Shown: one piece after another, positions 1-64,000 of the stretch
Numbering within the stretch: the stretch's first letter is position 1
Layout: the number at the start of each line of letters is the position of its first letter
NCBI GenBank assembly: GCA_015063305.1
Contig: SVUJ01000004.1
Span: 62,001-126,000, forward strand
Reading direction: 5' to 3'
Length of the DNA stretch: 64,000 bases
Origin: Oscillospiraceae bacterium
GTDB lineage: Bacteria; Bacillota; Clostridia; Oscillospirales; CAG-272
Notes under the pieces: generated by a model
What the model was told of the DNA's origin: nothing
The model's input: only the letters and a program-made list of their open reading frames with translations
Databases searched by the model: none
Made by a program: the position numbers and the translations under genes

Positions 1-2097
1 TTTGGGGTACTGTCGTCTGTATTTATAAATATAAAGCAGAATATAGGGCTCATATTTTTTGTGTATGCGGTGATACTGTTTATCTATGTGAGCGTATGGC
101 TGAGAAATGATTGGAAAAGGGTAATCAAAGACCTACTTTTCATATTCGTGCCATTTTCCGCCGTTATGGCGGCGGTAAATCTTCCTCTTGTTATCACGGG
201 TTCTTTCTCGGATTATATATCTATGACAGGTCTTAGCGCGGCGGGCGCTAAGGGCGGTATGAGGGCAATACTTTTTGGCTGGATAGTGAATAACGTGGGG
301 GCATTCCGCTCAGCTCTCCCCCTCTCAATTACTACCCTTGCTGTCATTTTAACGCTCTTCTTTCTCCGAAGACGGCGCAAAAAAGGCAAAGATATCGCCG
401 AAGCGCCGACGACCGATGCGTGGCTTGGCGTTGCTTTTGCGGCGCTAGTTATTATCGGACTTGTCATTTTGAAATTTTCAAGCGGATTTGCGCACCTCAT
501 ACTTCCGGATCATTTTCTAAGCCCTTACGCGCTCTTTCTTGTGGTATTTCCCATCTTTGTTGCGATGGGAGTATGGGGGATAGTTGATATCATAGGGCAT
601 CGTGACACTTTGCGCGAAAATATGCTCATGTTCGCGCTTGCGGGCGCTTACTTTGCCATCTCCTATGGCTGTGGAAATTCGGGCGGACTTGCCGAGGGTC
701 AGGCATCCTTTGGAATAATTTTTATAGTAACGGCTCTACTCGTTTTGCTTGAGCATTCCTATTTGCGCATCGCGCGAGGGGCGATAGCGGCGGTCTGCAT
801 CCTGCTTATATTGCAGTTTGCCTCGAAGAAGATGGTATATCCTTATAATTGGTGGGGAATGGATGAGAGCGAGTATTGGTCGAACACCGAAACGATGGAT
901 ATCCCCTTGCTTGACGGCATAAAGGTATCACCCGAAACTAAAGCGGTGTATGAGGGGATATATAGCGCGGTGGTCGAAAACACCTCACCCGAGGACACTA
1001 TCTTCTGCTTTCCGCAGATACCTCTGTTTTACAGTCTGTGCGAGAGAAACGACCCCGGAACGTTTACCAAGGTACAATGGTTCGACGTTGCCTCGGATGC
1101 GGCTGTTTTATCAGATATAAACCTTCTTAGGGAAAATCCGCCAAAGGCGATAATAATTTATAACACCTCTGACTACGCCTATCAGTCGCACGAAAACGCC
1201 TTTCGTAACGGAGGCGAATCGGGAACGCGTATTATGCGCGAATATCTTTATAATTTTGTTGCGGATAACGCTTACACCTGCTACGGTCGCTTCGTTGCCA
1301 ACTCCAATTCGCTCACGCTCTGGATAGCCGATGACAGCGCCGAAGCGTTTGCCGTAAACTTTGAGCGCGGACGGGGAACGGCTGAAGACCCTTACGTTAT
1401 CTCTACTCCCGAACAGCTACAGTTTTTCGCCCGAATGGTAAACGCGGGGCGCACCTTTGCGGGACAGTATATCAGACAGGAAAATGATATCGATATGACG
1501 GGATATGAATTTATCTCTATCGGAGAGGCTTCGGGCGGCGCTTATTTTAGCGGCACTTACGACGGCGCGGGTCACGTGATAAGGGGAATAGATATGGTGA
1601 GCGAGAAGGAGCAGGTCGCACTTTTTGGCGGACTTGCGGGTTCGGTCTACAATCTCGGCATTGAGGGCTCAAGGATATCGGGCGTTTGCTGCGGCGGGAT
1701 AGCCGCCCACTCGGTCTACGGAAGCGCAAGTATAATCAACTGTTACTCGGCGGCTGATATCTCAGGATACAGGGTCGGCGCTATTTCCGATGATTTCGGC
1801 GGAATAGTTGAAAACTGTTTTGGCGCGGGATCTCTTTTGGGAGAGGAAACGGGGGCTGTATCCTTGTATATTCCTGAAAATATCAGAAACCTTTATATTT
1901 CGGAAGATAATTTTAAAAGCAGTTCTGAGGCGAATGAGGCTATAAATACAGTGCCGAGCTATATGCTTAACACCCGTGAGCTGGTGTATATCTTCAATGC
2001 TTATGTTGACGAGTGGAACAGGAGCGGTGAGAGAGGGGTACGTCTTTGCCGCTGGCAGATAGGCGCAGACGACCATATTATCTTTCTGAACGAATAA
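1..2097 (+). CDS. Polytopic membrane protein with C-terminal GLUG-type domain (5' partial)
   Basis: The frame is open from the first base of the window, so the true start lies upstream. The first 270 or so visible residues are strongly hydrophobic with about seven or eight membrane spans. A soluble stretch of about 160 residues follows. The tail (roughly the last 240 residues) opens with GRGTAEDPYVIST and runs through repeated Gly-rich segments such as GGLAGSVYNLG and CCGGIAAHS, the pattern of GLUG and related beta-helix repeats in exported surface proteins. The membrane part could be the end of a GT-C type glycosyltransferase, but no catalytic motif lies inside the window. The call as membrane protein plus extracellular beta-rich tail is secure; the enzyme class is a guess. 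Confidence 0.7.
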   Translation, partial: FGVLSSVFINIKQNIGLIFFVYAVILFIYVSVWLRNDWKRVIKDLLFIFVPFSAVMAAVNLPLVITGSFSDYISMTGLSAAGAKGGMRAILFGWIVNNVGAFRSALPLSITTLAVILTLFFLRRRRKKGKDIAEAPTTDAWLGVAFAALVIIGLVILKFSSGFAHLILPDHFLSPYALFLVVFPIFVAMGVWGIVDIIGHRDTLRENMLMFALAGAYFAISYGCGNSGGLAEGQASFGIIFIVTALLVLLEHSYLRIARGAIAAVCILLILQFASKKMVYPYNWWGMDESEYWSNTETMDIPLLDGIKVSPETKAVYEGIYSAVVENTSPEDTIFCFPQIPLFYSLCERNDPGTFTKVQWFDVASDAAVLSDINLLRENPPKAIIIYNTSDYAYQSHENAFRNGGESGTRIMREYLYNFVADNAYTCYGRFVANSNSLTLWIADDSAEAFAVNFERGRGTAEDPYVISTPEQLQFFARMVNAGRTFAGQYIRQENDIDMTGYEFISIGEASGGAYFSGTYDGAGHVIRGIDMVSEKEQVALFGGLAGSVYNLGIEGSRISGVCCGGIAAHSVYGSASIINCYSAADISGYRVGAISDDFGGIVENCFGAGSLLGEETGAVSLYIPENIRNLYISEDNFKSSSEANEAINTVPSYMLNTRELVYIFNAYVDEWNRSGERGVRLCRWQIGADDHIIFLNE

Positions 2098-2102
2098 AAA
2101 CA

Positions 2103-2141
2103 GGCGCTCGGGCGTCACGGATACCGTGACGCCCGAGCGCC
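2103..2141. terminator. Bidirectional hairpin terminator
   Basis: A perfect 18-base-pair stem with a 3-base ATA loop. On the minus strand it is followed by GTTTTTATTC, a good U-tract for the small Cys-rich gene. On the plus strand it follows the membrane protein stop by five bases but has only a weak T-run. Confidence 0.85.
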
Positions 2142-2154
2142 TTGTTCGGAAAAC

Positions 2155-2244
2155 TTAGCAACCGCAGCAGAAAATGAGAATAAGAGCAATGATTATTATC
2201 CAGATGCAGTTATCGTCAAAAAGATTGCACAGGCAGTTATTCAT
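2155..2244 (-). CDS. 29-residue Cys-rich membrane micropeptide
   Basis: A short open frame starting ATG with GGGAGGA seven bases upstream. It reads MNNCLCNLFDDNCIWIIII and continues with a hydrophobic run ending FCCGC. It has six cysteines and one predicted membrane span of about 15 residues, and it is followed immediately by a strong terminator on its own strand. Tiny Cys-rich hydrophobic proteins with Asn-Cys-Ile-Trp-Ile cores are common and mostly unstudied in Clostridia. The ribosome site, the exact fit between start and terminator, and the composition argue for a real gene. Function is unknown; a membrane or spore-coat-associated micropeptide is possible. Confidence 0.7.
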   Translation of the reverse strand: MNNCLCNLFDDNCIWIIIIALILIFCCGC

Positions 2245-2403
2245 ATTGAGTCCTCCCTTAAAAGATTAGCCTAAGTAGTAGGCCGAGGGGCTCTCGCCCT
2301 TCGATATCATATTATGAGAGTATTCGACCTTTTGTGATTGGGATTTGCGGCTTCAGATGTATATTGCTCTGTTAAGTTTGTACAGAAAAATTTGAAAACC
2401 CTA

Positions 2404-2432
2404 TTGAGAAAAAGACGAAAATATTATATAAT
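2404..2432 (+). promoter_or_regulatory. Sigma-A promoter of lepA
   Basis: TTGAGA, a 17-base spacer and TATAAT lie 35 bases before the lepA start codon. The rest of the stretch between the Cys-rich gene and lepA (2245-2466) shows only an AT-rich leader. Confidence 0.8.
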
Positions 2433-2466
2433 ATATATAATTATTACGATTTTGGAGTATAAACGG

Positions 2467-4284
2467 ATGTCAAACGGTGTAAATCAGAGCAATATAAGAA
2501 ATTTTTCTATCATAGCTCATATAGATCACGGCAAGTCTACCCTTGCGGATAGAATACTTGAAGCAACGCAGACTGTCGCCAAAAGAGATATGGAAGAACA
2601 GATACTCGACAATATGGACCTCGAAAAGGAAAGGGGAATAACCATAAAGGCGAGAGCTGTTCGTCTTGAATATACGGCTGACGGCGGTGAGAATTATGTG
2701 TTTAACCTTATAGATACTCCCGGTCACGTTGACTTTAATTACGAGGTTTCGCGCTCTCTGAATGCTTGTGACGGTGCGCTGCTTGTGGTCGACTCAACTC
2801 AGGGTATCGAGGCGCAGACTCTTGCAAACGCTTATCTTGCGGTCGATTCCGACCTTGAGATAGTTCCCGTTATAAATAAGATAGACCTTCCCTCGGCAGA
2901 CCCCGACAAGGTGCGCGCCGAGATAGAGGACGTTATCGGAATCCCCGCTGAGGGCTGTCCCGCGGTGTCGGCAAAGACAGGTCTTAACATAGAGCAGGTG
3001 CTCGAGGCGGTGGTGAGAGATATCCCATCTCCTGTGGGAGACGCGAACGCTCCCCTCAAGGCTCTTATTTTCGACTCCTATTACGACAGCTATCTCGGAG
3101 TTGTGGTATACGTGAGAATACTCGACGGAAAGCTCAGAAGCGGAGATAAGATATTGCTTATGAACTCGGGCGCTACCTTTGACGTGGTTGACGTTGGATA
3201 TATGGCTCCGTTTGGTCTGAAGAAGGCAGACGAGCTTTCGGCGGGCGAGGTTGGATATATAACCGCATCTATCAAAAATATAGGTGACACGCGCGTGGGA
3301 GATACGGTAACTCTTGCCGCCGAGCCTACCGCCGAGCCTTGCCCCGGATTTAAGGCGGTACAGCCGATGGTATATGCGGGAATATATCCCGCGGACGGCG
3401 CAAAGTACGGAGACCTTCGCGACGCGCTTGAAAAGCTTCAGCTCAACGATGCGGCGCTCGTCTTCGAGCCCGAAACCTCCATCGCGCTCGGATTTGGCTT
3501 CAGATGCGGATTTTTGGGACTGCTCCACATGGAGATAATAGAGGAGCGACTTGAGCGAGAGTTCAATCTTGATCTTATAACCACTGCCCCCTCGGTCATC
3601 TACGAGATAAAGAAAAAGGGAGGAGAGGTAGTAAGGATAGACAATCCCTCGAATTATCCCACGGCAGACGAGATAGAGATAGCTTACGAGCCTGTTGTGA
3701 AGGCAAGTATAATCACTCCTACCGAATACGTGGGCGGACTTATGGATCTTTGTCAGGACAGACGCGGAACATTCCACGATATGAAATATATCGATGCTCA
3801 GCGAGTGGAGCTTCACTATGACCTTCCGCTCAACGAGATAATCTACGACTTTTTCGACGCGCTCAAGAGCCGTTCGCGCGGCTATGCTTCTCTTGACTAC
3901 GAGCTTGGCGATTACGTGCCGAGTAAGCTTGTAAAGCTTGATTTTCTGCTCAACGGTGAGCAGGTCGACGCGCTTTCCTTTATAGTTCACGAGGAAAAGG
4001 CTTATGCCAGAGCAAGGCGTATCGCAGAGAAGCTGAAGGACAATATCCCAAGGCAGCTCTTTGAAGTGCCGATACAGGCGGCTATAGGCTCTAAGATAAT
4101 AGCGAGAGAGACCGTTAAGGCTATGCGAAAGGACGTTCTTGCCAAGTGCTACGGCGGTGACATTACCCGTAAGAAGAAGCTGCTTGAAAAGCAGAAAGAG
4201 GGTAAGAAAAAGATGCGTCAGCTCGGTTCTGTTCAGGTGTCGCCTGAGGCGTTTATGGCGGTGCTCAAGCTTGACGACAATTGA
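2467..4284 (+). CDS. lepA: Elongation factor 4 (translational GTPase LepA)
   Basis: A ribosome-bound GTPase of the EF-G family that acts in translation elongation and initiation. The start chosen is the ATG giving [20 protein letters not shown]; the frame is open further upstream, but that part overlaps the promoter and is not conserved. GGAG precedes the ATG. The P-loop AHIDHGKST is at residues 17-25, DTPGH near 84 and NKID near 139, followed by EF-G-like domains and the LepA C-terminal domain ending in [15 protein letters not shown]. The 605 residues match the usual length. It is followed by hemW, a frequent Clostridia arrangement. Confidence 0.97.
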
Positions 4285-4306
4285 TATTGAAATTTTGATA
4301 TTTACG

Positions 4307-4331
4307 GGGGATAATGGGCGACATTATCCCC
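4307..4331 (+). terminator. Hairpin between lepA and hemW
   Basis: GGGGATAAT pairs with ATTATCCCC around a 7-base loop. There is no U-tract, so it is at most a weak terminator or an attenuating or processing hairpin inside a lepA-hemW transcript. Confidence 0.4.
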
Positions 4332-4350
4332 TGTGAAGTAAAGGGGAATT

Positions 4351-5478
4351 ATGAAGAAGCTTGGGTTATATATCCATCTGCCTTTTTGTGTGCAGAAATG
4401 CCTGTATTGCGATTTCTGCTCCTTTGCGGGGAGCGACCGAGAGCTGATGAGGGCTTACGTGTCGCGCCTTTGCCGCGATATCGGGGAGTGGTCTGCGCGC
4501 TGTGCCGAGCATTCTGTGGATACGGTGTATTTTGGTGGCGGAACGCCTACTCTTTTACCAATATCCGAATTCGAGAGGCTGATGGGGGCAATAAACAGAT
4601 ATTTTAAGCTTGATAAGGATTGCGAGATAAGCAGTGAATGTAATCCCGCCACGGCAGACAGGGAGTATCTCGGCGCTTTGCGCAAAATGGGTGTGAACCG
4701 CCTTAGCATAGGACTTCAGAGCGCTAATGAGAATGAACTCAGGGCGATAGGGCGGATACACAGCTATGCCGACTTTGTCGACACCTACAATAGCGCGCGG
4801 AGCGCGGGCTTTGACAATATAAGCGCCGACCTTATGTACGGTATACCCGAGCAGAGTATCAAGTCGTTTGAGAGGACGCTTGACGAGGTGATATCGCTTG
4901 AGCCCGAGCATATATCGGCGTACGGTCTTAAGATAGAGGAAGGCACGCCCTTTGGCAGAATGAGGGATAGCCTTATCTTGCCCAACGAGGACAGCGAATA
5001 CGATATGTATATGCTTTGCTCAGAGTGTCTTGAGGGCGCGGGATATAATAAATACGAGATAAGTAATTTTGCACATAAAGGATATGCTTCGCGGCATAAT
5101 ATTAAATATTGGATGGGTGAGGAATATCTGGGGTTTGGGGTGTCGGCACATTCTTATTTTGGCGAGTGCCGCTTTGCCAATTCTCGTGATATAGACGCGT
5201 ATATCCGCGGTGCTGACATATGCTCGGAGAACAGGCATATATCGCCCCCCGAGAAGCTGACCGAGTACGTTATGCTTAGAATGAGGTTGACGTGCGGAGT
5301 TGATCACGGTGACTTCAAGGCTCGCTTTGACGAGGATTTTGAAGCTCTTTATTCAAAAAAGCTTGACGGCTACGTCAAGCAGGGGTTCGTGATATCAGAG
5401 CAGGGCAGGACATTCTTTTCGGACAAAGGCTTTTTTGTGAGCAACTATATTTTGTCGGATATACTTGATTTTGAATAG
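4351..5478 (+). CDS. hemW: Radical SAM heme chaperone HemW
   Basis: A HemW-type protein, formerly called oxygen-independent coproporphyrinogen oxidase-like, thought to bind heme and deliver it to membrane cytochromes. Residues 7-23 read YIHLPFCVQKCLYCDFC, with the radical SAM cysteines C13, C17 and C20. FGGGTPT follows near residue 64, and the HemN C-terminal domain forms the end. The 375 residues are typical of HemW. The ATG has AAGGGG just upstream and lies 66 bases after lepA, so cotranscription is likely. No heme biosynthesis gene is visible nearby, in line with a chaperone rather than a biosynthetic role. Confidence 0.93.
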   Translation: MKKLGLYIHLPFCVQKCLYCDFCSFAGSDRELMRAYVSRLCRDIGEWSARCAEHSVDTVYFGGGTPTLLPISEFERLMGAINRYFKLDKDCEISSECNPATADREYLGALRKMGVNRLSIGLQSANENELRAIGRIHSYADFVDTYNSARSAGFDNISADLMYGIPEQSIKSFERTLDEVISLEPEHISAYGLKIEEGTPFGRMRDSLILPNEDSEYDMYMLCSECLEGAGYNKYEISNFAHKGYASRHNIKYWMGEEYLGFGVSAHSYFGECRFANSRDIDAYIRGADICSENRHISPPEKLTEYVMLRMRLTCGVDHGDFKARFDEDFEALYSKKLDGYVKQGFVISEQGRTFFSDKGFFVSNYILSDILDFE

Positions 5479-5498
5479 AAGAAAATCTATTAAACCTG

Positions 5499-5527
5499 TT
5501 GACTTTAGGGGCAAAATATAATAAAAT
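5499..5527 (+). promoter_or_regulatory. Sigma-A promoter of the DUF1292 gene
   Basis: TTGACT, a 17-base spacer and TAAAAT stand 35 bases upstream of the DUF1292 start codon. Confidence 0.7.
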
Positions 5528-5561
5528 AAGAATAGGAAAAATCATAAAAGGAGATAATGAT

Positions 5562-5855
5562 ATGGACGAGAACATAATGGATAATGATTTCTTTACTCTT
5601 ACCGATGAAGAGGGAAACGAGATAGAATTTGAACTGGTTGCCGAGTGCGAAAAAGACGGCAATAAATATTTCGCTATGATACCCGTTGAGGACGATAAGG
5701 ATAACGACGGTGACGTGTGCGAGTATATCGTACTCAAGCTTGTTGAGGAGGACGGCGAGGAGGTGCTCGTTACTATCGACGATGACGACGAGCTTGACGA
5801 TATCGCCGATTACTTCGACGATCTCTTTTCTCAGGAGATAGATTACGACGCGTGA
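5562..5855 (+). CDS. DUF1292 domain protein
   Basis: A 97-residue acidic protein. The start is the ATG after AAAGGAGA; a longer frame exists but would begin inside the promoter. The core FFTLTDEEGNEIEFELV, KYFAMIPVE and EYIVLKLVEEDGEEVLVTI is the DUF1292 pattern (YrzB-like), a small beta-rich protein widespread in Firmicutes. In many genomes it sits with the IreB and RuvX genes; here it follows hemW under its own promoter. The biochemical role is unknown. Family assignment is confident, function is not. Confidence 0.88.
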   Translation: MDENIMDNDFFTLTDEEGNEIEFELVAECEKDGNKYFAMIPVEDDKDNDGDVCEYIVLKLVEEDGEEVLVTIDDDDELDDIADYFDDLFSQEIDYDA

Positions 5856-5920
5856 TCTTAAGTTAAACAGTGTTACTCCTGCTTAGTGCGTGATAATCAT
5901 GAAAAAAACCTACAAATAGA

Positions 5921-6090
5921 AAAAGGAGCCCGAAACAGAGTTCGAGCGTGGTTTGCAGACCTCCCTCGCTTATCCTCGATTGACTTGTCTCGACAGTAAG
6001 CGCAGGACGTTGGGAGCAGTAAAGCGCGAGATAGGGCGCCGCCTTGCAACGCAGGGTTTCTCTATCCTGGTTACACGGCTCGGCGGGGTA
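5921..6090 (+). ncRNA. Candidate structured RNA, class unknown
   Basis: The 294-base gap between the DUF1292 gene and secG has no plausible protein but is GC-rich and full of pairings. GAGCC 5926-5930 pairs with GGCTC 6077-6081. CGAA 5932-5935 pairs with TTCG 5941-5944. CTCCC 5961-5965 pairs with GGGAG 6012-6016, enclosing CGCTTA 5967-5972 with TAAGCG 5997-6002 and TCGA with TCGA inside. GATAG 6030-6034 pairs with CTATC 6062-6066. The plus strand is favoured by GATAAT at 5892-5897 and the hairpin at 6093-6140, but the -35 is poor. 6S RNA would fit the size; I did not find diagnostic motifs of SRP RNA, RNase P RNA or tmRNA. Confidence 0.35.
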
Positions 6091-6092
6091 TA

Positions 6093-6140
6093 AAATGAAT
6101 TTGGGGCTGTCGCGCTTAAGCAACAGCCCCAAATTCATTT
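6093..6140. terminator. Bidirectional hairpin terminator between candidate RNA and secG
   Basis: A perfect 18-base-pair stem (AAATGAATTTGGGGCTGT and its complement) around a 12-base loop. It begins nine bases past the secG stop on the minus strand and could also end the candidate RNA on the plus strand. Confidence 0.8.
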
Positions 6141-6149
6141 AAAAGCAAA

Positions 6150-6395
6150 TTACATATATGCTTTTGCAACTACGATAAACATAACGACCATTACAACAAC
6201 GAATACGAAAGAGAGAATTGTTGTTGCTCTGCTGAATATTTTATCAGTCGTTTTACCCTTGGTCTTGCCGAAGAATGTTTCAGCGCCGCCTGCGATAGAG
6301 CCGGAAAGTCTTTTATCCTTGCCCGACTGCATAAGAACGCAAGCCACAAGAATTGCAGCCAAGACCAAAATAACTACACCAAGTGCTATTTCCAT
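6150..6395 (-). CDS. secG: Preprotein translocase subunit SecG
   Basis: A small partner of SecYE in the membrane protein-export channel. The start chosen is the ATG preceded by GGAGG; the longer frame has no such site. The product is 81 residues with two membrane helices (about 1-22 and 57-80) flanking the conserved SecG loop MQSGKDKRLSGSIAGGAETF, with the Gly-rich stretch typical of the family. Length is normal. In many Firmicutes secG is followed by rnr and smpB; here it is a single-gene unit ending at the terminator. Confidence 0.93.
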   Translation of the reverse strand: MEIALGVVILVLAAILVACVLMQSGKDKRLSGSIAGGAETFFGKTKGKTTDKIFSRATTILSFVFVVVMVVMFIVVAKAYM

Positions 6396-6528
6396 TATAA
6401 ACCTCCGAGTTATGATATTTCGCCAATTCGGCGAACGAGATTGCATTAACGCTCTAATTGTATCACATCTTTTTAAAAAAAGCAATAGTAATTTTCAAAA
6501 AAATAAAAATTTATAAGAGGAAAACAAA

Positions 6529-7074
6529 ATGAAGCTTGAAAAAGGACGTCCTTCCTACATATCGGACAGAGAAAAAAGAGAAATTGCGGTCTACGATATG
6601 CTTGACCGCCTGGATATAGAATACGAAAGAGTTGACCACGAGGCGGCTATGACGATGGAAGCCTGTGTGGCGGTTGACGAGGCGCTTGGGGTTGCTATGT
6701 GCAAAAATCTGTTTTTGTGCAACAGACAGAAGACCGATTTCTATCTTCTCCTTATGCCCGGGGACAAGCCCTTTAAGACTAAGGAGATATCGGGACAGAT
6801 AGGAAGCGCCCGTCTTTCCTTTGCCTCTGCAGAGGATATGGGCAAATATCTCGGTGTCATGCCCGGCTCTGTGAGTGTGATGGGACTTATGAACGATGAA
6901 GAGCGGGACGTGAGGTTACTTATAGACAAAGACCTTAAGGATTGCGAATTTTTTGGCTGTCACCCCTGTATGAACACATCGAGCATAAAGATAAAAACGG
7001 CTGACCTTTTTGACATAATATTACCTAAGCTTGGATATACGCCTACTTACGTTACCTTAAAGGGTGAAGATTGA
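6529..7074 (+). CDS. ProX-type aminoacyl-tRNA deacylase (YbaK/EbsC domain)
   Basis: A stand-alone editing-domain protein of the YbaK/ProX superfamily, which hydrolyses mischarged tRNA such as Ala-tRNA(Pro). The 181 residues contain YERVDHEAAMTMEAC, CKNLFLCNRQKTDFYLLLMPGDKPF (the conserved Lys and Leu-Met-Pro region) and GVMPGSVSVMGLMND (the Gly-x-x-Pro substrate loop). GAGG lies upstream of the ATG. It is divergent from secG and overlaps or abuts the flavoprotein gene downstream, so the two are probably cotranscribed. Confidence 0.88.
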   Translation: MKLEKGRPSYISDREKREIAVYDMLDRLDIEYERVDHEAAMTMEACVAVDEALGVAMCKNLFLCNRQKTDFYLLLMPGDKPFKTKEISGQIGSARLSFASAEDMGKYLGVMPGSVSVMGLMNDEERDVRLLIDKDLKDCEFFGCHPCMNTSSIKIKTADLFDIILPKLGYTPTYVTLKGED

Positions 7075-7079
7075 TAAAA

Positions 7080-8168
7080 ATGGAGCAAAAGAATAAAAGT
7101 ATTTATGATATTGCCGTGGTGGGGGCAGGGCCTGCGGGGGCTGTTTTTGTCAAGGAATTAGCCGAAGCGCGCCCCGACCTTAAAATAGCTCTTATAGACG
7201 GACAGTCTCCGGATTCCGCCAAGCCGTGCGGCGGTCTTCTCGCGCCTGACGCGCAAAAACTTTTAGCAAGATTTGATTTAGTGCTTCCCAAGAGCGTTCT
7301 TGAAGACCCTCAGATATTCGCGGTGGAAACTATCGATATCGGGCAGAAGTTGGTCAGATATTATCAAAGACATTATCTGAATATGGACAGATACGCCTTT
7401 GACAGATGGCTTATCTCGCTCGTTCCGCCGTCTGTTAATATCTGTAAGGGAAGATGCAAGGAAATAAAAAAAGAGGGCGGACTTTACGATCTTTCTGTAA
7501 GGTGTGGCGACGGGGAGGAGCGCATAAGCGCGAAGGCTATTGTTGGAGCAGATGGCGGGGGTTCGGTTGTAAGACGTACATTTTTTGCCCCTATGCGTGT
7601 TCAGTACGTTGCGATACAGCAATGGTTTGAAAACAGAGGGCAGAGGTTGCCCTATTACTCCTGTATATTTGATGCCAAAACGAGCGACAGCTGCTCGTGG
7701 ACGATACATAAGGGAAACCACGTTATATTCGGCGGAGCATTTGAAAGGCAGGGCTGCCGCGGGGCGTTTGATGAACAGAAATCAAGGCTTGAGGATTTTC
7801 TGGGAGAGCCTTTCGGAGAGCCTGTTAAGACCGAGGCGTGTCTTGTTTCAAGTCCGCGCGCGATGAAGGATTTCTGCACGGGCAAGGAGAGCGTTTTCCT
7901 CCTTGGCGAGGCGGCGGGATTTATAAGCGCCAGCTCCTTTGAGGGGCTCAGCAGCGCGATGCACAGCGGAAAGATACTTGCCGATGCCTTTGCCAAGGGC
8001 GCTGACTATGATGACGTGCAGAGAATATACCGTAAAAACACACGCGCTCTGCGCCTCAAACTCCGCCAGAAATCGGTAAAAAGAGCTTTTTTGTGCAATA
8101 GCTTTACCAGAGCTCTTATAATGAGAAGCGGAATACAGAGTATAAGTCCTTATAAAAAGAAGAAATAG
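7080..8168 (+). CDS. FAD-dependent oxidoreductase, geranylgeranyl-reductase-like
   Basis: A flavoprotein of the GGR/lipid-reductase type. VVGAGPAGA at residues 13-21 is the FAD dinucleotide-binding turn, CGGLLAP follows, GADGGGSVVR is near 154, and the second FAD motif LLGEAAGFIS is near 276. The 362 residues match family proteins that reduce isoprenoid chains or oxidise small molecules. The start could also be TTG 7071, which overlaps the previous stop; the ATG at 7080 is preferred. Coupling to the deacylase gene suggests cotranscription, not a shared pathway. The substrate cannot be read from the sequence. Confidence 0.82.
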   Translation: MEQKNKSIYDIAVVGAGPAGAVFVKELAEARPDLKIALIDGQSPDSAKPCGGLLAPDAQKLLARFDLVLPKSVLEDPQIFAVETIDIGQKLVRYYQRHYLNMDRYAFDRWLISLVPPSVNICKGRCKEIKKEGGLYDLSVRCGDGEERISAKAIVGADGGGSVVRRTFFAPMRVQYVAIQQWFENRGQRLPYYSCIFDAKTSDSCSWTIHKGNHVIFGGAFERQGCRGAFDEQKSRLEDFLGEPFGEPVKTEACLVSSPRAMKDFCTGKESVFLLGEAAGFISASSFEGLSSAMHSGKILADAFAKGADYDDVQRIYRKNTRALRLKLRQKSVKRAFLCNSFTRALIMRSGIQSISPYKKKK

Positions 8169-8181
8169 AGGAATATTTACT

Positions 8182-8216
8182 AAAAAAGTCGCCCTTTTAT
8201 AAGGGCGACTTTTTTA
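8182..8216. terminator. Bidirectional terminator between flavoprotein and alr
   Basis: AAAAAAGTCGCCCTT pairs with AAGGGCGACTTTTTT around TTAT, giving A- and T-runs on both sides that serve the two convergent genes. Confidence 0.92.
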
Positions 8217-9428
8217 TTATGTATTTCCCGTAACTATTCGCGGTACTCTTGAGGTTATAAGACAGATGCACTCATATTCTATGGTGTCTGCCATTTTGGC
8301 AAGCTTTGTAAGCTCGTCTGCGGAATTTCCGAATATTATGACCTTATCCCCAACCTCGGCGTCGATGTCGGTGACGTCTATCATACACTGATCCATACAT
8401 ACCCGCCCTACAACGGTTGCCGTTCTTGCACCGTTCTTGGTGAGTACTGTCACGGTTGCGCCTGTATAGCGCCGGATAAATCCGTCGGCGTATCCTATCG
8501 GAATAACGGCGACAGTCCTGTCCTCCTCGGCGGTATATATGCCGCCGTAGCTTACGCTATCTCCCGCAGAGAGCGTGTGCTTATGCGCGATAACGGTGCA
8601 CAGCTTCATTACAGGGAGCAGTCCGTACTTGTCTACCGTTCGTGAGCTGTGTGTTCCGTACAGGGTTATGCCCACGCGGCAGGCATCAAAATGGTATTCG
8701 GGGAATCCCATAGTGGCGGCGCTGTTGCAGACGTGTCTGAATTTTACGTCTATACCCGCATCAAGGAGCGCTTTGTCGGTTTTTTGAAAACGTTCCGCTT
8801 GTAAAGTGGTGAACGAGTGGGGAGAAAAGTCCTCAATATCCTCGTCTGCCTTGGAGAAGTGGGTAAACATTCCACAAATATCTATATTTTTGCATTTTGA
8901 TATCTCTACTATTTGCGATACCGTTTTTGATATGTCTTCGTCCGTCTTTGCGGCAAAGCCAATGCGGTTCATTCCCGTGTCAAGCTTTATGTGAGCGCGT
9001 ATTTTTACTTTTGCTTTTTCAGCTTCCTTTGCAAGCTCGCGGGCAAAATCGGGGTCTATGAGCGATGCGGTGATCTTGTATTCCGCAAGAAGCGCTGCCT
9101 GGCTGGGCAGAGTATAACCGAGCAGCAATATCTCGGCATCAGACTTCACGGCATTGCAGACGTTTCGTATATCGATAGCTTCCTCTATTGATGACACGCC
9201 AAAAAAGCGGCATCCCTCCTCAAGCAACGCAAGACAACAGTTCTTTGCACCGTGCCCGTAAGCGTCTGCCTTGAGTACACACATCACAGCCGTATTCTTT
9301 GAGCTTTGAGATATAATATCCTTTATTTTTCTATAGTTGTGTTTAAGCGCTCCAATATCTATCTCGGCATAGGATTTATGGTTTCCGAGCATAGGCATTG
9401 AAGAGTAAAGATGATATTTTTTCTTCAT
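8217..9428 (-). CDS. alr: Alanine racemase
   Basis: A PLP enzyme interconverting L- and D-alanine for peptidoglycan. The catalytic lysine is in VLKADAYGHGA (K53) and the partner tyrosine in VSYGGIY near residue 285; the C-terminal domain ends with the usual EYECICLITSRVPRIV. The start chosen is the ATG at 9428. The longer frame to 9461 begins inside the -10 element of the promoter at 9460-9488, so it cannot be the start. About 403 residues is somewhat longer than most Alr proteins because of a short N-terminal tail. Confidence 0.95.
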   Translation of the reverse strand: MKKKYHLYSSMPMLGNHKSYAEIDIGALKHNYRKIKDIISQSSKNTAVMCVLKADAYGHGAKNCCLALLEEGCRFFGVSSIEEAIDIRNVCNAVKSDAEILLLGYTLPSQAALLAEYKITASLIDPDFARELAKEAEKAKVKIRAHIKLDTGMNRIGFAAKTDEDISKTVSQIVEISKCKNIDICGMFTHFSKADEDIEDFSPHSFTTLQAERFQKTDKALLDAGIDVKFRHVCNSAATMGFPEYHFDACRVGITLYGTHSSRTVDKYGLLPVMKLCTVIAHKHTLSAGDSVSYGGIYTAEEDRTVAVIPIGYADGFIRRYTGATVTVLTKNGARTATVVGRVCMDQCMIDVTDIDAEVGDKVIIFGNSADELTKLAKMADTIEYECICLITSRVPRIVTGNT

Positions 9429-9459
9429 AACAAACTCTCTATCACAGTTATACATAAAC

Positions 9460-9488
9460 ATTTTATCACATTATCTCTCCTGTTTCAA
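9460..9488 (-). promoter_or_regulatory. Sigma-A promoter of alr
   Basis: Read on the minus strand: TTGAAA (9488-9483), a 17-base spacer and TAAAAT (9465-9460). It places transcription start just ahead of the ATG at 9428. Confidence 0.7.
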
Positions 9489-9565
9489 GGATATTTTTTA
9501 GTATTAAAAGATATTTTTTCTCATATTGTATTTTAAAGGAATTATTCGGGGGGCAGGTGCAAATA

Positions 9566-10081
9566 ATGAAAAGGGTGTTGGCTCTGTTTTTGCTTTTATT
9601 TATCTTGTCGGGGTGCGGACCGACCGACAATATATCTCTTACTTATGCGGGAAAGGATATTGAATGCGAGATAGCTTACGCGTGGGACGATATGAATATA
9701 CGCGGTATATTTAAATCGCGCAAGAGCGAGGCGGGGAGAGATATTGAATTTACCTTTATTGAGCCCGACGCGCTTTGCGGCGTGAGGGTGAAAAGAGTGG
9801 ATACAGAGGTATCGGCAGAGCTTGACGTCATAGAGATATGCGCCGACGAGTTCGCACCCTGGCTTGGGGTAGAAGCCTTGTTTAAAAGTGAGGGTGAGAT
9901 CGTGGAGTCCTCGCTCACCGAGCTTGGTGGGGAGCGGCTCAACAAGGTAGTTCTATCGACCGAGGACGGGAATAGGCTTGAAATATTCCTTTCGGGGGAT
10001 AGCGGATATCCTGTGATGGTATGCGGGGCGGTGAACGGACGTCCTGTTGAGGGAAAGGTGCTTAGATTTACGGAAAAATAG
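9566..10081 (+). CDS. Small lipoprotein of unknown function
   Basis: A 171-residue lipoprotein: MKRVLALFLLLFILSGCGP is a lipoprotein signal with lipobox L-S-G-C, followed by about 150 residues of beta-rich, acidic sequence with no motif I recognise. The start is the ATG three codons into the open frame, with AGG spaced eight bases before it. It lies 14 bases ahead of the glycosyltransferase/pyruvyl-transferase gene, so both are probably one operon and a cell-envelope role is a reasonable inference. The location outside the membrane is confident; the function is open. Confidence 0.75.
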   Translation: MKRVLALFLLLFILSGCGPTDNISLTYAGKDIECEIAYAWDDMNIRGIFKSRKSEAGRDIEFTFIEPDALCGVRVKRVDTEVSAELDVIEICADEFAPWLGVEALFKSEGEIVESSLTELGGERLNKVVLSTEDGNRLEIFLSGDSGYPVMVCGAVNGRPVEGKVLRFTEK

Positions 10082-10095
10082 AAGGGAAGTAGGGT

Positions 10096-12111
10096 ATGAG
10101 GATACTTATGCTGGTCGCGGAGCTCGACATCGGTGGGGCGGAAACCCACATATGTGAGCTTTCAAGGGAGCTTGCCAAGCAGAAAAATGAGGTCTTTGTG
10201 GTATCGGGTGGGGGAAGAATGACAAAATCGCTTTGCGACAACGGAGTGAAGCATATCAAGATCCCTTTGGGTGTGTCGAACCCCATATCTATGTTATTTT
10301 CTTACTTCCGTTTGCGCCGTTTGATAAAAAACGGCGCTTTTGATATAGTACACGCTCATTCAAGACTTGCTTCTTTTATGGCAGAGCGCATAACTCGCCA
10401 TCTCGGGTGTGCTTTCGTTACCACCGTTCACGCAAAATTTTCCCTCTCTCCAATAAAAAAGTATATGACGAGGTGGGGGAGCTATACCATAGCTGTGAGT
10501 GAAGATCTTTGGGAATATCTGAGGGAAAATTATGACGTATCCCCCGACAGAACGCGAATAATATCAAACGGAGTGGATACGGCTCGATTTTTGCCCAATC
10601 GCAAAAGTGGAGAGAAAGTGGGGAAAAGGATAGTTTTTGTCAGTAGGCTTGATGCCGATTGTTCGGAAGGCGCGTACGCGCTCGTTTCTGTTGCCAAGGA
10701 TCTGTCTGCGCGCTACGAAAAACTCAATATCGAGATCATTGGCGGGGGAGAGGAATATCATAAGCTCTGCGAGGCGGCGCAGAGTGTGAACGGAGAGCTC
10801 GGATATCCTTGCATTATAATGTCGGGCGGTTGCTTGGAGATTGAAAAGCGCATATCGTCGGCTGATGCCTTTGTGGGGGTATCGAGGGCGGCGCTTGAGG
10901 CGATGTCCTGCGGTGTGCCCGTGGTCCTTGCGGGAAATGAAGGTTTTTTGGGAGAGATAGATAGATCAAACCTTGATATAGCTAAAAAAAGCAATTTTTG
11001 TGCAAGAGGGTGCGAAGCTATCAGCGAGAAGAAATTGTTTGATAGTCTTTGCTCGGTCTTGGATATGTCCGAGGAAGAAAGAAAAAAGAGGGGAGAGCTT
11101 TTGAGAGAATATGTTATAGAGAACAACAGCGTGCTTGATATGGCGCGTAAAACGCTTGAGGTATACCGCACTCAGATATCCGAATGCCCTTGCGGTCACG
11201 ACGTGTGCATCTGCGGTTATTACGGCTTTGGAAATACGGGAGATGAGATCTTGTTGGGACAAGCTATAAAGAGGGCGAGGGAGAGATTTGGTGGCGGCAT
11301 AACGGCGTTTACAAAATCTCCGAGGAAAGACAGATGGCGTTTTGGAGTGAGGTGTGTATCAAGGTCAAATGTTTTTTCTATGATCAGAGCCATCAGAAAA
11401 AGCCGACGTCTTATTTTTGGCGGCGGTACGCTTTTTCAGGACTCTACGAGCTTGCGCTCATTTTTTTATTACGCGCTTATTGCTGAAATTGCTATAAGAT
11501 GCGGAGCTTCGATAGAGTTTTGGGGGAGCGGACTTGGGCCTCTTAAAAGTAGAATTTCCAAAAAGCTTCTGGGGAGGATTCTTGATAAGAGCTCGTATAT
11601 AGGGCTTCGCGACAAACGCTCCTTAAAATTGGCGGAAGAGCTTGGCGTGGTGGGGGATAAGATAGTTTACGACGCGGATATGGCGCTTCGGGTGGGGGCG
11701 TGTTCCCGTGACAGGCTTGAATATCTGATGCGAAGACTTGATATTACAAGCAAGGAGCGCTTTTGTGTTGTTTCAGTATCGGGAAGATGCGGAAATGCTG
11801 AGCTGAATATACTCGAAAACAGGATCTCGGAGCTTATCGGACAAGAGATAAAATGTATAGTGGTGGGGATATTTCCCAAGGAAGATAGAGAAATATCGCT
11901 AATTTTATCGAATAAGTGGGGAATAAAGTATACAGAGCGGCTTTCGGGCTCGGAGCTTGTTGGCTTGTTATCCTGTGCTGAGTTCGCCTGCGGTATGAGG
12001 CTGCATTTGCTGATACTTGCCAAGGCGGCGGGCGCAAAATTTGAGGGGATAGGCAAAGATCCGAAGATAAGCTCATTTTGCGAGGAGTACGGCGGAAGGT
12101 ATCTTGAATAA
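10096..12111 (+). CDS. csaB: Fusion: GT4 glycosyltransferase plus CsaB-type polysaccharide pyruvyl transferase
   Basis: A 671-residue two-domain enzyme. Residues 1-360 are a GT4 glycosyltransferase: MLVAELDIGGAETHICELS at the N-terminus, VHAHSRLASF, and an acceptor/donor fold with SNGVDTARF and ALEAMSCGVPVV. Residues from about 367 are a CsaB-like pyruvyl transferase: YYGFGNTGDEILL, IFGGGTLFQD, EFWGSGLGPL and a C-terminal FACGMRLHLLILA. CsaB adds pyruvate ketal to secondary wall polymers, the anchor for SLH-domain surface proteins. A fusion would put sugar transfer and pyruvylation in one chain. GT4 substrate is unknown. The gene follows a lipoprotein gene and precedes ddh. Confidence 0.88.
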   Translation: MRILMLVAELDIGGAETHICELSRELAKQKNEVFVVSGGGRMTKSLCDNGVKHIKIPLGVSNPISMLFSYFRLRRLIKNGAFDIVHAHSRLASFMAERITRHLGCAFVTTVHAKFSLSPIKKYMTRWGSYTIAVSEDLWEYLRENYDVSPDRTRIISNGVDTARFLPNRKSGEKVGKRIVFVSRLDADCSEGAYALVSVAKDLSARYEKLNIEIIGGGEEYHKLCEAAQSVNGELGYPCIIMSGGCLEIEKRISSADAFVGVSRAALEAMSCGVPVVLAGNEGFLGEIDRSNLDIAKKSNFCARGCEAISEKKLFDSLCSVLDMSEEERKKRGELLREYVIENNSVLDMARKTLEVYRTQISECPCGHDVCICGYYGFGNTGDEILLGQAIKRARERFGGGITAFTKSPRKDRWRFGVRCVSRSNVFSMIRAIRKSRRLIFGGGTLFQDSTSLRSFFYYALIAEIAIRCGASIEFWGSGLGPLKSRISKKLLGRILDKSSYIGLRDKRSLKLAEELGVVGDKIVYDADMALRVGACSRDRLEYLMRRLDITSKERFCVVSVSGRCGNAELNILENRISELIGQEIKCIVVGIFPKEDREISLILSNKWGIKYTERLSGSELVGLLSCAEFACGMRLHLLILAKAAGAKFEGIGKDPKISSFCEEYGGRYLE

Positions 12112-12138
12112 AATCTCTTTAAATCATATTGAAAACTA

Positions 12139-12167
12139 TTGAAAAGGGCGTGGGGGTGTGTTATAAT
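12139..12167 (+). promoter_or_regulatory. Sigma-A promoter of ddh-araB
   Basis: TTGAAA, a 17-base spacer and TATAAT. A GCCGCG/CGCGGC hairpin (12185-12207) sits in the leader just before the ddh ribosome site and could modulate translation. Confidence 0.75.
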
Positions 12168-12225
12168 ATGTCTGTATTTTTTAAGCCGCGCCTTGTATTT
12201 GCGCGGCGGAAAGGCTATTTGCGAT

Positions 12226-13212
12226 ATGAAGACGAGAATTGGTATTTACGGATATGGAAATCTTGGCAGGGGAGTGGAGAACGCTCTGCGCCAAAATCCT
12301 GATATGGAGCTTGTGGCGGTGTTTACACGAAGAGATCCCGCAAGTCTTAAGATAGCTACCGAGGGCGCGAAGGTCCTCTCTGCGGCTGATGTGGAGAAAT
12401 ATGCAGACGATATAGACGTTATGGTTATATGCGGCGGAAGCGCTACTGATCTGCCCGTGCAGACCCCCGCTCTTGCCAAATACTTTTGTGTTATAGACAG
12501 CTTCGACACCCACGCGAAGATCCCCGAGCATTTCGCAAAGGTTGACACCGCTGCAAAAGAGGGCGGAAAGACCGCTATGATATCGGTGGGCTGGGACCCC
12601 GGTATGTTTTCTGTCAACCGTCTTTATGCGGGGGCTATACTTCCCGACGGCAAGGATTACACTTTTTGGGGAAAGGGAGTAAGTCAGGGTCATTCGGACG
12701 CTATTCGCAGAATAGAGGGAGTGCTTGACGCTAAGCAGTACACCATACCCGTCCAAGAAGCGCTTGATGCGGCAAGATCGGGTAGCAATCCCGAGCTTAC
12801 GACCCGTCAGAAGCACCTTCGTGAATGCTTCGTTGTAGCCGCAGAGGGTGCAGATCTTTCGAGAATAGAAAAAGAAATAAAGGAAATGCCCAACTATTTC
12901 GCCGATTACGATACTACCGTTCATTTCATAAGCGCGGAGGAGCTTCGCCGCGACCATAGCGGTATTCCTCACGGTGGTTTTGTTATAAGAAGCGGAAGAA
13001 CGGGCGCGGATCTTGAAAATAATCATATAATAGAGTACAGCCTGAAGCTCGATTCCAATCCCGAATTTACGGCGTCTGTGATAGTTGCTTATGCAAGAGC
13101 ACTTCACAGAATGTACACAGAGGGCGCGGTTGGCTGCAAGACGGTATTTGACGTTCCGCCCGCTTATCTGAGTCCCAAATCATATCTCGAAATTATTTCG
13201 AGCTTACTGTGA
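12226..13212 (+). CDS. ddh: meso-Diaminopimelate dehydrogenase
   Basis: An NADPH-dependent enzyme forming meso-diaminopimelate from tetrahydrodipicolinate in one step, for lysine and peptidoglycan. The Rossmann turn GIYGYGNLGRG is at residues 5-15. ICGGSATD, SFDTHAKIP, SVGWDPGMFS and FWGKGVSQGHSDA are the family's substrate and cofactor loops. The 328 residues are normal. The ATG at 12226 follows GGAAAGG; a longer frame starts inside the promoter. It pairs functionally with lysA at 33806-35107, which decarboxylates the product. The ribulokinase gene starts 10 bases downstream. Confidence 0.95.
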   Translation: MKTRIGIYGYGNLGRGVENALRQNPDMELVAVFTRRDPASLKIATEGAKVLSAADVEKYADDIDVMVICGGSATDLPVQTPALAKYFCVIDSFDTHAKIPEHFAKVDTAAKEGGKTAMISVGWDPGMFSVNRLYAGAILPDGKDYTFWGKGVSQGHSDAIRRIEGVLDAKQYTIPVQEALDAARSGSNPELTTRQKHLRECFVVAAEGADLSRIEKEIKEMPNYFADYDTTVHFISAEELRRDHSGIPHGGFVIRSGRTGADLENNHIIEYSLKLDSNPEFTASVIVAYARALHRMYTEGAVGCKTVFDVPPAYLSPKSYLEIISSLL

Positions 13213-13222
13213 GGCACGTATT

Positions 13223-14869
13223 ATGTCTGAAAAGTATGCTATAGGTGTAGATTTTGGTACGCTGTCGGCAAGAGCGTTGGTGGTAAGAGCTTCCGACGGC
13301 GCGGAGCTTGGAGAGGCTGTTTTTGAGTATACGCACTCTGTGATGGAAAGAGAGCTTCCGTGCGGAATTAAGCTTTGCCATAACAGCGCCCTGCAAGACC
13401 CCGCGGATTACCTTGAGGCGCTTGGGAAAGTGATCCCCGAGGCTATGAAAACGGCGGGGGTCGATAAGGAAGATATATGCGGTATAGGTGTTGACTTTAC
13501 CAACTGCACACTTATTCCTGTATATTCCGATGGTACTCCTCTGTGCTTTGACGAAAAGTACAGAGAAGAGCCGCATGCCTATGCAAAGCTCTGGAAGCAC
13601 CACGCCGCGCTTGATGAAGCCGAGGAGCTTACCCGTATCGCCGCAGAGCGAGGAGAGGACTTTCTTTCAAGGTACGGCGGAAGGATATCCTGTGAGTGGG
13701 TATTCCCCAAGGTATGGGAGATACTTAAGCGCGCCCCCGAGGTCTATAGGGATACCGATAGATTTGTAGAAGCTGGAGATTGGGTCACCTGGATGCTTAC
13801 GGGAAAAGAGGTACACGCGCCGAGCTATGCGGGATACAAGGCGCTTTGGAGCGCTGACGAGGGATATCCCGACACCGAGTTTTTCGCCTCTCTTGACGAG
13901 AGGATGCGGGATATAGTTGGAACTAAGATAAGCAAGGATATTCTGCTTGACAACGTGAAAGCGGGGGTTATCGGAGAGAGGGGAGCGTGGCTCACATCTC
14001 TTTGCGAGGGAACACCCGTTGCGGTCGCTATGCCCGACGGACACTCTCCGCTACCTGCGATGAATATAACCGAGGCAGGTGAGCTTGCCATAATACTCGG
14101 AACATCTGCCCCGCATATAGTACACAGCGAGCGCGCTGTGAGTGTTCCCGGTGTGTGCGGTTACGCAAAATACGGGGCGTTGCCGGGAGTTTATACATAC
14201 GAGGCGGGACAGGCCTGTCTTGGAGATGGATACGACCGTTTTGTTCGCAATTTCGTTCCCGAAAGCTATAGCGAGCAGGCTCGCGCCGAGGGAATCAATA
14301 TACATAAATTCCTAAGAGAAAAGGCGAAGAAATTGCGCCCGGGGGAGAGCGGACTTATCTGTCTTGATTGGTTCAACGGAAACAGAAGTGTGTTGGTTGA
14401 CGATAGACTCACGGGTATGATACTCGGTCTTTCGCTCAGCACACGCCCCGAGGAAATATACAGAGCTCTTATAGAGGCAAGTGCTTTCGGCTCGAGAATG
14501 ATAATCGAGAACTTTGAGGAGCACGGAGTGCCGATAAAGAGCGTTTGCGTTGCGGGCGGAATAGCGCGCAAGGACGAGATGATGATGCAGATATACGCCG
14601 ACGTTATGGGCAGAGAGATAAAGGTTGCGGGAAGCACGCAGGCGGCGGCGCTTGGAAGCGCGATATACGCCGCGGTCGCGGGCGGCGCTTATGACAGCGT
14701 CGTTAAGGCATCCGAGAAAATGTCGAAGCCCGTTCACAAGGTATATTATCCCAATGAGGATAACAGAATAGTATATGAGGGTTTGTTTGAGGAGTATAAG
14801 AGGCTTCACGATTATTTCGGCAGAGGCGGAAATGACGTTATGAGGCGAATGGCGGATATGCGCCGATAA
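13223..14869 (+). CDS. araB: Ribulokinase-like FGGY carbohydrate kinase
   Basis: A 548-residue kinase of the ribulokinase branch of FGGY. GVDFGTLSARALVV at residues 8-21 is the ATPase phosphate 1 motif; GVDFTNCTLIPV, CEWVFPKVWEIL, PDGHSPLPAM, EAGQACLGD and the C-terminal CVAGGIARKDEMMMQIYADVMG are AraB-type signatures. It would phosphorylate L- or D-ribulose to ribulose 5-phosphate. No araA, araD or arabinose transporter is adjacent; it is 10 bases behind ddh and likely cotranscribed with it, an unusual pairing. Class is confident, exact substrate less so. Confidence 0.88.
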   Translation: MSEKYAIGVDFGTLSARALVVRASDGAELGEAVFEYTHSVMERELPCGIKLCHNSALQDPADYLEALGKVIPEAMKTAGVDKEDICGIGVDFTNCTLIPVYSDGTPLCFDEKYREEPHAYAKLWKHHAALDEAEELTRIAAERGEDFLSRYGGRISCEWVFPKVWEILKRAPEVYRDTDRFVEAGDWVTWMLTGKEVHAPSYAGYKALWSADEGYPDTEFFASLDERMRDIVGTKISKDILLDNVKAGVIGERGAWLTSLCEGTPVAVAMPDGHSPLPAMNITEAGELAIILGTSAPHIVHSERAVSVPGVCGYAKYGALPGVYTYEAGQACLGDGYDRFVRNFVPESYSEQARAEGINIHKFLREKAKKLRPGESGLICLDWFNGNRSVLVDDRLTGMILGLSLSTRPEEIYRALIEASAFGSRMIIENFEEHGVPIKSVCVAGGIARKDEMMMQIYADVMGREIKVAGSTQAAALGSAIYAAVAGGAYDSVVKASEKMSKPVHKVYYPNEDNRIVYEGLFEEYKRLHDYFGRGGNDVMRRMADMRR

Positions 14870-14897
14870 AGAAAATTCAATTTAGATAAAAAAACTC

Positions 14898-14926
14898 TTG
14901 ACAAAGACTTCTCGGTGTGGTATAAT
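14898..14926 (+). promoter_or_regulatory. Sigma-A promoter of rpsU
   Basis: A perfect consensus: TTGACA, 17 bases, TATAAT, matching the strong expression expected for a ribosomal protein gene. Confidence 0.92.
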
Positions 14927-14975
14927 ACCGTTTGATTAATTGCTTTGGCAATATGCGGAGGGAGGGAAAAAGAAA

Positions 14976-15152
14976 ATGGCAGAAATCAGAGTTAAAGAAG
15001 GCGAGTCCTTGGACAGCGCTCTTCGTCGCTTTAAGCGTGCAACTGCTCGTTCCGGCGTCCTTACCGAGCTTCGCAAGAGAGAACATTATGAGAAGCCCAG
15101 CGTAAAGCGCAAGAAAAAGTCAGAAGCAGCTCGCAAGAGAAAGTACAAATAA
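14976..15152 (+). CDS. rpsU: 30S ribosomal protein S21
   Basis: A 58-residue basic protein starting [20 protein letters not shown] and ending in a Lys/Arg-rich tail, the standard bacterial S21. The ATG is set by GGAGGGAGG upstream; the longer frame lacks any S21 similarity. It has its own consensus promoter and terminator, forming a single-gene unit. In many Firmicutes rpsU is next to yqeY; that gene is not seen here. Confidence 0.97.
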
Positions 15153-15179
15153 TTTTGTAATAACTTTTGTAACAACTAA

Positions 15180-15208
15180 GGAGTACCGAAATACGGTGCT
15201 CCTTTTTT
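15180..15208 (+). terminator. Terminator of rpsU
   Basis: GGAGTACCG pairs with CGGTGCTCC (one wobble) around AAATA and is followed by six T. Confidence 0.93.
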
Positions 15209-15282
15209 GCGCTTATTTTACTTTTTTGCCGATTATTTTTATAAATAGGTAAAAATTACAGAATAATTATTTTTTATAACCC

Positions 15283-15311
15283 TTGAAAAGATATTCTAAA
15301 TATGATAAAAT
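15283..15311 (+). promoter_or_regulatory. Sigma-A promoter of the S11 carboxypeptidase gene
   Basis: TTGAAA, a 17-base spacer and TAAAAT, 30 bases before the ATG. Confidence 0.75.
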
Positions 15312-15341
15312 GTAGAAAATGATGTTGAAAAGGAATCTGAA

Positions 15342-16433
15342 ATGAAGAACAAGAACGGTTTTGATAAGTCCGAGAAGACTATAACTATAAAGCCCGCTTT
15401 TTTGGTGCTTCTTCTTGCCACGGTGGCGCTTATCGTTGCGCTTACGATAGGACTTGTGGTGGTAATGTGTCTTGACGACAGTGGCAGAGAAGAGCCGAGG
15501 CAGACGCAGGAAGATGACGAGGGCAAGAACCCCTCAAAGCCTGTGGGATCTAATTCAAAGGCGCTGTTTCCGACTGTAGAATCCCGCTCAAGCTATAAGA
15601 TATCTATCTCGGGAAGCGTTGTTAAGCTTACTGATGAGATAGGCGGAAACAATACGGTGCTGGTCAAGGTGGGTGCGGACAGCCTTACCTCAATAGTGGA
15701 AAAGAACGCAGATGCTAAGATGTATCCCGCTTCTATGACGAAGGTGATGACACTTCTTGTGGCGTGCGAGAGGGTGACAGACCTTGAGGAAAAGCTTACG
15801 GTCACTCAGGAGATAGCCGACTTTGCCGCAGCCAACGATGGCTCGGGGGCAGGGCTTAAGGTCGGAGAGAGCTATACCGTTGAAGATCTTCTTTACCTTA
15901 TTGCATATCAGTCTGACACAATAGCCTCGATACTCATAGCCGAGCATATCGTGGGCAGCGAGGCGGCGTTCGTTGAGCTGATGAATGCAAAGGTAGCTGA
16001 GCTTGGTCTTACGGGTACGAGATTTGATAACTGTACGGGTCTTTACAGCGAAAACAATTATTCTACCTGTAAGGATATCGCCTCTATAATGGCGTACGCG
16101 CTTGACAACGAGATGGCGTATAAGTGCCTTACATCTTACAGCGGACGTCCGATGGTGGTTGGAGGTACAGATTGTACTTTCTACTCGGGCTGGTATAGCG
16201 GCAGAGGCAACCGTTTGGGATTCGCGGACAACCCCAGACTTTCAAGCACTACTGTTATCGCGGGTAAAACGGGATACGTTGATGAGGCAGGGTTTACATT
16301 TGTTACCGTGGCTAAGGATAAAAGCGGCGGACTTTATATAAACGTAACGGTTGGTCAGCCGAAGGGGCAGATGTACACCGCCGAGAAGTTTATGAAGGAT
16401 GTTAAAATGATATATAATACATACGCAAAATAA
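15342..16433 (+). CDS. Serine D,D-carboxypeptidase family S11, membrane-anchored
   Basis: A penicillin-binding D-Ala-D-Ala carboxypeptidase trimming peptidoglycan stem peptides. Residues 18-44 form an N-terminal membrane anchor, followed by a charged linker. The catalytic S131-M-T-K134 and the K309-T-G motif are intact. The middle S-x-N motif reads S191-D-T193: the serine remains but the usual Asn is Thr, which may alter activity. The ATG follows AAGGA. It is 18 bases ahead of the cytidylate-kinase-like gene and cotranscribed with it. Two other S11 homologues are in the window. Confidence 0.88.
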   Translation: MKNKNGFDKSEKTITIKPAFLVLLLATVALIVALTIGLVVVMCLDDSGREEPRQTQEDDEGKNPSKPVGSNSKALFPTVESRSSYKISISGSVVKLTDEIGGNNTVLVKVGADSLTSIVEKNADAKMYPASMTKVMTLLVACERVTDLEEKLTVTQEIADFAAANDGSGAGLKVGESYTVEDLLYLIAYQSDTIASILIAEHIVGSEAAFVELMNAKVAELGLTGTRFDNCTGLYSENNYSTCKDIASIMAYALDNEMAYKCLTSYSGRPMVVGGTDCTFYSGWYSGRGNRLGFADNPRLSSTTVIAGKTGYVDEAGFTFVTVAKDKSGGLYINVTVGQPKGQMYTAEKFMKDVKMIYNTYAK

Positions 16434-16451
16434 AATATTGTGGAGGGAATT

Positions 16452-17069
16452 ATGTCGGGACTTATTATTACTATCGCGAGAGGTTTTGGAAGCGGAGGAA
16501 GAACTATCGGTAAGCTTTTGGCTAAGAGGCTTGACTGCGACTGCTATGATAACGATCTTATAAAGCTCGCGTCCGAGGAGAGCGGTATAAATATAGAGCT
16601 TTTCGGAAGAGCCGATGAAAAGGTGAAGACCAATCTGTTTAAGAGATACAACCGCAGCTACGGGGAGTACGTTCTCTCTCCCGACAGCGCCGAGTTCGTA
16701 TCCGATGACAACCTCTTTAACTATCAGGCAAAGATAATCAGAGATCTTGCGGACAAGAAAAACTGTATAATAATAGGAAGATGCGCGGACCATATCCTTC
16801 GCAATTATCCGGGTGTTATCCGTCTGTTCGTATATGCCGACGAGGAGACCTGCGTTAAGCACGTTGTGGAGCTTTACGGTATGCTCCCCGCAGAGGCTAA
16901 GAAGAATATCGAAAAGATAGACAAGTCGAGGGCGGCTTACTACAAGTATTATACCGACAAGAACTGGTATGACGTGGCAAATTACGATCTGTGCATAAAC
17001 ACCTCGGGTATGAGCTTTGAGGAAGCGACAGACGCTATAATGGCTTATATAAATACTGTTAGAAAGTAA
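16452..17069 (+). CDS. Cytidylate kinase-like family protein
   Basis: A 205-residue P-loop protein of the cytidylate kinase-like (AAA_26 type) family. IITIARGFGSGGRTIGKLLA at the N-terminus is the nucleotide-binding loop, and IIIGRCADHILRN is the conserved middle motif; DKSRAAYYKYYTDKNW is the lid-like Arg/Lys region. These proteins occur alongside the true Cmk in Clostridia, and their natural substrate is not established. The ATG at 16452 follows GGAGGG. The gene ends at a strong terminator. Confidence 0.85.
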   Translation: MSGLIITIARGFGSGGRTIGKLLAKRLDCDCYDNDLIKLASEESGINIELFGRADEKVKTNLFKRYNRSYGEYVLSPDSAEFVSDDNLFNYQAKIIRDLADKKNCIIIGRCADHILRNYPGVIRLFVYADEETCVKHVVELYGMLPAEAKKNIEKIDKSRAAYYKYYTDKNWYDVANYDLCINTSGMSFEEATDAIMAYINTVRK

Positions 17070-17090
17070 TATAAAGAAATATAAAGAAAA

Positions 17091-17118
17091 GGGAAATTCG
17101 AAGCGAATTTCCCTTTTT
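17091..17118 (+). terminator. Terminator after cytidylate kinase-like gene
   Basis: GGGAAATTCG pairs perfectly with CGAATTTCCC around AAG and is followed by five T. Confidence 0.92.
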
Positions 17119-17217
17119 GTTATGAAGATAAAGAGGGTGGATATGGAATCCACATTTATGAATTATTAAATAACATTCGCCGTCCTGTGGAGATCTTTAT
17201 TTGTATTCTTGTATTTT

Positions 17218-17352
17218 CGGGAGGAGCAAGCCCCTCCCCTACCGCCAGGGGATAATATCTTTGTTTTACCGTGATATAAACAATAAAATAAACGCTACCA
17301 CAACATAGAAAATATTATTTTACAATGGTAGGGGAGGGGCTTGCTCCTCCCG
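17218..17352. repeat. MITE-like element with 26-bp terminal inverted repeats
   Basis: The left arm 17218-17243 (CGGGAGGAGCAAGCCCCTCC and on to CTACC) is perfectly complementary to the right arm 17327-17352. The 83 bases between are AT-rich and non-coding. No transposase is nearby. The surrounding gap 17119-17450 otherwise holds only a short palindromic GGGCGAACACGGTTCGTGCC fragment (about 17371-17390), which looks like a piece of another REP-type repeat. Confidence 0.85.
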
Positions 17353-17424
17353 TTTTACAAAAACGCCCTCGGGCGAACACGGTTCGTGCCTACGTTTTCG
17401 TGGCAGAGAGTTTCTCATAAATAA

Positions 17425-17445
17425 ATCCCCCGCAGAACGGGGGAT
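17425..17445 (-). terminator. Terminator of the LRR protein gene
   Basis: On the minus strand ATCCCCC pairs with GGGGGAT around a 7-base loop and is followed by TTATTTA. It begins six bases past the stop codon. Confidence 0.8.
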
Positions 17446-17450
17446 CGTTA

Positions 17451-18233
17451 TCATTTGGTTGAGCTTTTATAGTTACAGGTGACCGAAAGGGCGGCAAAGG
17501 CGCTGTTGCCCGTTTCTATCCTTATCGAATCAAATTTTGAGGCTGAGCCTTCATAGAGGATAGCGCTCAGATTAAGGGGCGCGTCAAAGGCGTACGCCGA
17601 TATCTCGGTTATGTTTGTGCTGAGCAGGTAAGAGGTGTCGGCACGGTTGCTCGGATAGCATACAAGAACTGTCTTATCCTTGGAGAAAAGCACACCGTCT
17701 ACCGAGCAGTATTTGGTATTCGTTACACTTACACTAAAGGATTTTATGCCACTACAGCCTACAAATGCGCCGTTTCCTATCTCCTTTACGGTCGAGGGTA
17801 TCTCAACCATCTCGATAAAGCTACAGTTCTCAAAAGCACCGTCGGCGATACCGACTACCGTATCTCCCTTGGGGCTCTTTTGGGGAATAGAGAGGTCTGG
17901 GCTTGTGTAAGTCCCTATTCCGATAACGGTACAAGTTCCGTCGCCGTTGCGCTCAAAGAGCAGAGAGGGCGCTTCGGTGGTGGCGGCTGTGGTTGCCGCC
18001 GTGGTAGCGGCGGTAGTCTGCGCCGCTGTGGTTGCCGCCGTGGTGGCTTCGGTTATCTCTGCAAATGCGCCCAAGGTAGCTTGTGTGTCCGCTTCGTCGT
18101 CAAGCACAGGCGGCTCTGACGGCTTTGAAAGATTAAGACAGGCAATAGTTATGATTATGGCGCTTATAAGTCCTACCGCCGTTGCCGACACGATAACTAT
18201 CTTTTTCTTGGGCATTTCGATCCATTTTTTCAT
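17451..18233 (-). CDS. Membrane-anchored BspA-type leucine-rich repeat protein
   Basis: A 260-residue surface protein. Residues 13-33 are an N-terminal membrane helix. A linker of Thr/Ala repeats (about residues 60-88, in TTAA units) would hold the domain away from the membrane. The rest is LRR_5/BspA-type repeats, for example GDTVVGIADGAFENCSFIEM, EIPSTVKEIGNGAFVGCSGI and ITEISAYAFDAPLNLSAI. Such proteins bind host or matrix ligands or act in envelope assembly. A good ribosome site (AAGGAGAG) precedes the ATG. Isolated gene with its own promoter and terminator. Confidence 0.85.
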   Translation of the reverse strand: MKKWIEMPKKKIVIVSATAVGLISAIIITIACLNLSKPSEPPVLDDEADTQATLGAFAEITEATTAATTAAQTTAATTAATTAATTEAPSLLFERNGDGTCTVIGIGTYTSPDLSIPQKSPKGDTVVGIADGAFENCSFIEMVEIPSTVKEIGNGAFVGCSGIKSFSVSVTNTKYCSVDGVLFSKDKTVLVCYPSNRADTSYLLSTNITEISAYAFDAPLNLSAILYEGSASKFDSIRIETGNSAFAALSVTCNYKSSTK

Positions 18234-18277
18234 TTTTTCTCTCCTTTTTATACTTCTTTGCAGTTAACTGCATTGAA

Positions 18278-18306
18278 ATAATACCATATATTACCAATTA
18301 GGTCAA
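18278..18306 (-). promoter_or_regulatory. Sigma-A promoter of the LRR protein gene
   Basis: On the minus strand TTGACC (18306-18301), a 17-base spacer and TATTAT (18283-18278). The rest of the 18234-18484 gap holds only the divergent dusB promoter. Confidence 0.7.
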
Positions 18307-18425
18307 TTTTATTCGTTTGACAATAGCCGACAGGGCGGTCTATAAACTGAGCCGATGTAAGTTAAAGGCAGAAAAATGAAATATATTCGTCAAAATACCG
18401 CAGGATAATTTATAAGACAAGAGTG

Positions 18426-18454
18426 TTGAATTTTCGACAGAGATGTGGTATCAT
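18426..18454 (+). promoter_or_regulatory. Sigma-A promoter of dusB
   Basis: TTGAAT, a 17-base spacer and TATCAT, 30 bases before the dusB ATG. Confidence 0.7.
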
Positions 18455-18484
18455 ATTAATAAATTAAAACAAACGAGGATACTT

Positions 18485-19504
18485 ATGAAAATAGGAAATA
18501 CCCAGATAAAGCACGGTCTGTTTTTAGCTCCCTTGGCAGGTGTGAGTGACAGAGTGTTCAGAAATATATGCAGAGAGCACGGGGCGGAATATACCGTCAG
18601 CGAGATGATATCTGCAAAGGCGCTATGCTATGACCAGCAGAGCAGAAAAAAGAGTGCTGAGGAGTCGGCTACGCTTGAGCTGGCTACGATATATAAGAGC
18701 GAGATGCCGATAGCTATTCAGCTGTTTGGCAGAGAGAGCGAATTTATGGCGAGGGCGGCGTCGATGATTGCCGAGCGCTCATATAATTGTTGCCTTTCGG
18801 ATACAGCCCCCGCGGCGATAGACATAAATATGGGTTGTCCTGTGAGAAAGATAGTGTCTAACGGAGAGGGAAGCGCACTTATGAAAGAGCCCGAGCTTGC
18901 CGCCGAGATAGTCAGGGCGGTGAAGAGGGCGGTATCATTGCCCGTTACCGTCAAGATACGCGCGGGGTGGGACAGCGTGACCGCGCCCGAATTTGCCAAG
19001 AGAATAGAGGACGCGGGGGCGGATATGATATGCGTTCACGCAAGGACGCGCGAGCAGATGTATCTGCCGGGTGTTGATATATCCGTGATCGAAAAGGTGA
19101 AGAAGAGCGTCAGCATACCTGTTGTGGGTAACGGCGACATATACACCGCCGAGGACGCCTTGAAAATGCTTGACCGCACGGGATGCGACGGAGTTATGAT
19201 AGCGCGCGGAGCGCTTGGATATCCTTGGATATTCTCCGAGATAAGCGCGGCGCTTGAGGGCAAAAAATTCAATGCGCCTGCGGTATCCGAGCGCCTTGAT
19301 ACGGCGGCGGAGCATCTCAGAAGAATGCTGCTCGAAAAGGATACCCGCCGCGCCATAGCCGAGGCTAAAAAGCATATCGCTTGGTATATAAAGGGTATAA
19401 ACGGCGCGGCTGCGGCGAGAGCTTCTGTGATGACCGCAGAGAGCGCCGAGCAGATATTCGCTATAATCGGCGAGATGAAGGACAGGGCGGCTGAAAATGA
19501 GTGA
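18485..19504 (+). CDS. dusB: tRNA-dihydrouridine synthase
   Basis: An FMN enzyme reducing uridine to dihydrouridine in tRNA D-loops. LAPLAGVSDRVFRNICRE near the N-terminus, DINMGCPVRKIVSNGEGSAL with the catalytic cysteine, HARTREQMY and NGDIYTAEDAL are Dus signatures. The ATG at 18485 follows a GAGGA site; the upstream extension overlaps the promoter. At 339 residues it is DusB-like. The last eight bases overlap the start of the regulator gene, so translation is probably coupled. Confidence 0.93.
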   Translation: MKIGNTQIKHGLFLAPLAGVSDRVFRNICREHGAEYTVSEMISAKALCYDQQSRKKSAEESATLELATIYKSEMPIAIQLFGRESEFMARAASMIAERSYNCCLSDTAPAAIDINMGCPVRKIVSNGEGSALMKEPELAAEIVRAVKRAVSLPVTVKIRAGWDSVTAPEFAKRIEDAGADMICVHARTREQMYLPGVDISVIEKVKKSVSIPVVGNGDIYTAEDALKMLDRTGCDGVMIARGALGYPWIFSEISAALEGKKFNAPAVSERLDTAAEHLRRMLLEKDTRRAIAEAKKHIAWYIKGINGAAAARASVMTAESAEQIFAIIGEMKDRAAENE

Positions 19505-20138
19505 GCTTAAAAGAGTGGTGATAATATCAAAGAACAAGGAGCTGGCGCGTCTGTGCGAGATAGAGCTGATCTTTTGCGGATTTTCTGCCTATGTGAGTGA
19601 GGGCGGGTATACCGATATTTCAAAATACTCGGTCGCAATAGTTGATATTGATACGGCTTCGCCTCAAGCTATCAGGGGAGAGTGTAGGGTCGTGGGAATT
19701 ACAAGCAGAGATATAAATATAGAAGAAAAGGGTTTCAGATGCGACTGTGTGATAAAATATCCTTTTTTGCTCAGTGAATTGAGAGATATCGTCTGCCGAT
19801 TTACTCAATCACAGAGCGGTTCTGCCAAAAATGAGGGTGATAGCGCAAAGGACAAGGTAATTTGCGCAAACGCGATAAGCAGGGAGATAGATTTTTGCGG
19901 CAGAAGGATAGAGCTTTCGGAATATGAGTTCAAAGTGCTTGAGCGTCTTTGCTCGTCCTGTGGCTCTGCTGTTGACAGAGCCGAGCTATCCGATATTCTG
20001 GGCGCGGAAAAGGGAAATATAGTTGAGGTGTATATCTGCCATCTGCGAAAGAAGCTTGAGGCTATATCGCATCAAAAGGTGATACATACTGTACGCGCAA
20101 AGGGGTATATGACCTATTGGTCTATGCTGTACGTTTAA
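19497..20138 (+). CDS. OmpR-type winged-helix regulator with degenerate receiver
   Basis: A 213-residue protein. Residues 1-100 have the length and pattern of a receiver domain (VVIISKNKELAR, then SVAIVDID with D50, then VIKYPF with K87), but the N-terminal acidic pair that binds magnesium is missing, with Ser-Lys-Asn in its place. Residues 118-210 are an OmpR/PhoB winged helix: RRIELSEYEFKVLERLC, VEVYICHLRKKLEAI and IHTVRAKGYM. No histidine kinase is adjacent. It overlaps dusB, so phosphorylation-independent control is likely. It stands just before the triplicated lipoprotein array; a regulatory link to that array is only inference. Confidence 0.82.
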   Translation: MSELKRVVIISKNKELARLCEIELIFCGFSAYVSEGGYTDISKYSVAIVDIDTASPQAIRGECRVVGITSRDINIEEKGFRCDCVIKYPFLLSELRDIVCRFTQSQSGSAKNEGDSAKDKVICANAISREIDFCGRRIELSEYEFKVLERLCSSCGSAVDRAELSDILGAEKGNIVEVYICHLRKKLEAISHQKVIHTVRAKGYMTYWSMLYV

Positions 20139-20190
20139 AATAAAAAGATAAATTTTAGTTAAAATTGTATATAAAAATCCAAATCAGCCC

Positions 20191-20219
20191 TTGACATTTA
20201 TGTGCAATTATGATAAAAT
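20191..20219 (+). promoter_or_regulatory. Sigma-A promoter of lipoprotein array gene 1
   Basis: TTGACA, a 17-base spacer and TAAAAT within TGATAAAATAT, the same -10 context as in front of the other two array genes. Confidence 0.85.
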
Positions 20220-20273
20220 ATCAGTATATGTATATTGGTTTTATATCTATATTTTACGATAGGAGTTCTTGCT

Positions 20274-22931
20274 ATGAAAAATCTTGCGAAAATATCCCTC
20301 TGTCTTATGCTGGTGCTGTGCAGCATACTGTTGGTTTCTTGCAAGCATACGAATAAGACTGATGTTTGCCCCGACGGTTCTCATGTTTTTGAGGAGTGGA
20401 CCGTACTGAAGGAGGCTTCCTGCGGCGAAACAGGTAAGAGAAGCTCGGTTTGTACCGTGTGCGGAATCTCTACAGAGGAGGATATTCCCGCAACGAGTAT
20501 GCACACCGTTGTGCTTGAGCTGGAAAAGGGAGAGGGAGATGCTGCTTCCCAGATAGTAAAAAAATGCTCTTGCTGTAACGAGGTGCTTGAGGTACAGCTG
20601 CTCTCGGCACAGGGCGGCGAGCCGAACGTTCTTCAGAGTAACAATAACGTGGATATAGATATTTCTTCTTATAAGGTCATATATCCTCAGGTGAACGCGC
20701 TCAGACTCAGTGCGTCCGCCGCAAAGAGTCTTTCGAGGGCTATAGGCGCTATCTCGGGAGAGGGAATCAATGCACTTTCCGATCTTTCGCAGGAGCTTGC
20801 TTATACCGATAAGGAAATACTTGTTGGTGACACAAACCGCGCCGAATCAAAGGCTACCAAGGCTCTCCTTGTCGAGAAGGGATTTGCTATAGCGGTTATC
20901 GATAACAAGATAGCTATAGTTGGTTCTGACGAGATACAGACGATCCTTGCGATAAATTATTTCAGAGAGAACTATATTGTCGATACTGCTCAGATATCTA
21001 TTCCTAAGAGCATAGTGGTAAAATCCGACGCACAGAACGTTACTTTGTCGGCGGACTATACTGTTGTTTTTGCCCAGGGTCTTGATGACGCCGAGGGAAA
21101 CACTATTGAGTCCAACGCAGAGGCGAATGCACGCGACTATCCCTGTGTGGCGGCTGACGTGCTTGTTGCATATCTGGGTTTATCAAACAGAACGACCGAT
21201 GACAACGAAACAGAGCTTGAGGTTCTTATCGGAAAGGTGAACAGAGAGGTATATTCCGACTTCGCCGCTACGCTTGACGGAAATGAATACGGAATCCTTG
21301 TTAAGGACGGAAAGATAGTTATCGCGTCACACAGCTATCTCGGACTTGAGATATGCGTTTCTCAGTTCAAGGAGCTTCTGGCGTTTGCAAAAGAGGACTC
21401 TGCTTGGGTTCTCCCCGATGGATTCTACGTAAAGGGAGTGACCAACGATGATTGGGTAACCAACTTCCCACGTCCCAGCGGAACGCTTTACAACACCTTC
21501 GATTCAAACGATGACTCCTTGCAGTTCCTTTACACGGGAGTGAGCTCATCGGATTTCGACACCTACACCTCGCAGCTTGTAAGCGCGGGATACAGTGTGC
21601 TTACCGAAAACACGATAGAGAATAGTAAATTCAAAACACTTGTAAATGAGGCTAAGGGTATAACCCTTCACGTGTCTTATAACGATTTCAAGCACGAGGC
21701 TACTTATGCTGTTCAGGATACTTGGTACGTTGATTATGAAAAATGTATCCGCATAATATCCGCGCCGCTCGACTCGGTAACTCTGCCCGATTCGGGACTT
21801 CTTACTCCCAATCCCAGCTACACTAAGGTTGCCGATTCTGCCCTGAGTGCTGTAGGACTCGACGTCTACGCGGCAGGAATGAGCTATATTATCAGACTTG
21901 AGGACGGAAGGTTTATAATATACGACGGTGGAAAAAATGCTCCTACACCTACTGATGGAGAAGATACGGATGGATATACCAATACCGATGAGGTCGCACA
22001 GCTTTGGGAAGCGCTTGTTGAGCTTCACAGAGATGCATACGGCTCGGCACCGAGTGAAAGTCAGCCCATACACGTTGCGGCGTGGATCATAACTCACTCG
22101 CACGGTGACCACTTTGAGGTGTGCCGCGATTTCCTTGCTACCTACGGTAAGGACTCCAGGTTTGATATCGACTATATGATAGGCAACTTCCCCGCAGCGA
22201 ATGCTCTTCGTACTGCAAGAGGTGACGATAACTCAGATGCCGACGATATGGGACAGCCCAATGCTATATACAACATGCAGCAGGACGTTACGGGTGGATT
22301 TAAGTACGTAAAGGCTCATTCGGGTCATAAGTACTATATTGCTAACGTTACCATAGAGGTCCTTATGACTTATGAGGACCACAATCCCGCAACTATACAG
22401 TCGGAGAATGATGTTTGTACTATAACGAGAATATTTATAGGAGGCACGAGCACTGCGAACGGCGCTACCACTACTGCGGCATCGGCGGCAAGTACGGTCA
22501 AGGTAGTATTTTTGGGCGACGCGCAGAGATATCAGAGCCGTTACCTATGCGCTATGTATGGAAGCTATTTACAATCGGAGATGGTTCAAGTGGCGCACCA
22601 CGGTAATATAGGATGCGAGATAGCGCTTTACGATACCATATCACCCCAAGCACTTCTTATTCCGTATTCCGCGCCGATGGTACATAAGATATTGCATAAA
22701 GATGCGAATCTAACGATCGATGAATATGCGAAGGAAGTGGGATATTATTTGAGAAACAGCCTTGCCTCTGTTCAATACATATACGCATCTGCAGAGGGGA
22801 ATGTAACAACTATCGACATTACCTCGAGCGGAGCGCAGTATGGTAGCTTCTATAATGCGTTGACCGGAAGTGCGTTAAACTATACGAGTGATAGTAATGT
22901 TTACTTCTGGAATGGATACCTGAAAAAATAA
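20274..22931 (+). CDS. Secreted lipoprotein with metallo-beta-lactamase fold, array copy 1
   Basis: An 885-residue lipoprotein; signal ends in L-V-S-C23. Residues 30-110 are a Cys-rich segment unique to this copy (CPDGSHVFEEW, SVCTVCG, CSCCNE). Two repeated alpha/beta modules follow: residues 125-260 with EILVGDTNR and IAIVGSDEIQT, and 270-415 with TELEVLIGKVNRE and YGILVKDGKIVIA. They resemble the accessory domains of glucuronidase or hexosaminidase families. The C-terminal part is a metallo-beta-lactamase fold with T607-H-S-H-G-D-H613, VVFLGDAQRYQSR and A774-H-H-G. It is a likely metal-dependent hydrolase on the outer face of the membrane; substrate unknown. The ATG follows AGGAG. Confidence 0.85.
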   Translation: MKNLAKISLCLMLVLCSILLVSCKHTNKTDVCPDGSHVFEEWTVLKEASCGETGKRSSVCTVCGISTEEDIPATSMHTVVLELEKGEGDAASQIVKKCSCCNEVLEVQLLSAQGGEPNVLQSNNNVDIDISSYKVIYPQVNALRLSASAAKSLSRAIGAISGEGINALSDLSQELAYTDKEILVGDTNRAESKATKALLVEKGFAIAVIDNKIAIVGSDEIQTILAINYFRENYIVDTAQISIPKSIVVKSDAQNVTLSADYTVVFAQGLDDAEGNTIESNAEANARDYPCVAADVLVAYLGLSNRTTDDNETELEVLIGKVNREVYSDFAATLDGNEYGILVKDGKIVIASHSYLGLEICVSQFKELLAFAKEDSAWVLPDGFYVKGVTNDDWVTNFPRPSGTLYNTFDSNDDSLQFLYTGVSSSDFDTYTSQLVSAGYSVLTENTIENSKFKTLVNEAKGITLHVSYNDFKHEATYAVQDTWYVDYEKCIRIISAPLDSVTLPDSGLLTPNPSYTKVADSALSAVGLDVYAAGMSYIIRLEDGRFIIYDGGKNAPTPTDGEDTDGYTNTDEVAQLWEALVELHRDAYGSAPSESQPIHVAAWIITHSHGDHFEVCRDFLATYGKDSRFDIDYMIGNFPAANALRTARGDDNSDADDMGQPNAIYNMQQDVTGGFKYVKAHSGHKYYIANVTIEVLMTYEDHNPATIQSENDVCTITRIFIGGTSTANGATTTAASAASTVKVVFLGDAQRYQSRYLCAMYGSYLQSEMVQVAHHGNIGCEIALYDTISPQALLIPYSAPMVHKILHKDANLTIDEYAKEVGYYLRNSLASVQYIYASAEGNVTTIDITSSGAQYGSFYNALTGSALNYTSDSNVYFWNGYLKK

Positions 22932-22943
22932 AATTTAATATTG

Positions 22944-22976
22944 ATCCCCTTCGGGCATTACCTGAAGGGGATTTTA
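22944..22976 (+). terminator. Terminator of array gene 1
   Basis: ATCCCCTTC pairs with GAAGGGGAT around an 11-base loop, followed by TTTTATAG. Confidence 0.85.
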
Positions 22977-23021
22977 TAGTAGATTTTATGGTTTTCTCTT
23001 CACGGAAATTCTGCCCGAATA

Positions 23022-23050
23022 TTGACACATATCTTTAAATATGATAAAAT
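23022..23050 (+). promoter_or_regulatory. Sigma-A promoter of array gene 2
   Basis: TTGACA, a 17-base spacer and TAAAAT. The upstream TTCTGCCCGA and the whole spacer are nearly identical to the promoter of gene 3. Confidence 0.9.
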
Positions 23051-23100
23051 ATTGGCATGTATCATATGCGGTAACCTATTTTTGATAAGGAGAACTGACG

Positions 23101-25479
23101 ATGAAAAATAACGTTAAAATATTGATATGCCTTATTCTGATGCTGTGCAGTATACTCTTTGTATCTTGCAACCAATCAAATGAGCCTGACACACAAGAGC
23201 CCGATGCTCAGACTACACCGCAGCAGACTACTGCGGGTGAGCCGACACAAAACGAGGAAGAGGTTACCCAAAGTCGATTCTCCGGATATAGTGTAATATA
23301 CGCTCAGAGTGAGTTAAATTCTCTGAAGGCTACCGTGTCGGAGCACCTTGCCAGAGAGATAGGAAATATAGCCTTTGACAGCGATGAAGTGGCCACTGCG
23401 GAAAAAGAGATACTTGTTGGAGAGACCAATCGCGCCGAATCTGCATCGGCTAAGGCTTTGCTTGATGGAAGCGGCTTCGTTATATCGGTTATCAACAACA
23501 AGATAGCTATAGTCGGCTCTGACGATATACAGACGATACGCGCGGTAAATTATTTTACCGAAAAATATCTTGATACCAACGCGGAAATATCTGTTTCAGA
23601 GAGCGTAGTGGTTAAAGCCGATGCGCCCGACGTCAGTTTTTCCGATGCTTACACATTTGTTTTTTCGAGCAAGCTTGACGACACTGCGGGAAATATCTTT
23701 GCAAGCACCTCTAAGAAGGATGCTCGTGATTACCCTTGCGTAGCGGCAGACGACCTTATCACCTATATGGAGATAGTTCCCGCAAACAGAAAGCGCGCTA
23801 CCGATGATAATGTGACAGAGCTTGAGGTGCTCATCGGAGAGGTAGACAGAGAGGCATATTCGGATTTCGCTGTTACGCTTGCTGAAAACGAATATGGAAT
23901 TCTTGTCAAGGGCGGCAAGGTGATCCTTGCGGGACATAACAACCTTGCGATCGAGAAGTGTGTTTCGAGCTTCAAGGAGATTCTTGATCTTGCCAAGAAT
24001 GAATCCACCTGGGCGTTTTACGAGGGATTCTCTATAAAGGGAATAGCTAATTCCGACTGGGTCATTGATTTCACACGTCCCTCGGGAGAGGGTATAAGCC
24101 TTTATAACACGATGGACTGTAACGACGATTCCTTGCAGTTCCTCTACACGGGTACAGGCGTAAACGCCGCGGCGTTTGATACCTACTGCGCTCAGCTTAT
24201 ATCCGAGGGATATACCGTTCTTACCGAAAACACCATTGAGAACAGCAAATTCAAGACCTTGGTCAACAATGACAAGGGTATAACCCTTCACGTTGCATAT
24301 AACGACTTTAAGTACGAGTCTGATTATGTAGTTGATGATAAGTACAGCGTCGATTACGAAAAGTGTATACGAATAATATCCGCGCCGACCTCATCGGTGG
24401 ATCTGCCCACCGCAGATATGGTGACAGAAAACAGATCCTATACAAAGGTGGCTAATTCCACCCTTACGGCGCTTGGACTTGACCACAACGCGGTTGGTAT
24501 GAGCTATGTTATAAGACTTGAGGACGGTAGCTTTATAATCTTTGACGGTGGATATTATTCAAGCGGAATAGAACACGTTATCCTTTGGAAAATACTTGAA
24601 AATCTGCATACAGAGGCTTATGGCTCAGCTCCGAGCGCGGAAAACCCGATACGTATTTCCGCATGGGTAATTACCCACTCACATGCCGACCATTTCCGCG
24701 TATTCAAGAGCTTTATCGCTAAATATGGAAGTGATCCTCTTCTTGATCTCGAAGCTCTTGTCGGAAATTTCCCCGCTAACAACGTTCTTTGGCCTACGGG
24801 CGGTGCGAATGGCGGTATCAGTACTTTGGGCGCTGAGGGAGCGATCGCGGAATTCCAAGGCCAGGTGCTGGGCGGCTTTAAGTATATAAAGGTGCATGGA
24901 GGACAGAAGCTCCATTTTGCCAACGTGAGCGCCGAAGTGCTTATGACATATGAGGATCATAATCCCATCGGTATTCAGGAAGAGAACGACACCTGTACGA
25001 TACTCAGGCTCTCAATAAACACCACCGATGCTCAAAAGGGAAGTGTTACCTCTGCGGCATCAGCGGTAAATACCACTACAGCGGTATTTCTGGCCGACGC
25101 GCAGAGATATCAGAGCCGTTATCTGTGCGCTATGTACGGAAGTTATCTGAGCTCGGATATAGTGCAGCTTGCGCATCACGGCAACAATGGCTGCGAGATA
25201 CCCCTTTACGATGCTATACAGGCGTCTGTCGTGCTTTGGCCTGAGTGTAATACTCATGTTCCGATGTATATGAATCCCCAAAATCTACAGAAGGGATTTC
25301 ATTATGAGGTCGACCAACACGTTGTAAACATGAGTACGGTGAAATATATTATAGCTTCACACAAGGATTATTTTACAACCTTTGATTTCACCGAAGACGG
25401 TCCTGATTATGATAATATTTACGATGCCAGAACCGACAAGGCTCTCGAGTATGATGGAGTTATGTTCATAAAGAAATAA
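23101..25479 (+). CDS. Secreted lipoprotein with metallo-beta-lactamase fold, array copy 2
   Basis: A 792-residue paralogue of the gene before it. The lipobox is L-F-V-S-C23, followed by a Gln/Thr/Glu-rich linker instead of the Cys-rich segment. The two alpha/beta modules (EILVGETNR, IAIVGSDDIQT; TELEVLIGEVDRE, YGILVKGGKVILA) and the hydrolase domain are conserved, with T525-H-S-H-A-D-H531, FLADAQRYQSR and LAHHGNNGCE. Metal ligands appear complete. It is much closer to copy 3 than to copy 1, so the last duplication produced copies 2 and 3. Starts with ATG after a AAGGAGA site. Confidence 0.85.
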   Translation: MKNNVKILICLILMLCSILFVSCNQSNEPDTQEPDAQTTPQQTTAGEPTQNEEEVTQSRFSGYSVIYAQSELNSLKATVSEHLAREIGNIAFDSDEVATAEKEILVGETNRAESASAKALLDGSGFVISVINNKIAIVGSDDIQTIRAVNYFTEKYLDTNAEISVSESVVVKADAPDVSFSDAYTFVFSSKLDDTAGNIFASTSKKDARDYPCVAADDLITYMEIVPANRKRATDDNVTELEVLIGEVDREAYSDFAVTLAENEYGILVKGGKVILAGHNNLAIEKCVSSFKEILDLAKNESTWAFYEGFSIKGIANSDWVIDFTRPSGEGISLYNTMDCNDDSLQFLYTGTGVNAAAFDTYCAQLISEGYTVLTENTIENSKFKTLVNNDKGITLHVAYNDFKYESDYVVDDKYSVDYEKCIRIISAPTSSVDLPTADMVTENRSYTKVANSTLTALGLDHNAVGMSYVIRLEDGSFIIFDGGYYSSGIEHVILWKILENLHTEAYGSAPSAENPIRISAWVITHSHADHFRVFKSFIAKYGSDPLLDLEALVGNFPANNVLWPTGGANGGISTLGAEGAIAEFQGQVLGGFKYIKVHGGQKLHFANVSAEVLMTYEDHNPIGIQEENDTCTILRLSINTTDAQKGSVTSAASAVNTTTAVFLADAQRYQSRYLCAMYGSYLSSDIVQLAHHGNNGCEIPLYDAIQASVVLWPECNTHVPMYMNPQNLQKGFHYEVDQHVVNMSTVKYIIASHKDYFTTFDFTEDGPDYDNIYDARTDKALEYDGVMFIKK

Positions 25480-25486
25480 AAAGATA

Positions 25487-25526
25487 AAAGCAGCCCCTTC
25501 AAACCACGGTTTGAAGGGGCTGCTTT
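25487..25526 (+). terminator. Terminator of array gene 2
   Basis: A perfect 19-base-pair stem (AAAGCAGCCCCTTCAAACC and its complement) with an AC loop. The design matches the terminator after gene 3. Confidence 0.88.
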
Positions 25527-25570
25527 ACGGTTTGCTTAATTCTTTTCTTTATACAAATTCTGCCCGAGTG

Positions 25571-25599
25571 TTGACACATATCTTTTAATATGATAAAAT
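25571..25599 (+). promoter_or_regulatory. Sigma-A promoter of array gene 3
   Basis: TTGACA, a 17-base spacer and TAAAAT, a near copy of the gene 2 promoter. Confidence 0.9.
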
Positions 25600-25647
25600 A
25601 TCATTATCTATTTAATCTCGTAATGTAGCAGACAAGGAGAGCTGATT

Positions 25648-28011
25648 ATGAAAAACACTGTTAAAATATTGTTGTGTCTTATCTTGATGCTGTGCAGTAT
25701 ACTCTTTGTATCCTGTCGCCCGTCGAATGAGCCCGACGCTCAGACTACATCGCAGCAGACAACAGCGGGTGAGCCTGTACAAAACCAGGAAGAAGACCCC
25801 GGTGTTGACCTCGCTACATATAGTGTGGTATACGCTCAGAGTGAGTTGAATTCTCTGAAGGCTACCGTGTCGGAGCACCTTGCCAGAGGGATAGGAAATA
25901 TAGCTTTTAGCAGCGACGAAGCGGCTGCGGCGGAAAAAGAGATCCTCGTTGGAGAGACCAATCGCCCTGAATCGGCATCGGCAAAGGCTTTGCTTGATGG
26001 AAGCGGCTTCGTTATATCGGTTATCAACAACAAGATAGCTATAGTCGGCTCTGACGATATACAGACGATACGCGCGGTGAATTATTTTACCGAAAAATAT
26101 CTTGACACCAACGCGAAGATATCCTGTTCCGAGAGTGTAGTGGTCAAGGCAGATGCGCCCGACGTAACTCTTTCAGATGCTTACACCTTTGTTTTTTCGA
26201 GCAAGCTTGACAACACCCCCGGAAATACCCTGGGTACTAACACGAATAAAAACGCGCGAAATTACCCTTGCGTAGCGGTAGACAAACTTATCACGTATAT
26301 GGAGATAGTTCCCAAAAACAGAAAGCGCGCTACCGACGATAAAGTGACAGAGCTTGAGGTGCTTATCGGAGAGGTAGACAGAGAGGCTTATTCGGATTTT
26401 GTGGCTACACTTGCGGAAAACGAGTATGGAATTCTTATTAAGGGCGGCAAGATAATTCTTGCGGGACATAACGATCTTGCGCTTGAGAAGTGTGTTTCGA
26501 GCTTCAAGGCGCTTCTTGATCTTGCCAAGAACGAAACAGCCTGGGCGTTTTACGAGGGATTCTACATAAAGGGAATAGCTAATGCCGATTGGGTAATTGA
26601 TTTCACACGTCCCTCGGGAGAGGGCATAAGCCTTTATAACACGATGGACTCGAACGACGATTCCTTGCAGTTTCTCTACACGGGTACAGGCGTAAATGCG
26701 GCGGCGTTTGATACCTACTGCGCTCAGCTTATATCTGAGGGATATACCGTTCTTACCGAAAACACCATTGAGAACAGCAAGTTCAAGACCTTGGTGAACA
26801 ACTACAAGGGTATAACCCTTTACGTTGCATATAACGACTTTAAGTACGAATCTCATTATGTAGTTGATGATAAGTACAGCGTCGATTACGAAAAGTGTAT
26901 TCGCATCGTGTCCGCTAAGCTTACCTCGGTGGATCTGCCCGATGAGGAGATCCTTACCGAGAATCCCGAGTACGTCAAGGTCGCCAATTCAACCTTGTCT
27001 ACCTACGGACTTACCCACAAATCGGTGGGTATGTGCTACGTTATAAGGCTTGAGGACGGAAGCTTTATAATCTTTGACGGTGGTTATCTTTCAAGGGGAA
27101 TTGAGCATATGGATCTTTGGAATCTGCTTACAGAGCTGCACACCGAGGCCTATGGTTCAGCTCCGAGTGAGGAAAATCCCATACGAATTGCCGCGTGGGT
27201 AATAACCCATTCACATTCCGACCACTATTATGTTTTGAAGGCGTTTGTCAGAAAGTACGGACCCAATCCCACCCTTAAGTTTGAGCGTCTTATCGGAAAT
27301 TTCCCCTCAGGAAACGTTCTTCAGGTTACGGGCGGCAGAAACAGTTCTATTAGGGATATGGGACTTGAGGAGACTATTCCCACTTTCCAGGGTCAGGTTA
27401 CGGGCGGATTTGATTACATAAAGGTACACGCGGGGCAGACCTTCTACTTTGCCAACGTGAAGATGGAAGTGCTTATGACTTATGAGGACCACAATCCTGT
27501 AAGCATACAGGGAGAAAATGATACCTGTACGATAGTAAGGCTTACTATAGCGACCACGGATGAACAAAAAGGAGCTACCACCTCGGCAGCTGAGGCTGTG
27601 AATAGTGTTAGCGCTATGTTCCTTGGCGATGCTCAGAGATATCAGAGCCGTTATCTGTGCTCTATGTACGGCGATTATCTGCGCTCGGATATGGTACAGC
27701 TCGCGCATCACGGCAATATAGGCTGCGAAATACCGATATACGACGCTATACAGGCGTCTGTCGTCCTTTGGCCCGAATGTAGTGAACACGTTTCAATGTA
27801 TATGAATCCCGACAACTCTCATAAAGGATTTTTCTATGAGGTAGACCAGTACGTTGTTGCAATGCCTTGTGTTAAATATATTATTGGGGCGAATGAAGAA
27901 TATGATACGACCTTTAACTTCACTGTAGACGGTCCTGATTATGACAATCTGTATGATCCTCAATTAAAACAGGCTGTAGAGTATGATGGCGTCTCGCTTA
28001 TAAAGAAATAA
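25648..28011 (+). CDS. Secreted lipoprotein with metallo-beta-lactamase fold, array copy 3
   Basis: A 787-residue third paralogue: lipobox L-F-V-S-C23, a Thr/Gln linker, the two alpha/beta modules, and the hydrolase domain with T520-H-S-H-S-D-H526, FLGDAQRYQSR and LAHHGNIGCE. Long stretches are the same as in copy 2, while the segments around the metal site and the C-terminus differ more, as expected if substrate preference is shifting. ATG follows AAGGAGA. It has its own promoter and terminator, so each copy can be expressed alone. Confidence 0.85.
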   Translation: MKNTVKILLCLILMLCSILFVSCRPSNEPDAQTTSQQTTAGEPVQNQEEDPGVDLATYSVVYAQSELNSLKATVSEHLARGIGNIAFSSDEAAAAEKEILVGETNRPESASAKALLDGSGFVISVINNKIAIVGSDDIQTIRAVNYFTEKYLDTNAKISCSESVVVKADAPDVTLSDAYTFVFSSKLDNTPGNTLGTNTNKNARNYPCVAVDKLITYMEIVPKNRKRATDDKVTELEVLIGEVDREAYSDFVATLAENEYGILIKGGKIILAGHNDLALEKCVSSFKALLDLAKNETAWAFYEGFYIKGIANADWVIDFTRPSGEGISLYNTMDSNDDSLQFLYTGTGVNAAAFDTYCAQLISEGYTVLTENTIENSKFKTLVNNYKGITLYVAYNDFKYESHYVVDDKYSVDYEKCIRIVSAKLTSVDLPDEEILTENPEYVKVANSTLSTYGLTHKSVGMCYVIRLEDGSFIIFDGGYLSRGIEHMDLWNLLTELHTEAYGSAPSEENPIRIAAWVITHSHSDHYYVLKAFVRKYGPNPTLKFERLIGNFPSGNVLQVTGGRNSSIRDMGLEETIPTFQGQVTGGFDYIKVHAGQTFYFANVKMEVLMTYEDHNPVSIQGENDTCTIVRLTIATTDEQKGATTSAAEAVNSVSAMFLGDAQRYQSRYLCSMYGDYLRSDMVQLAHHGNIGCEIPIYDAIQASVVLWPECSEHVSMYMNPDNSHKGFFYEVDQYVVAMPCVKYIIGANEEYDTTFNFTVDGPDYDNLYDPQLKQAVEYDGVSLIKK

Positions 28012-28020
28012 GAAAGTAAA

Positions 28021-28062
28021 AAACACCCCATTCAAGCCACGGCTTGAATGGGGTGTTTTTTT
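28021..28062. terminator. Bidirectional terminator between array gene 3 and the GNAT-like gene
   Basis: AAACACCCCATTCAAGCC pairs perfectly with its complement around an AC loop, with a run of T on the plus side and A on the left flank. It serves both convergent genes. Confidence 0.92.
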
Positions 28063-28068
28063 GTTTGC

Positions 28069-28467
28069 TTAGTTATTTTCTTTATGATTATGGCAATGGT
28101 CGGTGAAAAAGCCTTCGAGATTTATATAAAACTCTCCGTTCTCATTTTCCTTGAAGCCGACCGCGCGGAGAAGAGAAGCGTCCTTTACCTCTCCCTTGAA
28201 ATATGCCTCGTGAACGCCGCAAAGGTCTATAAAATTAAGCGTACCTCTGCCCATAACGAACATAGCCTCAAAATCGTTAGTTCCCTCGGCGGGTGCGAGG
28301 TCGTATATCATTCCTCCCTCGGCGCTCAGTCTGAACTGACACACCCCCGCCAGCTTTTCGTCGACAGTCGCCGCATAGGCGAGAGCGTCGGGGTTATATT
28401 TTACGCCGCATCTGCGGCAGATATCTTCCTGCTGTTCCTTTGATTGAACGGGTAAAACCTTGAGCAT
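28069..28467 (-). CDS. GNAT-like acetyltransferase domain protein
   Basis: A 132-residue protein with the weak pattern of the GNAT fold: YAATVDEKLAGVCQFRLS (beta strands), a central acidic stretch, and LLRAVGFKENENGEFYINLEG at the C-terminus, the position of the last GNAT strands. The usual acetyl-CoA loop Q/R-x-x-G-x-G/A is not clear; MGRGTLN is the nearest sequence. It could be an inactive or divergent member. AAAGG precedes the ATG. It is the last gene of the long minus-strand series, five bases behind rluB. Confidence 0.6.
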   Translation of the reverse strand: MLKVLPVQSKEQQEDICRRCGVKYNPDALAYAATVDEKLAGVCQFRLSAEGGMIYDLAPAEGTNDFEAMFVMGRGTLNFIDLCGVHEAYFKGEVKDASLLRAVGFKENENGEFYINLEGFFTDHCHNHKENN

Positions 28468-28472
28468 TTTTA

Positions 28473-29228
28473 TTAACCTTTCGTTTTGTTATTTGACTGT
28501 TTTTTTCTTCCCGAAGTCCTCAGATACTCGACCTGAGCTGAGCTGAGATATCGCCATTTGCCCGGCGCAAGCTCTCCGAGCGTTATGTTTCCTATGGCTA
28601 TTCTCTTGAGCCTGAGCACCTCAAGCTCCACGCTCTCGCACATTTTGCGTATCTGTCGGTTTCTGCCCTCAAAGAGGGTCATTTTAAGTACCGAATGGTC
28701 GCTCTTTACCGATATCAGCTCGGTCTTTACGGGGAGCAGCTTATAGCCGTCTATCTCCATTGGCGCATTGAGCTTTTTGAGGGTGTCGTATGCTACCTTT
28801 CCCGCGACCTTTACGTGATATATCTTCGGTATCTCATGACGCGGGTGGGTCAGCTTCAGCGCAAGCTCGCCGTCATTAGTTAAGAGTAACAGTCCCTCGG
28901 AGTCCATATCAAGACGCCCTACAGGATATACTCTCGCTCCAACGTCCGACACAAGCTCTGCCACGGTGGCTCTGCCGCGGTCGTCCGACATAGTCGTGAG
29001 ATATCCTCTTGGCTTATTGAGCACAACGTATATATTCTTTTTGAATTTAGGCATCTCTATGGGTTTGCCGAGGTAGGTAACGCTGTCCACACCGGGGATT
29101 ATCCTCTGTCCTGCCGTTGCCACCTCGCCGTTTACCTTTACCTTACCCGCGGCTATCTCTGCCTCTGCCGCGCGGCGCGACATTACGCCGCAATCGGTAA
29201 AATACTTCTGTAATTTTATTGAGTCCAT
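28473..29228 (-). CDS. rluB: Pseudouridine synthase RluB family
   Basis: A 251-residue RsuA/RluB-type enzyme converting uridine to pseudouridine in rRNA, most likely 23S U2605. It has an N-terminal S4 domain (LQKYFTDCGVMSRRAAEAEI), then VVLNKPRGYLTT, the catalytic motif PVGRLDMDSEGLLLLTNDG with its aspartate, and EGRNRQIRKMCE. A Lys-rich tail follows. Position downstream of scpA-scpB and a D,D-carboxypeptidase matches the conserved Bacillus/Clostridium order. Nineteen bases separate it from dacF. Confidence 0.93.
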   Translation of the reverse strand: MDSIKLQKYFTDCGVMSRRAAEAEIAAGKVKVNGEVATAGQRIIPGVDSVTYLGKPIEMPKFKKNIYVVLNKPRGYLTTMSDDRGRATVAELVSDVGARVYPVGRLDMDSEGLLLLTNDGELALKLTHPRHEIPKIYHVKVAGKVAYDTLKKLNAPMEIDGYKLLPVKTELISVKSDHSVLKMTLFEGRNRQIRKMCESVELEVLRLKRIAIGNITLGELAPGKWRYLSSAQVEYLRTSGRKKQSNNKTKG

Positions 29229-29247
29229 ATTATGTTTTTAAATCCAT

Positions 29248-30372
29248 TCAGTTGAAAATTTTATCCCAAAAGGAGCTGTTTTCGGTCTTTACACAAATAT
29301 CCTCGGCAAACACCAGCTCAGAGGTGACGGTTTTGTTCCCATACGTGTAACACACTCTGCCCGCGGCACTTCCGTGTGTTACGGGCGCAAATTCAAAGCG
29401 GTGGAGCAGCTCAACGCGCACAGAAAGCTCCCCCCTCTCTTTGGGAAGAGTCATTCTTAACTCCTCGGTGTTTGTGAGAGTTACCGTTTCCTTATCAGCA
29501 CCAACTATAGGAAGCTCGTATATGAAGCTATGCGGCTCTGCTATAACCACCGATTCGTATTGCTCAAACCCGAAGTCGAGCATCGTTCGGTGGTCGCTCC
29601 AATCGTCGGGCGCGTCAAGCGTGACCGCCACAAGGCGCAGTCCGTCGCGCTCAGCCGCGCTCACAAGGCAACGTCCAGTTGCCTTTGTAAAACCTGTCTT
29701 TACACCGATAGTACCGTCATAGAGCTTGAGCATCTTGTTGTGATTTACAAGAAACCTTCGTGTACAGCCGCTGTCTATCGGAAGGGTTACCTTATAGGTC
29801 GAGCATATCTCACGTATGATCTCATTCTCCAGAGCGCAAGCCGCTATCACGGCAAGGTCGTATGCCGTGGTATAGTGATCTTCATCGTATAGGCCGTGCG
29901 GGTTAGTGAAATGTGTATTTTTCAGTCCCATAGCTTCGGCGCGCTTGTTCATCATATCGGCAAAGGCATCTATGCTTCCCGCAATCTCTATCGCGATAGC
30001 CGTTGCGGCGTCGTTTGCCGATTGCAAAAGTAGGGCATACAGAAGCTCCTCCATCGTTAGAGCTTCACCCTCGCACAGGTATATCGACGAGCCCTCTATC
30101 CCCACCGCGTCGGGGGATATATGTACGGTCTGCTTAAGCTCACAGCTTTCCGCCGCCACAAGAGCGGTCATTATCTTGGTGGTACTTGCCATTCCGCGTC
30201 GGCTCTCGTGATCCTTGGCATAGAGGACGCTTCGCGAGTCGGCGTCTATAAGCACAGCGCTATGGGCGGACAGAGAGAGGGAAGAGCTATCCTCTCCCAC
30301 ACAGTCCGCCTTAAGATCAGCGCAATAAAAGACCAATATGAACGTCAGGGCAAAAGCAAGTATCCTTTTCAT
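29248..30372 (-). CDS. dacF: D-alanyl-D-alanine carboxypeptidase (DacF/DacB type)
   Basis: An exported penicillin-binding carboxypeptidase of family S11, with a signal peptide at 1-22. All three active-site motifs are standard: S-T-T-K in GMASTTKIM, S-A-N in LLQSANDAA and K-T-G in GVKTGFTKA. A C-terminal PBP5-type beta domain follows. The start is the ATG after GGAAAGG; the longer frame is not preceded by a ribosome site. The neighbours gerW and scpAB support the sporulation-linked dacF/dacB group. The 374 residues are typical. Confidence 0.92.
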   Translation of the reverse strand: MKRILAFALTFILVFYCADLKADCVGEDSSSLSLSAHSAVLIDADSRSVLYAKDHESRRGMASTTKIMTALVAAESCELKQTVHISPDAVGIEGSSIYLCEGEALTMEELLYALLLQSANDAATAIAIEIAGSIDAFADMMNKRAEAMGLKNTHFTNPHGLYDEDHYTTAYDLAVIAACALENEIIREICSTYKVTLPIDSGCTRRFLVNHNKMLKLYDGTIGVKTGFTKATGRCLVSAAERDGLRLVAVTLDAPDDWSDHRTMLDFGFEQYESVVIAEPHSFIYELPIVGADKETVTLTNTEELRMTLPKERGELSVRVELLHRFEFAPVTHGSAAGRVCYTYGNKTVTSELVFAEDICVKTENSSFWDKIFN

Positions 30373-30394
30373 ATCATAACCTTTCCATAGGGAA

Positions 30395-30415
30395 ATTAAA
30401 ACCATCGGTTTTAAT
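30395..30415 (-). terminator. Hairpin between gerW and dacF
   Basis: ATTAAAACC pairs with GGTTTTAAT around three bases, followed on the minus strand by TTCCC. It is a possible partial terminator inside the minus-strand series. Confidence 0.45.
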
Positions 30416-30441
30416 TAATCTTATGGGGTTATGAGCTACAG

Positions 30442-30855
30442 TTATACCGTTTCCTTAGGCTCTTTGGAGAATATATTTTTAATTTTGGATATAATGTCGG
30501 GTGTGCGCTCAACAAGGTCTGCTATCTGGTCAACTGGGTCGGGCTTGCCCTTAGTTCCCACGTTTATGAATTCGACCTCGCCCTCGGCATCGATGATAAG
30601 GAAGCCAACGGGAACAACGGTAAGACCTGTTCCGCCGCCTCCGCCGAAGTTCTGCTGTCTTGAGGGTGTTTCCGACTTCGAGTTGTAGTCGATACCGCCC
30701 GTAGCAACTCCAACCGATACCTTCGATATCGGAATGATGGTTGTGCCCGCGTTGGTCGTTATGGGCTCTCCGATAACGGTGTTCGCGTCAACTATAGAAC
30801 GCGCGTTCTCAAGTGAGGATTTAATGATCTCCGGAATTTTGTTTTCGCTTGCCAT
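30442..30855 (-). CDS. gerW: GerW family sporulation protein (YtfJ)
   Basis: A 137-residue GerW/YtfJ protein, required in Bacillus for spore germination responses. The family core is clear: SLENARSIVDANTVIGEPI, TTIIPISKVSVGVATGG and the Gly-rich FGGGGGTGLTVVPVGFLII. A short amphipathic C-terminal tail follows. Its presence suggests a spore-forming lineage. It lies 34 bases behind the DUF2953 gene, the usual neighbour in Clostridia. A ribosome site AAAGGAA precedes the ATG. Confidence 0.93.
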   Translation of the reverse strand: MASENKIPEIIKSSLENARSIVDANTVIGEPITTNAGTTIIPISKVSVGVATGGIDYNSKSETPSRQQNFGGGGGTGLTVVPVGFLIIDAEGEVEFINVGTKGKPDPVDQIADLVERTPDIISKIKNIFSKEPKETV

Positions 30856-30889
30856 AATTATTTATTCCTTTCAGAAATTATTTATATAT

Positions 30890-31600
30890 TTATTTTTTAT
30901 TTTCAGTTTGAGGTGCAACCTTATGCTGCGGCTGTTGCCCGGGATTTTTGAGCTTATGCTTGATAAATGAGGTGAGCGCGGCAAAGCCCACGCTGAATAC
31001 CTGCCATACTCTTATGGAAAATGATATTTTTATGTCGGTAATACTTTCCTCGGCGGCGAAATCTGCCCTTACGTCAAACTCTGCCTTTTTCAGCCGTTCA
31101 AAGTTTTTGACCGATTCAAGGGCGGGCAGAAGTATATTGAGGGATTGTGTGACAGCACCATAGGCTATTGCGGTGGTAGCCGCGTCACCTGTTCCTATAA
31201 CCATTCTCACTCTTGCCACTCTTATTCTCAGATGCCCGAAGAATTTTTTGATAACGGCTATGGCTATAGAGGATATCATATTTACGTCGGACATTATCTG
31301 CGAAATACTCTTTTTCTCGCCCGATGCCTTTTTTGCCTCCTTGGCTTTTGCCTTTTCCTCGGCAGACAGTCTTTTCTTTTCGGCTTTTTTGCGCAGCTTT
31401 TTGCGGATTTTTTGCGCTTGCTTAGCGCTCATACCCTTGCCCTTTTTTCCTTTTTTAGAGGGGAGTATTTTTATTTTCAGAAAAAGCACTCTTACGCTAA
31501 GCGCTATCTCGTCGGAGTAGCATATAGTTACTGCTGCCTTCAGCGAGCCGATAAATCCTATTACCGCGAGTATTATCAGTATAGTTATAAGCGCGCCCGT
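30890..31600 (-). CDS. DUF2953 membrane protein with non-canonical or hidden start
   Basis: A DUF2953 protein, usually just upstream of gerW. The best ATG/GTG/TTG start is GTG 31489, but it has no ribosome site and would drop the conserved N-terminus. The frame stays open upstream through a membrane helix (LITILIILAVIGFIGSLKAA) and VTICYSDEIALSVRVLFLKIKI, the family N-terminus. A strong AAAGGAGGGG (31607-31616) stands ahead, with ACG (31600) six bases and ATA (31606) directly downstream; neither is a normal start. A Lys-rich region about 45 to 95 residues in precedes the conserved body. I place the start at ACG provisionally; a base error is the alternative. Confidence 0.75.
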   Translation of the reverse strand, partial: TGALITILIILAVIGFIGSLKAAVTICYSDEIALSVRVLFLKIKILPSKKGKKGKGMSAKQAQKIRKKLRKKAEKKRLSAEEKAKAKEAKKASGEKKSISQIMSDVNMISSIAIAVIKKFFGHLRIRVARVRMVIGTGDAATTAIAYGAVTQSLNILLPALESVKNFERLKKAEFDVRADFAAEESITDIKISFSIRVWQVFSVGFAALTSFIKHKLKNPGQQPQHKVAPQTENKK

Positions 31601-31662
31601 GTTTATCCCCTCCTTTTCTTTAAAGATATGTTTAGTTTATTATTCGTTGGTTGGATATTTTA

Positions 31663-32289
31663 TTATTCAAGATCTTCGCTCTCGTCCGATATTCCTGCCG
31701 AGGCATCTTCATCTGCCGTATCATCGTCTACCATAGGAGCTTCCTCCTTGGGAGGCAGGATTATCTCGGTGGCGGGAAGGTCGGAAAGAGAATTTATGCC
31801 GAACACACGGAGAAACTTGTCGGTCGTAACGTAGAGCATAGGCCTTCCCGGGGCGTCAAGACGTCCGCAGGGCTCTATAAGCGCCTTGTCTATGAGCGAA
31901 TTCATAGCGTAAGAGCTATCGACCCCTCTTACCTGATCGACAAATGAGCGCGTTACAGGCTGGTTATAAGCGACAACGGCAAGTACCTCCATAGAGGATG
32001 CCGAAAGGTTTCCGCCTCTCTTGATACCGAGCGCCTCTCTTATGTAGGGGGCATACTGCTCCTTGGTGCAGAGCTGACAGGTATCGGGAAAGAGCAGAAG
32101 ATTTACCCCTCTTATCGACTTTGCCGAGTTATATTCCTCGCTCATATTTTCGATTATCATTTTGGTGTTTTTGAGGTCAAGTCCGAGCACCTCGGCTATC
32201 TTTGTATATTTCACGGGATAGCCTGCCGCGAAGAGTATAGCCTCTATCGCGCCCTCAATGTTTTTTATCTGTTCGAGCTGTTCATCCAT
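31663..32289 (-). CDS. scpB: Chromosome segregation and condensation protein ScpB
   Basis: The winged-helix kleisin partner that, with ScpA and Smc, forms the bacterial condensin. GAIEAILFAAGYPV, MEVLAVVAYNQPVTRSFVDQVRGVDS and LYVTTDKFLRVFGINSLSDLP are the ScpB signatures. The 208 residues are normal, with an acidic C-terminal tail. Its first eight bases overlap the end of scpA, so translation is coupled. Confidence 0.96.
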   Translation of the reverse strand: MDEQLEQIKNIEGAIEAILFAAGYPVKYTKIAEVLGLDLKNTKMIIENMSEEYNSAKSIRGVNLLLFPDTCQLCTKEQYAPYIREALGIKRGGNLSASSMEVLAVVAYNQPVTRSFVDQVRGVDSSYAMNSLIDKALIEPCGRLDAPGRPMLYVTTDKFLRVFGINSLSDLPATEIILPPKEEAPMVDDDTADEDASAGISDESEDLE

Positions 32290-33073
32290 TTTGAGTGTCC
32301 TCCTCTGAGATCTCGTATTGGCTCTTTTCTATCGTATCCTCGTTGGTATTGAGTATAAACCTCGTGCTTGAATCGAGCAGGGCGTTACCCTCGTCGGTCT
32401 CGTCCGAAACGATGATGCGGCGTACCTTTATAAGCTCAAGCACTCCGAGAAAGCTTGCTATGAGGTCGGGAAGCGTAATCTCCGACATAAGCAGCTCCTC
32501 AAGTGTCGCCACGCCCTGTCTTTCGATAGTTTTCAGTATCGACACTATCTTTATCTCAACGGGGATTATGGGCTTGCTTATCATAGGTGTAAACGCGGTA
32601 TTCGCCGCCTTTTCAAGCGCGTTGTTGTATGCGATTATTCTCCTTACCGCCGCGCACAGGTCTGTTACCTGTTGGTCGTGAACAAAGGTCTTGTCGATAG
32701 ATATCTCATCGGTATCCTTGACCATACGCGCGCTGTAAAAGGCGTAGAGCGGAGAGAGCTTTTGTGCCGCTTCCTTGGCCTGTTGATATCGCAAAAGGGC
32801 ATCGGCGAGCTGAGCTCTCGGGTCGTCCTCGTCCTCCTCGGCTTTGGGAAGGAGCATCTTGCTCTTTATAAGCATAAGCTCACTTGCCATAACGATAAAT
32901 TCGGAAGCTACGTCCATATTCAATTCTTTAGCGCCGTTGATATACTCCATATACTGGTCGCATATAAGCGATATCGGGATATCTGTGATGCTTACCTTAT
33001 TTTTTTGGATAAGCGTGAGAAGCAGGTCAAGCGGACCCTCAAACTGCTCCAGTCTGTATGTAACAGCTTCCAT
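32282..33073 (-). CDS. scpA: Segregation and condensation protein ScpA
   Basis: The kleisin subunit of Smc-ScpAB condensin. The N-terminus LEQFEGPLDLLLTLIQKNKVSITDIPI and the middle MELMLIKSKMLLP type sequence (ASELMLIKSKMLLPKAEEDEDDP) are the family hallmarks; the C-terminal winged helix is ERQGVATLEELLMSEITLPDLIASFLGVLELIK. The 263 residues are typical. It sits 26 bases behind the site-2 protease gene, the same order as in many Firmicutes. Confidence 0.96.
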   Translation of the reverse strand: MEAVTYRLEQFEGPLDLLLTLIQKNKVSITDIPISLICDQYMEYINGAKELNMDVASEFIVMASELMLIKSKMLLPKAEEDEDDPRAQLADALLRYQQAKEAAQKLSPLYAFYSARMVKDTDEISIDKTFVHDQQVTDLCAAVRRIIAYNNALEKAANTAFTPMISKPIIPVEIKIVSILKTIERQGVATLEELLMSEITLPDLIASFLGVLELIKVRRIIVSDETDEGNALLDSSTRFILNTNEDTIEKSQYEISEEDTQNG

Positions 33074-33099
33074 AAGTCAAACACTCCGTAATTTAGAGA

Positions 33100-33786
33100 T
33101 TAAAGAAGTCCAAGAGGAAGGAATATAAGCTTCATTATCGTACTTGAAACAAAGCTTATAGCGGGGTCGAGTACGCCAAGGAAAAGCAGAAGCATGATTC
33201 CTATGGCGATGTAACGCTCGTATTTCATAACGCCGAAGTAGTATTTCGGGGGGAGAAAGACGTAAAGTATACGCGAGCCGTCAAAGGGCGGTATCGGGAT
33301 AAGGTTGAAGACCGCAAGAGTGATGTTCAGCCTTACACCCAGAAGCAAAAAGCTTATAAGTATTTCGAGTATCAGAAATGAGCTCTCGCTGGGATCTGTG
33401 AGTACCGCGGGTACTAAAAAGCTATAAGTCAGCTTAAGTAAGACGGCGAAGATTATCGCAAGGATAATATTTGATATAGGTCCTGCCGCGGCAGAGAGCG
33501 CCATATCGCGCCTTGGCTTTTTGAAATATCTTGAATTTATCGGTACGGGATTTGCCCAGCCTATTCCGAAAAGCACCATACAGATAAAGCCTATGGGGTC
33601 GAGGTGCTTTATGGGATTGAGCGTTACCCGTCCGAGGTTTTTGGCGGTAGGGTCTCCAAGCTTGCTCGCTATATATCCGTGCGCCATTTCGTGCATTGAA
33701 AGTGAAAGAAGAACTATCGGCAGACTGAGAAGTATTCGTATTACCGTACTCTCAAGGTCTGCTCCTGCTATAAGATTAGTAAGCAT
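33100..33786 (-). CDS. Site-2 protease family (M50) membrane metalloprotease
   Basis: A 228-residue rhomboid-sized membrane zinc protease of the M50 family. The zinc motif H32-E-M-A-H36 lies in a membrane helix. GWANPVPINSRYFKKPRRDM and AAAGPISNIILAI are conserved, and FNLIPIPPFDGSRIL supplies the third zinc ligand aspartate. It has five or six membrane spans and no PDZ domain. This small type commonly lies beside scpA in Clostridia. The physiological substrate is unknown. Confidence 0.93.
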   Translation of the reverse strand: MLTNLIAGADLESTVIRILLSLPIVLLSLSMHEMAHGYIASKLGDPTAKNLGRVTLNPIKHLDPIGFICMVLFGIGWANPVPINSRYFKKPRRDMALSAAAGPISNIILAIIFAVLLKLTYSFLVPAVLTDPSESSFLILEILISFLLLGVRLNITLAVFNLIPIPPFDGSRILYVFLPPKYYFGVMKYERYIAIGIMLLLFLGVLDPAISFVSSTIMKLIFLPLGLL

Positions 33787-33805
33787 AATAAAACTCCAGA
33801 TAGAA

Positions 33806-35107
33806 TTATATCACGTCGTTCGCCACGAGGTCCTCGTAACTCTCCCGCTTCACAGCCACTCTTGCCACGCCGTCCTTGAGCATTATCACGGGCGGACGGG
33901 GAAGCTTGTTGTAGTTTGACGCCATAGAGTAGTTGTAAGCGCCTGTCACGAGCACGGCGAGGATATCTCCTCTTTTTGCCTTTTGTATCTCCATATTCTC
34001 GCCGAGCAGGTCGCCCGACTCACAGCAGCGTCCCGCCAAGGTCGCGCGGTAGTCGCGCGGCTCGTTTGCGCGGTTTGCGATAAGCGCCGTATACTGCGAC
34101 TGATAGAGCGCGTATCTGGGATTATCGGGCATACCGCCATCGACCGATATATAATTCTTAAATCCGGGTATCTCCTTAACTCCGCCAACGGTATAGAGAG
34201 TTGCCCCTGCCGCGGCAACGAGAGAGCGTCCGGGCTCGAGGATTATTTTTGGAAGCTTTACGCCTCCCTCGGCGCACAGGTTTTTCACCACGGTGGCGAT
34301 ATCCTTTACCGCCTCGGCGTAGTCGATATCTCTGTCGTACTCGGTGTATCTCACGCCAAGTCCGCCGCCAAGGTTGAGCTCTTTTATCTCATATCCGCAC
34401 TCTGCTTTTATCTGCGCTATAAATCTTACCATTATAGCGGCGGCATCAGAGAAGGGCTCTATGTCGAATATCTGAGAGCCTATATGACAATGAAGACCCG
34501 CAAGCTCGATGCCGTCTGCGGCTATCGCTCTCTTAACGATATCCATCGCCTGTCCTGTGACTATCGCGCTTCCGAATTTTGAATCGACGTTACCCGTCAT
34601 AATAGCTCTGTGTGTGTGTGGGTCTATTCCGGGGGTGATCCTGAGGAGTATGCGCTGTGTGATACCGCGGCGCGTTGCCGCCTCAGAGAGCGCTTCAAGC
34701 TCGTCACAGTTATCTACCACAAATGTTCCAACGCCCATATCGAGCGCATCGGCTATATCGCGGTCTGTCTTGTTATTGCCGTGAAAATATATTTTGTCGG
34801 CGGGAAATCCCGCTCTCTTGGCTACGTATAGCTCTCCGCCCGAAACGCAGTCAACGCCAAGACCTTCCTCGGCGGCTATTTTATATATCCCCGTAAAGCA
34901 GAGTGCTTTAGAGGCATACAGGGGGAGCGCGTCAGCGCCGAAATGCTCTCTTGCCGCGCGCAGATACGTGCGGCAGTTCTCGCGGATAACGTTCTCGTCA
35001 AGTATATACGCGGGTGTGCCGAACTCTTTCGCAAGCTCGACCGCATCTGTGCCACCTATTGTGAGATGCCCCTTGCTATTTACATCAAAATGGTTATGGA
35101 TTATCAT
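33806..35107 (-). CDS. lysA: Diaminopimelate decarboxylase
   Basis: A PLP enzyme, final step of lysine synthesis from meso-diaminopimelate. LYASKALC holds the PLP lysine (K67), HCHIGSQI and LNLGGGLGVRY are cofactor loops, LEPGRSLVAAAGATLYTV is the conserved domain 2, and GRCCESGD carries the dimer active-site cysteine. The 433 residues are normal. It overlaps the phosphatase gene by four bases. With ddh in the window, the pathway to lysine goes through the dehydrogenase branch. Confidence 0.96.
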   Translation of the reverse strand: MIIHNHFDVNSKGHLTIGGTDAVELAKEFGTPAYILDENVIRENCRTYLRAAREHFGADALPLYASKALCFTGIYKIAAEEGLGVDCVSGGELYVAKRAGFPADKIYFHGNNKTDRDIADALDMGVGTFVVDNCDELEALSEAATRRGITQRILLRITPGIDPHTHRAIMTGNVDSKFGSAIVTGQAMDIVKRAIAADGIELAGLHCHIGSQIFDIEPFSDAAAIMVRFIAQIKAECGYEIKELNLGGGLGVRYTEYDRDIDYAEAVKDIATVVKNLCAEGGVKLPKIILEPGRSLVAAAGATLYTVGGVKEIPGFKNYISVDGGMPDNPRYALYQSQYTALIANRANEPRDYRATLAGRCCESGDLLGENMEIQKAKRGDILAVLVTGAYNYSMASNYNKLPRPPVIMLKDGVARVAVKRESYEDLVANDVI

Positions 35108-35778
35108 TTGTGTTCCTTTCCTGTCTGGAATACGTTCACGTATGCATCTTCTAAAGATGTCATATATTTATCGGTATGCTCGGTTATATTCGTCTTTATC
35201 GGTCTTGCAACTCCGTTCTCGACCTCAAAGATATTGATAGACGCGTTCTTCACAAAGGGAATATCGCCTATCCTTTTAGCGCCAAGACCCAGCGACATAG
35301 CCTCAAACGCGCGTATCGGTGTGGCGTGTGACGCTATCATAACGCATTTGCCGTCGTTCTCCTCGGCTATCGAGAGTATTTCGGGACAGGCTCTGCCGTA
35401 AAGCTCGGCAACGCTCTCTCCCTCTGTGCAGCGGGCGTTTGAAAAATCGTTTTTCCAGACCGCGAAGTCATCGGTATACTGCTCGTCTATCTCCTCGATA
35501 GTGAGAGTTTCCCATTCCCCCGCGAATATCTCGCGAAGATTTTCGCTTTTATGAACGGGAAGTCCGAAAAGCTCTGCGGTGGGGGTGGCGGTATGGTATG
35601 CGCGTTTGAGGTCACTTGCGTATATCTCGTCCACCTTGAAGTTTTTGTATATGTATTCCGCCGCAAGCCTTGCCTGTTCCTTTCCAATGGGGGAAAGGTC
35701 GAAGTTGGAATGTCCCGCAAAGCGGTGCTGGGCGTTTGCCACGCTTTGTCCGTGGCGTACAAGTATAAGTGTTGTCAT
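35104..35778 (-). CDS. Histidine phosphatase family protein
   Basis: A 224-residue phosphoglycerate-mutase-like phosphatase. VRHGQSVAN holds the catalytic R8-H9-G10; NFDLSPIGKEQARLAAEYI, YASDLKRAYHTA with the second Arg, GEWETLTIEEI and VMIASHATPIRAFEAM with the second catalytic His complete the fold. It belongs to the CobC/GpmB-like group, and the substrate is not readable. It lies between ysxC and lysA and overlaps lysA by four bases, so it is part of the same transcript. Confidence 0.9.
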   Translation of the reverse strand: MTTLILVRHGQSVANAQHRFAGHSNFDLSPIGKEQARLAAEYIYKNFKVDEIYASDLKRAYHTATPTAELFGLPVHKSENLREIFAGEWETLTIEEIDEQYTDDFAVWKNDFSNARCTEGESVAELYGRACPEILSIAEENDGKCVMIASHATPIRAFEAMSLGLGAKRIGDIPFVKNASINIFEVENGVARPIKTNITEHTDKYMTSLEDAYVNVFQTGKEHK

Positions 35779-35781
35779 AAA

Positions 35782-36384
35782 TTATAAACCTGTGTATCTG
35801 TAGATCTCTTTCCACAATTCGTTCTTTCCCTCGTTTTTAAGTGAGGAAAAGTATACTATGGGGGTATCGGGGAGAATAAAAGGGTTTGAGGATATCTTCT
35901 CAAAACTCTTTTTTCGCTCGGTCGCGTTGAGCTTATCCGATTTTGTTGCGACTATTATATAAGGAATTTCCGACGCATTCATAAAATCAAGCATCATCTC
36001 GTCGTCCTCGGTAGGGCCTATTCGGCTGTCAACAAGCTGAATGACCACCTTGAGAAGGTCAATGTTCGGGTTATTCGTAAAATATCCGTCGGTAAGACTT
36101 GACCACTGCTTCTTGCTGTCGCCGCTTCTCTTGGCAAAGCCGTATCCCGGAAGGTCTACCAAAAAGAGCTTTTTGTCAACGTCGTAAAAGTTTACCGTTA
36201 TAGTCTTTCCGGGGGCGGAGCTCACTCGCGCCAGGGACTTTCTGCCGAGCAGAGTATTTACAAGCGAGCTCTTTCCAACGTTTGAACGTCCCGAAAGCGC
36301 CACTTGGACCATTTTATCGGTGGGGAACTGCTTCGGGAGTCCCGCGCTTATTCTGAGCGACACGTTTTGTGTATTTATAGCCAT
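35782..36384 (-). CDS. ysxC: Ribosome biogenesis GTP-binding protein YsxC/EngB
   Basis: An essential GTPase for 50S subunit assembly. G1 is GRSNVGKSS at residues 32-40, G3 DLPGYGFAKRS, and G4 TKSDKLN. The 200 residues are normal. It lies four bases behind lon, the same lon-ysxC order as in Bacillus subtilis, and three bases ahead of the phosphatase gene. Confidence 0.96.
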   Translation of the reverse strand: MAINTQNVSLRISAGLPKQFPTDKMVQVALSGRSNVGKSSLVNTLLGRKSLARVSSAPGKTITVNFYDVDKKLFLVDLPGYGFAKRSGDSKKQWSSLTDGYFTNNPNIDLLKVVIQLVDSRIGPTEDDEMMLDFMNASEIPYIIVATKSDKLNATERKKSFEKISSNPFILPDTPIVYFSSLKNEGKNELWKEIYRYTGL

Positions 36385-36388
36385 ATTA

Positions 36389-38836
36389 TCAGCCTTCCTT
36401 TAGATTGAGGTGGATAGCCTCACCCTTTATCGCGGGGGTGGGTATCATCTGAGGCAATTCTGCGTCATCGCCGTCCGCTTCCTTGATAGGCTTGGACTTT
36501 TTGACTACAAGAGCATTCTTAAGAACATCGGATATCGTCTTGCAGGGGATAAATCTTATATTCTGCTTTACCGCCTCGTCAAGCTTATCAAAGTCGCGCA
36601 TATTGTCCTCGGGGATAAGCACGGTCTTAACACCTGCCGAGTATGCCGCCATAGTCTTCTCGCGAAGACCGCCGATGGCGAGGACTCGTCCGCGCAGGGA
36701 TATCTCACCCGTCATAGCCACGTCTCTCTTTGCGGGGGTGTTAGTCAGCGCGCTGACTATAGCCGTTACCATTGTAACTCCCGCAGACGGGCCGTCCTTG
36801 GGTACTGCTCCCTCGGGAAAGTGGATATGTATATCGTGCTTACGGTAGAAGTCGGCATCTATTCCGTAGTCTGCCGCCATAGAGCGCACAAGGCTGACCG
36901 CTATCCTTGCCGATTCCTTCATAACGTCGCCAAGAGAGCCTGTTATCTCTACCTTGCCCTCTCCGTCGAGTATAAGCGCCTCTACCTTGAGCAGATCTCC
37001 GCCCGCCTCGGTATAGGCAAGACCGTTGACTGTTCCTATCTCATCGCAATCCGAGATGCGCTCGGGAAGGAGCTTTCGCTCGCCAAGATATTCCTTTACG
37101 TTCTCCGCCTTTACTACGATCTTTGTCAGCTCTTTATCCTCAACAAATCTCTTTGCCGCTTTTCTTATCACGTCGGCAAGAGTTCTCTCAAGGTTTCTCA
37201 CTCCCGCTTCTCTTGTATAATAATCTATTATCTCAACTATAGCGCCGTCGTCTATTTTGAGCATTTTTTTACTCATACCGTGGCGCGCGAGCTGCTTGGG
37301 AAGCAGGTGGTTCTTTGCTATCGAAAGCTTTTCTGTCTTTGTATAGGAGTTAAGGTCTATTATCTCCATTCTGTCAAGCAGAGGGCGGGGAATGGTGTCG
37401 AGCCTATTCGCCGTTGCTATAAACAGGCAGTTCGAGAGGTCAAAGGGCATCTCGATAAAGTGGTCGCGGAAGTTCTTGTTCTGCTCGGAATCAAGCACCT
37501 CAAGAAGCGCCGATGCGGGGTCGCCGTGAGCGTCACGCGTGACCTTATCTATCTCGTCAAGAAGTATCAGGGGATTATTCACCTTAGCCTGAGTGAGCGC
37601 GTTGATTATTCTGCCCGGCATAGCGCCGATATATGTCTTTCTGTGACCTCTTATATCCGATTCGTCACGTATTCCGCCAAGAGATACGCGCACATACTCT
37701 CTCTTCATCGCTCTTGCGACCGATGAGGCTATCGAGGTCTTGCCCACTCCGGGAGGGCCTACGAGGCAGAGTATCTGGTTCTTGAGGTCGGGGCTGAGCT
37801 GCTTGACCGCCAAAAATTCGAGTATTCTCTCCTTCACCTTTTCCATTCCGTCGTGGTCGGCATCAAGTATCTTCTTTGCCGCCGCAACGTTTGCTCTATC
37901 CTTGGTCGACTTGCTCCAAGGGAGCTCAAGGCAGGTGTCAAGGTAGGAGCGTATCACCGTGGATTCGGCAGAGCCGAAGGGGGTTTTGGCAAGTCTTTCG
38001 GTTTCCTTATGAAGCTTTTCCGCCACGTTTTCTGGCAGCTTCATTGCGTCTATCTTTTCGTGGTATTCGTATATCTCGCTGTCAGCGCCGTCGCCAAGCT
38101 CGTCCTGAAGAACTCTTATCTGCTCACGCATATAGTATTCCTTCTGATTGCGGGCGAGGTTGTCGCGTACCTTTTTATGTATTCCAAACTCAAATGCGAG
38201 CATCGAAGCTTCGTCCTTGAGCAGAGACACGAGTATCTCTATACGCTTTACGGGTTCAAAACACTCGAGCACCTTTTGCTTATCCTGATATCTCACAAGG
38301 ACGTTTGCGGCTATAAAATCGGCAAGGAGAGCGGGATTTTTGATAGACCTTGCCGTTGTTAGCATATCGTCGCTCACCGAGGGGAGCATTTTTACAAGCG
38401 CCTCTACCTCGGTAAGTATCACTCTTTTGTATGCCTCGCTGCGGACGCTGTCCTCATCGGACATAATCACTACTTTAGATATAGCTTCGGCGCATATATA
38501 CTCGGCAAACGCCTTAAATTCCTTTACTGACGCGCGGCTGAATCCCTCGGCGATTATTCGCATATTGCCCTCGGGAGTTTTTACGGATTGCTTTATTTTC
38601 GCCACCGTGCCGACTTTAAATAGCTTATCGGGGGATATGTCGTCCGCCTCGTCGATTATTTCCTTGGTGGAGCAGAGAAGTACCATCGAATCTGTTTCGA
38701 ATGCCGCCTCCGCCGCCTTTATACTGAGCTCGTGTGAGGCTTCAAAGCTGAGCGTGACCCCCGGGAAAGCGACGATGCCGCTTACCGCGACCACGGGGAG
38801 TGTGAGCTGTTCTATTTTTTCTATATATCTTCTCAT
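36389..38836 (-). CDS. lon: ATP-dependent protease Lon
   Basis: A soluble AAA+ protease degrading misfolded and regulatory proteins. An N-terminal LON substrate domain (TLPVVAVSGIVAFPGVTLSF) is followed by a coiled middle region, the Walker A GPPGVGKTS near residue 357, Walker B LLDEIDK, and the peptidase with PKDGPSAGVTM (catalytic serine) and GEISLRGRVLAIGGLREKTMAA (catalytic lysine). The 815 residues are usual. It is the first gene of the long minus-strand series. No CIRCE or CtsR box is seen in front. Confidence 0.97.
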   Translation of the reverse strand: MRRYIEKIEQLTLPVVAVSGIVAFPGVTLSFEASHELSIKAAEAAFETDSMVLLCSTKEIIDEADDISPDKLFKVGTVAKIKQSVKTPEGNMRIIAEGFSRASVKEFKAFAEYICAEAISKVVIMSDEDSVRSEAYKRVILTEVEALVKMLPSVSDDMLTTARSIKNPALLADFIAANVLVRYQDKQKVLECFEPVKRIEILVSLLKDEASMLAFEFGIHKKVRDNLARNQKEYYMREQIRVLQDELGDGADSEIYEYHEKIDAMKLPENVAEKLHKETERLAKTPFGSAESTVIRSYLDTCLELPWSKSTKDRANVAAAKKILDADHDGMEKVKERILEFLAVKQLSPDLKNQILCLVGPPGVGKTSIASSVARAMKREYVRVSLGGIRDESDIRGHRKTYIGAMPGRIINALTQAKVNNPLILLDEIDKVTRDAHGDPASALLEVLDSEQNKNFRDHFIEMPFDLSNCLFIATANRLDTIPRPLLDRMEIIDLNSYTKTEKLSIAKNHLLPKQLARHGMSKKMLKIDDGAIVEIIDYYTREAGVRNLERTLADVIRKAAKRFVEDKELTKIVVKAENVKEYLGERKLLPERISDCDEIGTVNGLAYTEAGGDLLKVEALILDGEGKVEITGSLGDVMKESARIAVSLVRSMAADYGIDADFYRKHDIHIHFPEGAVPKDGPSAGVTMVTAIVSALTNTPAKRDVAMTGEISLRGRVLAIGGLREKTMAAYSAGVKTVLIPEDNMRDFDKLDEAVKQNIRFIPCKTISDVLKNALVVKKSKPIKEADGDDAELPQMIPTPAIKGEAIHLNLKEG

Positions 38837-38867
38837 AAAATTACCTTTGCATAATGGGATTTTGCGC

Positions 38868-38926
38868 GCGGTGCTTCAAGCATTTCACCGCAAATCGCAA
38901 TAAAAACTATAATCCATATCATTATA
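38868..38926 (-). promoter_or_regulatory. Probable lon promoter and leader hairpin
   Basis: On the minus strand a TATAAT (38926-38921) has only a weak -35. The leader that follows contains GCGGTG/CACCGC (38891-38886 with 38873-38868), a hairpin ahead of the lon ribosome site. Confidence 0.5.
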
Positions 38927-39017
38927 CCACACTTTCTCCTGAATTTCTACCACTTTTAAATAATTTTAATATTTTATTAATATATAATAACACGTCGATC
39001 CAAGCAGTTGGTTTTCG

Positions 39018-39046
39018 TTGACAAAACCGAGCTGATGTAATATAAT
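39018..39046 (+). promoter_or_regulatory. Sigma-A promoter of rsmE
   Basis: TTGACA, a 17-base spacer and TATAAT, 37 bases before the rsmE ATG. Confidence 0.92.
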
Positions 39047-39082
39047 ATAGTCAGATAAAATTATGATGGCGAGGGGAGTCAA

Positions 39083-39838
39083 ATGCCGCGATTTTTTGTA
39101 AGACAGCAACAGATAGAGAACGATATTATAAGTATAGTCGGCGAGGACGCGCATCACATCTCGCGTTCCTTGCGTATGGCTGCGGGGGAGCATATAACCG
39201 TTTGCGATATGCAGAGCAACGAATATGACTGCGTTCTTGAGGAGTTTTTGGAATCGGAGGTGAGGGCAAGGATAATCTCACGCAGCGCTTCGGAAAACGA
39301 GCCGCCCTGTTATATCCGCCTTTTTCAGGCGCTTCCCAAGGGGGACAAGCTTGACACCGTGATACAGAAGGCGGTCGAGTGCGGAGTGGGCGAGATAATT
39401 CCCTTTGAGAGCGAGCGATGCGTGGTGAGGATAAAGTCGGACTCGGAGGACAAAAAGCACCAAAGGCGCAATCGGATATCGGCAGAGGCGGCTAAGCAAT
39501 GCGGCAGAAGCTCTGTGCCGAGCGTGGCGAGAAGCGTGGGATTTGACGAGATGCTCCGAGAGGCTGTAAGCTCCGAGCTTTGTCTGTTCTGCTACGAGGG
39601 TGAGGGGACAAGACCCCTTGGCGAGATACTTGGAGAGGTTATAAAAAAGGGTTCGTCGGAGCTGCCGAAGAGCATTTCGATAGTTATAGGAAGCGAGGGC
39701 GGATTTTCTATAAATGAGGCGTCACGCTGCGCCGAGGCGGGTATGATAATGACCGGACTTGGCAAGAGAATACTCAGGACAGAGACCGCGTCAGGCTTCG
39801 TTCTTGCTTGTATTTCCTGCTTTACAGAGCTTTTTTGA
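39083..39838 (+). CDS. rsmE: 16S rRNA m3U1498 methyltransferase
   Basis: A SPOUT-fold methyltransferase acting on U1498 of 16S rRNA. The N-terminal PUA-like domain holds MPRFFVRQQQIENDII and EDAHHISRSLRM. The knot contains LFQALPKGDKLDTVIQKAVECGV, PFESERCVV, and the SAM site IVIGSEGGFSINEASRC with GLGKRILRTETAS. The 251 residues are normal. Often paired with prmA; here it is a single-gene unit with its own promoter. Confidence 0.95.
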   Translation: MPRFFVRQQQIENDIISIVGEDAHHISRSLRMAAGEHITVCDMQSNEYDCVLEEFLESEVRARIISRSASENEPPCYIRLFQALPKGDKLDTVIQKAVECGVGEIIPFESERCVVRIKSDSEDKKHQRRNRISAEAAKQCGRSSVPSVARSVGFDEMLREAVSSELCLFCYEGEGTRPLGEILGEVIKKGSSELPKSISIVIGSEGGFSINEASRCAEAGMIMTGLGKRILRTETASGFVLACISCFTELF

Positions 39839-39945
39839 CAGTTTTTTGCTGTGATTTTTTGTTCATTTTTCACTATGGTTTTGGCGAAAACACAAATATG
39901 TTGCGGAAAAATTAAAAAATTTTATAAAAAATATTGAAATACCTA

Positions 39946-39974
39946 TTGAAAAATCACAAAAAATAGTATAAAAT
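39946..39974 (+). promoter_or_regulatory. Sigma-A promoter of the CdaR-type regulator
   Basis: TTGAAA, a 17-base spacer and TAAAAT. A second TATTGAAA sits about 12 bases upstream, giving a short direct repeat that could be an operator. Confidence 0.7.
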
Positions 39975-40032
39975 ATAGGATAGTATATACAATGACGTTG
40001 AAAAGTAACTATAAATGTGAGGTATAAAATAT

Positions 40033-41118
40033 ATGTCAAACAGGTTGTTTCAAGGCGTAATCTATCAGATGAAGGATGCTTTTGACCGTGTTATCGGTGT
40101 TATTGACGAAAACGGTGTAGTCATCTCCTGCTCGGATCTCGGAAAGATGGGTGACCTCAGACAGGGTGTCAGAGAAGAGCTCTCCTTTTCGGCAGAGGTC
40201 CTCGCTGTAGACGGATATACCTACCGCTATATGGGAGTTGGTCAGAAGAGCGAATATATAGTTTTTGTTGAGGGTCAGGACAAGATGGCTGAGAAGATGT
40301 CAAAGCTTCTGGCGGTTTCTCTGGGTAACATCAAGAGCCTTTACGACGAGAAGTATGACAAGGGCTCGTTCATAAAGAACATCATTCTCGACAATATACT
40401 TCCCAGCGATATATACATAAAATCCAAGGAGCTTCACTTCAATGCTGAAGATCCCAGAATAGTATTCCTTATAAAGTTCTTCGGCAAGACAGATATGATG
40501 CCCTTCGAGATGCTTCAGAATATGTTCCCCGATAAGTCGAAGGATTACGTTATAAGCGTTGGAGAGCACGATATAGTTCTTGTTAAGGAGCTCAAGCCCG
40601 GAACTGAGATGAAGGAGATAGAAAAGATAGCTACCAATATCTCGGATACCCTCTCGGCTGAGTTCTATACCAAGGTCGCTATCGGTATATCCACCGTGGT
40701 AGACAACATTAAGGATCTCGCTAAGGCTTATCAGGAGGCGCAGGTCGCTCTTGAGGTCGGAAAGGTATTTGAGACCGAGAAGAATATCATAAGCTATGAA
40801 AATCTCGGCATAGGAAGACTTATATATCAGCTTCCCACAACTCTTTGCGAGATGTTCTTGCAGGAGGTATTCAAGAAGGGAAATCTTGAGTCGCTCGACA
40901 GAGAAACTCTTATGACTATTCAGTGCTTCTTCGATAACAATCTTAACGTTTCGGAAACCTCGAGAAAGCTCTTTGTACACAGAAATACCTTGGTTTACAG
41001 ACTTGAGAAGATACGTAAGCTGACAGGACTTGACCTGCGTGAGTTTGAACACGCGATAACCTTTAAGGTCGCTCTTATGGTCAAGAAGTACCTTAACTCA
41101 AAGCCTGTTAAATTCTGA
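40033..41118 (+). CDS. CdaR/PucR-type transcriptional regulator
   Basis: A 361-residue regulator with a C-terminal PucR/CdaR helix-turn-helix: NVSETSRKLFVHRNTLVYRLEKI at about residues 313-335. In front are an N-terminal sensory region with DRVIGVIDENGVVISCSDLG, which resembles a small-ligand-sensing domain, and a GGDEF-like linker (KVAIGISTVVDNIKDLAKAYQEA). CdaR relatives respond to sugar acids such as glycerate or glucarate; there is no catabolic gene next to it to say which ligand. GAGG lies ahead of the ATG. Confidence 0.85.
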   Translation: MSNRLFQGVIYQMKDAFDRVIGVIDENGVVISCSDLGKMGDLRQGVREELSFSAEVLAVDGYTYRYMGVGQKSEYIVFVEGQDKMAEKMSKLLAVSLGNIKSLYDEKYDKGSFIKNIILDNILPSDIYIKSKELHFNAEDPRIVFLIKFFGKTDMMPFEMLQNMFPDKSKDYVISVGEHDIVLVKELKPGTEMKEIEKIATNISDTLSAEFYTKVAIGISTVVDNIKDLAKAYQEAQVALEVGKVFETEKNIISYENLGIGRLIYQLPTTLCEMFLQEVFKKGNLESLDRETLMTIQCFFDNNLNVSETSRKLFVHRNTLVYRLEKIRKLTGLDLREFEHAITFKVALMVKKYLNSKPVKF

Positions 41119-41184
41119 GCTCACTTTGAATAAAATCGCTCTTGAGGGCGTAATATGACAGTATGATCTGTATGACTGATATCT

Positions 41185-41208
41185 CCGGGAGTGCCTTGGC
41201 ACTCTCGG
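41185..41208 (+). terminator. Probable terminator after the CdaR-type regulator
   Basis: CCGGGAGTGCC pairs with GGCACTCTCGG (one wobble) around TT, followed by a mixed A/T stretch rather than a clean T-run. Confidence 0.6.
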
Positions 41209-41269
41209 GGAATATGTATTTATTTGGGCGGATCGTCTTTATATAATACCCGAAAGGTTTGGTGAAACG

Positions 41270-42739
41270 GTGTCTGAAGAAAACAAAAAAGAAGATATAA
41301 ACGGCGGGGATACGGTCGAAAAATCCGACTCGAATATCTCCGAGCTGTTTGACGCTGGGCAGAACGATATGTCTGCTCCCGAGAATAAAGATAAAAAAGA
41401 AAAAGGACAAAAGAAAATATCGCTTTCTGCGTTTGTTTATTCGGCGGTGGCGCTGGTGCTTGCGGCTGTGATGATAACCTTCAGCTGCTGCAGTATTTTC
41501 TATAAAAAGCAGCTTGCCCAGGCAAGGCTTGAAAATCTTACGCTTGGCTCGTCGGGAAAATATAACGAGCTTGAGCTTATAGCTACCCTGCTTGAAAAAT
41601 ATTCTTATTTCGACCTCGATGAGGACGAGATGATGGATAAGGTGCTATCCGCTTACGTTGACGCAACAGGCGATGACTATGCGGAATATTACAACGCCGA
41701 GGAGTATAAGGCTCTTAGGGCAGACACGGCGGGAGCTTCCGAAGGAATAGGCGTGAACGTCATAAATTCCACGGTCGAGATCGGCGGATATGAATACAAG
41801 ATGATCCGCATAATCGGCGTATCTCCTGATTCTCCCGCATCAGAAGCGGGTGTTAAGGTCGGCGACATCATAATGTGGGTCGGCGAAGGAGAGAGCAGAG
41901 AGCTTGTTGATACGCTGGGCTACACACAGGCGATATCGAAGCTCAGGGGTGCTGCGGGAACTGTGGCGAAATTTACTGTTTTCAGAGAAAAAGCTGACGG
42001 TTCTTACGATGAGATAGCATTTTCGGTCGAAAGACGAAAGGTTGAGTCGATCTCGGTATACAGCTCTGTGAGCGAGGCAGACCCGAGCGTGGGAATAGTC
42101 AAGATAACGGGCTTTGATCTTACAGTGCCTAAGCAGTTTTCTGCGGCGGTCGATGCGCTTATTGAGAAGGGCTGTAATAAATTCGTATTTGACGTCAGAT
42201 ACAATCCCGGCGGAGATCTCGCGTCGATAAGAGCGGTGCTCAGCTACTTCCTATCCGAGGGAGATCTGCTTATAAGCACGGTGTCGAAGGACGGCACAGA
42301 AGAAAAGACCTATGCAGAGCCTGTTTCTTACGAGAGCGAGGACTACAAGGTCTGCAACGTATCCAAGCAGGATATAGGAAAATATAAAGATAAGATAGAA
42401 AAGATAGCGGTGCTTTGTAACGACAGCACTGCGAGTGCCGCGGAGCTCTTCACGGCGGCGCTGAGAGATTACGGACTTGCAACCATCGTTGGAGAGAAGA
42501 CCTTCGGCAAGGGAAGTATGCAGTCTATCATATCTCTTGAGAGCTTTGGCTACGAGGGAGCGCTTAAATTTACCACAAAGATGTATTTCCCACCCTGCGG
42601 AGAGGGCTATGACGGAAAGGGTATCCTGCCGCACGTTGAGGTCTCGCTCTCCGAGGAGGCTAAGGAATATAACGTTTACGAGCTGCCGCAATCGCTTGAC
42701 GCTCAGCTTCAGGCGGCTATAGCGCAGCTTAACAAATGA
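41270..42739 (+). CDS. C-terminal processing peptidase, family S41
   Basis: A 489-residue membrane-anchored protease of the CtpA/CtpB type. An acidic cytoplasmic head is followed by a membrane helix at about 46-68, a PDZ domain (residues about 110-225 with SEGIGVNVI and SPASEAGVKVGDIIMWVG), and the peptidase core: FDVRYNPGGDLASIRAVL, NDSTASAAELFTAALRDYG with the catalytic serine and GEKTFGKGSMQ with the lysine. Start is GTG 41270; no ATG fits. CtpB in Bacillus processes a sporulation regulator, but this family has several roles, so the target is open. Confidence 0.9.
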   Translation: MSEENKKEDINGGDTVEKSDSNISELFDAGQNDMSAPENKDKKEKGQKKISLSAFVYSAVALVLAAVMITFSCCSIFYKKQLAQARLENLTLGSSGKYNELELIATLLEKYSYFDLDEDEMMDKVLSAYVDATGDDYAEYYNAEEYKALRADTAGASEGIGVNVINSTVEIGGYEYKMIRIIGVSPDSPASEAGVKVGDIIMWVGEGESRELVDTLGYTQAISKLRGAAGTVAKFTVFREKADGSYDEIAFSVERRKVESISVYSSVSEADPSVGIVKITGFDLTVPKQFSAAVDALIEKGCNKFVFDVRYNPGGDLASIRAVLSYFLSEGDLLISTVSKDGTEEKTYAEPVSYESEDYKVCNVSKQDIGKYKDKIEKIAVLCNDSTASAAELFTAALRDYGLATIVGEKTFGKGSMQSIISLESFGYEGALKFTTKMYFPPCGEGYDGKGILPHVEVSLSEEAKEYNVYELPQSLDAQLQAAIAQLNK

Positions 42740-42772
42740 GAAATAATTTTTAACAGTATAAGGAGAAAACAA

Positions 42773-43258
42773 ATGTCTAAGGAACAGCTTTATACCCCCG
42801 AGGGTTATCAAAAACTTGTTGATGAATTGAATTATCTCACAAAAACAAGACGAGAGGAGATAAAGAAGGATATTGCGGAGGCGAGATCCTTTGGTGACCT
42901 TTCGGAGAACGCCGAGTACGATGCCGCAAGAAACGAGCAGGCTAAGGTAGAGGCGAGAATAAAAGAGCTTGAGGAGCTTATCAGACACGCAAAGATCATT
43001 GACGAGGAAGCGATAGACACTACCGTAGTAAGCATCGGTTCTGTTGTTAAGGTTGAGAGAAACGGCAAGGACATCATAGAGTACAGCATAGTGGGCTCTA
43101 ACGAGGCTGATCCCGATACCTTCAAGATATCCGACCAGTCGCCTATCGGCAGAAAGCTTATCGGTGTCCGCGCGGGCAGCAACGTTGTGGTTGAAGTTCC
43201 CTCGGGAAAGATCAACTTCAAGGTGCTTGAAGTATCCAGAGCAAAAGAGGATAAATAA
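42773..43258 (+). CDS. greA: Transcription elongation factor GreA
   Basis: A 161-residue cleavage factor that rescues backtracked RNA polymerase. The N-terminal coiled coil holds TPEGYQKLVDELNYL and the conserved acidic tip GDLSENAEYDAARNEQ; the C-terminal FKBP-like domain has YSIVGSNEADPDTFKISDQSPIGRKLIG. Length is normal. AAGGAGAA precedes the ATG. A strong terminator follows, closing the protease-greA unit. Confidence 0.96.
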   Translation: MSKEQLYTPEGYQKLVDELNYLTKTRREEIKKDIAEARSFGDLSENAEYDAARNEQAKVEARIKELEELIRHAKIIDEEAIDTTVVSIGSVVKVERNGKDIIEYSIVGSNEADPDTFKISDQSPIGRKLIGVRAGSNVVVEVPSGKINFKVLEVSRAKEDK

Positions 43259-43265
43259 AAGATAT

Positions 43266-43303
43266 GGTGACAGCATACTTTTTCTGTGTGCTGTCACCTT
43301 TTT
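43266..43303 (+). terminator. Terminator of greA
   Basis: GGTGACAGCA pairs with TGCTGTCACC, followed by TTTTT. Confidence 0.93.
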
Positions 43304-43326
43304 AGTGTATTTTTTGGGGGTCATAT

Positions 43327-44100
43327 ATGGAAAATGAAAAGCTTAAAGGAAGCGACATAAAGGTTGAGGGAAGATTTTCAAGGTGGCTTGAAAATTATTG
43401 GTATCACTATAAGTGGCCAACAATTATTGTGTCGTTTTTTGTCATAGTCGTGCTTGTCTGCACCATTCAGATGTGCACTAAGGAAACCGAGGATACATCT
43501 GTGGTTTACGCAGGTCCTGTGCAGTTGTCGTCGGGAGAGATGAGCGCTATTGAAAGTGTGATGAATTTTATAATGCCTGAGGATTTTGACGGCAACGGCA
43601 AAAAGACGTTGGTCTTTTTGAATTACCATGTATACTCCGAAAACCAGATCAAGGGTATGGAGAGCGAGCGGGAAGAGCAGATAGAGGACTACGTGGAGAA
43701 CAAGGACTCTTATACTGTTCCGTCTGAAGCGCCCGCGCAGATAAACAGGCAGTATAACACAACTAACTATAAGAATTTTATTCAGTACATACAGACGGGC
43801 GAGACCTCGATATGCTTCCTTGATGCCTCTGTCTATGAGGAACTGCTGGGCGACGGAAGGATAATGAAGCTTTCTGACGTTCTGGGATATGAGAGTGAGG
43901 CTTCGGCTGACGGATACGGCATAAAGCTTTCCGAGCTTGGAATATACGAGACTTACGCGGCTGTCCGCAAGCTCCCCGCAGATACCGTGGTCTGCATACT
44001 CAAGCCGCTTGTTGCGGGTAGAAACAGCAAGGCAGAGATGTATCAGAGGGACAAGGATATGCTTCGCGCGATAGTTGAGTTTAAGGGTGACGAAAATTAA
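43327..44100 (+). CDS. Single-pass membrane protein of unknown function
   Basis: A 257-residue protein: about 30 cytoplasmic residues with a charged start, RWLENYWYHYKWPTIIVSFFV and on forming a membrane helix near 27-50, then a soluble extracellular domain. The domain includes FLNYHVYSENQIKG and a stretch ICFLDASVYEEL that recall periplasmic-binding or hydrolase folds without a diagnostic motif. Proteins of this shape are common in uncharacterised Clostridia. GGGGTCATAT precedes the ATG. I do not recognise a function. Confidence 0.7.
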   Translation: MENEKLKGSDIKVEGRFSRWLENYWYHYKWPTIIVSFFVIVVLVCTIQMCTKETEDTSVVYAGPVQLSSGEMSAIESVMNFIMPEDFDGNGKKTLVFLNYHVYSENQIKGMESEREEQIEDYVENKDSYTVPSEAPAQINRQYNTTNYKNFIQYIQTGETSICFLDASVYEELLGDGRIMKLSDVLGYESEASADGYGIKLSELGIYETYAAVRKLPADTVVCILKPLVAGRNSKAEMYQRDKDMLRAIVEFKGDEN

Positions 44101-44180
44101 TATATTTTGTCCGAAAAACTTGAAATATCAAATTTAACTTTGAAAATTATACTATTTAATAATACAAATCGGATCTTTTT

Positions 44181-45107
44181 ATGAAAACTAAACCTACCTC
44201 TATATTACTACTTTTTCTCACCGCTATAATATGGGGTTTTGCCTTTGTGGCGCAGGTGGAGGGGGCGGAGCATATAGGCCCGTTCACGCTCAACGGCGTC
44301 AGATTTGCCATAGGAACGCTCTCGCTTTTACCCGTGGTGCTCTTCTTCGAGCGCGGAAGGGTCGAGCGCCGCGAGCGACTTAACACGGTCATATACTCGG
44401 CTATCGCGGGTGCGGTGCTCTGCTGTGCATCTATGCTTCAGCAGTTTGGCATACATTTGACGGGCAGCGCGGGGGTCGCAGGATTTATCACGGGGCTTTA
44501 CACGGTATTCATACCGCTGGCTTGTTTTGTGTTGTTCAGATCAAAAACCGGGTTTAACGTGTGGCTCGGCGCGATATTTGCTATAGTGGGGCTCTTCTTG
44601 CTCTGCTATACACCCGGCGAGGGGCTCAGCTTCGGCAAGGGTGAATTGCTTCTGCTTATAGGCTCGTTCTTCTGGACGGCGCACATGATAATAGTGGACA
44701 GGCTGGGCAAGGGAGTTCGTTCTCTGCATTTTGCGTGGGGACAGTTCGCCGTTTGCTCGGTGTTAGGACTTATCGGAATGCTCCTTTTTGAAGCTCCTAC
44801 TTTTGGGGGGATATATGCGGCAAGATGGTCGCTGCTTTACTGCGGTGTTTTGTCGGTCGGAGTTGCATATACCTTGCAGGTAGTGGCGCAGAGGCGCGCT
44901 GATCCTACCTTTGCGGCTATCGTTCTTTCTACCGAGTCGGTATTCAGCGCGGTGGGCGGCGTTATATTCGGTATAGATACTATAAGCATTATAGGGTATA
45001 TCGGCTGTCTGCTTATATTCGGCGGTATCGTTGTATCTCAATTAGCTCCGAAAAAGAGCGGCGAGAGCGCTGCGGCGGATAATAAAAGCGACGGGGAGTG
45101 TCAATAA
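44181..45107 (+). CDS. EamA/DMT family transporter
   Basis: A 308-residue ten-helix transporter of the drug/metabolite superfamily, two EamA halves: WGFAFVAQVEGAEHIGPFTLNGVRF in the first and TLQVVAQRRADPTFAAIVLSTESVFSAVGG in the second. Members export amino acids or other metabolites; the substrate cannot be inferred. The ribosome site is weak (GGAT). It is followed 18 bases later by a micropeptide gene and then rsuA, so cotranscription is likely. Confidence 0.88.
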   Translation: MKTKPTSILLLFLTAIIWGFAFVAQVEGAEHIGPFTLNGVRFAIGTLSLLPVVLFFERGRVERRERLNTVIYSAIAGAVLCCASMLQQFGIHLTGSAGVAGFITGLYTVFIPLACFVLFRSKTGFNVWLGAIFAIVGLFLLCYTPGEGLSFGKGELLLLIGSFFWTAHMIIVDRLGKGVRSLHFAWGQFAVCSVLGLIGMLLFEAPTFGGIYAARWSLLYCGVLSVGVAYTLQVVAQRRADPTFAAIVLSTESVFSAVGGVIFGIDTISIIGYIGCLLIFGGIVVSQLAPKKSGESAAADNKSDGECQ

Positions 45108-45125
45108 TATCACGGGGGTGATATT

Positions 45126-45224
45126 ATGAAGGACAGGACCAAGGATTTTTGCATTGGATTTTTAATTACTTTTGTTATATGCGGTATTATTGCCGCGATA
45201 TTGTTGGCTATATTTATGATGTAA
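45126..45224 (+). CDS. 32-residue single-span membrane micropeptide
   Basis: A short frame starting ATG with GGGGGTG upstream and reading MKDRTKDFCIGFLITFVICG and then IIAAILLAIFMM. A charged start followed by one membrane helix is a typical small membrane protein. It is tightly packed between the transporter and rsuA (nine bases before rsuA). It is easily missed because of its length. Function unknown; a subunit of, or accessory to, the transporter is possible. Confidence 0.65.
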   Translation: MKDRTKDFCIGFLITFVICGIIAAILLAIFMM

Positions 45225-45233
45225 GGAGAGGCT

Positions 45234-45962
45234 ATGCGGCTTGACAAATTTTTGAGTGTTTGCGCTGTTGCCAGCCGTACCGAGAGCAAGCGAGCGGCGA
45301 GGTGCGGAGAGATACTTGTGAACGGTGTATGTGTCAGAGCGTCTGATTTTGCGGTAGATTCCGAACGCGACGTGATAGTTTTTCGCGGCGAGAGGGTGGT
45401 CTACAGAAAATACACCTATATAATTTTAAATAAGCCCGATGGGGTTGTGAGCGCTACCGACGACCCAAGAGAGAAGACTGTGCTTGATATTTTGCCCGAG
45501 CAGTTCTCCAAAAAGGGAATTTTTCCTTGCGGAAGGCTTGATAAGAACACGGTGGGACTTATGCTTCTGACCGATAACGGGGAGCTGGCGCATAGGCTTC
45601 TCGCACCTAAAAATCACGTTGAGAAGAAATACCGATTTCGCTCCAAGTTCCCTGTGAGCGAGGCGGACGCGAAGCGCTTTGAGGCGGGGCTTACACTTGA
45701 GGACGGATACGTCACAAAGCCCGCCAAGATAGAGCTTATGGGCGACGGTAGCGAGGGAATAATAACGCTTCACGAGGGCAAGTATCATCAGATAAAGAGA
45801 ATGCTTGACGCGCTCGGAAACAAAATAACTTATCTTGAAAGGATCAGCTTCGCACATCTGACACTTGAGGATTCCGGTCTCTCACGAGGAGAGTGGCGGT
45901 ATCTTAACGAGGACGAGATAGCGGAGCTTGAAAAAATAGCGGACACCTCAAAGGTGTCCTAG
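45234..45962 (+). CDS. rsuA: 16S rRNA pseudouridine synthase RsuA
   Basis: A 242-residue RsuA-type enzyme, expected at 16S U516. S4 domain RLDKFLSVCAVASRTESKRAAR, then IILNKPDGVVSATDD, the catalytic PCGRLDKNTVGLMLLTDNG with the aspartate, and EGKYHQIKRMLDALG. It is the second RsuA/RluB paralogue of the window; the first (28473) is RluB-like. AAGGAGAG precedes the ATG. The stop codon is directly followed by the tex leader. Confidence 0.92.
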   Translation: MRLDKFLSVCAVASRTESKRAARCGEILVNGVCVRASDFAVDSERDVIVFRGERVVYRKYTYIILNKPDGVVSATDDPREKTVLDILPEQFSKKGIFPCGRLDKNTVGLMLLTDNGELAHRLLAPKNHVEKKYRFRSKFPVSEADAKRFEAGLTLEDGYVTKPAKIELMGDGSEGIITLHEGKYHQIKRMLDALGNKITYLERISFAHLTLEDSGLSRGEWRYLNEDEIAELEKIADTSKVS

Positions 45963-45982
45963 TGAACCAAGGACGGTGTATT

Positions 45983-48142
45983 ATGGATATCATCAAAAAA
46001 CTTTCTGAAGAACTGAAAATAAAGGAAGAGCAGGTAGAAAAAACTGTTGCTCTTATAGATGAAGGGAATACTATCCCTTTTATAGCCCGCTACCGCAAAG
46101 AGGTCACGGGAAGCCTTGACGACGAGATATTGCGTAAGCTTGAGGACAGACTTACATATCTGAGAAATATAGAAAAGAGAAAGCAAGAGGTCAAAAACCT
46201 TATTGCCGAGCAGGGAAAGCTGACCGACGAGCTTGCGGCGCAGATAGACAACGCGCAAACCATTACTGAGGTGGACGACATCTACAGACCCTACCGTCCG
46301 CACAGAAAAACAAGAGCTTCGGTGGCCAGAGAGCGCGGTCTTGGTGAGCTTGCCGAGCTTATTATGGCTCAGCAGGACAAGTATGACCCCTCTCTTGTTG
46401 AGGCTGCCGAGGGGTACGTGAGCGAGGAAAAAGGGGTCGAGAGCGCCGAGGCGGCGCTTACGGGCGCTTGTGATATAATCGCTGAGGAGGTATCCGACAA
46501 CGCCGAATTCAGAAAGGCGGTGAGAAGGATAACCTTTGATTTCGGTCTGCTCAACTCAAGGGCGGCTAAGGAAGAGGACTCGGTATATTCGCAGTATTAC
46601 GAGTATTCCGAGAATATCAAGAAGATGCCCCACCACAGGATACTTGCGGTCAACAGGGGAGAGAAAGAGGATTTTCTGAAGGTATCTATTACTGTTGAAA
46701 AGGATATGATACTCAATTATCTGCTCTCCGAGATGATAACTAACCAATCAAGCCCTGCGGCAAAGTACATATATGACGCTGTTGTTGACAGCTACGACAG
46801 ACTTATCGCTCCCTCTATCGAGCGAGAGATAAGAAACGATATGACCGACGAGGCGGGAGAGGGAGCTATAAAGCTTTTCTCGGAAAATCTGCGCCATCTG
46901 CTTATGCAAGCGCCGCTCAAGGGCAAGACTGTGCTTGGATTTGACCCCGGATACGTTAACGGCTGTAAGACGGCGGTGGTCGACAAGACGGGCAAGGTGC
47001 TCGATACCGCGGTGGTATATCCCACCACACACTCTAAATACAAGATAGAGGAAGCCAAAAAGATAATCTCGGCGATGGTCAAGAAATACAAGGTCGATGT
47101 TGTGGCTATCGGAAACGGAACGGCGTCCAAGGAGAGTGAGCTCTTTATAGCCGAAACGCTGAAGGAGTCGAAGTGCGATTTTTGCAAGTATATAATCGTG
47201 AACGAGGCGGGAGCTTCGGTATATTCGGCGTCCAAGCAGGCGAGCGAGGAGTTCCCCGAGTTTGACGTTATGCAGCGCTCGGCGGTGTCTATCGCGCGCA
47301 GACTTCAAGACCCTTTGGCTGAGCTTGTAAAGATAGACCCCAAGTCGATAGGTGTGGGTCAGTATCAGCACGATATGAAGCAGGCGCGTCTTGATGGGGC
47401 GCTTAAGGGAGTTGTTGAGGACTGCGTTAACGCTGTTGGCGTGGATATAAACACCGCGTCCTATTCGCTTCTTTCTTATATATCGGGTATAAACATCACG
47501 AGCGCTAAGAATATCGTCAAGTACCGCGAGGAGAACGGAGAGTTCAAGAGCCGCGCACAGATACTTAAAGTGCCGAGAGTGGGCGCTAAGGCGTTTGAGC
47601 AGTGCGCGGGATTTTTGAGAGTGCCTCATTCCTCTGAGATACTTGACAACACGGGTGTTCACCCCGAGTCTTATGATGCGGCTAAGAAGCTTCTGGCTAT
47701 GTTCGGATATACTCTTGACGACGTTGCCGAGGGTAAGCTCTCGGGACTTGAGGAAAAGATATCCGAGAGGGGAAGAGTATCTATCTGCGCCGAGCTTGGT
47801 GTCGGAGAACCGACGCTTAAGGATATAGTTTCCGAGCTTCTCAAGCCCGGGCGCGACGTGCGCGACAGTTTGCCGCCCCCCGTGCTGCGCGAGGACGTTA
47901 TGAGCATGGAGGACCTGAAGCCCGATATGGTGCTTGACGGAACTGTCAGAAATGTAATAGACTTCGGCGCTTTCGTGGATATCGGTGTGCATCAGGACGG
48001 TCTTGTTCATATCTCCGAGCTCTCGAACAGATACGTAAAGCATCCCTCCGAGGTGGTTTCTCTCGGAGATGCGGTGAAGGTCAGGGTGCTTTCGGTCGAC
48101 CTTAAAAAGAAGAGAATATCTCTTTCTATGAAGGGTTTTTAA
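45983..48142 (+). CDS. tex: Transcription accessory protein Tex
   Basis: A 719-residue RNA/DNA-binding protein. The N-terminal Tex domain has EGNTIPFIARYRKEVTGSLDD, the YqgF-like RNase H fold holds VLGFDPGYVNGCKTAVVD, a helix-hairpin-helix region follows (SYLLSYISGINITSAKNIVKYREENG type), and the S1 domain is at the C-terminus (VRNVIDFGAFVDIGVHQDGLVHISELSN). The ATG at 45983 has AAGGA nine bases ahead; the longer frame overlaps the rsuA stop. Tex supports transcription and RNA turnover. It follows rsuA directly. Confidence 0.95.
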   Translation: MDIIKKLSEELKIKEEQVEKTVALIDEGNTIPFIARYRKEVTGSLDDEILRKLEDRLTYLRNIEKRKQEVKNLIAEQGKLTDELAAQIDNAQTITEVDDIYRPYRPHRKTRASVARERGLGELAELIMAQQDKYDPSLVEAAEGYVSEEKGVESAEAALTGACDIIAEEVSDNAEFRKAVRRITFDFGLLNSRAAKEEDSVYSQYYEYSENIKKMPHHRILAVNRGEKEDFLKVSITVEKDMILNYLLSEMITNQSSPAAKYIYDAVVDSYDRLIAPSIEREIRNDMTDEAGEGAIKLFSENLRHLLMQAPLKGKTVLGFDPGYVNGCKTAVVDKTGKVLDTAVVYPTTHSKYKIEEAKKIISAMVKKYKVDVVAIGNGTASKESELFIAETLKESKCDFCKYIIVNEAGASVYSASKQASEEFPEFDVMQRSAVSIARRLQDPLAELVKIDPKSIGVGQYQHDMKQARLDGALKGVVEDCVNAVGVDINTASYSLLSYISGINITSAKNIVKYREENGEFKSRAQILKVPRVGAKAFEQCAGFLRVPHSSEILDNTGVHPESYDAAKKLLAMFGYTLDDVAEGKLSGLEEKISERGRVSICAELGVGEPTLKDIVSELLKPGRDVRDSLPPPVLREDVMSMEDLKPDMVLDGTVRNVIDFGAFVDIGVHQDGLVHISELSNRYVKHPSEVVSLGDAVKVRVLSVDLKKKRISLSMKGF

Positions 48143-48176
48143 TATATTAAAAGCAGAAATTTTCCCGGATTGCTTT

Positions 48177-48256
48177 TGAAAAGAGGGTACAACGGCGGCA
48201 TTTGTTGAAAATGCACAAAGAAATACGTGAAAATTTGGGAATTTACCCTCTTTTCA
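48177..48256. repeat. 13-bp inverted repeat between tex and the ABC ATPase gene
   Basis: TGAAAAGAGGGTA (48177-48189) and TACCCTCTTTTCA (48244-48256) are perfectly complementary with 54 bases between. The right arm is followed by TTTT. It may be a long-loop terminator for tex, or a regulatory site, since it ends about 20 bases before the -10-like TACAAT of the next gene. Confidence 0.6.
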
Positions 48257-48346
48257 TTTTGCTATAAATTTGGTACAATATTAGAGTACAGAAGTATGTC
48301 TACAAATAAAGGCTATATACACAATACATAGGAGGATAGTTCCAAA

Positions 48347-49456
48347 ATGGCAAGCATTTCACTTAGACACATCTACAAAAAATATCCCGGAGGCGTTACC
48401 GCTGTTTCGGATTTCAACCTTGAAGTTAAAGACAAGGAATTTCTCGTTCTCGTTGGTCCTTCCGGTTGCGGAAAGACGACCACTCTTCGTATGATCGCAG
48501 GTCTTGAGGAGATTACCGAGGGTGAGCTTTTCATAGGCGATACACTCGTAAACGACGTTGCTCCTAAGGACAGAAAGATAGCGATGGTGTTCCAGAACTA
48601 CGCACTTTATCCTCATATGTCTGTTTTTGAGAATATGGCGTTCGGTCTTAAGCTGAACAAGACTCCCAAGGAGGAGATCAAGAGAAGAGTTGAAGAGGCT
48701 GCAAGAATACTCGGTATCACCCACCTTCTTGACAGAAAGCCTAAGGCGCTTTCCGGTGGTCAGAAGCAGCGTGTTGCGCTCGGTCGTGCTATCGTTCGTA
48801 ACCCCATGGTATTCCTTCTTGACGAGCCGCTCTCCAACCTCGACGCTAAGCTCCGTGCATCCATGAGAACCGAGCTTACAAAGCTTCACAACAGAGTTGG
48901 TACTACATTCGTATACGTTACTCACGACCAGGTTGAGGCTATGACCATGGCAACAAGAATAGTTGTTATGAAGGACGGTCTTATCCAGCAGGTTGATACT
49001 CCTCAGAACCTCTACGATTCTCCTTGCAATATATTCGTTGCAGGATTTATCGGAACACCTCAGATGAACTTTATGAACGGTAAGCTCGTAAAGAAGGGTG
49101 AGAATGTTTACTTCGAGTTTGAGAACGTTTCCCTCAAGCTTCCCGCAGACAAGGCAAATGCTCCCGAGCTTGCTGAGTACATCGGTAAGGAAGTTGTTGC
49201 AGGTCTTCGTCCCGAGTCTATCAGCGACAGCGCAGATATCGACGAGGCTGCTGAGAACTCCTTCGAGGTTGACGTTGACGTTACCGAGCTTATGGGTGCA
49301 GAGATCTATCTCTACCTCAGCATAGGCGAGTCTAACCTCATCGCGCGTGTATCCTCTCGTTCCAAGACAAGAGCTGGTGACAAGATCAAGGTTTCCTTTG
49401 AAATGCCCAGACTCCACATCTTTGATAAGGATACAGAGCGTTGCATCATTCACTAA
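48347..49456 (+). CDS. msmK: Sugar ABC transporter ATP-binding protein (MsmK/UgpC/MalK type)
   Basis: A 369-residue ATPase energising sugar ABC importers. Walker A GPSGCGKTT, Q-loop NYALYPHMSV, signature LSGGQKQRVALGRA, Walker B FLLDEPLSNLD and the C-terminal OB-like regulatory domain are all present. No binding protein or permease lies nearby, so it likely serves several sugar importers, as MsmK does in streptococci. Base use (many CTT, GTT, CGT codons) suggests strong expression. AGGAGG lies ahead of the ATG. Confidence 0.93.
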   Translation: MASISLRHIYKKYPGGVTAVSDFNLEVKDKEFLVLVGPSGCGKTTTLRMIAGLEEITEGELFIGDTLVNDVAPKDRKIAMVFQNYALYPHMSVFENMAFGLKLNKTPKEEIKRRVEEAARILGITHLLDRKPKALSGGQKQRVALGRAIVRNPMVFLLDEPLSNLDAKLRASMRTELTKLHNRVGTTFVYVTHDQVEAMTMATRIVVMKDGLIQQVDTPQNLYDSPCNIFVAGFIGTPQMNFMNGKLVKKGENVYFEFENVSLKLPADKANAPELAEYIGKEVVAGLRPESISDSADIDEAAENSFEVDVDVTELMGAEIYLYLSIGESNLIARVSSRSKTRAGDKIKVSFEMPRLHIFDKDTERCIIH

Positions 49457-49473
49457 GATATTAATTACAAAAC

Positions 49474-49506
49474 GTGCGCAGAGCCAAGGCTCTGCGCACA
49501 TTTTTT
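49474..49506 (+). terminator. Terminator of msmK
   Basis: GTGCGCAGAGCC pairs perfectly with GGCTCTGCGCAC around AA and is followed by ATTTTTT. Confidence 0.95.
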
Positions 49507-49535
49507 GTATAGGGATATATAATATTTTTATAGCT

Positions 49536-49811
49536 TTAGGGTCGTCGAGGGCGCCGACCCCTACCGATCATAAAATATTGTTTTCTGTCCTGTGGTGAAA
49601 TCAAATTGTAATGTTTGCTTCACGGGTCGCCGAGGCTCTCGTTGCGACTCGGTCACGCTCGCGTTCTGACACCGCACTGTGGTGTCATTCATTGCGCTCA
49701 CGCCGCTTCGCTACGTCGACCCCCTACAGATTATAAAATATTGTTTTCTACACCGCGGTGAAGTGGGATTATAATATTTGTGGTAGGGGTCGGCGCCCTC
49801 GACGACCCTAA
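49536..49811. repeat. Composite element with 30-bp terminal inverted repeats
   Basis: The left arm 49536-49565 is perfectly complementary to the right arm 49782-49811 (GGTAGGGGTCGGCGCCCTCG and on). Inside, the unit GACCCCTACnGATnATAAAATATTG is repeated: once at the left end (about 49557) and again at about 49719, with TTTTCT following in both. So one copy seems nested in or fused to another. No coding frame or transposase. The rest of the 49457-49954 gap holds the msmK terminator and an AT-rich hairpin (49923-49952) behind the carboxypeptidase homologue. Confidence 0.85.
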
Positions 49812-49954
49812 AAATTGTGGCTCTTACAAAGCTATGATTAACAAAAAACAAATCCACCCTGTCGGGGGTGTTGTTTAAAAATACAGATATTTATGGACAT
49901 AAATGGCGCATTAAAAGAGTTCTTGTAAAATTATAAGTGTCGAATTTTACAATC

Positions 49955-51301
49955 TTAAAACTTTTTATAATTTATTCTTTTTGTTCTTTTTTTAGTAAGC
50001 TTTCTGTCGAAAAACAGAAAATAAACACTCGAGAGTATTGCAAAAGACAAGAGAGATATTACAAATACGCGGCCTGTTATTATATCTCTTACGCCCTCAA
50101 CAAAGAGCAAAAATTCATTTGCGGGGATATCCTCGGATATGGTCAGAGGTGCGCTTGCTATTATTTCGCCGTTGTAGTAAAAATCCACAGTTCCCACTCT
50201 TTTTCCTGCTTCAAGCGGCGCGCTCAGGGTTTCGGAGTAAAGGTAATATTTGTACGTGACCTCACTTGTGTCCACCCGAAGCGGTATATATGCCATCACG
50301 TCCTCGGTCAGTACCGCAGAGGCGCTGAAGCTTCCGTCCTCGGAATTGGCGGGGAGCATTGAGTTCTCGGTGGGTATCTTGCATATAACGTCGTCCTTGT
50401 CAGCGACCTTTACAAATCCCAAACTCCTTCTTGCGTGGTGGATAAGGTTATCGGCTATGGCGAAGGAGTATATGTTCTCGGTGTCCTGCGAAGCCCCCAT
50501 TACTATGCATAGGTATGAGGCTTGTCCGATGACTGCCTTTGTTACCACACAGTGTCCGCCCATATCGGTCATACCCGCTATCAACCCCTCGGCGTATCTA
50601 TTTGTGTATCCTTGGGCGAAGTGCGAGGCTATCAGCGCGTTTCGGTTGTTCACCGTTACCTCGGAGCTGCGGTTTATTATCGTTATCTTTTTTGCCACCG
50701 CCGAGCTGACTGTCATATAAAACTCGTTTTCCATAGCTGCTCTTGCGATAAGCACGGTGTCTGTGAGGGTCGTATACATTTTTTCATCGTCCCAGCCCGT
50801 TGGATTGGTGTAAAGAGTATCTCGCGCTTCAAGGCTTTTGGCGCGTTTGTTCATTGCCTGAACAAAACTCTCTGCGCTTCCCGACACGGCAACGGCGAGG
50901 GCGTATGCCGCGTCGTTATATCCGCCGCATATCGCTGCGTATATGAGGTCCTCGGCGCTTATTACGTCGTTCGCCTTAAGACCTATGCTTGTCCCCTGTG
51001 CGCCCGAGAGCATTTCGGGGGTTACGGTGATAAGCGTATCCTTTTTGTTTGCAAAGGCCTCGGCGGCGAGAAGCCCCGTCATTATTTTTACGGTCGATGC
51101 GGGGGCGATCCTCTCTCCCGTGTCCTTTCTGAGTATGACCCGTCCCGTATCGATATTTTCAAAATACACGCTCTGCGCTTGGGTGACAGAGGGCAGGTCT
51201 TCGCTAAAAATGCTCGCCGATGCGCCAAGCGAGAGGGAAGAGAATAAAAAAATGCACGACAAAAGGAGGCAGATAACACGCAGCAGAGAAAGTTTTTTCA
51301 C
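49955..51301 (-). CDS. D,D-carboxypeptidase homologue with lost active-site motifs
   Basis: A 448-residue exported S11-family protein: signal peptide 1-29, peptidase-like domain, beta domain and a C-terminal membrane helix near 415-435. The first motif is intact (S69-T-V-K72). The second motif S-x-N reads G127-Y-N129, so its serine is missing, and the third motif K-T-G reads I241-A-G243, so its lysine is missing. The fold and order otherwise match DacF. It is probably not an efficient carboxypeptidase and may act as a substrate-binding or regulatory protein. It follows the IreB-like gene on the same strand. Confidence 0.82.
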   Translation of the reverse strand: MKKLSLLRVICLLLSCIFLFSSLSLGASASIFSEDLPSVTQAQSVYFENIDTGRVILRKDTGERIAPASTVKIMTGLLAAEAFANKKDTLITVTPEMLSGAQGTSIGLKANDVISAEDLIYAAICGGYNDAAYALAVAVSGSAESFVQAMNKRAKSLEARDTLYTNPTGWDDEKMYTTLTDTVLIARAAMENEFYMTVSSAVAKKITIINRSSEVTVNNRNALIASHFAQGYTNRYAEGLIAGMTDMGGHCVVTKAVIGQASYLCIVMGASQDTENIYSFAIADNLIHHARRSLGFVKVADKDDVICKIPTENSMLPANSEDGSFSASAVLTEDVMAYIPLRVDTSEVTYKYYLYSETLSAPLEAGKRVGTVDFYYNGEIIASAPLTISEDIPANEFLLFVEGVRDIITGRVFVISLLSFAILSSVYFLFFDRKLTKKRTKRINYKKF

Positions 51302-51326
51302 GTTATCGCCTCCCGATCAAGATCAT

Positions 51327-51539
51327 TTATTTTATGTATTCGGATATCAGCACGTCAAGAAGGTCGTCACGGTCATACTTGCGAATGACCGATCTCACTT
51401 CCGGGGGAATATATATCGTGTCCTCGGACAGGATATATCCCGAAAGCTGTTTTATCGGATCTCCGCCTTCTTTTTTTATGGCATCACAGATCGCCGCTAT
51501 ATCCGCTCGCATCGTGTTTTTTTCGGTTTCGTTAAGCAT
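51327..51539 (-). CDS. IreB-like regulatory protein
   Basis: A 70-residue protein with the core of the IreB (DUF965, UPF0297) family: ICDAIKKEGGDPIKQLSGYI then LSEDTIYIPPE and SVIRKYDRDDLLDVLISEYI. IreB in Enterococcus is phosphorylated by the kinase IreK and modulates cephalosporin resistance. The start is the ATG with GGAGG ahead; it is shorter at the N-terminus than most members. It is not with ruvX or alaS as usual but directly ahead of a D,D-carboxypeptidase homologue, an envelope link worth noting. Whether it is the main IreB or a second paralogue cannot be judged here. Confidence 0.75.
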   Translation of the reverse strand: MLNETEKNTMRADIAAICDAIKKEGGDPIKQLSGYILSEDTIYIPPEVRSVIRKYDRDDLLDVLISEYIK

Positions 51540-51676
51540 ATCCACCTCCGAAGCTCGAATTCGTTTTCTATAGCCCATTTTCTATAGACCATTATACACT
51601 ATATGCGTCAAAATATCAATAAGGAATTAAAATTTGAAAAAATAAATTTTAGTTAGAAAATATTTGAGCTGCGCTA

Positions 51677-51705
51677 TTGATTTTTGAGAAAAATTGGTGT
51701 ATAAT
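51677..51705 (+). promoter_or_regulatory. Sigma-A promoter of fba
   Basis: TTGATT, a 17-base spacer and TATAAT, 44 bases before the fba ATG. Confidence 0.85.
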
Positions 51706-51748
51706 ATCTTTTGTAAAATAAAAATTCTTCCAAAAGGAGTATGTTAAG

Positions 51749-52612
51749 ATGTTGGTTTCTGCAAAAGAAATGCTTACAAAAGCAAAACAGGGCAAATATG
51801 CGGTAGGTCAGTTCAATATAAACAACCTTGAATGGACCAAGACTATTCTTCTCACCGCTCAGGAGTGCAACTCCCCCGTTATTCTCGGTGTTTCCGAGGG
51901 CGCGGGGAAATATATGGGAGGATATAAGACCGTTGTGGGTATGGTAAACGGAATGCTTGAGGAGCTTAAGATCACAGTTCCCGTGGCTCTCCACCTTGAC
52001 CACGGAACTTACGAGGCTTGCTACAAGTGTATCGAAGCAGGTTTCTCCTCCATAATGTTCGACGGTTCTCATTATCCGATAGAGGAAAATATAGCTAAGA
52101 CCTCCGAGCTCGTAAAGGTTTGCGAGGAGAAGGGTATGTCCCTTGAGGCTGAGGTCGGAGCTATCGGCGGCGAGGAAGACGGCGTTGTTGGGGCAGGCGA
52201 GTGCGCTGATCCCGACGAGTGCAAGATGATCGCTGACCTTGGTGTTACTATGCTCGCAGCAGGTATCGGAAACATTCACGGTAAGTATCCCGCAAACTGG
52301 AAGGGTCTTTCCTTCGAAACTCTTGCGGCTGTTCAGGAGAAGACAGGTGAGATGCCTCTCGTTCTTCACGGCGGAACAGGTATCCCCTCCGATATGATAA
52401 AGAAGGCTATATCCCTCGGCGTTGCTAAGATCAACGTTAATACCGAGTGCCAGCTCGCTTTCGCTGCGGCTGTACGTAAGTATATCGAGGAAGGAAAGGA
52501 TCTCGTTGGAAAGGGCTTTGACCCCAGAAAGATCCTCGCTCCCGGCGCTGAGGCTATAAAGGCTACAGTTAAGGAAAAGATGGAGCTCTTCGGTTCTATC
52601 GATAAGGCGTAA
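51749..52612 (+). CDS. fba: Class II fructose-1,6-bisphosphate aldolase
   Basis: A zinc-dependent glycolytic aldolase. VALHLDHGTYEACYKCIEAG has the catalytic aspartate and zinc histidine, SSIMFDGSHYP and LEAEVGAIGGEEDGVV are conserved, and GIGNIHGKYP and LVLHGGTGIPS carry further zinc ligands and the phosphate site. The 287 residues are normal. AAAAGGAG precedes the ATG. Codons and promoter suggest strong expression. A hairpin 20 bases later closes the unit only partly, so some read-through to the COG0523 genes is possible. Confidence 0.96.
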   Translation: MLVSAKEMLTKAKQGKYAVGQFNINNLEWTKTILLTAQECNSPVILGVSEGAGKYMGGYKTVVGMVNGMLEELKITVPVALHLDHGTYEACYKCIEAGFSSIMFDGSHYPIEENIAKTSELVKVCEEKGMSLEAEVGAIGGEEDGVVGAGECADPDECKMIADLGVTMLAAGIGNIHGKYPANWKGLSFETLAAVQEKTGEMPLVLHGGTGIPSDMIKKAISLGVAKINVNTECQLAFAAAVRKYIEEGKDLVGKGFDPRKILAPGAEAIKATVKEKMELFGSIDKA

Positions 52613-52635
52613 GACTTATAGATCATAAACAGGTG

Positions 52636-52664
52636 AAGAGAGAAGCCTTTTTGGCTTCTCTCTT
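52636..52664 (+). terminator. Hairpin behind fba
   Basis: AAGAGAGAAGCC pairs perfectly with GGCTTCTCTCTT around five T. No U-tract follows, so it may only attenuate expression of the genes after it. Confidence 0.55.
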
Positions 52665-52693
52665 GCCGTTGGATAGAGAAAGGATTTTTGACG

Positions 52694-53836
52694 ATGACGA
52701 AGATAGATATAATTTCGGGATTTTTGGGCGCGGGTAAGACTACCCTTATAAACAAGCTCATACACGAGGCGTATGAGGGCGAGAAGATAGTGCTTATCGA
52801 AAACGAATTCGGAGAGATAGGTATCGACGGCGGTTTTCTTAAGGACGCGGGGATCAACATCACCGAGATGAATTCGGGCTGTATATGCTGCTCCTTGGTT
52901 GGAGATTTCAGCGCGGCGCTTGAAAAGGTTGTTTCGGAATATAAGCCTGACAGAGTGCTTATCGAGCCCTCGGGCGTTGGAAAGCTGAGCGACGTTATAC
53001 GCGCGGTCAGGTCCTCGGGCGCGAAGGGGATAGACCTCAACAGCTTTACCGTTGTGGTTGACGTGAACAAGTGCAAGATGTATATGAAGAACTTTGGCGA
53101 GTTCTTTAATGACCAGATAGAGAACGCGGCGTGTATCATCTTCAGTCATACCGACAAGACTACCGACGCCAAGCTCACACAGGCGCTTGAGCTTGTTAAG
53201 GAGCATAATCACGAGGCATTCGTGGTCACCACTCCGATATCCGAGCTTGACGGAGCAGCCCTGCTTGAGGCTATAGAGGGAAAGGCTACTGTTGACGAGG
53301 ATATCCGAAAGCTGATGGAGAGCGAGGAGATATGCGGTGAGTGCGGACATCACCACGCTCACGGCGAGTGCCACGAGCATCACCACGAGCACGAGCATCA
53401 CCACGAGCACGAGCATCACCACGAGCATCATCACGAGCATCATCACGAGCACGAGCATCATCACGAGCACGAGCATCATCACGAGCACGAACACCACCAC
53501 GAGCACGGCGAGTGCTCTTGCGGATGTCACGGACACGCTCACGAGCATCACCACGCCGATGAGGTGTTTACAAGCTGGGGTAGAGAAACTGTAAAGAAAT
53601 ATTCTGTCGAGCAGCTCGGAGAGATACTTGAGGCGATAGAGGACGATCACACCTATGGGTTCGTTCTGCGAGCCAAGGGTATAGTTGAGGGAGAGGACGG
53701 AAGGTGGATACATTTTGACTACGTTCCCGGCGAGCCCAACGTGAGATGTGGCTCGGCTGCCGCTATAGGAAAGCTTTGCGTTATAGGCTCGGAGCTTAAG
53801 GAAGAGGCTATCGAGAGCCTTTTCGGTCTTAAATAA
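52694..53836 (+). CDS. COG0523 (CobW-type) metallochaperone GTPase with His-rich tract
   Basis: A 380-residue G3E GTPase of the YeiR/ZNG family that transfers zinc or another metal to client enzymes. G1 GFLGAGKTT is at 9-17 and the metal motif C63-I-C65-C66 follows. The guanine-specificity N-K-x-D position reads SHTD. Residues 220-290 are a tract of (HHEHE)-like units with flanking Cys (ECGHHHAHGECHEHHH ... GECSCGCHGHAHEHHH), a likely metal store or sensor. The C-terminal CobW domain is at 300-380. Start is the ATG after AAAGGA; the upstream TTG is less likely. A second COG0523 gene follows at 14 bases. Confidence 0.92.
   Translation: MTKIDIISGFLGAGKTTLINKLIHEAYEGEKIVLIENEFGEIGIDGGFLKDAGINITEMNSGCICCSLVGDFSAALEKVVSEYKPDRVLIEPSGVGKLSDVIRAVRSSGAKGIDLNSFTVVVDVNKCKMYMKNFGEFFNDQIENAACIIFSHTDKTTDAKLTQALELVKEHNHEAFVVTTPISELDGAALLEAIEGKATVDEDIRKLMESEEICGECGHHHAHGECHEHHHEHEHHHEHEHHHEHHHEHHHEHEHHHEHEHHHEHEHHHEHGECSCGCHGHAHEHHHADEVFTSWGRETVKKYSVEQLGEILEAIEDDHTYGFVLRAKGIVEGEDGRWIHFDYVPGEPNVRCGSAAAIGKLCVIGSELKEEAIESLFGLK
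53372..53506 (+). repeat. Short tandem repeat coding His/Glu tract
   Basis: Units based on CACGAGCATCACCACGAG, repeated with CAT/CAC alternation, encode the HHEHE tract. Such repeats expand and contract by slippage, so tract length probably varies between strains. Confidence 0.85.
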
Positions 53837-53850
53837 GAGAGGGTCAAACT

Positions 53851-54792
53851 ATGAATATGCCGATATATCTGTTCACGGGATTTCTCGAGGGCGGAAAGAC
53901 GTCTATAATTCAGGAGTCCCTCTCTGACAAGAGATTCAACAGCGGAGAGAAAACTCTGGTGATCCTTTGTGAAGAGGGAATAGAGGAGCTTGACCCTTCG
54001 AAATTCTGGGGTCAGAACGTACAGATAAGGACTATAGATGACGAGAGCGAGCTGACAACGCAGAAGCTGAGCGAGCTTGCCAGAGAGCACCGATACGACA
54101 GGATAATAATAGAGTATAACGGTATGTGGAGTCTTGACAGGCTTTACAGAAATATGCCGCGCGACTGGGTGATATATCAGAATATGATGTTCGCCGAGGC
54201 AAAGACCTTTTTGAACTACAATGCTAATATGCGTCAGCTTGTGTACGACAAGCTCAGAGATGCCGAGATGATAGTTCTCAACAGGGCGTATGAGGGCATC
54301 GATAAGGAAGAGATACACAAGGTGGTAAGGGGAATATCAAGACGCGCGGCGATAGTTTACGATTATCCCGACGGTCACGTTGAATATGACGACATAGAAG
54401 ACCCGCTGCCCTTTGATATGGATGCCGACGTGATAGACATAAAGGACAATGACTATGCTATATGGTACAGAGAGCTTTCCGAAAATATGGCGGCGTTTGA
54501 AGGCAAAACTGTGCGCTTCAAGGGCATTGTGGCAAGGGATAACAAGCTGTCCTCAAACTCTCTTATCATTGGACGCCACGTTATGACCTGCTGTGCCGAC
54601 GACATACAGTTTTGCGGTATGGCGGCTGTCTTCAAGAGCTCATCTCCCTTGAGAACTGGTGAATGGGTCACGGTGATGGGAAAGATCAAGCTTGAGGCGG
54701 CTAAGGTGTATAGGGCGAAAGGACCTGTTGTATACGTTGATGCCACCGAATTTGCGGTAGCACCGAAGCAAGAGGTTGCAACCTTCTATTGA
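53851..54792 (+). CDS. CobW-like GTPase domain fused to a TIGR03943-like C-terminal domain
   Basis: A 313-residue protein. Residues 1-190 are a divergent G3E fold: GFLEGGKTS at 10-18 in place of GFLGAGKTT, then a switch region without the C-x-C-C metal motif, and LNRAYEG at the N-K-x-D place. Residues 215-305 match the C-terminal domain of TIGR03943/DUF1980 membrane proteins: VRFKGIVARDNKLSSNSLII, DDIQFCGMAAVFKSS and LRTGEWVTVMGKIKLE. TIGR03943 proteins occur with putative permeases in zinc-regulated loci. It follows the His-rich COG0523 gene by 14 bases. A metal-handling partner is likely; GTPase activity is uncertain. Confidence 0.8.
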   Translation: MNMPIYLFTGFLEGGKTSIIQESLSDKRFNSGEKTLVILCEEGIEELDPSKFWGQNVQIRTIDDESELTTQKLSELAREHRYDRIIIEYNGMWSLDRLYRNMPRDWVIYQNMMFAEAKTFLNYNANMRQLVYDKLRDAEMIVLNRAYEGIDKEEIHKVVRGISRRAAIVYDYPDGHVEYDDIEDPLPFDMDADVIDIKDNDYAIWYRELSENMAAFEGKTVRFKGIVARDNKLSSNSLIIGRHVMTCCADDIQFCGMAAVFKSSSPLRTGEWVTVMGKIKLEAAKVYRAKGPVVYVDATEFAVAPKQEVATFY

Positions 54793-54808
54793 TAAGGCGC
54801 GTATGAAA

Positions 54809-54847
54809 CAAAGGTAAACGATTTTTGTCGTTTACCTTTGTTTTTTT
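54809..54847 (+). terminator. Terminator of the COG0523 operon
   Basis: CAAAGGTAAACGA pairs perfectly with TCGTTTACCTTTG around a 6-base loop, followed by seven T. Confidence 0.95.
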
Positions 54848-54869
54848 GGAAAAAGGAAGTCAAAAGCTA

Positions 54870-54898
54870 TTGCAAAGCTTTGTGTTTTGTGCTATAAT
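54870..54898 (+). promoter_or_regulatory. Sigma-A promoter of the LURP-ABC cluster
   Basis: TTGCAA, a 17-base spacer and TATAAT, 195 bases ahead of the first ATG. The leader contains a 15-base palindrome (54965-54979) and a GTGCG/CGCAC hairpin (about 55012-55034) followed by TTTT, a possible attenuator. Confidence 0.75.
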
Positions 54899-54964
54899 CG
54901 CTCTACACATTTTAATATTACGACCCGAAGGGAATACTTTTTGGTAAAAATGTATTCTTTCTCC

Positions 54965-54979
54965 TTTGACGTCGTCAAA
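54965..54979. promoter_or_regulatory. 15-base palindrome, candidate operator
   Basis: TTTGACG-T-CGTCAAA, a perfect palindrome about 65 bases past the promoter -10 in the leader of the LURP gene. Size and symmetry fit a dimeric regulator site. Confidence 0.45.
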
Positions 54980-55093
54980 AATGTGTAGCAACATTGAGAG
55001 GTACATTTTTTGTGCGTCTCTTTGTGGGGCGCACTTTTCTGTTATTGTGGCGATGCGTGATGAACTAACGAATATACAAAGGAGAAAAAGCAA

Positions 55094-55567
55094 ATGAAAT
55101 TACTATTTAAGCAACGTTTTTTCTCGTGGTTTGACAGCTACGATATTTATGATGAAGCGGGCAACACGCTCTTTACCGTAAAGGGAGAGCTCGCGTGGGG
55201 ACACCTTCTGAGAATATATGATGCAATAGGGAATGAGGTTGGCTGTGTAAAGGAAAAGGTCTTTACGTGGCTGCCTAAATTCGAAATGTACCTTGGAGGA
55301 AGCTATGTCGGTTGCATCAACAAGGAATTTACTTTCTTCAAGCCGAAATTCAATATCGATTATAACGGTTGGCAGGTTGACGGAGATTGGTGTGAATGGG
55401 ACTATTCTATTCTGAACTCTTGCGGTCAGCAGGTTGCGACGGTAACGAAGGAAATCTGGAATTGGACGGATACTTACGTGATTGACGTTCATAATTCGCA
55501 GGACATTCCGTATGCCTTGATGCTCGTTCTCGCGATCGATGCCGAGAAGTGCTCGCGAGGGGATTGA
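55094..55567 (+). CDS. LURP-one-related (scramblase-fold) protein
   Basis: A 157-residue tubby-like beta-barrel protein of the LOR family (YxjI type). FFSWFDSYDIYDEAGNTLFT, KGELAWGHLLRIYDAIGNEV, EMYLGGSYVGCINKEFTFFKPKF and DGDWCEWDYSI match the repeated strands of the fold, and ATVTKEIWNWTDTYVIDV is the usual C-terminus. Bacterial LOR proteins are thought to bind lipid or act as small cytosolic scaffolds; no enzyme function is established. ATG follows GGAGAA. It heads a cluster of small membrane proteins and an ABC exporter. Confidence 0.88.
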   Translation: MKLLFKQRFFSWFDSYDIYDEAGNTLFTVKGELAWGHLLRIYDAIGNEVGCVKEKVFTWLPKFEMYLGGSYVGCINKEFTFFKPKFNIDYNGWQVDGDWCEWDYSILNSCGQQVATVTKEIWNWTDTYVIDVHNSQDIPYALMLVLAIDAEKCSRGD

Positions 55568-55619
55568 GTTGATGGCAAATACATAGAGCGTATCAATGTA
55601 TTATAAAGGAGCTTTGGGT

Positions 55620-55850
55620 ATGAAAAAATCAAATATACATAAATTCTTATTTGCGGTATCGGCGTTCTTGATTTTTGGCTTTGGTGTAAGGTTTGGATTT
55701 GATATGTTCAAATATGACGGTTATAACGGCTCTGCTCCGCTATACGTGTATGCGATTGTAAGGACGGTTGAATTTATCGTGCCGAGCATTATTCTTTTAA
55801 TCGTTGCGATATTTTTTAAGAAAAAATTTGCATATAAAGAGGGAAAATAA
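55620..55850 (+). CDS. Small two-span membrane protein
   Basis: A 76-residue protein with helices near 9-28 and 44-66, the second ending in FFKKKFAYKEGK. The start is the ATG with AAAGGAG nine bases ahead. A longer frame upstream lacks a ribosome site. No known motif. It ends three bases before the ABC ATPase gene and is surely cotranscribed; a role with the exporter is a fair inference. Confidence 0.7.
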   Translation: MKKSNIHKFLFAVSAFLIFGFGVRFGFDMFKYDGYNGSAPLYVYAIVRTVEFIVPSIILLIVAIFFKKKFAYKEGK

Positions 55851-55852
55851 AA

Positions 55853-56743
55853 ATGGTACTTGAACTAAGAAACATTGACAAGTCCTTTGGCGAGAAAGAA
55901 GTCCTGAGGGGAGTATCTTTTGTGGCAGAGGGTGGAAAAGCATTTGGTCTGCTCGGCAGAAACGGCGCAGGAAAAACAACGTCTATCCGTATTCTGATGA
56001 ACGTTTTTTCGGCGAATAGCGGAGAGGTGCTGATTGACGGTGCGCCTATTGATTACGATAAGATCGGCATCGGGTATCTTCCCGAAGAAAGAGGACTCTA
56101 TCCGAAGAAGCTCATCATAGATCAGCTCGTGTACTTTGCGGAGCTGAAAGGTATGAGTGCAAAGGATGCCGTCAAAGCCGTTGACTATTGGCTCTCAAGA
56201 CTCGGTATGAGCGAATACCGCAACAAGAAGCTCGATACACTCTCCAAGGGTAATCAGCAGAAGATCCAGCTTGTTACCGCCCTTGCTCACGATCCCGATA
56301 TCGTTATCCTCGACGAGCCCTTCTCGGGACTTGATCCCGTGAACGCTATGCTCCTTAAAGACGTGGTCAAGGAGCAGATCGCCAAGGGCAAGATCGTTCT
56401 GTTTTCAAGCCATCAGATGAGCTACATAGAGGAATTTTGCGACAGTATCGCAATTATCAACGCAGGTAAGGTGGCTATCAGCGGAGATCTCCACGAAATC
56501 AAGAGAACCTATCCGCGCGACAAGATTGTGGTAAGCACCGTGGATGGCAAAAAGATAAAGGCAGACCTTGGAGATATTTGTACCGAGCGCGAGGACGGAA
56601 CTTTGCTTATTCAGCTTGCAAGTCCCGATGAGAAGCGGGATATGATGAAACGGCTTGTTGAGTGCTACGACATTGATGAGGTCAAGGTGTTTGAACCCTC
56701 ACTCAACGATATTTTCGTAGAGTACGCAGGCGCGCAGGTGTAA
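55853..56743 (+). CDS. ABC transporter ATP-binding protein, NatA-like
   Basis: A 296-residue ATPase. Walker A LLGRNGAGKTT, signature TLSKGNQQKIQLVTAL, Walker B VILDEPFSGLDP and the H-loop FSSHQMSYIEEFC are present, followed by a DUF4162 C-terminal domain typical of NatA-type exporters. It works with the ABC-2 permease 12 bases downstream. NatAB exports sodium in Bacillus; related pairs export antimicrobial peptides, so substrate is not fixed. Confidence 0.92.
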   Translation: MVLELRNIDKSFGEKEVLRGVSFVAEGGKAFGLLGRNGAGKTTSIRILMNVFSANSGEVLIDGAPIDYDKIGIGYLPEERGLYPKKLIIDQLVYFAELKGMSAKDAVKAVDYWLSRLGMSEYRNKKLDTLSKGNQQKIQLVTALAHDPDIVILDEPFSGLDPVNAMLLKDVVKEQIAKGKIVLFSSHQMSYIEEFCDSIAIINAGKVAISGDLHEIKRTYPRDKIVVSTVDGKKIKADLGDICTEREDGTLLIQLASPDEKRDMMKRLVECYDIDEVKVFEPSLNDIFVEYAGAQV

Positions 56744-56755
56744 GGAGGCAGAACA

Positions 56756-58000
56756 ATGAAGCAATTTGGAAAAATACTGAAATTTGAGCTGAAAGGCTAC
56801 CTGAGAAACAAAATATTCGTTGGCTTTACCATCTTTCTCGTTTTGCTGATCGCGATTGTAATGTTCATACCCAACATCATATCGGCATTTGAGTTGGATG
56901 ATGTTGGCGATACCGCGCCCGCTGACCTTCCCACAATGCTCGTATATGCCGAGGATGAAAGCCTTGCTTCAATTGTGAAAGAATACTTCGGAAACGCTTT
57001 TGTCGATTATAACGTAAAGCTTGCGGATGGCAGCATTGACGAGCTGAAGGACGAGATCGTATCGGGCGATGCAGAATGCGCTTTTGTTATGAACAGCGCG
57101 TCCTCCTATACCTACTACGTAAATAATCTCTCGATGTATGACAGCAATACTGCCATCGCAGATACCGTGTTGCAAGAGGTATATCGTATCAATGCTATGG
57201 TGCAGAACGGACTTACGCCCGAGCAGGCAGGAGAGATTATGTCTGTTCAAATTGAAAGCGGCACCGAAACACTCGGCAAGGATCAGATGCAGAACTTCTT
57301 TTACACCTACATAATGATCTTCGCACTCTATATGGTCATTCTTCTTTACGGGCAGATGGTTGCTACCAACGTTGCGACAGAGAAGAGCTCACGCGCGATG
57401 GAAGTCCTCGTTACGAGTGCAAAGCCCACCGCTATGATGTTCGGTAAGGTGCTTGCATCCTGTATCGCGGGCTTTACGCAGCTTGTTCTCGTATTCGGTA
57501 CGGCAATTCTGCTCTACAACGTAAATAAAGAAGCGCTTTCCAACCCTCTCATCGCGTCTATCTTTGATATTCCGCTGTCGTTGTTTATTTATCTCATTGT
57601 GTTCTTCGTGCTTGGATTTCTTATCTACGCTTTCCTTTACGGTGCAATCGGTTCGACCGTTTCCAAGCTTGAGGATATCAATACCGCCGTTATGCCGATA
57701 ACGTATCTCTTCCTTATCGCCTTTATGGTTGTAATATTCTCTATGACTTCGGGATCGGTTGACAATGCCGCGATGCTTGTATGCTCCTATATCCCGTTTA
57801 CCTCTCCTATGGCTATGTTTACGAGAGTTTGTATGAGTACGGTGGCGTGGTATGAGATCGCCGCGTCTATTGCCATTCTCGTCGGCTCTACCATTGGAAT
57901 CGGAGTTCTTTCCGCAAAGATCTACCGCGTAGGAGTTCTGCTTTACGGCACACCTCCCAGGATCGGTAGGATTCTGAAAACCGTATTTAAGAAGCAGTAA
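56756..58000 (+). CDS. ABC-2 type transporter permease, NatB-like
   Basis: A 414-residue permease with a helix at 22-45, a large extracellular loop (60-175) with the repeated pattern VDYNVKLADGSIDELKDEIV, and five or six helices in the C-terminal half including FALYMVILLYGQMVATNVATEKSSRAMEVLVTSAKP, the hallmark of ABC2_membrane_3/NatB permeases. GGAGGC precedes the ATG. It is the membrane partner of the ATPase just upstream. Confidence 0.92.
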   Translation: MKQFGKILKFELKGYLRNKIFVGFTIFLVLLIAIVMFIPNIISAFELDDVGDTAPADLPTMLVYAEDESLASIVKEYFGNAFVDYNVKLADGSIDELKDEIVSGDAECAFVMNSASSYTYYVNNLSMYDSNTAIADTVLQEVYRINAMVQNGLTPEQAGEIMSVQIESGTETLGKDQMQNFFYTYIMIFALYMVILLYGQMVATNVATEKSSRAMEVLVTSAKPTAMMFGKVLASCIAGFTQLVLVFGTAILLYNVNKEALSNPLIASIFDIPLSLFIYLIVFFVLGFLIYAFLYGAIGSTVSKLEDINTAVMPITYLFLIAFMVVIFSMTSGSVDNAAMLVCSYIPFTSPMAMFTRVCMSTVAWYEIAASIAILVGSTIGIGVLSAKIYRVGVLLYGTPPRIGRILKTVFKKQ

Positions 58001-58018
58001 GCAATCAGAGGCAATGAA

Positions 58019-58216
58019 ATGAAAAAATGGAATTTATTTGCCGCTATCTTTCAAATCGTAGTCGGTATAGCAGCAATCGTCGCATATATCATTCTTGCCA
58101 CATCGGGAGAGCCTATGGGCAAATGGACTGTTACTCTTATACTCGCTATTGCTTTTGTGGTAATAGGGGCTATAAATGCAGTCGATCACGTGAGGTCAAA
58201 TAAAACGCAAAAGTGA
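58019..58216 (+). CDS. Small two-span membrane protein behind the ABC exporter
   Basis: A 65-residue protein with two helices (about 7-28 and 36-54) and a basic tail. It starts 18 bases after the permease stop. No named family recognised. Its size and location suggest an accessory subunit of, or passenger with, the exporter. Confidence 0.65.
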   Translation: MKKWNLFAAIFQIVVGIAAIVAYIILATSGEPMGKWTVTLILAIAFVVIGAINAVDHVRSNKTQK

Positions 58217-58226
58217 CCGTTCAAAC

Positions 58227-58258
58227 ACCCTCGTTCATAAACCGAGCGAGGGTATTTT
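58227..58258 (+). terminator. Weak terminator of the ABC cluster
   Basis: ACCCTCG pairs with CGAGGGT around a 13-base loop, followed by ATTTTCG. Confidence 0.45.
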
Positions 58259-58267
58259 CGAATATGA

Positions 58268-58295
58268 TTGAAGTGTCCACAAAATATGGTATAAT
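58268..58295 (+). promoter_or_regulatory. Sigma-A promoter of the YwaF-like gene
   Basis: TTGAAG, a 16-base spacer and TATAAT, 35 bases ahead of the ATG. Confidence 0.7.
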
Positions 58296-58330
58296 ATCGT
58301 ACTCAATAAGGATCTGACGAGGATAAATTT

Positions 58331-59110
58331 ATGGGCAAGCTTATTATTTTTAATTTTATACTTATTGCGTTAATAGCGATTGGGTTGTGTGTGATAAAAA
58401 AGTACGTGAAGCAAGAAAGAACGAGGAATATCATTCTGCTTGTGTCGGCGATCTTTACTATACTGTTCCATTACAGCACGTTCCTTTTCAAGCTTTTATC
58501 GGGCGGGGGTGCGATGGAGTATTTAAGTGAAACTCCAAATTTGATCTTACCTATCTATCCTTGCAACGTGGTGATGTGGTCGGCTTTGATCTTTGCATTC
58601 TTAAAGAATAAAAAGTCGAAAGTTGGAGAGTTCTTTGCGGATTATATTTTTTGGTTTGGAATAATCTCAACACTTGTTGGTATGTTTGCAAATGTAGATT
58701 TTATAATGAATCCTACACTTGCCGATTATGAGAATTTCAAGAGTATAGCCGCGCACGCCACGCTTTTGTTTAACGTTCTTTTGCTCCCGCTTTTCGGGTA
58801 CATAAGTATAGACGTGAAAAGAAATATTAAAAACATTATAATTTCAATTTTTGTAATGGCGGCTATCGGCGCTTACTGCAACCTTGTTTTTTATGCACTT
58901 GCTTCCGAGGCGGCCGCATATGACGTAAATTCAATGTTTTTAATTCATTCTCCGTTTGGCGGACTTGAATTTTTGACATATCCTGTGATCTCGTTGATAG
59001 CGATACCGATTTATTTCGCTGTGTTTGTTATATGCGACTTGTGCGCCCACAGAAAGGGAGAGCGCTTTTACAATTTCCAAAATCGGCGGGATCATGAAGG
59101 CGGTACTTAA
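58331..59110 (+). CDS. YwaF/TMEM164-type membrane protein
   Basis: A 259-residue protein with about seven helices of the TIGR02206/YwaF family. The conserved region NLILPIYPCNVVMWSALIFAFL corresponds to the family's Leu-Pro-Leu-x-x-Cys motif, and a conserved His occurs in FKSIAAHATLLFNVLLLPLFG. The eukaryotic relative TMEM164 is reported to be an acyltransferase in ether-lipid metabolism; the bacterial function is not settled. It has its own promoter and a strong terminator. Confidence 0.78.
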   Translation: MGKLIIFNFILIALIAIGLCVIKKYVKQERTRNIILLVSAIFTILFHYSTFLFKLLSGGGAMEYLSETPNLILPIYPCNVVMWSALIFAFLKNKKSKVGEFFADYIFWFGIISTLVGMFANVDFIMNPTLADYENFKSIAAHATLLFNVLLLPLFGYISIDVKRNIKNIIISIFVMAAIGAYCNLVFYALASEAAAYDVNSMFLIHSPFGGLEFLTYPVISLIAIPIYFAVFVICDLCAHRKGERFYNFQNRRDHEGGT

Positions 59111-59121
59111 AAGATAATATT

Positions 59122-59155
59122 ATCGGAGAGGGGCATACCTCTCCGATGTTTTTTT
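59122..59155 (+). terminator. Terminator of the YwaF-like gene
   Basis: ATCGGAGAGG pairs perfectly with CCTCTCCGAT around six bases and is followed by GTTTTTTT. Confidence 0.95.
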
Positions 59156-59226
59156 GTTATGTGCCTTTGGAGGTTAAAAAGCTTGAAACAAAGCCGTTTT
59201 TGAAGGATAATAAATGGAAAATTCTA

Positions 59227-59255
59227 TTGACAATAATGGATAGATGTGGTATCAT
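59227..59255 (+). promoter_or_regulatory. Sigma-A promoter of the sugar-phosphate operon
   Basis: TTGACA, a 17-base spacer and TATCAT, 39 bases ahead of the FGGY kinase ATG; no further promoter is visible between the five genes. Confidence 0.85.
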
Positions 59256-59293
59256 AATAATGTATGAAAACTTGAAAAGGCGGAATTTGTGCA

Positions 59294-60718
59294 ATGGCAA
59301 ATTTGAAGAGATATCTTGGCATAGATATCGGTACAACATCACTTAAAGCCGCGGTCTTCGATGCCGAGGGGAATCGCCTCGGGCTCAGAGCGGTGGATTA
59401 TACTCTTGACACCGATCCCGACACCGGATTTATTGAGTTCAATGCCGATGAATACATAAACATTTGCCGCAGAGTTATAGACGAGCTTACCGCAGAATGC
59501 GGAAGCATCGATGCTATATCTGTGGATACTCAGGGCGAGACGCTTATCGTTACAGACGAGAACGGAAAGCCCCTCAGACCTGCTATAGTCTGGCTCGACA
59601 ACAGAGCGACCGAGGAGGCTGAGCAGATCAAGGCTCATTTCGGCTGCAAGAAGGTCTATGAGGTGACCGGTCAGCCCGAGATCACCGCGGGATGGCCCGC
59701 ATCCAAGCTCCTTTGGATAAAAAAGAACGAGCCCGACGTGTGGTCTGCAACAAAGAAGATATTCATGCTTGAGGACTGGGTGCTTTACAGCCTTTGCGGT
59801 AACTTCGTTACCGAGCCCACTATTCAGTCCTCCACTATCTACTATGATATCACCAAGGGCGAGTGGTGGGGCGAGATGCTCGACTTTATCGGTCTTGATG
59901 CCGACAAGCTGCCTAAGATAGAGGCAAGCGCTAAGGACGTTGGAAGCTACGGTGCGGCGCGTGTCGTTACCGGAGCGCTCGACCAGATAGCGGGAACTAT
60001 CGGCGCGGGAGTTACCGATAAGTCAAAGATCAGCGAGATGACGGGAACTATAATGGCTATATGCGTTATGAGTGACACGATACCGCCATATAATCCCGAC
60101 AGTATAATTCCTTGCCACGTTCACGCTATAGACGGTAAGTACTGCCTTATTCTGTGGTCGTCCACCGCGGGAATGGCGCTCAAGTGGTTCAAGAATACCT
60201 TTGCCGAGAATTATTCCTTCGCGGAGCTTGATAAGATAGCCGAGCAGGTCAGCGCGGGCTGCGACGGACTTACTATGCTTCCTTATTTCTGCGGCTCTAC
60301 TATGCCGAAATACAATCCCGATGCTACCGCGACCTTCTCGGGTATAAATCTCTCGCACACACGTGCTCACTTTGCAAGGTCGATAATGGAGGCTGTTGCC
60401 TTCACGCTCAAGCAGAACCTTGAGTACGTCGGTGATGATGCGGTCAAGGAGATAAGAATAACCGGCGGCGGAGCTTCAAGTAAGCTCTGGTCGCAGATAA
60501 AGTCTGACGTTACGGGCAAGACTCTCCGTACGGTCAGCGAGAGCGAAACTGCCTGCCTTGGAACGGCGATACTTGCCGCTGTTGGTGTGGGAGAATATGA
60601 GTCGGTATCTGCCGCTGCGGATGCTATAGTCAAGGGCAAGGCAGAATACAACCCCTCGGGAGCGTCCTACACCGAGGCATACGAAAAGTACTGTAAGCTG
60701 GATAAGCTTTTAAATTAA
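59294..60718 (+). CDS. FGGY carbohydrate kinase, xylulokinase-like
   Basis: A 474-residue sugar kinase. GIDIGTTSLKAAVFDAEGNRL at the N-terminus is the phosphate 1 motif; SVDTQGETLIVTDENG, WLDNRATEEAEQI, GALDQIAGTIGAG, and the C-terminal ITGGGASSKLWSQIKSDVTG form the rest of the FGGY fold. Xylulokinases and erythrulose kinases share this length and motifs. It is first in a five-gene operon whose partners handle phosphorylated short sugars, so a C4 to C6 ketose or polyol product is the likely substrate. The name xylB would be too specific. Confidence 0.88.
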   Translation: MANLKRYLGIDIGTTSLKAAVFDAEGNRLGLRAVDYTLDTDPDTGFIEFNADEYINICRRVIDELTAECGSIDAISVDTQGETLIVTDENGKPLRPAIVWLDNRATEEAEQIKAHFGCKKVYEVTGQPEITAGWPASKLLWIKKNEPDVWSATKKIFMLEDWVLYSLCGNFVTEPTIQSSTIYYDITKGEWWGEMLDFIGLDADKLPKIEASAKDVGSYGAARVVTGALDQIAGTIGAGVTDKSKISEMTGTIMAICVMSDTIPPYNPDSIIPCHVHAIDGKYCLILWSSTAGMALKWFKNTFAENYSFAELDKIAEQVSAGCDGLTMLPYFCGSTMPKYNPDATATFSGINLSHTRAHFARSIMEAVAFTLKQNLEYVGDDAVKEIRITGGGASSKLWSQIKSDVTGKTLRTVSESETACLGTAILAAVGVGEYESVSAAADAIVKGKAEYNPSGASYTEAYEKYCKLDKLLN

Positions 60719-60740
60719 ATCAAGAAAGGTAGTTTTTAAA

Positions 60741-61445
60741 ATGTACAAGAATTATAAGATACGCGCACCGTATTTCGAGATCGGCCCTAAGTGCTTCATG
60801 TGGGGCGAGAGAATGCTCAAGCTGGCAAAGGCTGTTGACAAGATCGCTTACAAGTACGATCTTGACGTAATAGTTACTCCCCAGTATGCTGACATCAGAT
60901 TGCTCGCTGAAAATACCGAGTACATACACGTTTACGCACAGCATATGGATCCCCTCGTTCCCGGAAGAGGACTTGGTTCGGTTCTTCCTGAATCCATCAA
61001 GGAAGCGGGAGCTGTTGGTGTAATGCTCAACCACGCTGAGAAGAAGCTCACACTTGAAACAGTTAAGGAAACCATCGCACGTGCTGACGAGGTCGGACTT
61101 GCTACTATAGTTTGCGCTGACACCGTTGAGGAGATCAGACAGATAGCTCTCCTTTCTCCCAACCTTATCGTTGCCGAGCCCACAGACCTCATAGGTACAG
61201 GCGTTGCAAGTGATATGGGATACGTAAGAGATACTATTGATGCAGTTGCTAAGATCAACCCCGACATCATGGTTCTTCAGGGCGCGGGAATTTCCGGTCC
61301 CGATGACGTTGCAAACGTTATCAGAGCAGGCGCTCTGGCAACAGGCTGCACCAGCGGCGTTATGAAGGCGGCAGATCCCGAGGCGGCTGCTGAGGAGATG
61401 CTTTGGACACTCAGAAAGACTTGGGACGAGGTAAACGGCAAATGA
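60741..61445 (+). CDS. Archaeal-type triose-phosphate isomerase paralogue
   Basis: A 234-residue TIM barrel. VTPQYADIRLLAEN, VYAQHMDPLVPGRGLGSVLPE, VMLNHAEKKLT and IVAEPTDLIGTG align with archaeal triose-phosphate isomerase; H98 and E146 fit the catalytic His and Glu. The N-terminal Asn-x-Lys of standard enzymes reads G15-P-K17, so the Lys is probably kept but the Asn is not. GAGISGPDDVANVIRAGA is the phosphate loop. Paralogues of this kind act on erythrulose phosphate or other sugar phosphates, so the substrate is probably not triose phosphate. Confidence 0.88.
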   Translation: MYKNYKIRAPYFEIGPKCFMWGERMLKLAKAVDKIAYKYDLDVIVTPQYADIRLLAENTEYIHVYAQHMDPLVPGRGLGSVLPESIKEAGAVGVMLNHAEKKLTLETVKETIARADEVGLATIVCADTVEEIRQIALLSPNLIVAEPTDLIGTGVASDMGYVRDTIDAVAKINPDIMVLQGAGISGPDDVANVIRAGALATGCTSGVMKAADPEAAAEEMLWTLRKTWDEVNGK

Positions 61446-62035
61446 ACGAGATAGTAAAGAACGCTTTCGACACCTTTACCATCGAGGCCGAGTCTTTGGC
61501 TGAGACCGCAAAGGTGCTTGATAAAAACGAATTCGCAAGAGCTGTTGAGGCACTTGCAAAGGCAGAGAGAATAGGCGCGTCCGCTTGCGGACATTCGGGT
61601 ATCGCTTGCCAGCACTTCGCACACCTTATGTGCTGCATCGAGCGTCCTGCTCGTTTCATCTCTCCTGCTGAGGCTGTTCACGGCGCGCTTGGATTTATCC
61701 AGAAGGGTGACGTTATCCTTCTTGCTTCCCGCGGCGGAAAAACAGACGAGCTTCTTCCTATCGCAGACATCTGCAGAGGAAAGGGTGCTACCGTTATAGG
61801 TGTTACAGAGAACGTAAATTCTCCCCTCGCGGAGAAGTCCGACATAGTTCTTGCTATGAAGGTCACAAGAGAGTGCGACAAGTATAACTGTCAGGGAACT
61901 ACCAGCTTTGCTGTTACCTCTGCTATATTTGATGCGCTTCAGACAGCTGTGCTTGATTACACAGGCTTTAAGAATGAAAAATTTGCAGTAATTCACCCCG
62001 GCGGAGCTGTGGGCAAAAGACTTAATGCAAAATAA
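61442..62035 (+). CDS. SIS domain sugar-phosphate isomerase-like protein
   Basis: A 197-residue SIS (sugar isomerase) protein like the KpsF/KdsD, GutQ and hexulose-phosphate isomerase group. GASACGHSGIACQHFAHLM and VILLASRGGKTDELLPIADI are the sugar-phosphate loops, and TSFAVTSAIFDALQTAVLDY with HPGGAVGKRL at the C-terminus is the signature of arabinose/hexulose phosphate isomerases. There is no CBS domain. The ATG overlaps the TIM-gene stop (ATGA), so they are translationally coupled. Confidence 0.85.
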   Translation: MNEIVKNAFDTFTIEAESLAETAKVLDKNEFARAVEALAKAERIGASACGHSGIACQHFAHLMCCIERPARFISPAEAVHGALGFIQKGDVILLASRGGKTDELLPIADICRGKGATVIGVTENVNSPLAEKSDIVLAMKVTRECDKYNCQGTTSFAVTSAIFDALQTAVLDYTGFKNEKFAVIHPGGAVGKRLNAK

Positions 62036-62066
62036 TAAAAATAATACACAAAGGAGAAAAACAAAA

Positions 62067-62687
62067 ATGGAAATGAAAGTTTATCAGAAGGAACTTGAGC
62101 TTCAGTCCAGAGGTTGGATTCCTACTTTCCATGACATCAGAAAAGAGATCCTCGAGATGGTTGAGGATTCCGGCATTAAGAACGGTACAGTAGCTATCGT
62201 TTCTCACCACACCACTTGCTCCGTAATGGTTCAGGAGTGCTCGCACGATATCGACAGCTTCGATCTCGAGTTCCTCCAGCACGACCTTCTCGACATCATG
62301 AGAAAGATGATCCCCGACTTCGCAGAGGAGCATCAGTACCGTCATCCCGGTCCGATCCACGCTCAGTACGGTAGATACGTAAACGAGCCCGGCGACTACT
62401 CCAGCATGAACACCGACGGTCACCTTCGTTCCTGCTTCTTCGGCAGAAGCGAAACCCTCACCATCAAGGACGGCAAGCTCGACCTTGGTCTGTTCGCACA
62501 CATCTACTTCATTGACTGGGACCACGTTATCGCTCGTCGCCGTCAGGTAAACGTTACCATTATCGGTACAGCTGAGGACATCAACGACAGAAAGTGGAAC
62601 GACGGTAAGGTTATCGACACCAGACATAAGTTCACTGAGGAAGAAAAGGCTTACGACATTCACTACGATCTCCAGCAGATGAGATAA
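62067..62687 (+). CDS. YjbQ family protein (UPF0047)
   Basis: A 206-residue YjbQ-type protein. VAIVSHHTTCSVMVQE at residues 42-57 and the later NTDGHLRSCFFGRSETL with LDLGLFAHIYFIDWD contain the three-histidine cluster of the family. Usual YjbQ proteins have about 135 residues; this one carries extra segments between the motifs (HRHPGPIHAQYGRY type sequence), as in a subgroup linked with sugar genes. The molecular role of YjbQ is not settled. AAAGGAGA precedes the ATG. Its place inside a sugar-phosphate operon is the most useful clue here. Confidence 0.82.
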   Translation: MEMKVYQKELELQSRGWIPTFHDIRKEILEMVEDSGIKNGTVAIVSHHTTCSVMVQECSHDIDSFDLEFLQHDLLDIMRKMIPDFAEEHQYRHPGPIHAQYGRYVNEPGDYSSMNTDGHLRSCFFGRSETLTIKDGKLDLGLFAHIYFIDWDHVIARRRQVNVTIIGTAEDINDRKWNDGKVIDTRHKFTEEEKAYDIHYDLQQMR

Positions 62688-62707
62688 TTTTTGGGGGCTT
62701 ATATTAA

Positions 62708-63400
62708 ATGAAACTTATTCTTGATACAGCAAATCTCGATGATATAAGATACTTTAACGAGTACTATCCTATTGCGGGAGTTACCACCAACCCTACCATC
62801 CTTGCAACAGAGGGTGGAGACGTTGTTGAGCTTCTCAAGAAGATAAGAGAGATCATCGGTCCCTTTAAGGAATTTCATGTTCAGCTCACAGAGACTAAGT
62901 TCGATGGAATGATTGCTGAGGCAGAGGCTATAGTAGGGTTGCTGGGAAAGAATACCTACATAAAGATCCCCGCTACTGACGAGGGAATAAAAGCCACAAA
63001 ATTCCTCTCATCTAAGGGATATCTCATCACTACAACAGCGGTACTCAGCTCATCTCAGGCTATGATCGCTTCTCTTGCGGGGGCTGCATACGTTGCGCCT
63101 TACGTAAGCCGTCTTGAAAATATATGCGAGGACGGTGTTGCCATAGTAGCCGATATTCAGGCTATCTTTGATGCGGCAAAAACCGATACACAGGTTCTCG
63201 CGGCAAGCTTCAAGACCGTTCGTCAAGTGCTCAGTGTTGCGCTGACGGGTGCGGGTGCGGCTACCGTATCGGCTGACGTTATGTACAAGCTTCTCGAGCA
63301 TCTTACAACAGACCGTTCTGTTGCTATGTTCGAGGAGGACTGGAAGAACGCATTCGGTGATGTAACTCTTGGAGAGCTTATCGCAAAGACATCTAAGTGA
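62708..63400 (+). CDS. Transaldolase/fructose-6-phosphate aldolase family protein
   Basis: A 230-residue aldolase of the FSA/TalC group. LILDTANLDDIRYFNEYYP, GVTTNPTI, TYIKIPATDEG with the Schiff-base lysine K86, TTAVLSSSQA, APYVSRLEN and the C-terminal swap helix EEDWKNAFG are all present. This group cleaves fructose 6-phosphate or related ketose phosphates, or transfers dihydroxyacetone units. As the last gene of the operon it would split the isomerised sugar phosphate. Overall reaction depends on the operon's substrate, which is not known. Confidence 0.92.
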   Translation: MKLILDTANLDDIRYFNEYYPIAGVTTNPTILATEGGDVVELLKKIREIIGPFKEFHVQLTETKFDGMIAEAEAIVGLLGKNTYIKIPATDEGIKATKFLSSKGYLITTTAVLSSSQAMIASLAGAAYVAPYVSRLENICEDGVAIVADIQAIFDAAKTDTQVLAASFKTVRQVLSVALTGAGAATVSADVMYKLLEHLTTDRSVAMFEEDWKNAFGDVTLGELIAKTSK

Positions 63401-63422
63401 TAAATCTGATTGTAATTGCATA

Positions 63423-63462
63423 GATAAAACACCCAAAAGCTTAGGCTTTTGGGTGTTTTATC
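63423..63462 (+). terminator. Terminator of the sugar-phosphate operon
   Basis: GATAAAACACCCAAAAGC pairs perfectly with its complement around TTAG, giving an 18-base-pair stem ending in TTTTATC. Confidence 0.93.
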
Positions 63463-63531
63463 TTTCTGAATAATTTATCGAATTATCATCAAGGTGAGTT
63501 TAAAATATTATATGTAAATCCTCGGTATTTA

Positions 63532-63560
63532 TTGACAAAGCCGCCGAAGAATGATAAAAT
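63532..63560 (+). promoter_or_regulatory. Sigma-A promoter of the DUF1934 gene
   Basis: TTGACA, a 17-base spacer and TAAAAT, 26 bases ahead of the ATG. Confidence 0.9.
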
Positions 63561-63585
63561 TAAAAAAGTGTATGGAGGGACGGAT

Positions 63586-64000
63586 ATGGAAACGCAAAAT
63601 ATAAAAATGAAGATACGCTCCGAGAGATATGACGTTGAAGGCTCTGTCTTTGCGAATTTCTTGAATGATGAGGGTGATGATATACTTGAGTGCGGCACGT
63701 CCGACGTTGAGATGGAGCTTGAAGACGAGATAATAGAGCTTTGCACAGAGGGCGTTATGAATACCGACGGCAAAAAGGTTGAGCTTGTTTATGAGGAGAG
63801 CGAGATAACAGGTATGGCGGGCTCTCGAACCTCGGTGTCGTTTGAAAACGATACACCCGGATTTGTAACGATGCTTCGTGAGGGGAGTGTTTCAACGGCG
63901 CTGCTCTTCGAAAGAGGTAAAAGACACCATTGTGTTTATAATACTCCTATAATGCCTTTTGAAATATGTGTAAGAACGATAAAGGTGGAGAATAATATAT
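63586..64000 (+). CDS. DUF1934 beta-barrel protein (3' partial)
   Basis: The frame is open to the window end. The first 138 residues start METQNIKMKIRSERYDVEG and include GKKVELVYEESEITGMAGSR and HHCVYNTPIMPFEICVRTIKV, the DUF1934 pattern (YwiB type), a calycin-like beta barrel found in Firmicutes, often near argS. No function is established. GGAGGGA precedes the ATG. Nearly the full domain is inside the window. Confidence 0.85.
   Translation, partial: METQNIKMKIRSERYDVEGSVFANFLNDEGDDILECGTSDVEMELEDEIIELCTEGVMNTDGKKVELVYEESEITGMAGSRTSVSFENDTPGFVTMLREGSVSTALLFERGKRHHCVYNTPIMPFEICVRTIKVENNI

Follow-up and report, generated by a model that had tools for sequence, protein, structure and literature searches.

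Gene array and transcription units

Within the window, by which we mean the whole 64,000-nucleotide stretch of DNA analysed, three lipoprotein genes lie in tandem on the + strand and encode proteins of 885, 792 and 787 residues (Table 1). Identity is 78% between copies 2 and 3 and 55% between copy 1 and either of them, values far above chance. The original prediction, made from the sequence alone, had described three consecutive genes of common architecture, as the coordinates, lengths and identities confirm, and its limits of 20191-28062 correspond to the -35 box of the first promoter (20191) and the terminator behind copy 3 (28018-28061). The ATG of copy 1 stands behind AGGAG, and an alternative TTG at 20235 would give a protein of 898 residues. 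By reading, the paralogues of contigs C6 and C4 also contain Cys-rich stretches like the insert of copy 1. On the upstream side of the array, a few genes away, the - strand encodes a 260-residue protein with BspA-type leucine-rich repeats (17451-18233).

Table 1. Features of the tandem array, in window coordinates
Feature	Position	Strand	Description
Promoter of copy 1	20191..20219	+	TTGACA-17-TAAAAT, TG extension; 11/12 consensus bases
Copy 1	20274..22931	+	885-aa lipoprotein: two modules, middle domain and metallo-β-lactamase (MBL) domain; extra Cys-rich segment past the signal
Cys-rich insert of copy 1	20361..20603	+	CxxC pairs; from alignment and sequence reading; not in copies 2 and 3
HSHGDH metal motif of copy 1	22095..22112	+	
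Terminator hairpin of copy 1	22943..22973	+	Followed by TTTTA; 55-base fold -24.6 kcal/mol; missing from stricter terminator scan
Promoter of copy 2	23022..23050	+	TTGACA-17-TAAAAT, TG extension
Copy 2	23101..25479	+	792-aa lipoprotein, architecture as in copy 1
HSHADH metal motif of copy 2	24676..24693	+	
Terminator hairpin between copies 2 and 3	25487..25526	+	Symmetrical, -33.1 kcal/mol on the + strand; scan lists the - strand
Promoter of copy 3	25571..25599	+	TTGACA-17-TAAAAT, TG extension
Copy 3	25648..28011	+	787-aa lipoprotein; copy used for the structure model
Module 1 of copy 3	25810..26172	+	GH20b/NAGLU_N-like α/β; residues about 55-175
Module 2 of copy 3	26173..26601	+	Homologue of module 1; residues about 176-318
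Middle domain of copy 3	26602..26943	+	β-β-α-β-β-β-β; ~115 residues, 319-432
MBL-fold hydrolase domain of copy 3	26968..28008	+	From Pfam, PDB profile search and fold search
HSHSDH metal motif of copy 3	27208..27225	+	Residues 521-526
Asp661 of copy 3	27628..27630	+	Invariant in 124 sequences
His687-His688-Gly689 (AHHG) of copy 3	27706..27714	+	Both His invariant in 124 sequences
Terminator of copy 3	28018..28061	+	20-bp stem

Each of the three genes is its own transcription unit, with a promoter-like site in front of it and a terminator-like site behind, and a reading of the array as an operon was rejected on this account. Promoter-like sites matching 11 or 12 of the 12 consensus bases stand upstream of all seven copies in this genome, including the four paralogues outside the window, and hairpins of -21.6 kcal/mol or lower lie downstream of six of the seven, the exception being a copy on C6 (C6c) with only -9.1 kcal/mol (55 bases folded). 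Such promoters are nothing special here, as 12 sites with at least 11 consensus matches occur within the window. A function based on neighbouring genes was also rejected, no functional gene recurring in Pfam tallies of 65 and 119 neighbours, which fits a self-contained enzyme. Among the sampled neighbours the sole pair that recurs is alaS and a Fumble/BcrAD-type kinase, each seen with five members, and we take this pairing to reflect shared synteny.

Accessory domains and the metal site

The AlphaFold2 model of copy 3, built on 124 aligned sequences, has a mean pLDDT of 91.3 and a pTM of 0.90. Residues 1-23 form the lipoprotein signal, with Cys23 invariant in an alignment of 18 members. The two α/β modules that follow are homologous to one another (profile-profile probability 99.6%, BLASTP E 8e-5), and in a fold search of the PDB they match the accessory regions of GH20 and lacto-N-biosidase, GH84 and GH115 enzymes. 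Pfam matches of the modules are below the cut-off in the window proteins or come from relatives and are weak there, and a sequence search of the PDB gave no match for them. The predicted fold of the two N-terminal modules resembles that of the GH20b, NAGLU_N and GH67N accessory modules of the GH20, GH84, GH89, GH67 and GH115 enzymes; in the window proteins, however, Pfam recognises no glycosidase domain and the modules carry an MBL domain instead.

Between module 2 and the MBL domain lies a conserved domain that had been overlooked in the original prediction. Modelled alone it reaches a pLDDT of 93.8, with no fold match in the PDB at E ≤ 0.001, and a weak link to DUF6591 of Pfam is possible (10 of 84 members, best E 2e-4). 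This β-rich middle domain is previously undescribed, and the lack of a significant match to any solved structure makes it an obvious candidate for structure determination. The lipoprotein signal, the pair of repeated α/β modules, their likeness to those of carbohydrate-active enzymes and the C-terminal hydrolase with H-S-H-x-D-H and A-H-H-G, all claimed at the outset, are borne out, the last in all three copies; the order given, signal, two modules, MBL, is correct as far as it goes but incomplete.

Membership of the MBL superfamily is seen from Pfam, from the fold and from metal-site residues that are intact in all three copies. Lactamase_B (PF00753) scores above its cut-off for copies 2 and 3 and is not listed for copy 1. 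The HSHxDH motif is followed in each copy by GD or AD and then by AHHG. Across the family the residues equivalent to H521, H523, D525, H526, D661, H687 and H688 are intact in 122 of the 124 aligned members, despite a mean column identity of only 18%. The two members with an altered motif are L069:276-2807 (HxSxDH) and L071:11024-12289 (HxDxDH).

A search of the PDB with a single protein returned chance matches only, and an alignment profile was required. With the profile, the MBL domain of ComEC was best (E 1.7e-10), followed by Pce/CbpE (5.5e-8), both ahead of all other MBL enzymes; the Pce/CbpE match is the one that spans HxHxDH. Foldseek against the PDB likewise ranked the MBL domain of ComEC first and Pce second, at 13-14% identity. 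Structure prediction and fold comparison thus give a complete predicted MBL metal site close to those of ComEC and Pce.

The MBL domain of ComEC degrades DNA and has the motif HxDxDH, and the serine that follows its HHG (S728) is implicated in DNA binding and affects the nuclease rate (PMC12455585). ComEC/Rec2 (PDB 9ic4, 9vc6) has the GD and HHG motifs in common with the window proteins, but these lack HxDxDH, the serine after HHG and the membrane channel: the family motif is HxHxDH (122 of 124), serine is not one of the residues commonly found after HHG, and the window proteins have no match to the Competence (PF03772) channel. Pce releases phosphorylcholine from teichoic acids (PMC4929436). 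Like the window proteins, Pce/CbpE (PDB 2bib, 1wra) is a modular extracellular surface enzyme of MBL fold, with HxHxDH followed by N, D and HH, and residues corresponding to those of its two-metal centre are present in the window family. Since HxHxDH occurs in both the family and Pce and no serine is conserved after HHG, the predicted site, judged by these motifs, resembles that of Pce more than that of ComEC. The two differ in their surroundings: Pce carries choline-binding repeats and acts on the phosphorylcholine of its own cell's teichoic acids (PMC4929436), whereas the window proteins have a lipid anchor, GH20b-like modules and the middle domain, and none of the three copies has a Pfam match to choline-binding repeats.

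Two further loci of the same genome carry ComEC-type sequences. The genome's own Competence match is a separate frame of 721 residues (L201, contig C20) that is devoid of HxHxDH, HxDxDH and HHG, with LTHYHKAHISS in its last 260 residues; going by these motifs, this Competence-family protein may have lost the nuclease site. On contig C15, a lipoprotein-like gene of 527 residues with two weak module matches and no MBL motif (L131:3819-5402) is followed by a gene for a stand-alone ComEC-like MBL protein of 365 residues with HAHQDH and HHGS (L131:5885-6982), and this pair is a split counterpart of the fused proteins.

Distribution and duplication of the family

The genome has seven copies, three in the window, three on C6 and one on C4, with unrelated genes around them by reading of the frames. 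Among 147 related genomes searched, this one included, 76 match copy 3. The domain combination, which had been thought unusual, is therefore not rare within its own clade. A scan of GTDB yielded at least 446 stretches encoding relatives. The 79 loci retained are mostly from metagenome-assembled genomes whose titles mention deer, sheep, goat, yak, horse or rabbit samples, the others having an unstated or different source; the family is greatly expanded in herbivore-gut Clostridia. In 299 genomes drawn from the phylum, the full profile of middle and MBL domains matched in this genome only, and in 13 others the match began at about position 126, that is, in the MBL domain without the middle domain. 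Adjacent copies on the same strand were found at 22 of 78 GTDB loci (at least two) and at 11 (at least three), with a maximum of seven. Protein lengths suggest versions with two modules, one or none as well as long fusions, the shortest length classes including frames cut by contig ends.

Scans of genome contigs and viral contigs with the window proteins gave no relative confirmed by tblastn, and no match was found among plasmids (query copy 3) or phages (query the short relative L029). In a viral structure library, two unnamed entries, F8UBN2 and B6CXF5, match a window protein with E about 1e-12. We found no family of this architecture in Pfam or NCBIfam, nor a description of it in the literature, so that the well-described family that would have overturned the original prediction did not appear; nor did the other refuting outcome, a predicted fold without a metal site. 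The proteins represent a variant of the MBL hydrolases at the level of a family, as yet unnamed, and not a new kind of system.

In the tree the seven copies of this genome form one clade (100/99) and the three of the window a subclade (98/92), in agreement with the proposed diversification by duplication. The arrays of L053 and L078 also cluster by genome, and L066 and L083 have orthologous pairs in common. Between copies 2 and 3, dN/dS is about 0.2. Across residues 76-425 most windows give a dS of 0.12-0.45, with 0.78 and 0.55 near 151-225, and past residue 425 the values rise to 0.7-1.9 in the computable windows. Fourfold sites point in the same direction (34 of 160 differing versus 47 of 108), and the Fisher p of 1.4e-4 is not an unbiased p-value, as the split at residue 425 was chosen after viewing the profile. 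This mosaic divergence, with lower dS and fewer fourfold differences across residues 76-425, fits a partial gene conversion of the accessory half of the two genes. Faster evolution of the MBL domain as an adaptive change was rejected as the sole reading, synonymous divergence rising alongside.

Probable function

It would seem rather likely that these surface lipoproteins hydrolyse phosphodiester bonds in an extracellular polymer of the herbivore gut. The nearest solved relatives, ComEC and Pce, both cleave phosphodiesters, which argues for this chemistry, as does the joining of the same modules to phosphoester hydrolases in sister proteins. In single relatives the modules precede GDPD, alkaline phosphatase or Exo_endo_phos domains, the last just under the cut-off. 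These module-EEP, module-GDPD and module-alkaline phosphatase lipoproteins are laid out in the same way and end in a phosphoester hydrolase, though their catalytic folds are unrelated to the MBL fold. A sample of 55 proteins contained Exo_endo_phos 16 times, GxGYxYP 8, GH26 5, GDPD 5, DUF4838 2 and alkaline phosphatase 2; because EEP and GDPD queries were used to collect it, its proportions are biased, and its variety is not. The module is a chassis with exchangeable catalytic parts. In related genomes (L133-L196) it is joined to EEP, GDPD, alkaline phosphatase, GH26, GxGYxYP, DUF4838, DUF4886 and other domains, and in this genome a secreted protein of 964 residues has one module and no MBL motif (L132:5725-8619, contig C1).

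Against the phosphodiester reading, the matches to ComEC and Pce are distant, at the identities given above, and the modules also carry GH26, GxGYxYP and DUF4838 in sister proteins, so the modules alone are no sign of phosphodiesters. The poor conservation of the ComEC serine, the failure to find LicD and TagF-type genes in this assembly, which leaves the substrate pathway of Pce itself unseen, and the short relatives described below also weigh against it. The surface hydrolysis of a polymer or phosphodiester that had been proposed agrees with the lipid anchor and the metal site, and such a substrate is suggested by homology to Pce and ComEC and by the domain swaps.

We infer catalysis, phosphodiester chemistry, modules that position the substrate and a nutritional role. 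The phosphodiester would be attacked by water activated at a two-metal site like that of Pce and ComEC, and the lipid anchor and three accessory domains would place the catalytic domain outside the cell and away from the membrane. The GH20b/NAGLU_N-like modules and the β-rich middle domain probably help to bind a glycan-containing substrate, for which phosphorylated glycans, teichoic-acid-like polymers of other bacteria and nucleic acid are candidates. Phosphate- or sugar-containing products would then be released for uptake, and the several similar copies may provide differing preferences or more enzyme. Choline trimming of the cell's own wall, of the pneumococcal type, is unlikely: neither LicD nor TagF-type (Glyphos_transf) genes were found in the genome's own assembly, which is about 95% complete, and a foreign or environmental substrate is for this reason more likely than the cell's own choline-decorated wall.

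The modules could instead be ordinary CAZyme accessories and the MBL domain could strip plant or host glycans of an ester substituent, as a carbohydrate-ester, lactone or sulfate-ester hydrolase. The resemblance of the modules to GH20, GH84 and GH115 accessory regions, the GH26, GxGYxYP, DUF4838, DUF4886 and pectate-lyase-like (RHGA/epimerase) families among the sisters and the presence of an MBL-fold arylsulfatase (8gyg) among the fold matches are all consistent with this, but the two relatives closest by both sequence and fold cleave phosphodiesters, and in a sample queried with EEP and GDPD no single glycosidase partner is as frequent as the EEP, GDPD and alkaline phosphatase partners taken together; we regard ester hydrolysis as unlikely, if a serious alternative. 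That the proteins are extracellular nucleases, a ComEC-like domain freed from the DNA channel and degrading environmental or biofilm DNA, is suggested by ComEC being the top match in sequence and fold, and the EEP-fold sisters could be nucleases too. This is quite improbable, however, given the departures from the ComEC motif and serine described above and the failure to recognise any DNA-binding domain.

Large surface proteins encoded in arrays commonly serve for binding, and two members of the alignment have an altered metal motif, as would suit adhesins or sensors that retain the fold only. The near-invariance of the metal-site residues in so divergent an alignment and the low dN/dS between copies 2 and 3 nevertheless make a non-enzymatic role very unlikely. 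Some core members match the bla_class_B, Avs1a and 6A-MBL models, with E down to about 1e-8, which might suggest class B β-lactamases or antiphage MBL effectors. But the NCBIfam scan of the cores, in which some relatives weakly match class B, gave no model for the core of copy 3, and ComEC models match more members and match them better; class B models are not among the NCBIfam matches of the full-length window proteins either. Antiphage effectors act within the cell, whereas the proteins here are secreted, modular and 800-900 residues long, and such a function is scarcely credible.

Returning to phosphodiester hydrolysis, the proteins may, more tentatively, be members of a lineage-specific and previously unnamed superfamily of surface phosphodiesterases, built on a lipid-anchored chassis of GH20b-like modules that serves the unrelated MBL, EEP, GDPD and alkaline phosphatase domains alike. 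Herbivore-gut Clostridia would then have a surface system for degrading phosphopolymers, with a new domain fold in the MBL branch, a proposal that is possible rather than probable. The family occurs in hundreds of gut genomes, its arrays reaching seven genes, and we found no name or activity for it. If the phosphodiester reading is true, the proteins would give these Clostridia one of their main means of attacking phosphorylated polymers at the surface, and modules regarded as glycosidase parts would prove to be a general chassis for swapping catalytic domains. Relatives of about 280-300 residues that are essentially the MBL domain alone, with no evident signal peptide, were found at L045:11706-12629, L079:6141-7034, L084:8000-8851 and L115:7833-8765, and some family members may therefore act intracellularly.

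Follow-up and report, generated by a model that had tools for sequence, protein, structure and literature searches.

How might a gut or rumen bacterium use an operon that joins a sugar kinase, a paralogue of triose-phosphate isomerase (TIM), a SIS-domain isomerase, a YjbQ protein and an aldolase? Such an operon lies in the 64,000-nucleotide stretch of Oscillospiraceae DNA that we analysed (the window). YjbQ proteins form a widespread family with solved structures and no agreed function; the only activity reported for them is a weak thiamin-phosphate synthase activity (Morett 2008, as cited in PMC4731195), and recent work calls their function unknown (PMC7954711).

A conserved operon and a second locus

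The five genes are packed on the plus strand and span 59294-63400, with intergenic gaps of 22, -4, 31 and 20 bases in gene order; the ATG of the SIS gene and the stop of the TIM gene overlap over 4 bases. The features are as follows, the promoter-like site and the hairpin being predicted from sequence.

59227-59255, plus strand: promoter-like site, TTGACA-17-TATCAT, second hexamer preceded by TG, consensus matched at 11 of 12 positions
59294-60718, plus strand: FGGY-family carbohydrate kinase, 474 aa (PF00370/PF02782)
60741-61445, plus strand: archaeal-type TIM paralogue, 234 aa, catalytic Lys17, His98 and Glu146 kept, Gly15
61442-62035, plus strand: SIS-domain sugar-phosphate isomerase, 197 aa, resembling KpsF/GutQ but lacking CBS domains (PF01380)
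62067-62687, plus strand: long-form YjbQ/UPF0047 protein, 206 aa (PF01894)
62708-63400, plus strand: fructose-6-phosphate-aldolase (FSA)-type protein of the transaldolase (TAL)/FSA family, 230 aa (PF00923)
about 63422-63463, plus strand: terminator-like hairpin at the operon end, -29.5 kcal/mol, z -8.26

The layout given in the initial annotation, five packed genes between one promoter and one terminator, held up: all five are intact, and the predicted promoter match and hairpin are both strong. A separate terminator-like hairpin at 59121-59148 is predicted to cut off the upstream gene. The YjbQ start at 62067 is preceded by AAAGGAG, which an in-frame ATG at 62025 lacks.

We then looked at relatives of the TIM gene in 40 well-flanked loci from gut and rumen Clostridia. 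The kinase was found nearby in 33/40, the SIS gene in 33/40 and YjbQ in 32/40, and the FSA gene and a FucI/AraA-like isomerase in 22/40 each. The initial annotation had named a lack of joint conservation as grounds for refutation; the genes are conserved together, and since the same set recurs in many Clostridia it is not a chance grouping. This is a widely conserved sugar-breakdown operon of gut and rumen bacteria, and the route is common in Clostridia of both habitats. Neither the operon nor a sugar role for YjbQ was described in the open literature that we searched. The proposal of an undescribed short-chain sugar or polyol route is supported as far as a conserved route of sugar or polyol type.

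The operon had also been said to have no transporter, which is true of the operon itself but not of the pathway. At another locus of this genome, three genes form an operon for a FucI/AraA-like isomerase, an MFS transporter and a putative hydrolase, and in relatives this operon is placed beside the five-gene one. The transporter is therefore missing from the five-gene operon because the pathway is split across two operons. No solved structure matched the FucI/AraA-like isomerase in sequence.

We propose that a fermentative gut or rumen Clostridium breaks down a ketose-forming sugar by a split route, of which the five-gene operon would account for the phosphorylated half. The sugar would enter through the MFS transporter and be converted from aldose to ketose by the FucI/AraA-like isomerase, both from the second locus, and the FGGY kinase would phosphorylate the ketose. 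The TIM paralogue, long-form YjbQ and SIS protein would then rearrange the ketose phosphate by moving its carbonyl, inverting a carbon or both, before retro-aldol cleavage by the FSA-type aldolase. YjbQ would carry out a step that the route requires, as an isomerase or epimerase of sugar phosphates; all reactions and their order are predictions. For the general scheme, in which YjbQ is a sugar-phosphate enzyme that the route cannot do without, we put the probability at just under 60%.

The TIM-YjbQ pair

Among 398 genomes of the phylum, genes for the TIM paralogue and long YjbQ were found in one and the same set of 12, and the two are adjacent in 12/12 (Fisher p 4e-23, shared descent ignored). 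Within the family, 47 of 196 genomes have both, 2 have TIM only, 6 have YjbQ only and 141 have neither (p 5e-36, again ignoring shared descent); the two TIM-only genomes are 59% and 67% complete. The pair is the core of the operon, and it also stands beside different genes in Enterococcus, Lacticaseibacillus and Shinella. Elsewhere the phosphorylating system ahead of it is a PTS, with a class II aldolase, and in Shinella the pair stands with an SDR protein, a TIM-barrel protein and an FGGY kinase, YjbQ occupying the place where erythritol (ery) loci have RpiB. On Enterococcus plasmids YjbQ is found without TIM, together with a PTS, rpe and hxlB.

The two proteins also fall into matched subtypes. 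TIM with Gly15 goes with YjbQ Arg127 in 92/92 cases, and TIM with Asn15 goes with Ser or Ala at YjbQ position 127 in 10/10; among the Asn-type TIMs checked for neighbours, a class II aldolase adjoins all but L177.

The window YjbQ scored 71.6 bits against TIGR00149, above the cut-off of 67.75, and its predicted fold matched nine solved YjbQ structures with Z of 14.4-18.2. Only YjbQ structures rose above noise in the fold search with this model, the next, unrelated rows lying at about Z 4.6, so the search gave no functional hint. Although family and fold are common to both, the long form has 164-206 aa against about 140 aa for canonical YjbQ, and the subfamily profile gives long forms at least 162 bits and canonical ones at most 60. 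His47, Cys51, Gln56 and Arg127 are invariant in the A2 YjbQ sequences and appear specific to the long-form subfamily, a contrast that is weak on the canonical side because one canonical sequence (L198) was recovered for comparison.

Together, the near-absolute link to TIM, the matched subtypes and the four kinds of neighbourhood narrow the role of YjbQ to phosphorylated small sugars, a role that a short set of in vitro assays could test. The earlier suggestion that YjbQ would carry out a required step is well supported by its genomic pairing with TIM and by the joint conservation of the genes, and is very probable on these sequence data. Co-occurrence, however, speaks of pathway coupling and not of catalysis, and YjbQ could be a mutarotase, a regulator or a repair enzyme. 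It might instead provide the route with a cofactor, thiamin phosphate or another, without acting on its sugar, in keeping with the annotation of the family as secondary thiamine-phosphate synthase. We regard this as very improbable: no enzyme of the operon is expected to need thiamin diphosphate, and a shared metabolite is the better fit because YjbQ is paired almost absolutely with one isomerase, in matched residue subtypes.

A more specific proposal is that long-form YjbQ is a so far unrecognised sugar-phosphate isomerase or epimerase, and that it catalyses successive steps with an archaeal-type TIM paralogue altered to take C4 or C5 substrates. The two would then be a mobile two-gene catabolic module, serving pathways of Firmicutes and Proteobacteria that use a PTS, use an FGGY kinase or end in an aldolase. 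We hold this tentatively, at slightly worse than even odds; if true, this would be the first physiological reaction known for the YjbQ family.

Candidate sugar phosphates

The catalytic Lys, His and Glu are present in all TIM sequences tested that cover those positions. The Asn that precedes the catalytic Lys by two residues is replaced by Gly in 114/114 TIMs of the window type, and the window protein scored 102.9 bits against TIGR00419, below the cut-off of 130.6. Because a canonical TIM is encoded elsewhere in the same genome, the paralogue needs another reason to be there. One such reason might be a three-carbon step, in which the aldolase would cleave an L-configured sugar, YjbQ would act before cleavage and the TIM paralogue would form dihydroxyacetone phosphate from L-glyceraldehyde 3-phosphate or some other unusual triose phosphate. 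The PTS-type loci, where the TIM keeps the triose-type Asn and adjoins a class II aldolase, are consistent with this, but the universal loss of that Asn in window-type TIMs and the many loci with no aldolase make it unlikely.

The operon resembles erythritol and threitol catabolism (EryA-EryB-EryC-EryH/TpiA2-EryI/RpiB; LerI/DerI) in having an FGGY kinase, a TIM paralogue that has lost the triose-type Asn and, after these, sugar-phosphate isomerases. It differs in its defining features, and we ruled out the erythritol pathway as its identity. True ery loci have both EryB and EryC, whereas GlpD-like EryB and TIM-barrel EryC are absent from the operon and from the families that we identified as repeatedly linked in relatives; RpiB/EryI is absent from the operon, which has SIS and YjbQ instead, and FSA besides. 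A TpiA2/EryH-type identity was likewise ruled out for the window TIM, which is of archaeal type and shares 15-20% identity with RpiB-linked TIMs and 18-20% with the TIMs of ery loci.

A tetrulose phosphate could still be the substrate. The kinase product would then lead to L-erythrulose 1-phosphate, which the TIM paralogue, in the LerI/EryH role, would convert to D-erythrulose 4-phosphate. In Brucella and M. smegmatis the corresponding steps belong to EryC, a TIM paralogue and RpiB (PMC5992420, PMC10733421), and multicopy yjbQ relieves the block of an E. coli pdxB mutant in 4-phosphoerythronate metabolism (PMC7954711). The triose-type Asn is also lost in RpiB-linked TIMs of ery-type loci, where it is Ser. 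The SIS, YjbQ and transaldolase members had been thought not to fit tetrose-type routes; comparison did not support this, with YjbQ in the place of RpiB in Shinella and, in E. gilvus, a TIM paralogue beside a transaldolase-family gene and RpiB. The E. gilvus plasmid cluster (L221; rpiB-fsa-TIM-DhaMKL-transketolase) shares with the operon a TIM paralogue, a sugar-phosphate isomerase, a TAL/FSA-family gene and a kinase, but has RpiB rather than SIS and YjbQ, and a Dha kinase rather than an FGGY kinase. Its aldolase aligns as transaldolase-type, whereas that of the window is FSA-type (Gln59, Tyr132). This difference, the low TIM identity and the C5/C6 affinities of the FucI/AraA-like isomerase, XylB-like kinase, KpsF-like SIS, rpe and hxlB leave the tetrulose-phosphate version doubtful.

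FSA has Gln and Tyr where TAL has Glu and Phe, together with a phosphate-site Arg and a Schiff-base Lys, a reference drawn partly from aligned transaldolase entries. The operon aldolase and its homologues carry these residues (Gln59 49/50, Tyr132 49/50, Arg135 50/50, Lys86 50/50). Its score against TIGR00875 was 201.8 bits, below the cut-off of 245.95, and it is related to FSA without being an equivalog. As the gene is missing from 18/40 loci it may be auxiliary, and since the genome has no other TAL-family gene it may also be housekeeping.

The SIS protein, whose closest solved structure is 3fxa, scored 114.9 bits against TIGR00393 (KdsD/GutQ; cut-off 203.7). We take the KdsD catalytic positions to be Lys59, Glu111, Glu152 and His193; SIS has counterparts to the last two (Glu144, His185), while Lys59 is replaced by His and Glu111 by Lys. 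Two of these four positions thus differ, which leaves arabinose-5-phosphate chemistry uncertain for this protein.

Within the general scheme, we slightly favour a C5 phosphate, from which SIS would make an arabinose-5-phosphate-like aldose that FSA would cleave to glycolaldehyde and glyceraldehyde 3-phosphate (GAP); this version is possible, though well short of even odds. KdsD and FsaA together convert ribulose 5-phosphate to glycolaldehyde and GAP in vitro (PMC6900487), and the synthetic KdsD/GutQ-FSA route (PMC6900487, PMC6298115) likewise pairs a KpsF/GutQ-like SIS with an FSA-type aldolase in one unit. That route is engineered, however, and has no counterpart to the TIM paralogue or YjbQ, while the window SIS lacks the CBS domains as well as the two KdsD residues. 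The C5 version has no textbook role for TIM. An outcome with dihydroxyacetone is disfavoured because the genome has no Dak1 kinase.

Finally, the operon might be one for the usual breakdown of xylulose or ribulose, in which the kinase would make xylulose 5-phosphate and the other genes would be accessory or housekeeping. XylB (TIGR01312) is indeed the best NCBIfam model for the kinase, transketolase is encoded in the genome and FSA is its sole TAL-family gene. The kinase score, however, is 307.7 bits, below the cut-off of 380.25; most loci keep TIM, SIS and YjbQ with the kinase, and the TIM-YjbQ pair also travels without it, all of which makes such an operon improbable. In kinase homologues Asp230 is kept in 87/87, and most relatives have the motif DTQ[G/C]ETLI. 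As in AraBAD- and FucIK-type systems, a FucI/AraA-like isomerase and an FGGY kinase would feed a ketose phosphate, but here the isomerase lies at another locus, and TIM, YjbQ, SIS and FSA stand in place of AraD or FucA.

Composition of the operon

Genes for an FGGY kinase, a TIM paralogue, a SIS protein, YjbQ and an FSA-type aldolase are all present and uninterrupted, as the initial annotation had claimed, with intergenic spacings from 5' to 3' of 22, -4, 31 and 20 bases:

59227-59255, +, predicted promoter-like site (TTGACA-17-TATCAT), 5' of the operon
59294-60718, +, FGGY kinase
60741-61445, +, TIM paralogue
61442-62035, +, SIS protein
62067-62687, +, YjbQ
62708-63400, +, FSA-type protein
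~63422-63463, predicted hairpin (-29.5 kcal/mol, z -8.3), 3' of the operon

The upstream gene is set apart by its own predicted terminator-like hairpin. A second strong promoter-like site (TTGACA-17-TAAAAT, 63532-63560) precedes the next gene past the operon.

Pfam gave a clear family assignment for all five proteins. Scores fell below the equivalog cut-offs for the kinase (XylB, 307.7 of 380 bits, which speaks against an ordinary xylulose operon), the TIM paralogue (TIM, 102.9 of 130.6), the SIS protein (KpsF, 114.9 of 203.7) and the aldolase (FSA, 201.8 of 246); YjbQ, at 71.6 bits, lay narrowly above its cut-off of 67.75. The operon enzymes are divergent family members, not housekeeping enzymes. 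The aldolase residues are FSA-type (Gln59 and Tyr132 in 49/50 sequences, the phosphate-site Arg in 50/50) and, judged by them, the reaction to expect is cleavage of an omega-phosphorylated sugar, not transaldolase activity. The erythritol pathway was rejected because the operon lacks EryB, EryC and RpiB and its TIM belongs to a different type. We read the operon as a variant of kinase-isomerase-aldolase sugar catabolism, a known kind of route, with an unusual component. The function of YjbQ has been stated as unknown (PMC7954711), and neither the operon nor a sugar-phosphate role for YjbQ was found described in the open literature searched; most subscription journals lie outside it and may hold an earlier description.

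Conservation of the operon and of the TIM-YjbQ pair

The TIM paralogue is present in 49 of 196 family genomes, and a scan of named genome contigs yielded at least 80 TIM loci; the 80 listed all come from uncultured Clostridia, many of them in rumen or gut samples. Among 40 of the listed loci, each with at least 5 kb of flank on either side, TIM was linked to the kinase (33), SIS (33), YjbQ (32), FSA (22) and a FucI/AraA-like isomerase (22), always on the same strand save for one FSA, and to all five jointly in 11. A DeoR-type regulator (19/40, mostly divergent) and a ceramidase-like protein (17/40) were also linked. At L052:4820-6242 the kinase reads as a pair of frames, 240 and 249 aa long, that overlap, likely a frameshift or assembly error. 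NagA-like deacetylase and NagB-like (310-330 aa) genes adjoin the operon at six loci (L043, L060, L061, L083, L090, L096), sometimes accompanied by ceramidase-like proteins and another FGGY kinase subfamily; this hints that certain lineages use substrates derived from amino sugars. Genes reading as a 2-oxoacid dehydrogenase-type complex adjoin it at L033, L083, L090, L091 and L130 (a lipoyl protein, dihydrolipoamide dehydrogenase, an 820-828 aa protein and often a lipoate-ligase-like gene).

Of 398 phylum genomes, 12 carried TIM (E <= 1e-30), and long-form YjbQ (at least 162 bits; remaining YjbQs at most 60) occurred in the identical 12, adjacent to TIM in every case. Family genomes carried both (47), TIM alone (2, at 59% and 67% completeness), YjbQ alone (6) or neither (141). 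Fisher p-values of 4e-23 (phylum) and 5e-36 (family) overstate the case, since genomes share descent. The pair also occurs in distant hosts: in Shinella (Alphaproteobacteria) the order is SDR, TIM-barrel, TIM, YjbQ, FGGY kinase; on Enterococcus/Lacticaseibacillus plasmids a class II aldolase precedes the pair, with a GAT-type PTS in 2/3; and in three further genomes it accompanies an hxlB-like gene and a 215-225 aa protein reading as ribulose-phosphate 3-epimerase. YjbQ without TIM lies on E. faecium plasmid pSU8419_2 (L217:5935-11773) in the order GAT-type PTS, YjbQ, rpe, hxlB, a cluster to which no function could be assigned, and comparable YjbQ genes are found on 153 Enterococcus plasmid records. 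Clusters L062, L065 and L072 each hold two YjbQ subtypes, 206 aa by SIS and 164 aa by TIM, which suggests distinct roles for the SIS-paired and TIM-paired forms.

Matched subtypes and a candidate route

The catalytic Lys, His and Glu are kept in every tested module TIM covering those positions. At the position two residues N-terminal to the Lys, Asn is found in canonical TIM (GNWKMN in the genome's own copy), all five RpiB-linked paralogues examined have Ser, and 114/114 window-type TIMs have Gly. YjbQ Arg127 accompanies TIM Gly (92/92), and Ser/Ala127 accompanies TIM Asn (10/10); these ten Asn-bearing module TIMs are of the PTS/aldolase type, with a putative aldolase in L177. Such matching would be expected of two enzymes sharing one metabolite, and could also stem from co-inheritance of two clades.

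The E. coli enzymes KdsD and FsaA together turn ribulose 5-phosphate, with arabinose 5-phosphate as intermediate, into glycolaldehyde and glyceraldehyde 3-phosphate (PMC6900487, PMC6298115), a demonstrated precedent for a KpsF/GutQ-type isomerase working with FSA, the pairing in the window operon. By this analogy a pentose-phosphate route is slightly favoured, in which TIM and YjbQ would shift a carbonyl or invert a centre upstream. YjbQ probably works first, ahead of TIM, as it is found without TIM and TIM hardly ever without it. We infer every reaction proposed here. A tetrose-phosphate route, which we consider slightly less likely, has its own precedent in erythritol catabolism through EryC, a TIM paralogue and RpiB (PMC5992420, PMC10733421). 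It is also based on the triose Asn having been lost in parallel from window-type and RpiB-linked TIMs and on the Shinella locus, where YjbQ replaces RpiB.

A second locus in the same genome

Elsewhere, the genome (G000:C22, read as L224) carries:

L224:6577-10739, -, three-gene operon: isomerase, MFS transporter, putative hydrolase
G000:C22:20389-21738, -, FucI/AraA-like isomerase of that operon, the genome's single close relative of the linked isomerase (66% identity)

The transporter weakly resembles organophosphate antiporters; the putative hydrolase (494 aa) is of the ceramidase-like family and matched no Pfam family above cut-off. Because relatives place these three families beside the kinase-TIM-SIS-YjbQ operon (e.g. 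L046/L123, L121), we take the five-gene operon to encode half of a pathway that is split between two loci. Neither a Dak1 kinase nor a second TAL/FSA gene was found in the genome, which also carries a canonical TIM and transketolase.
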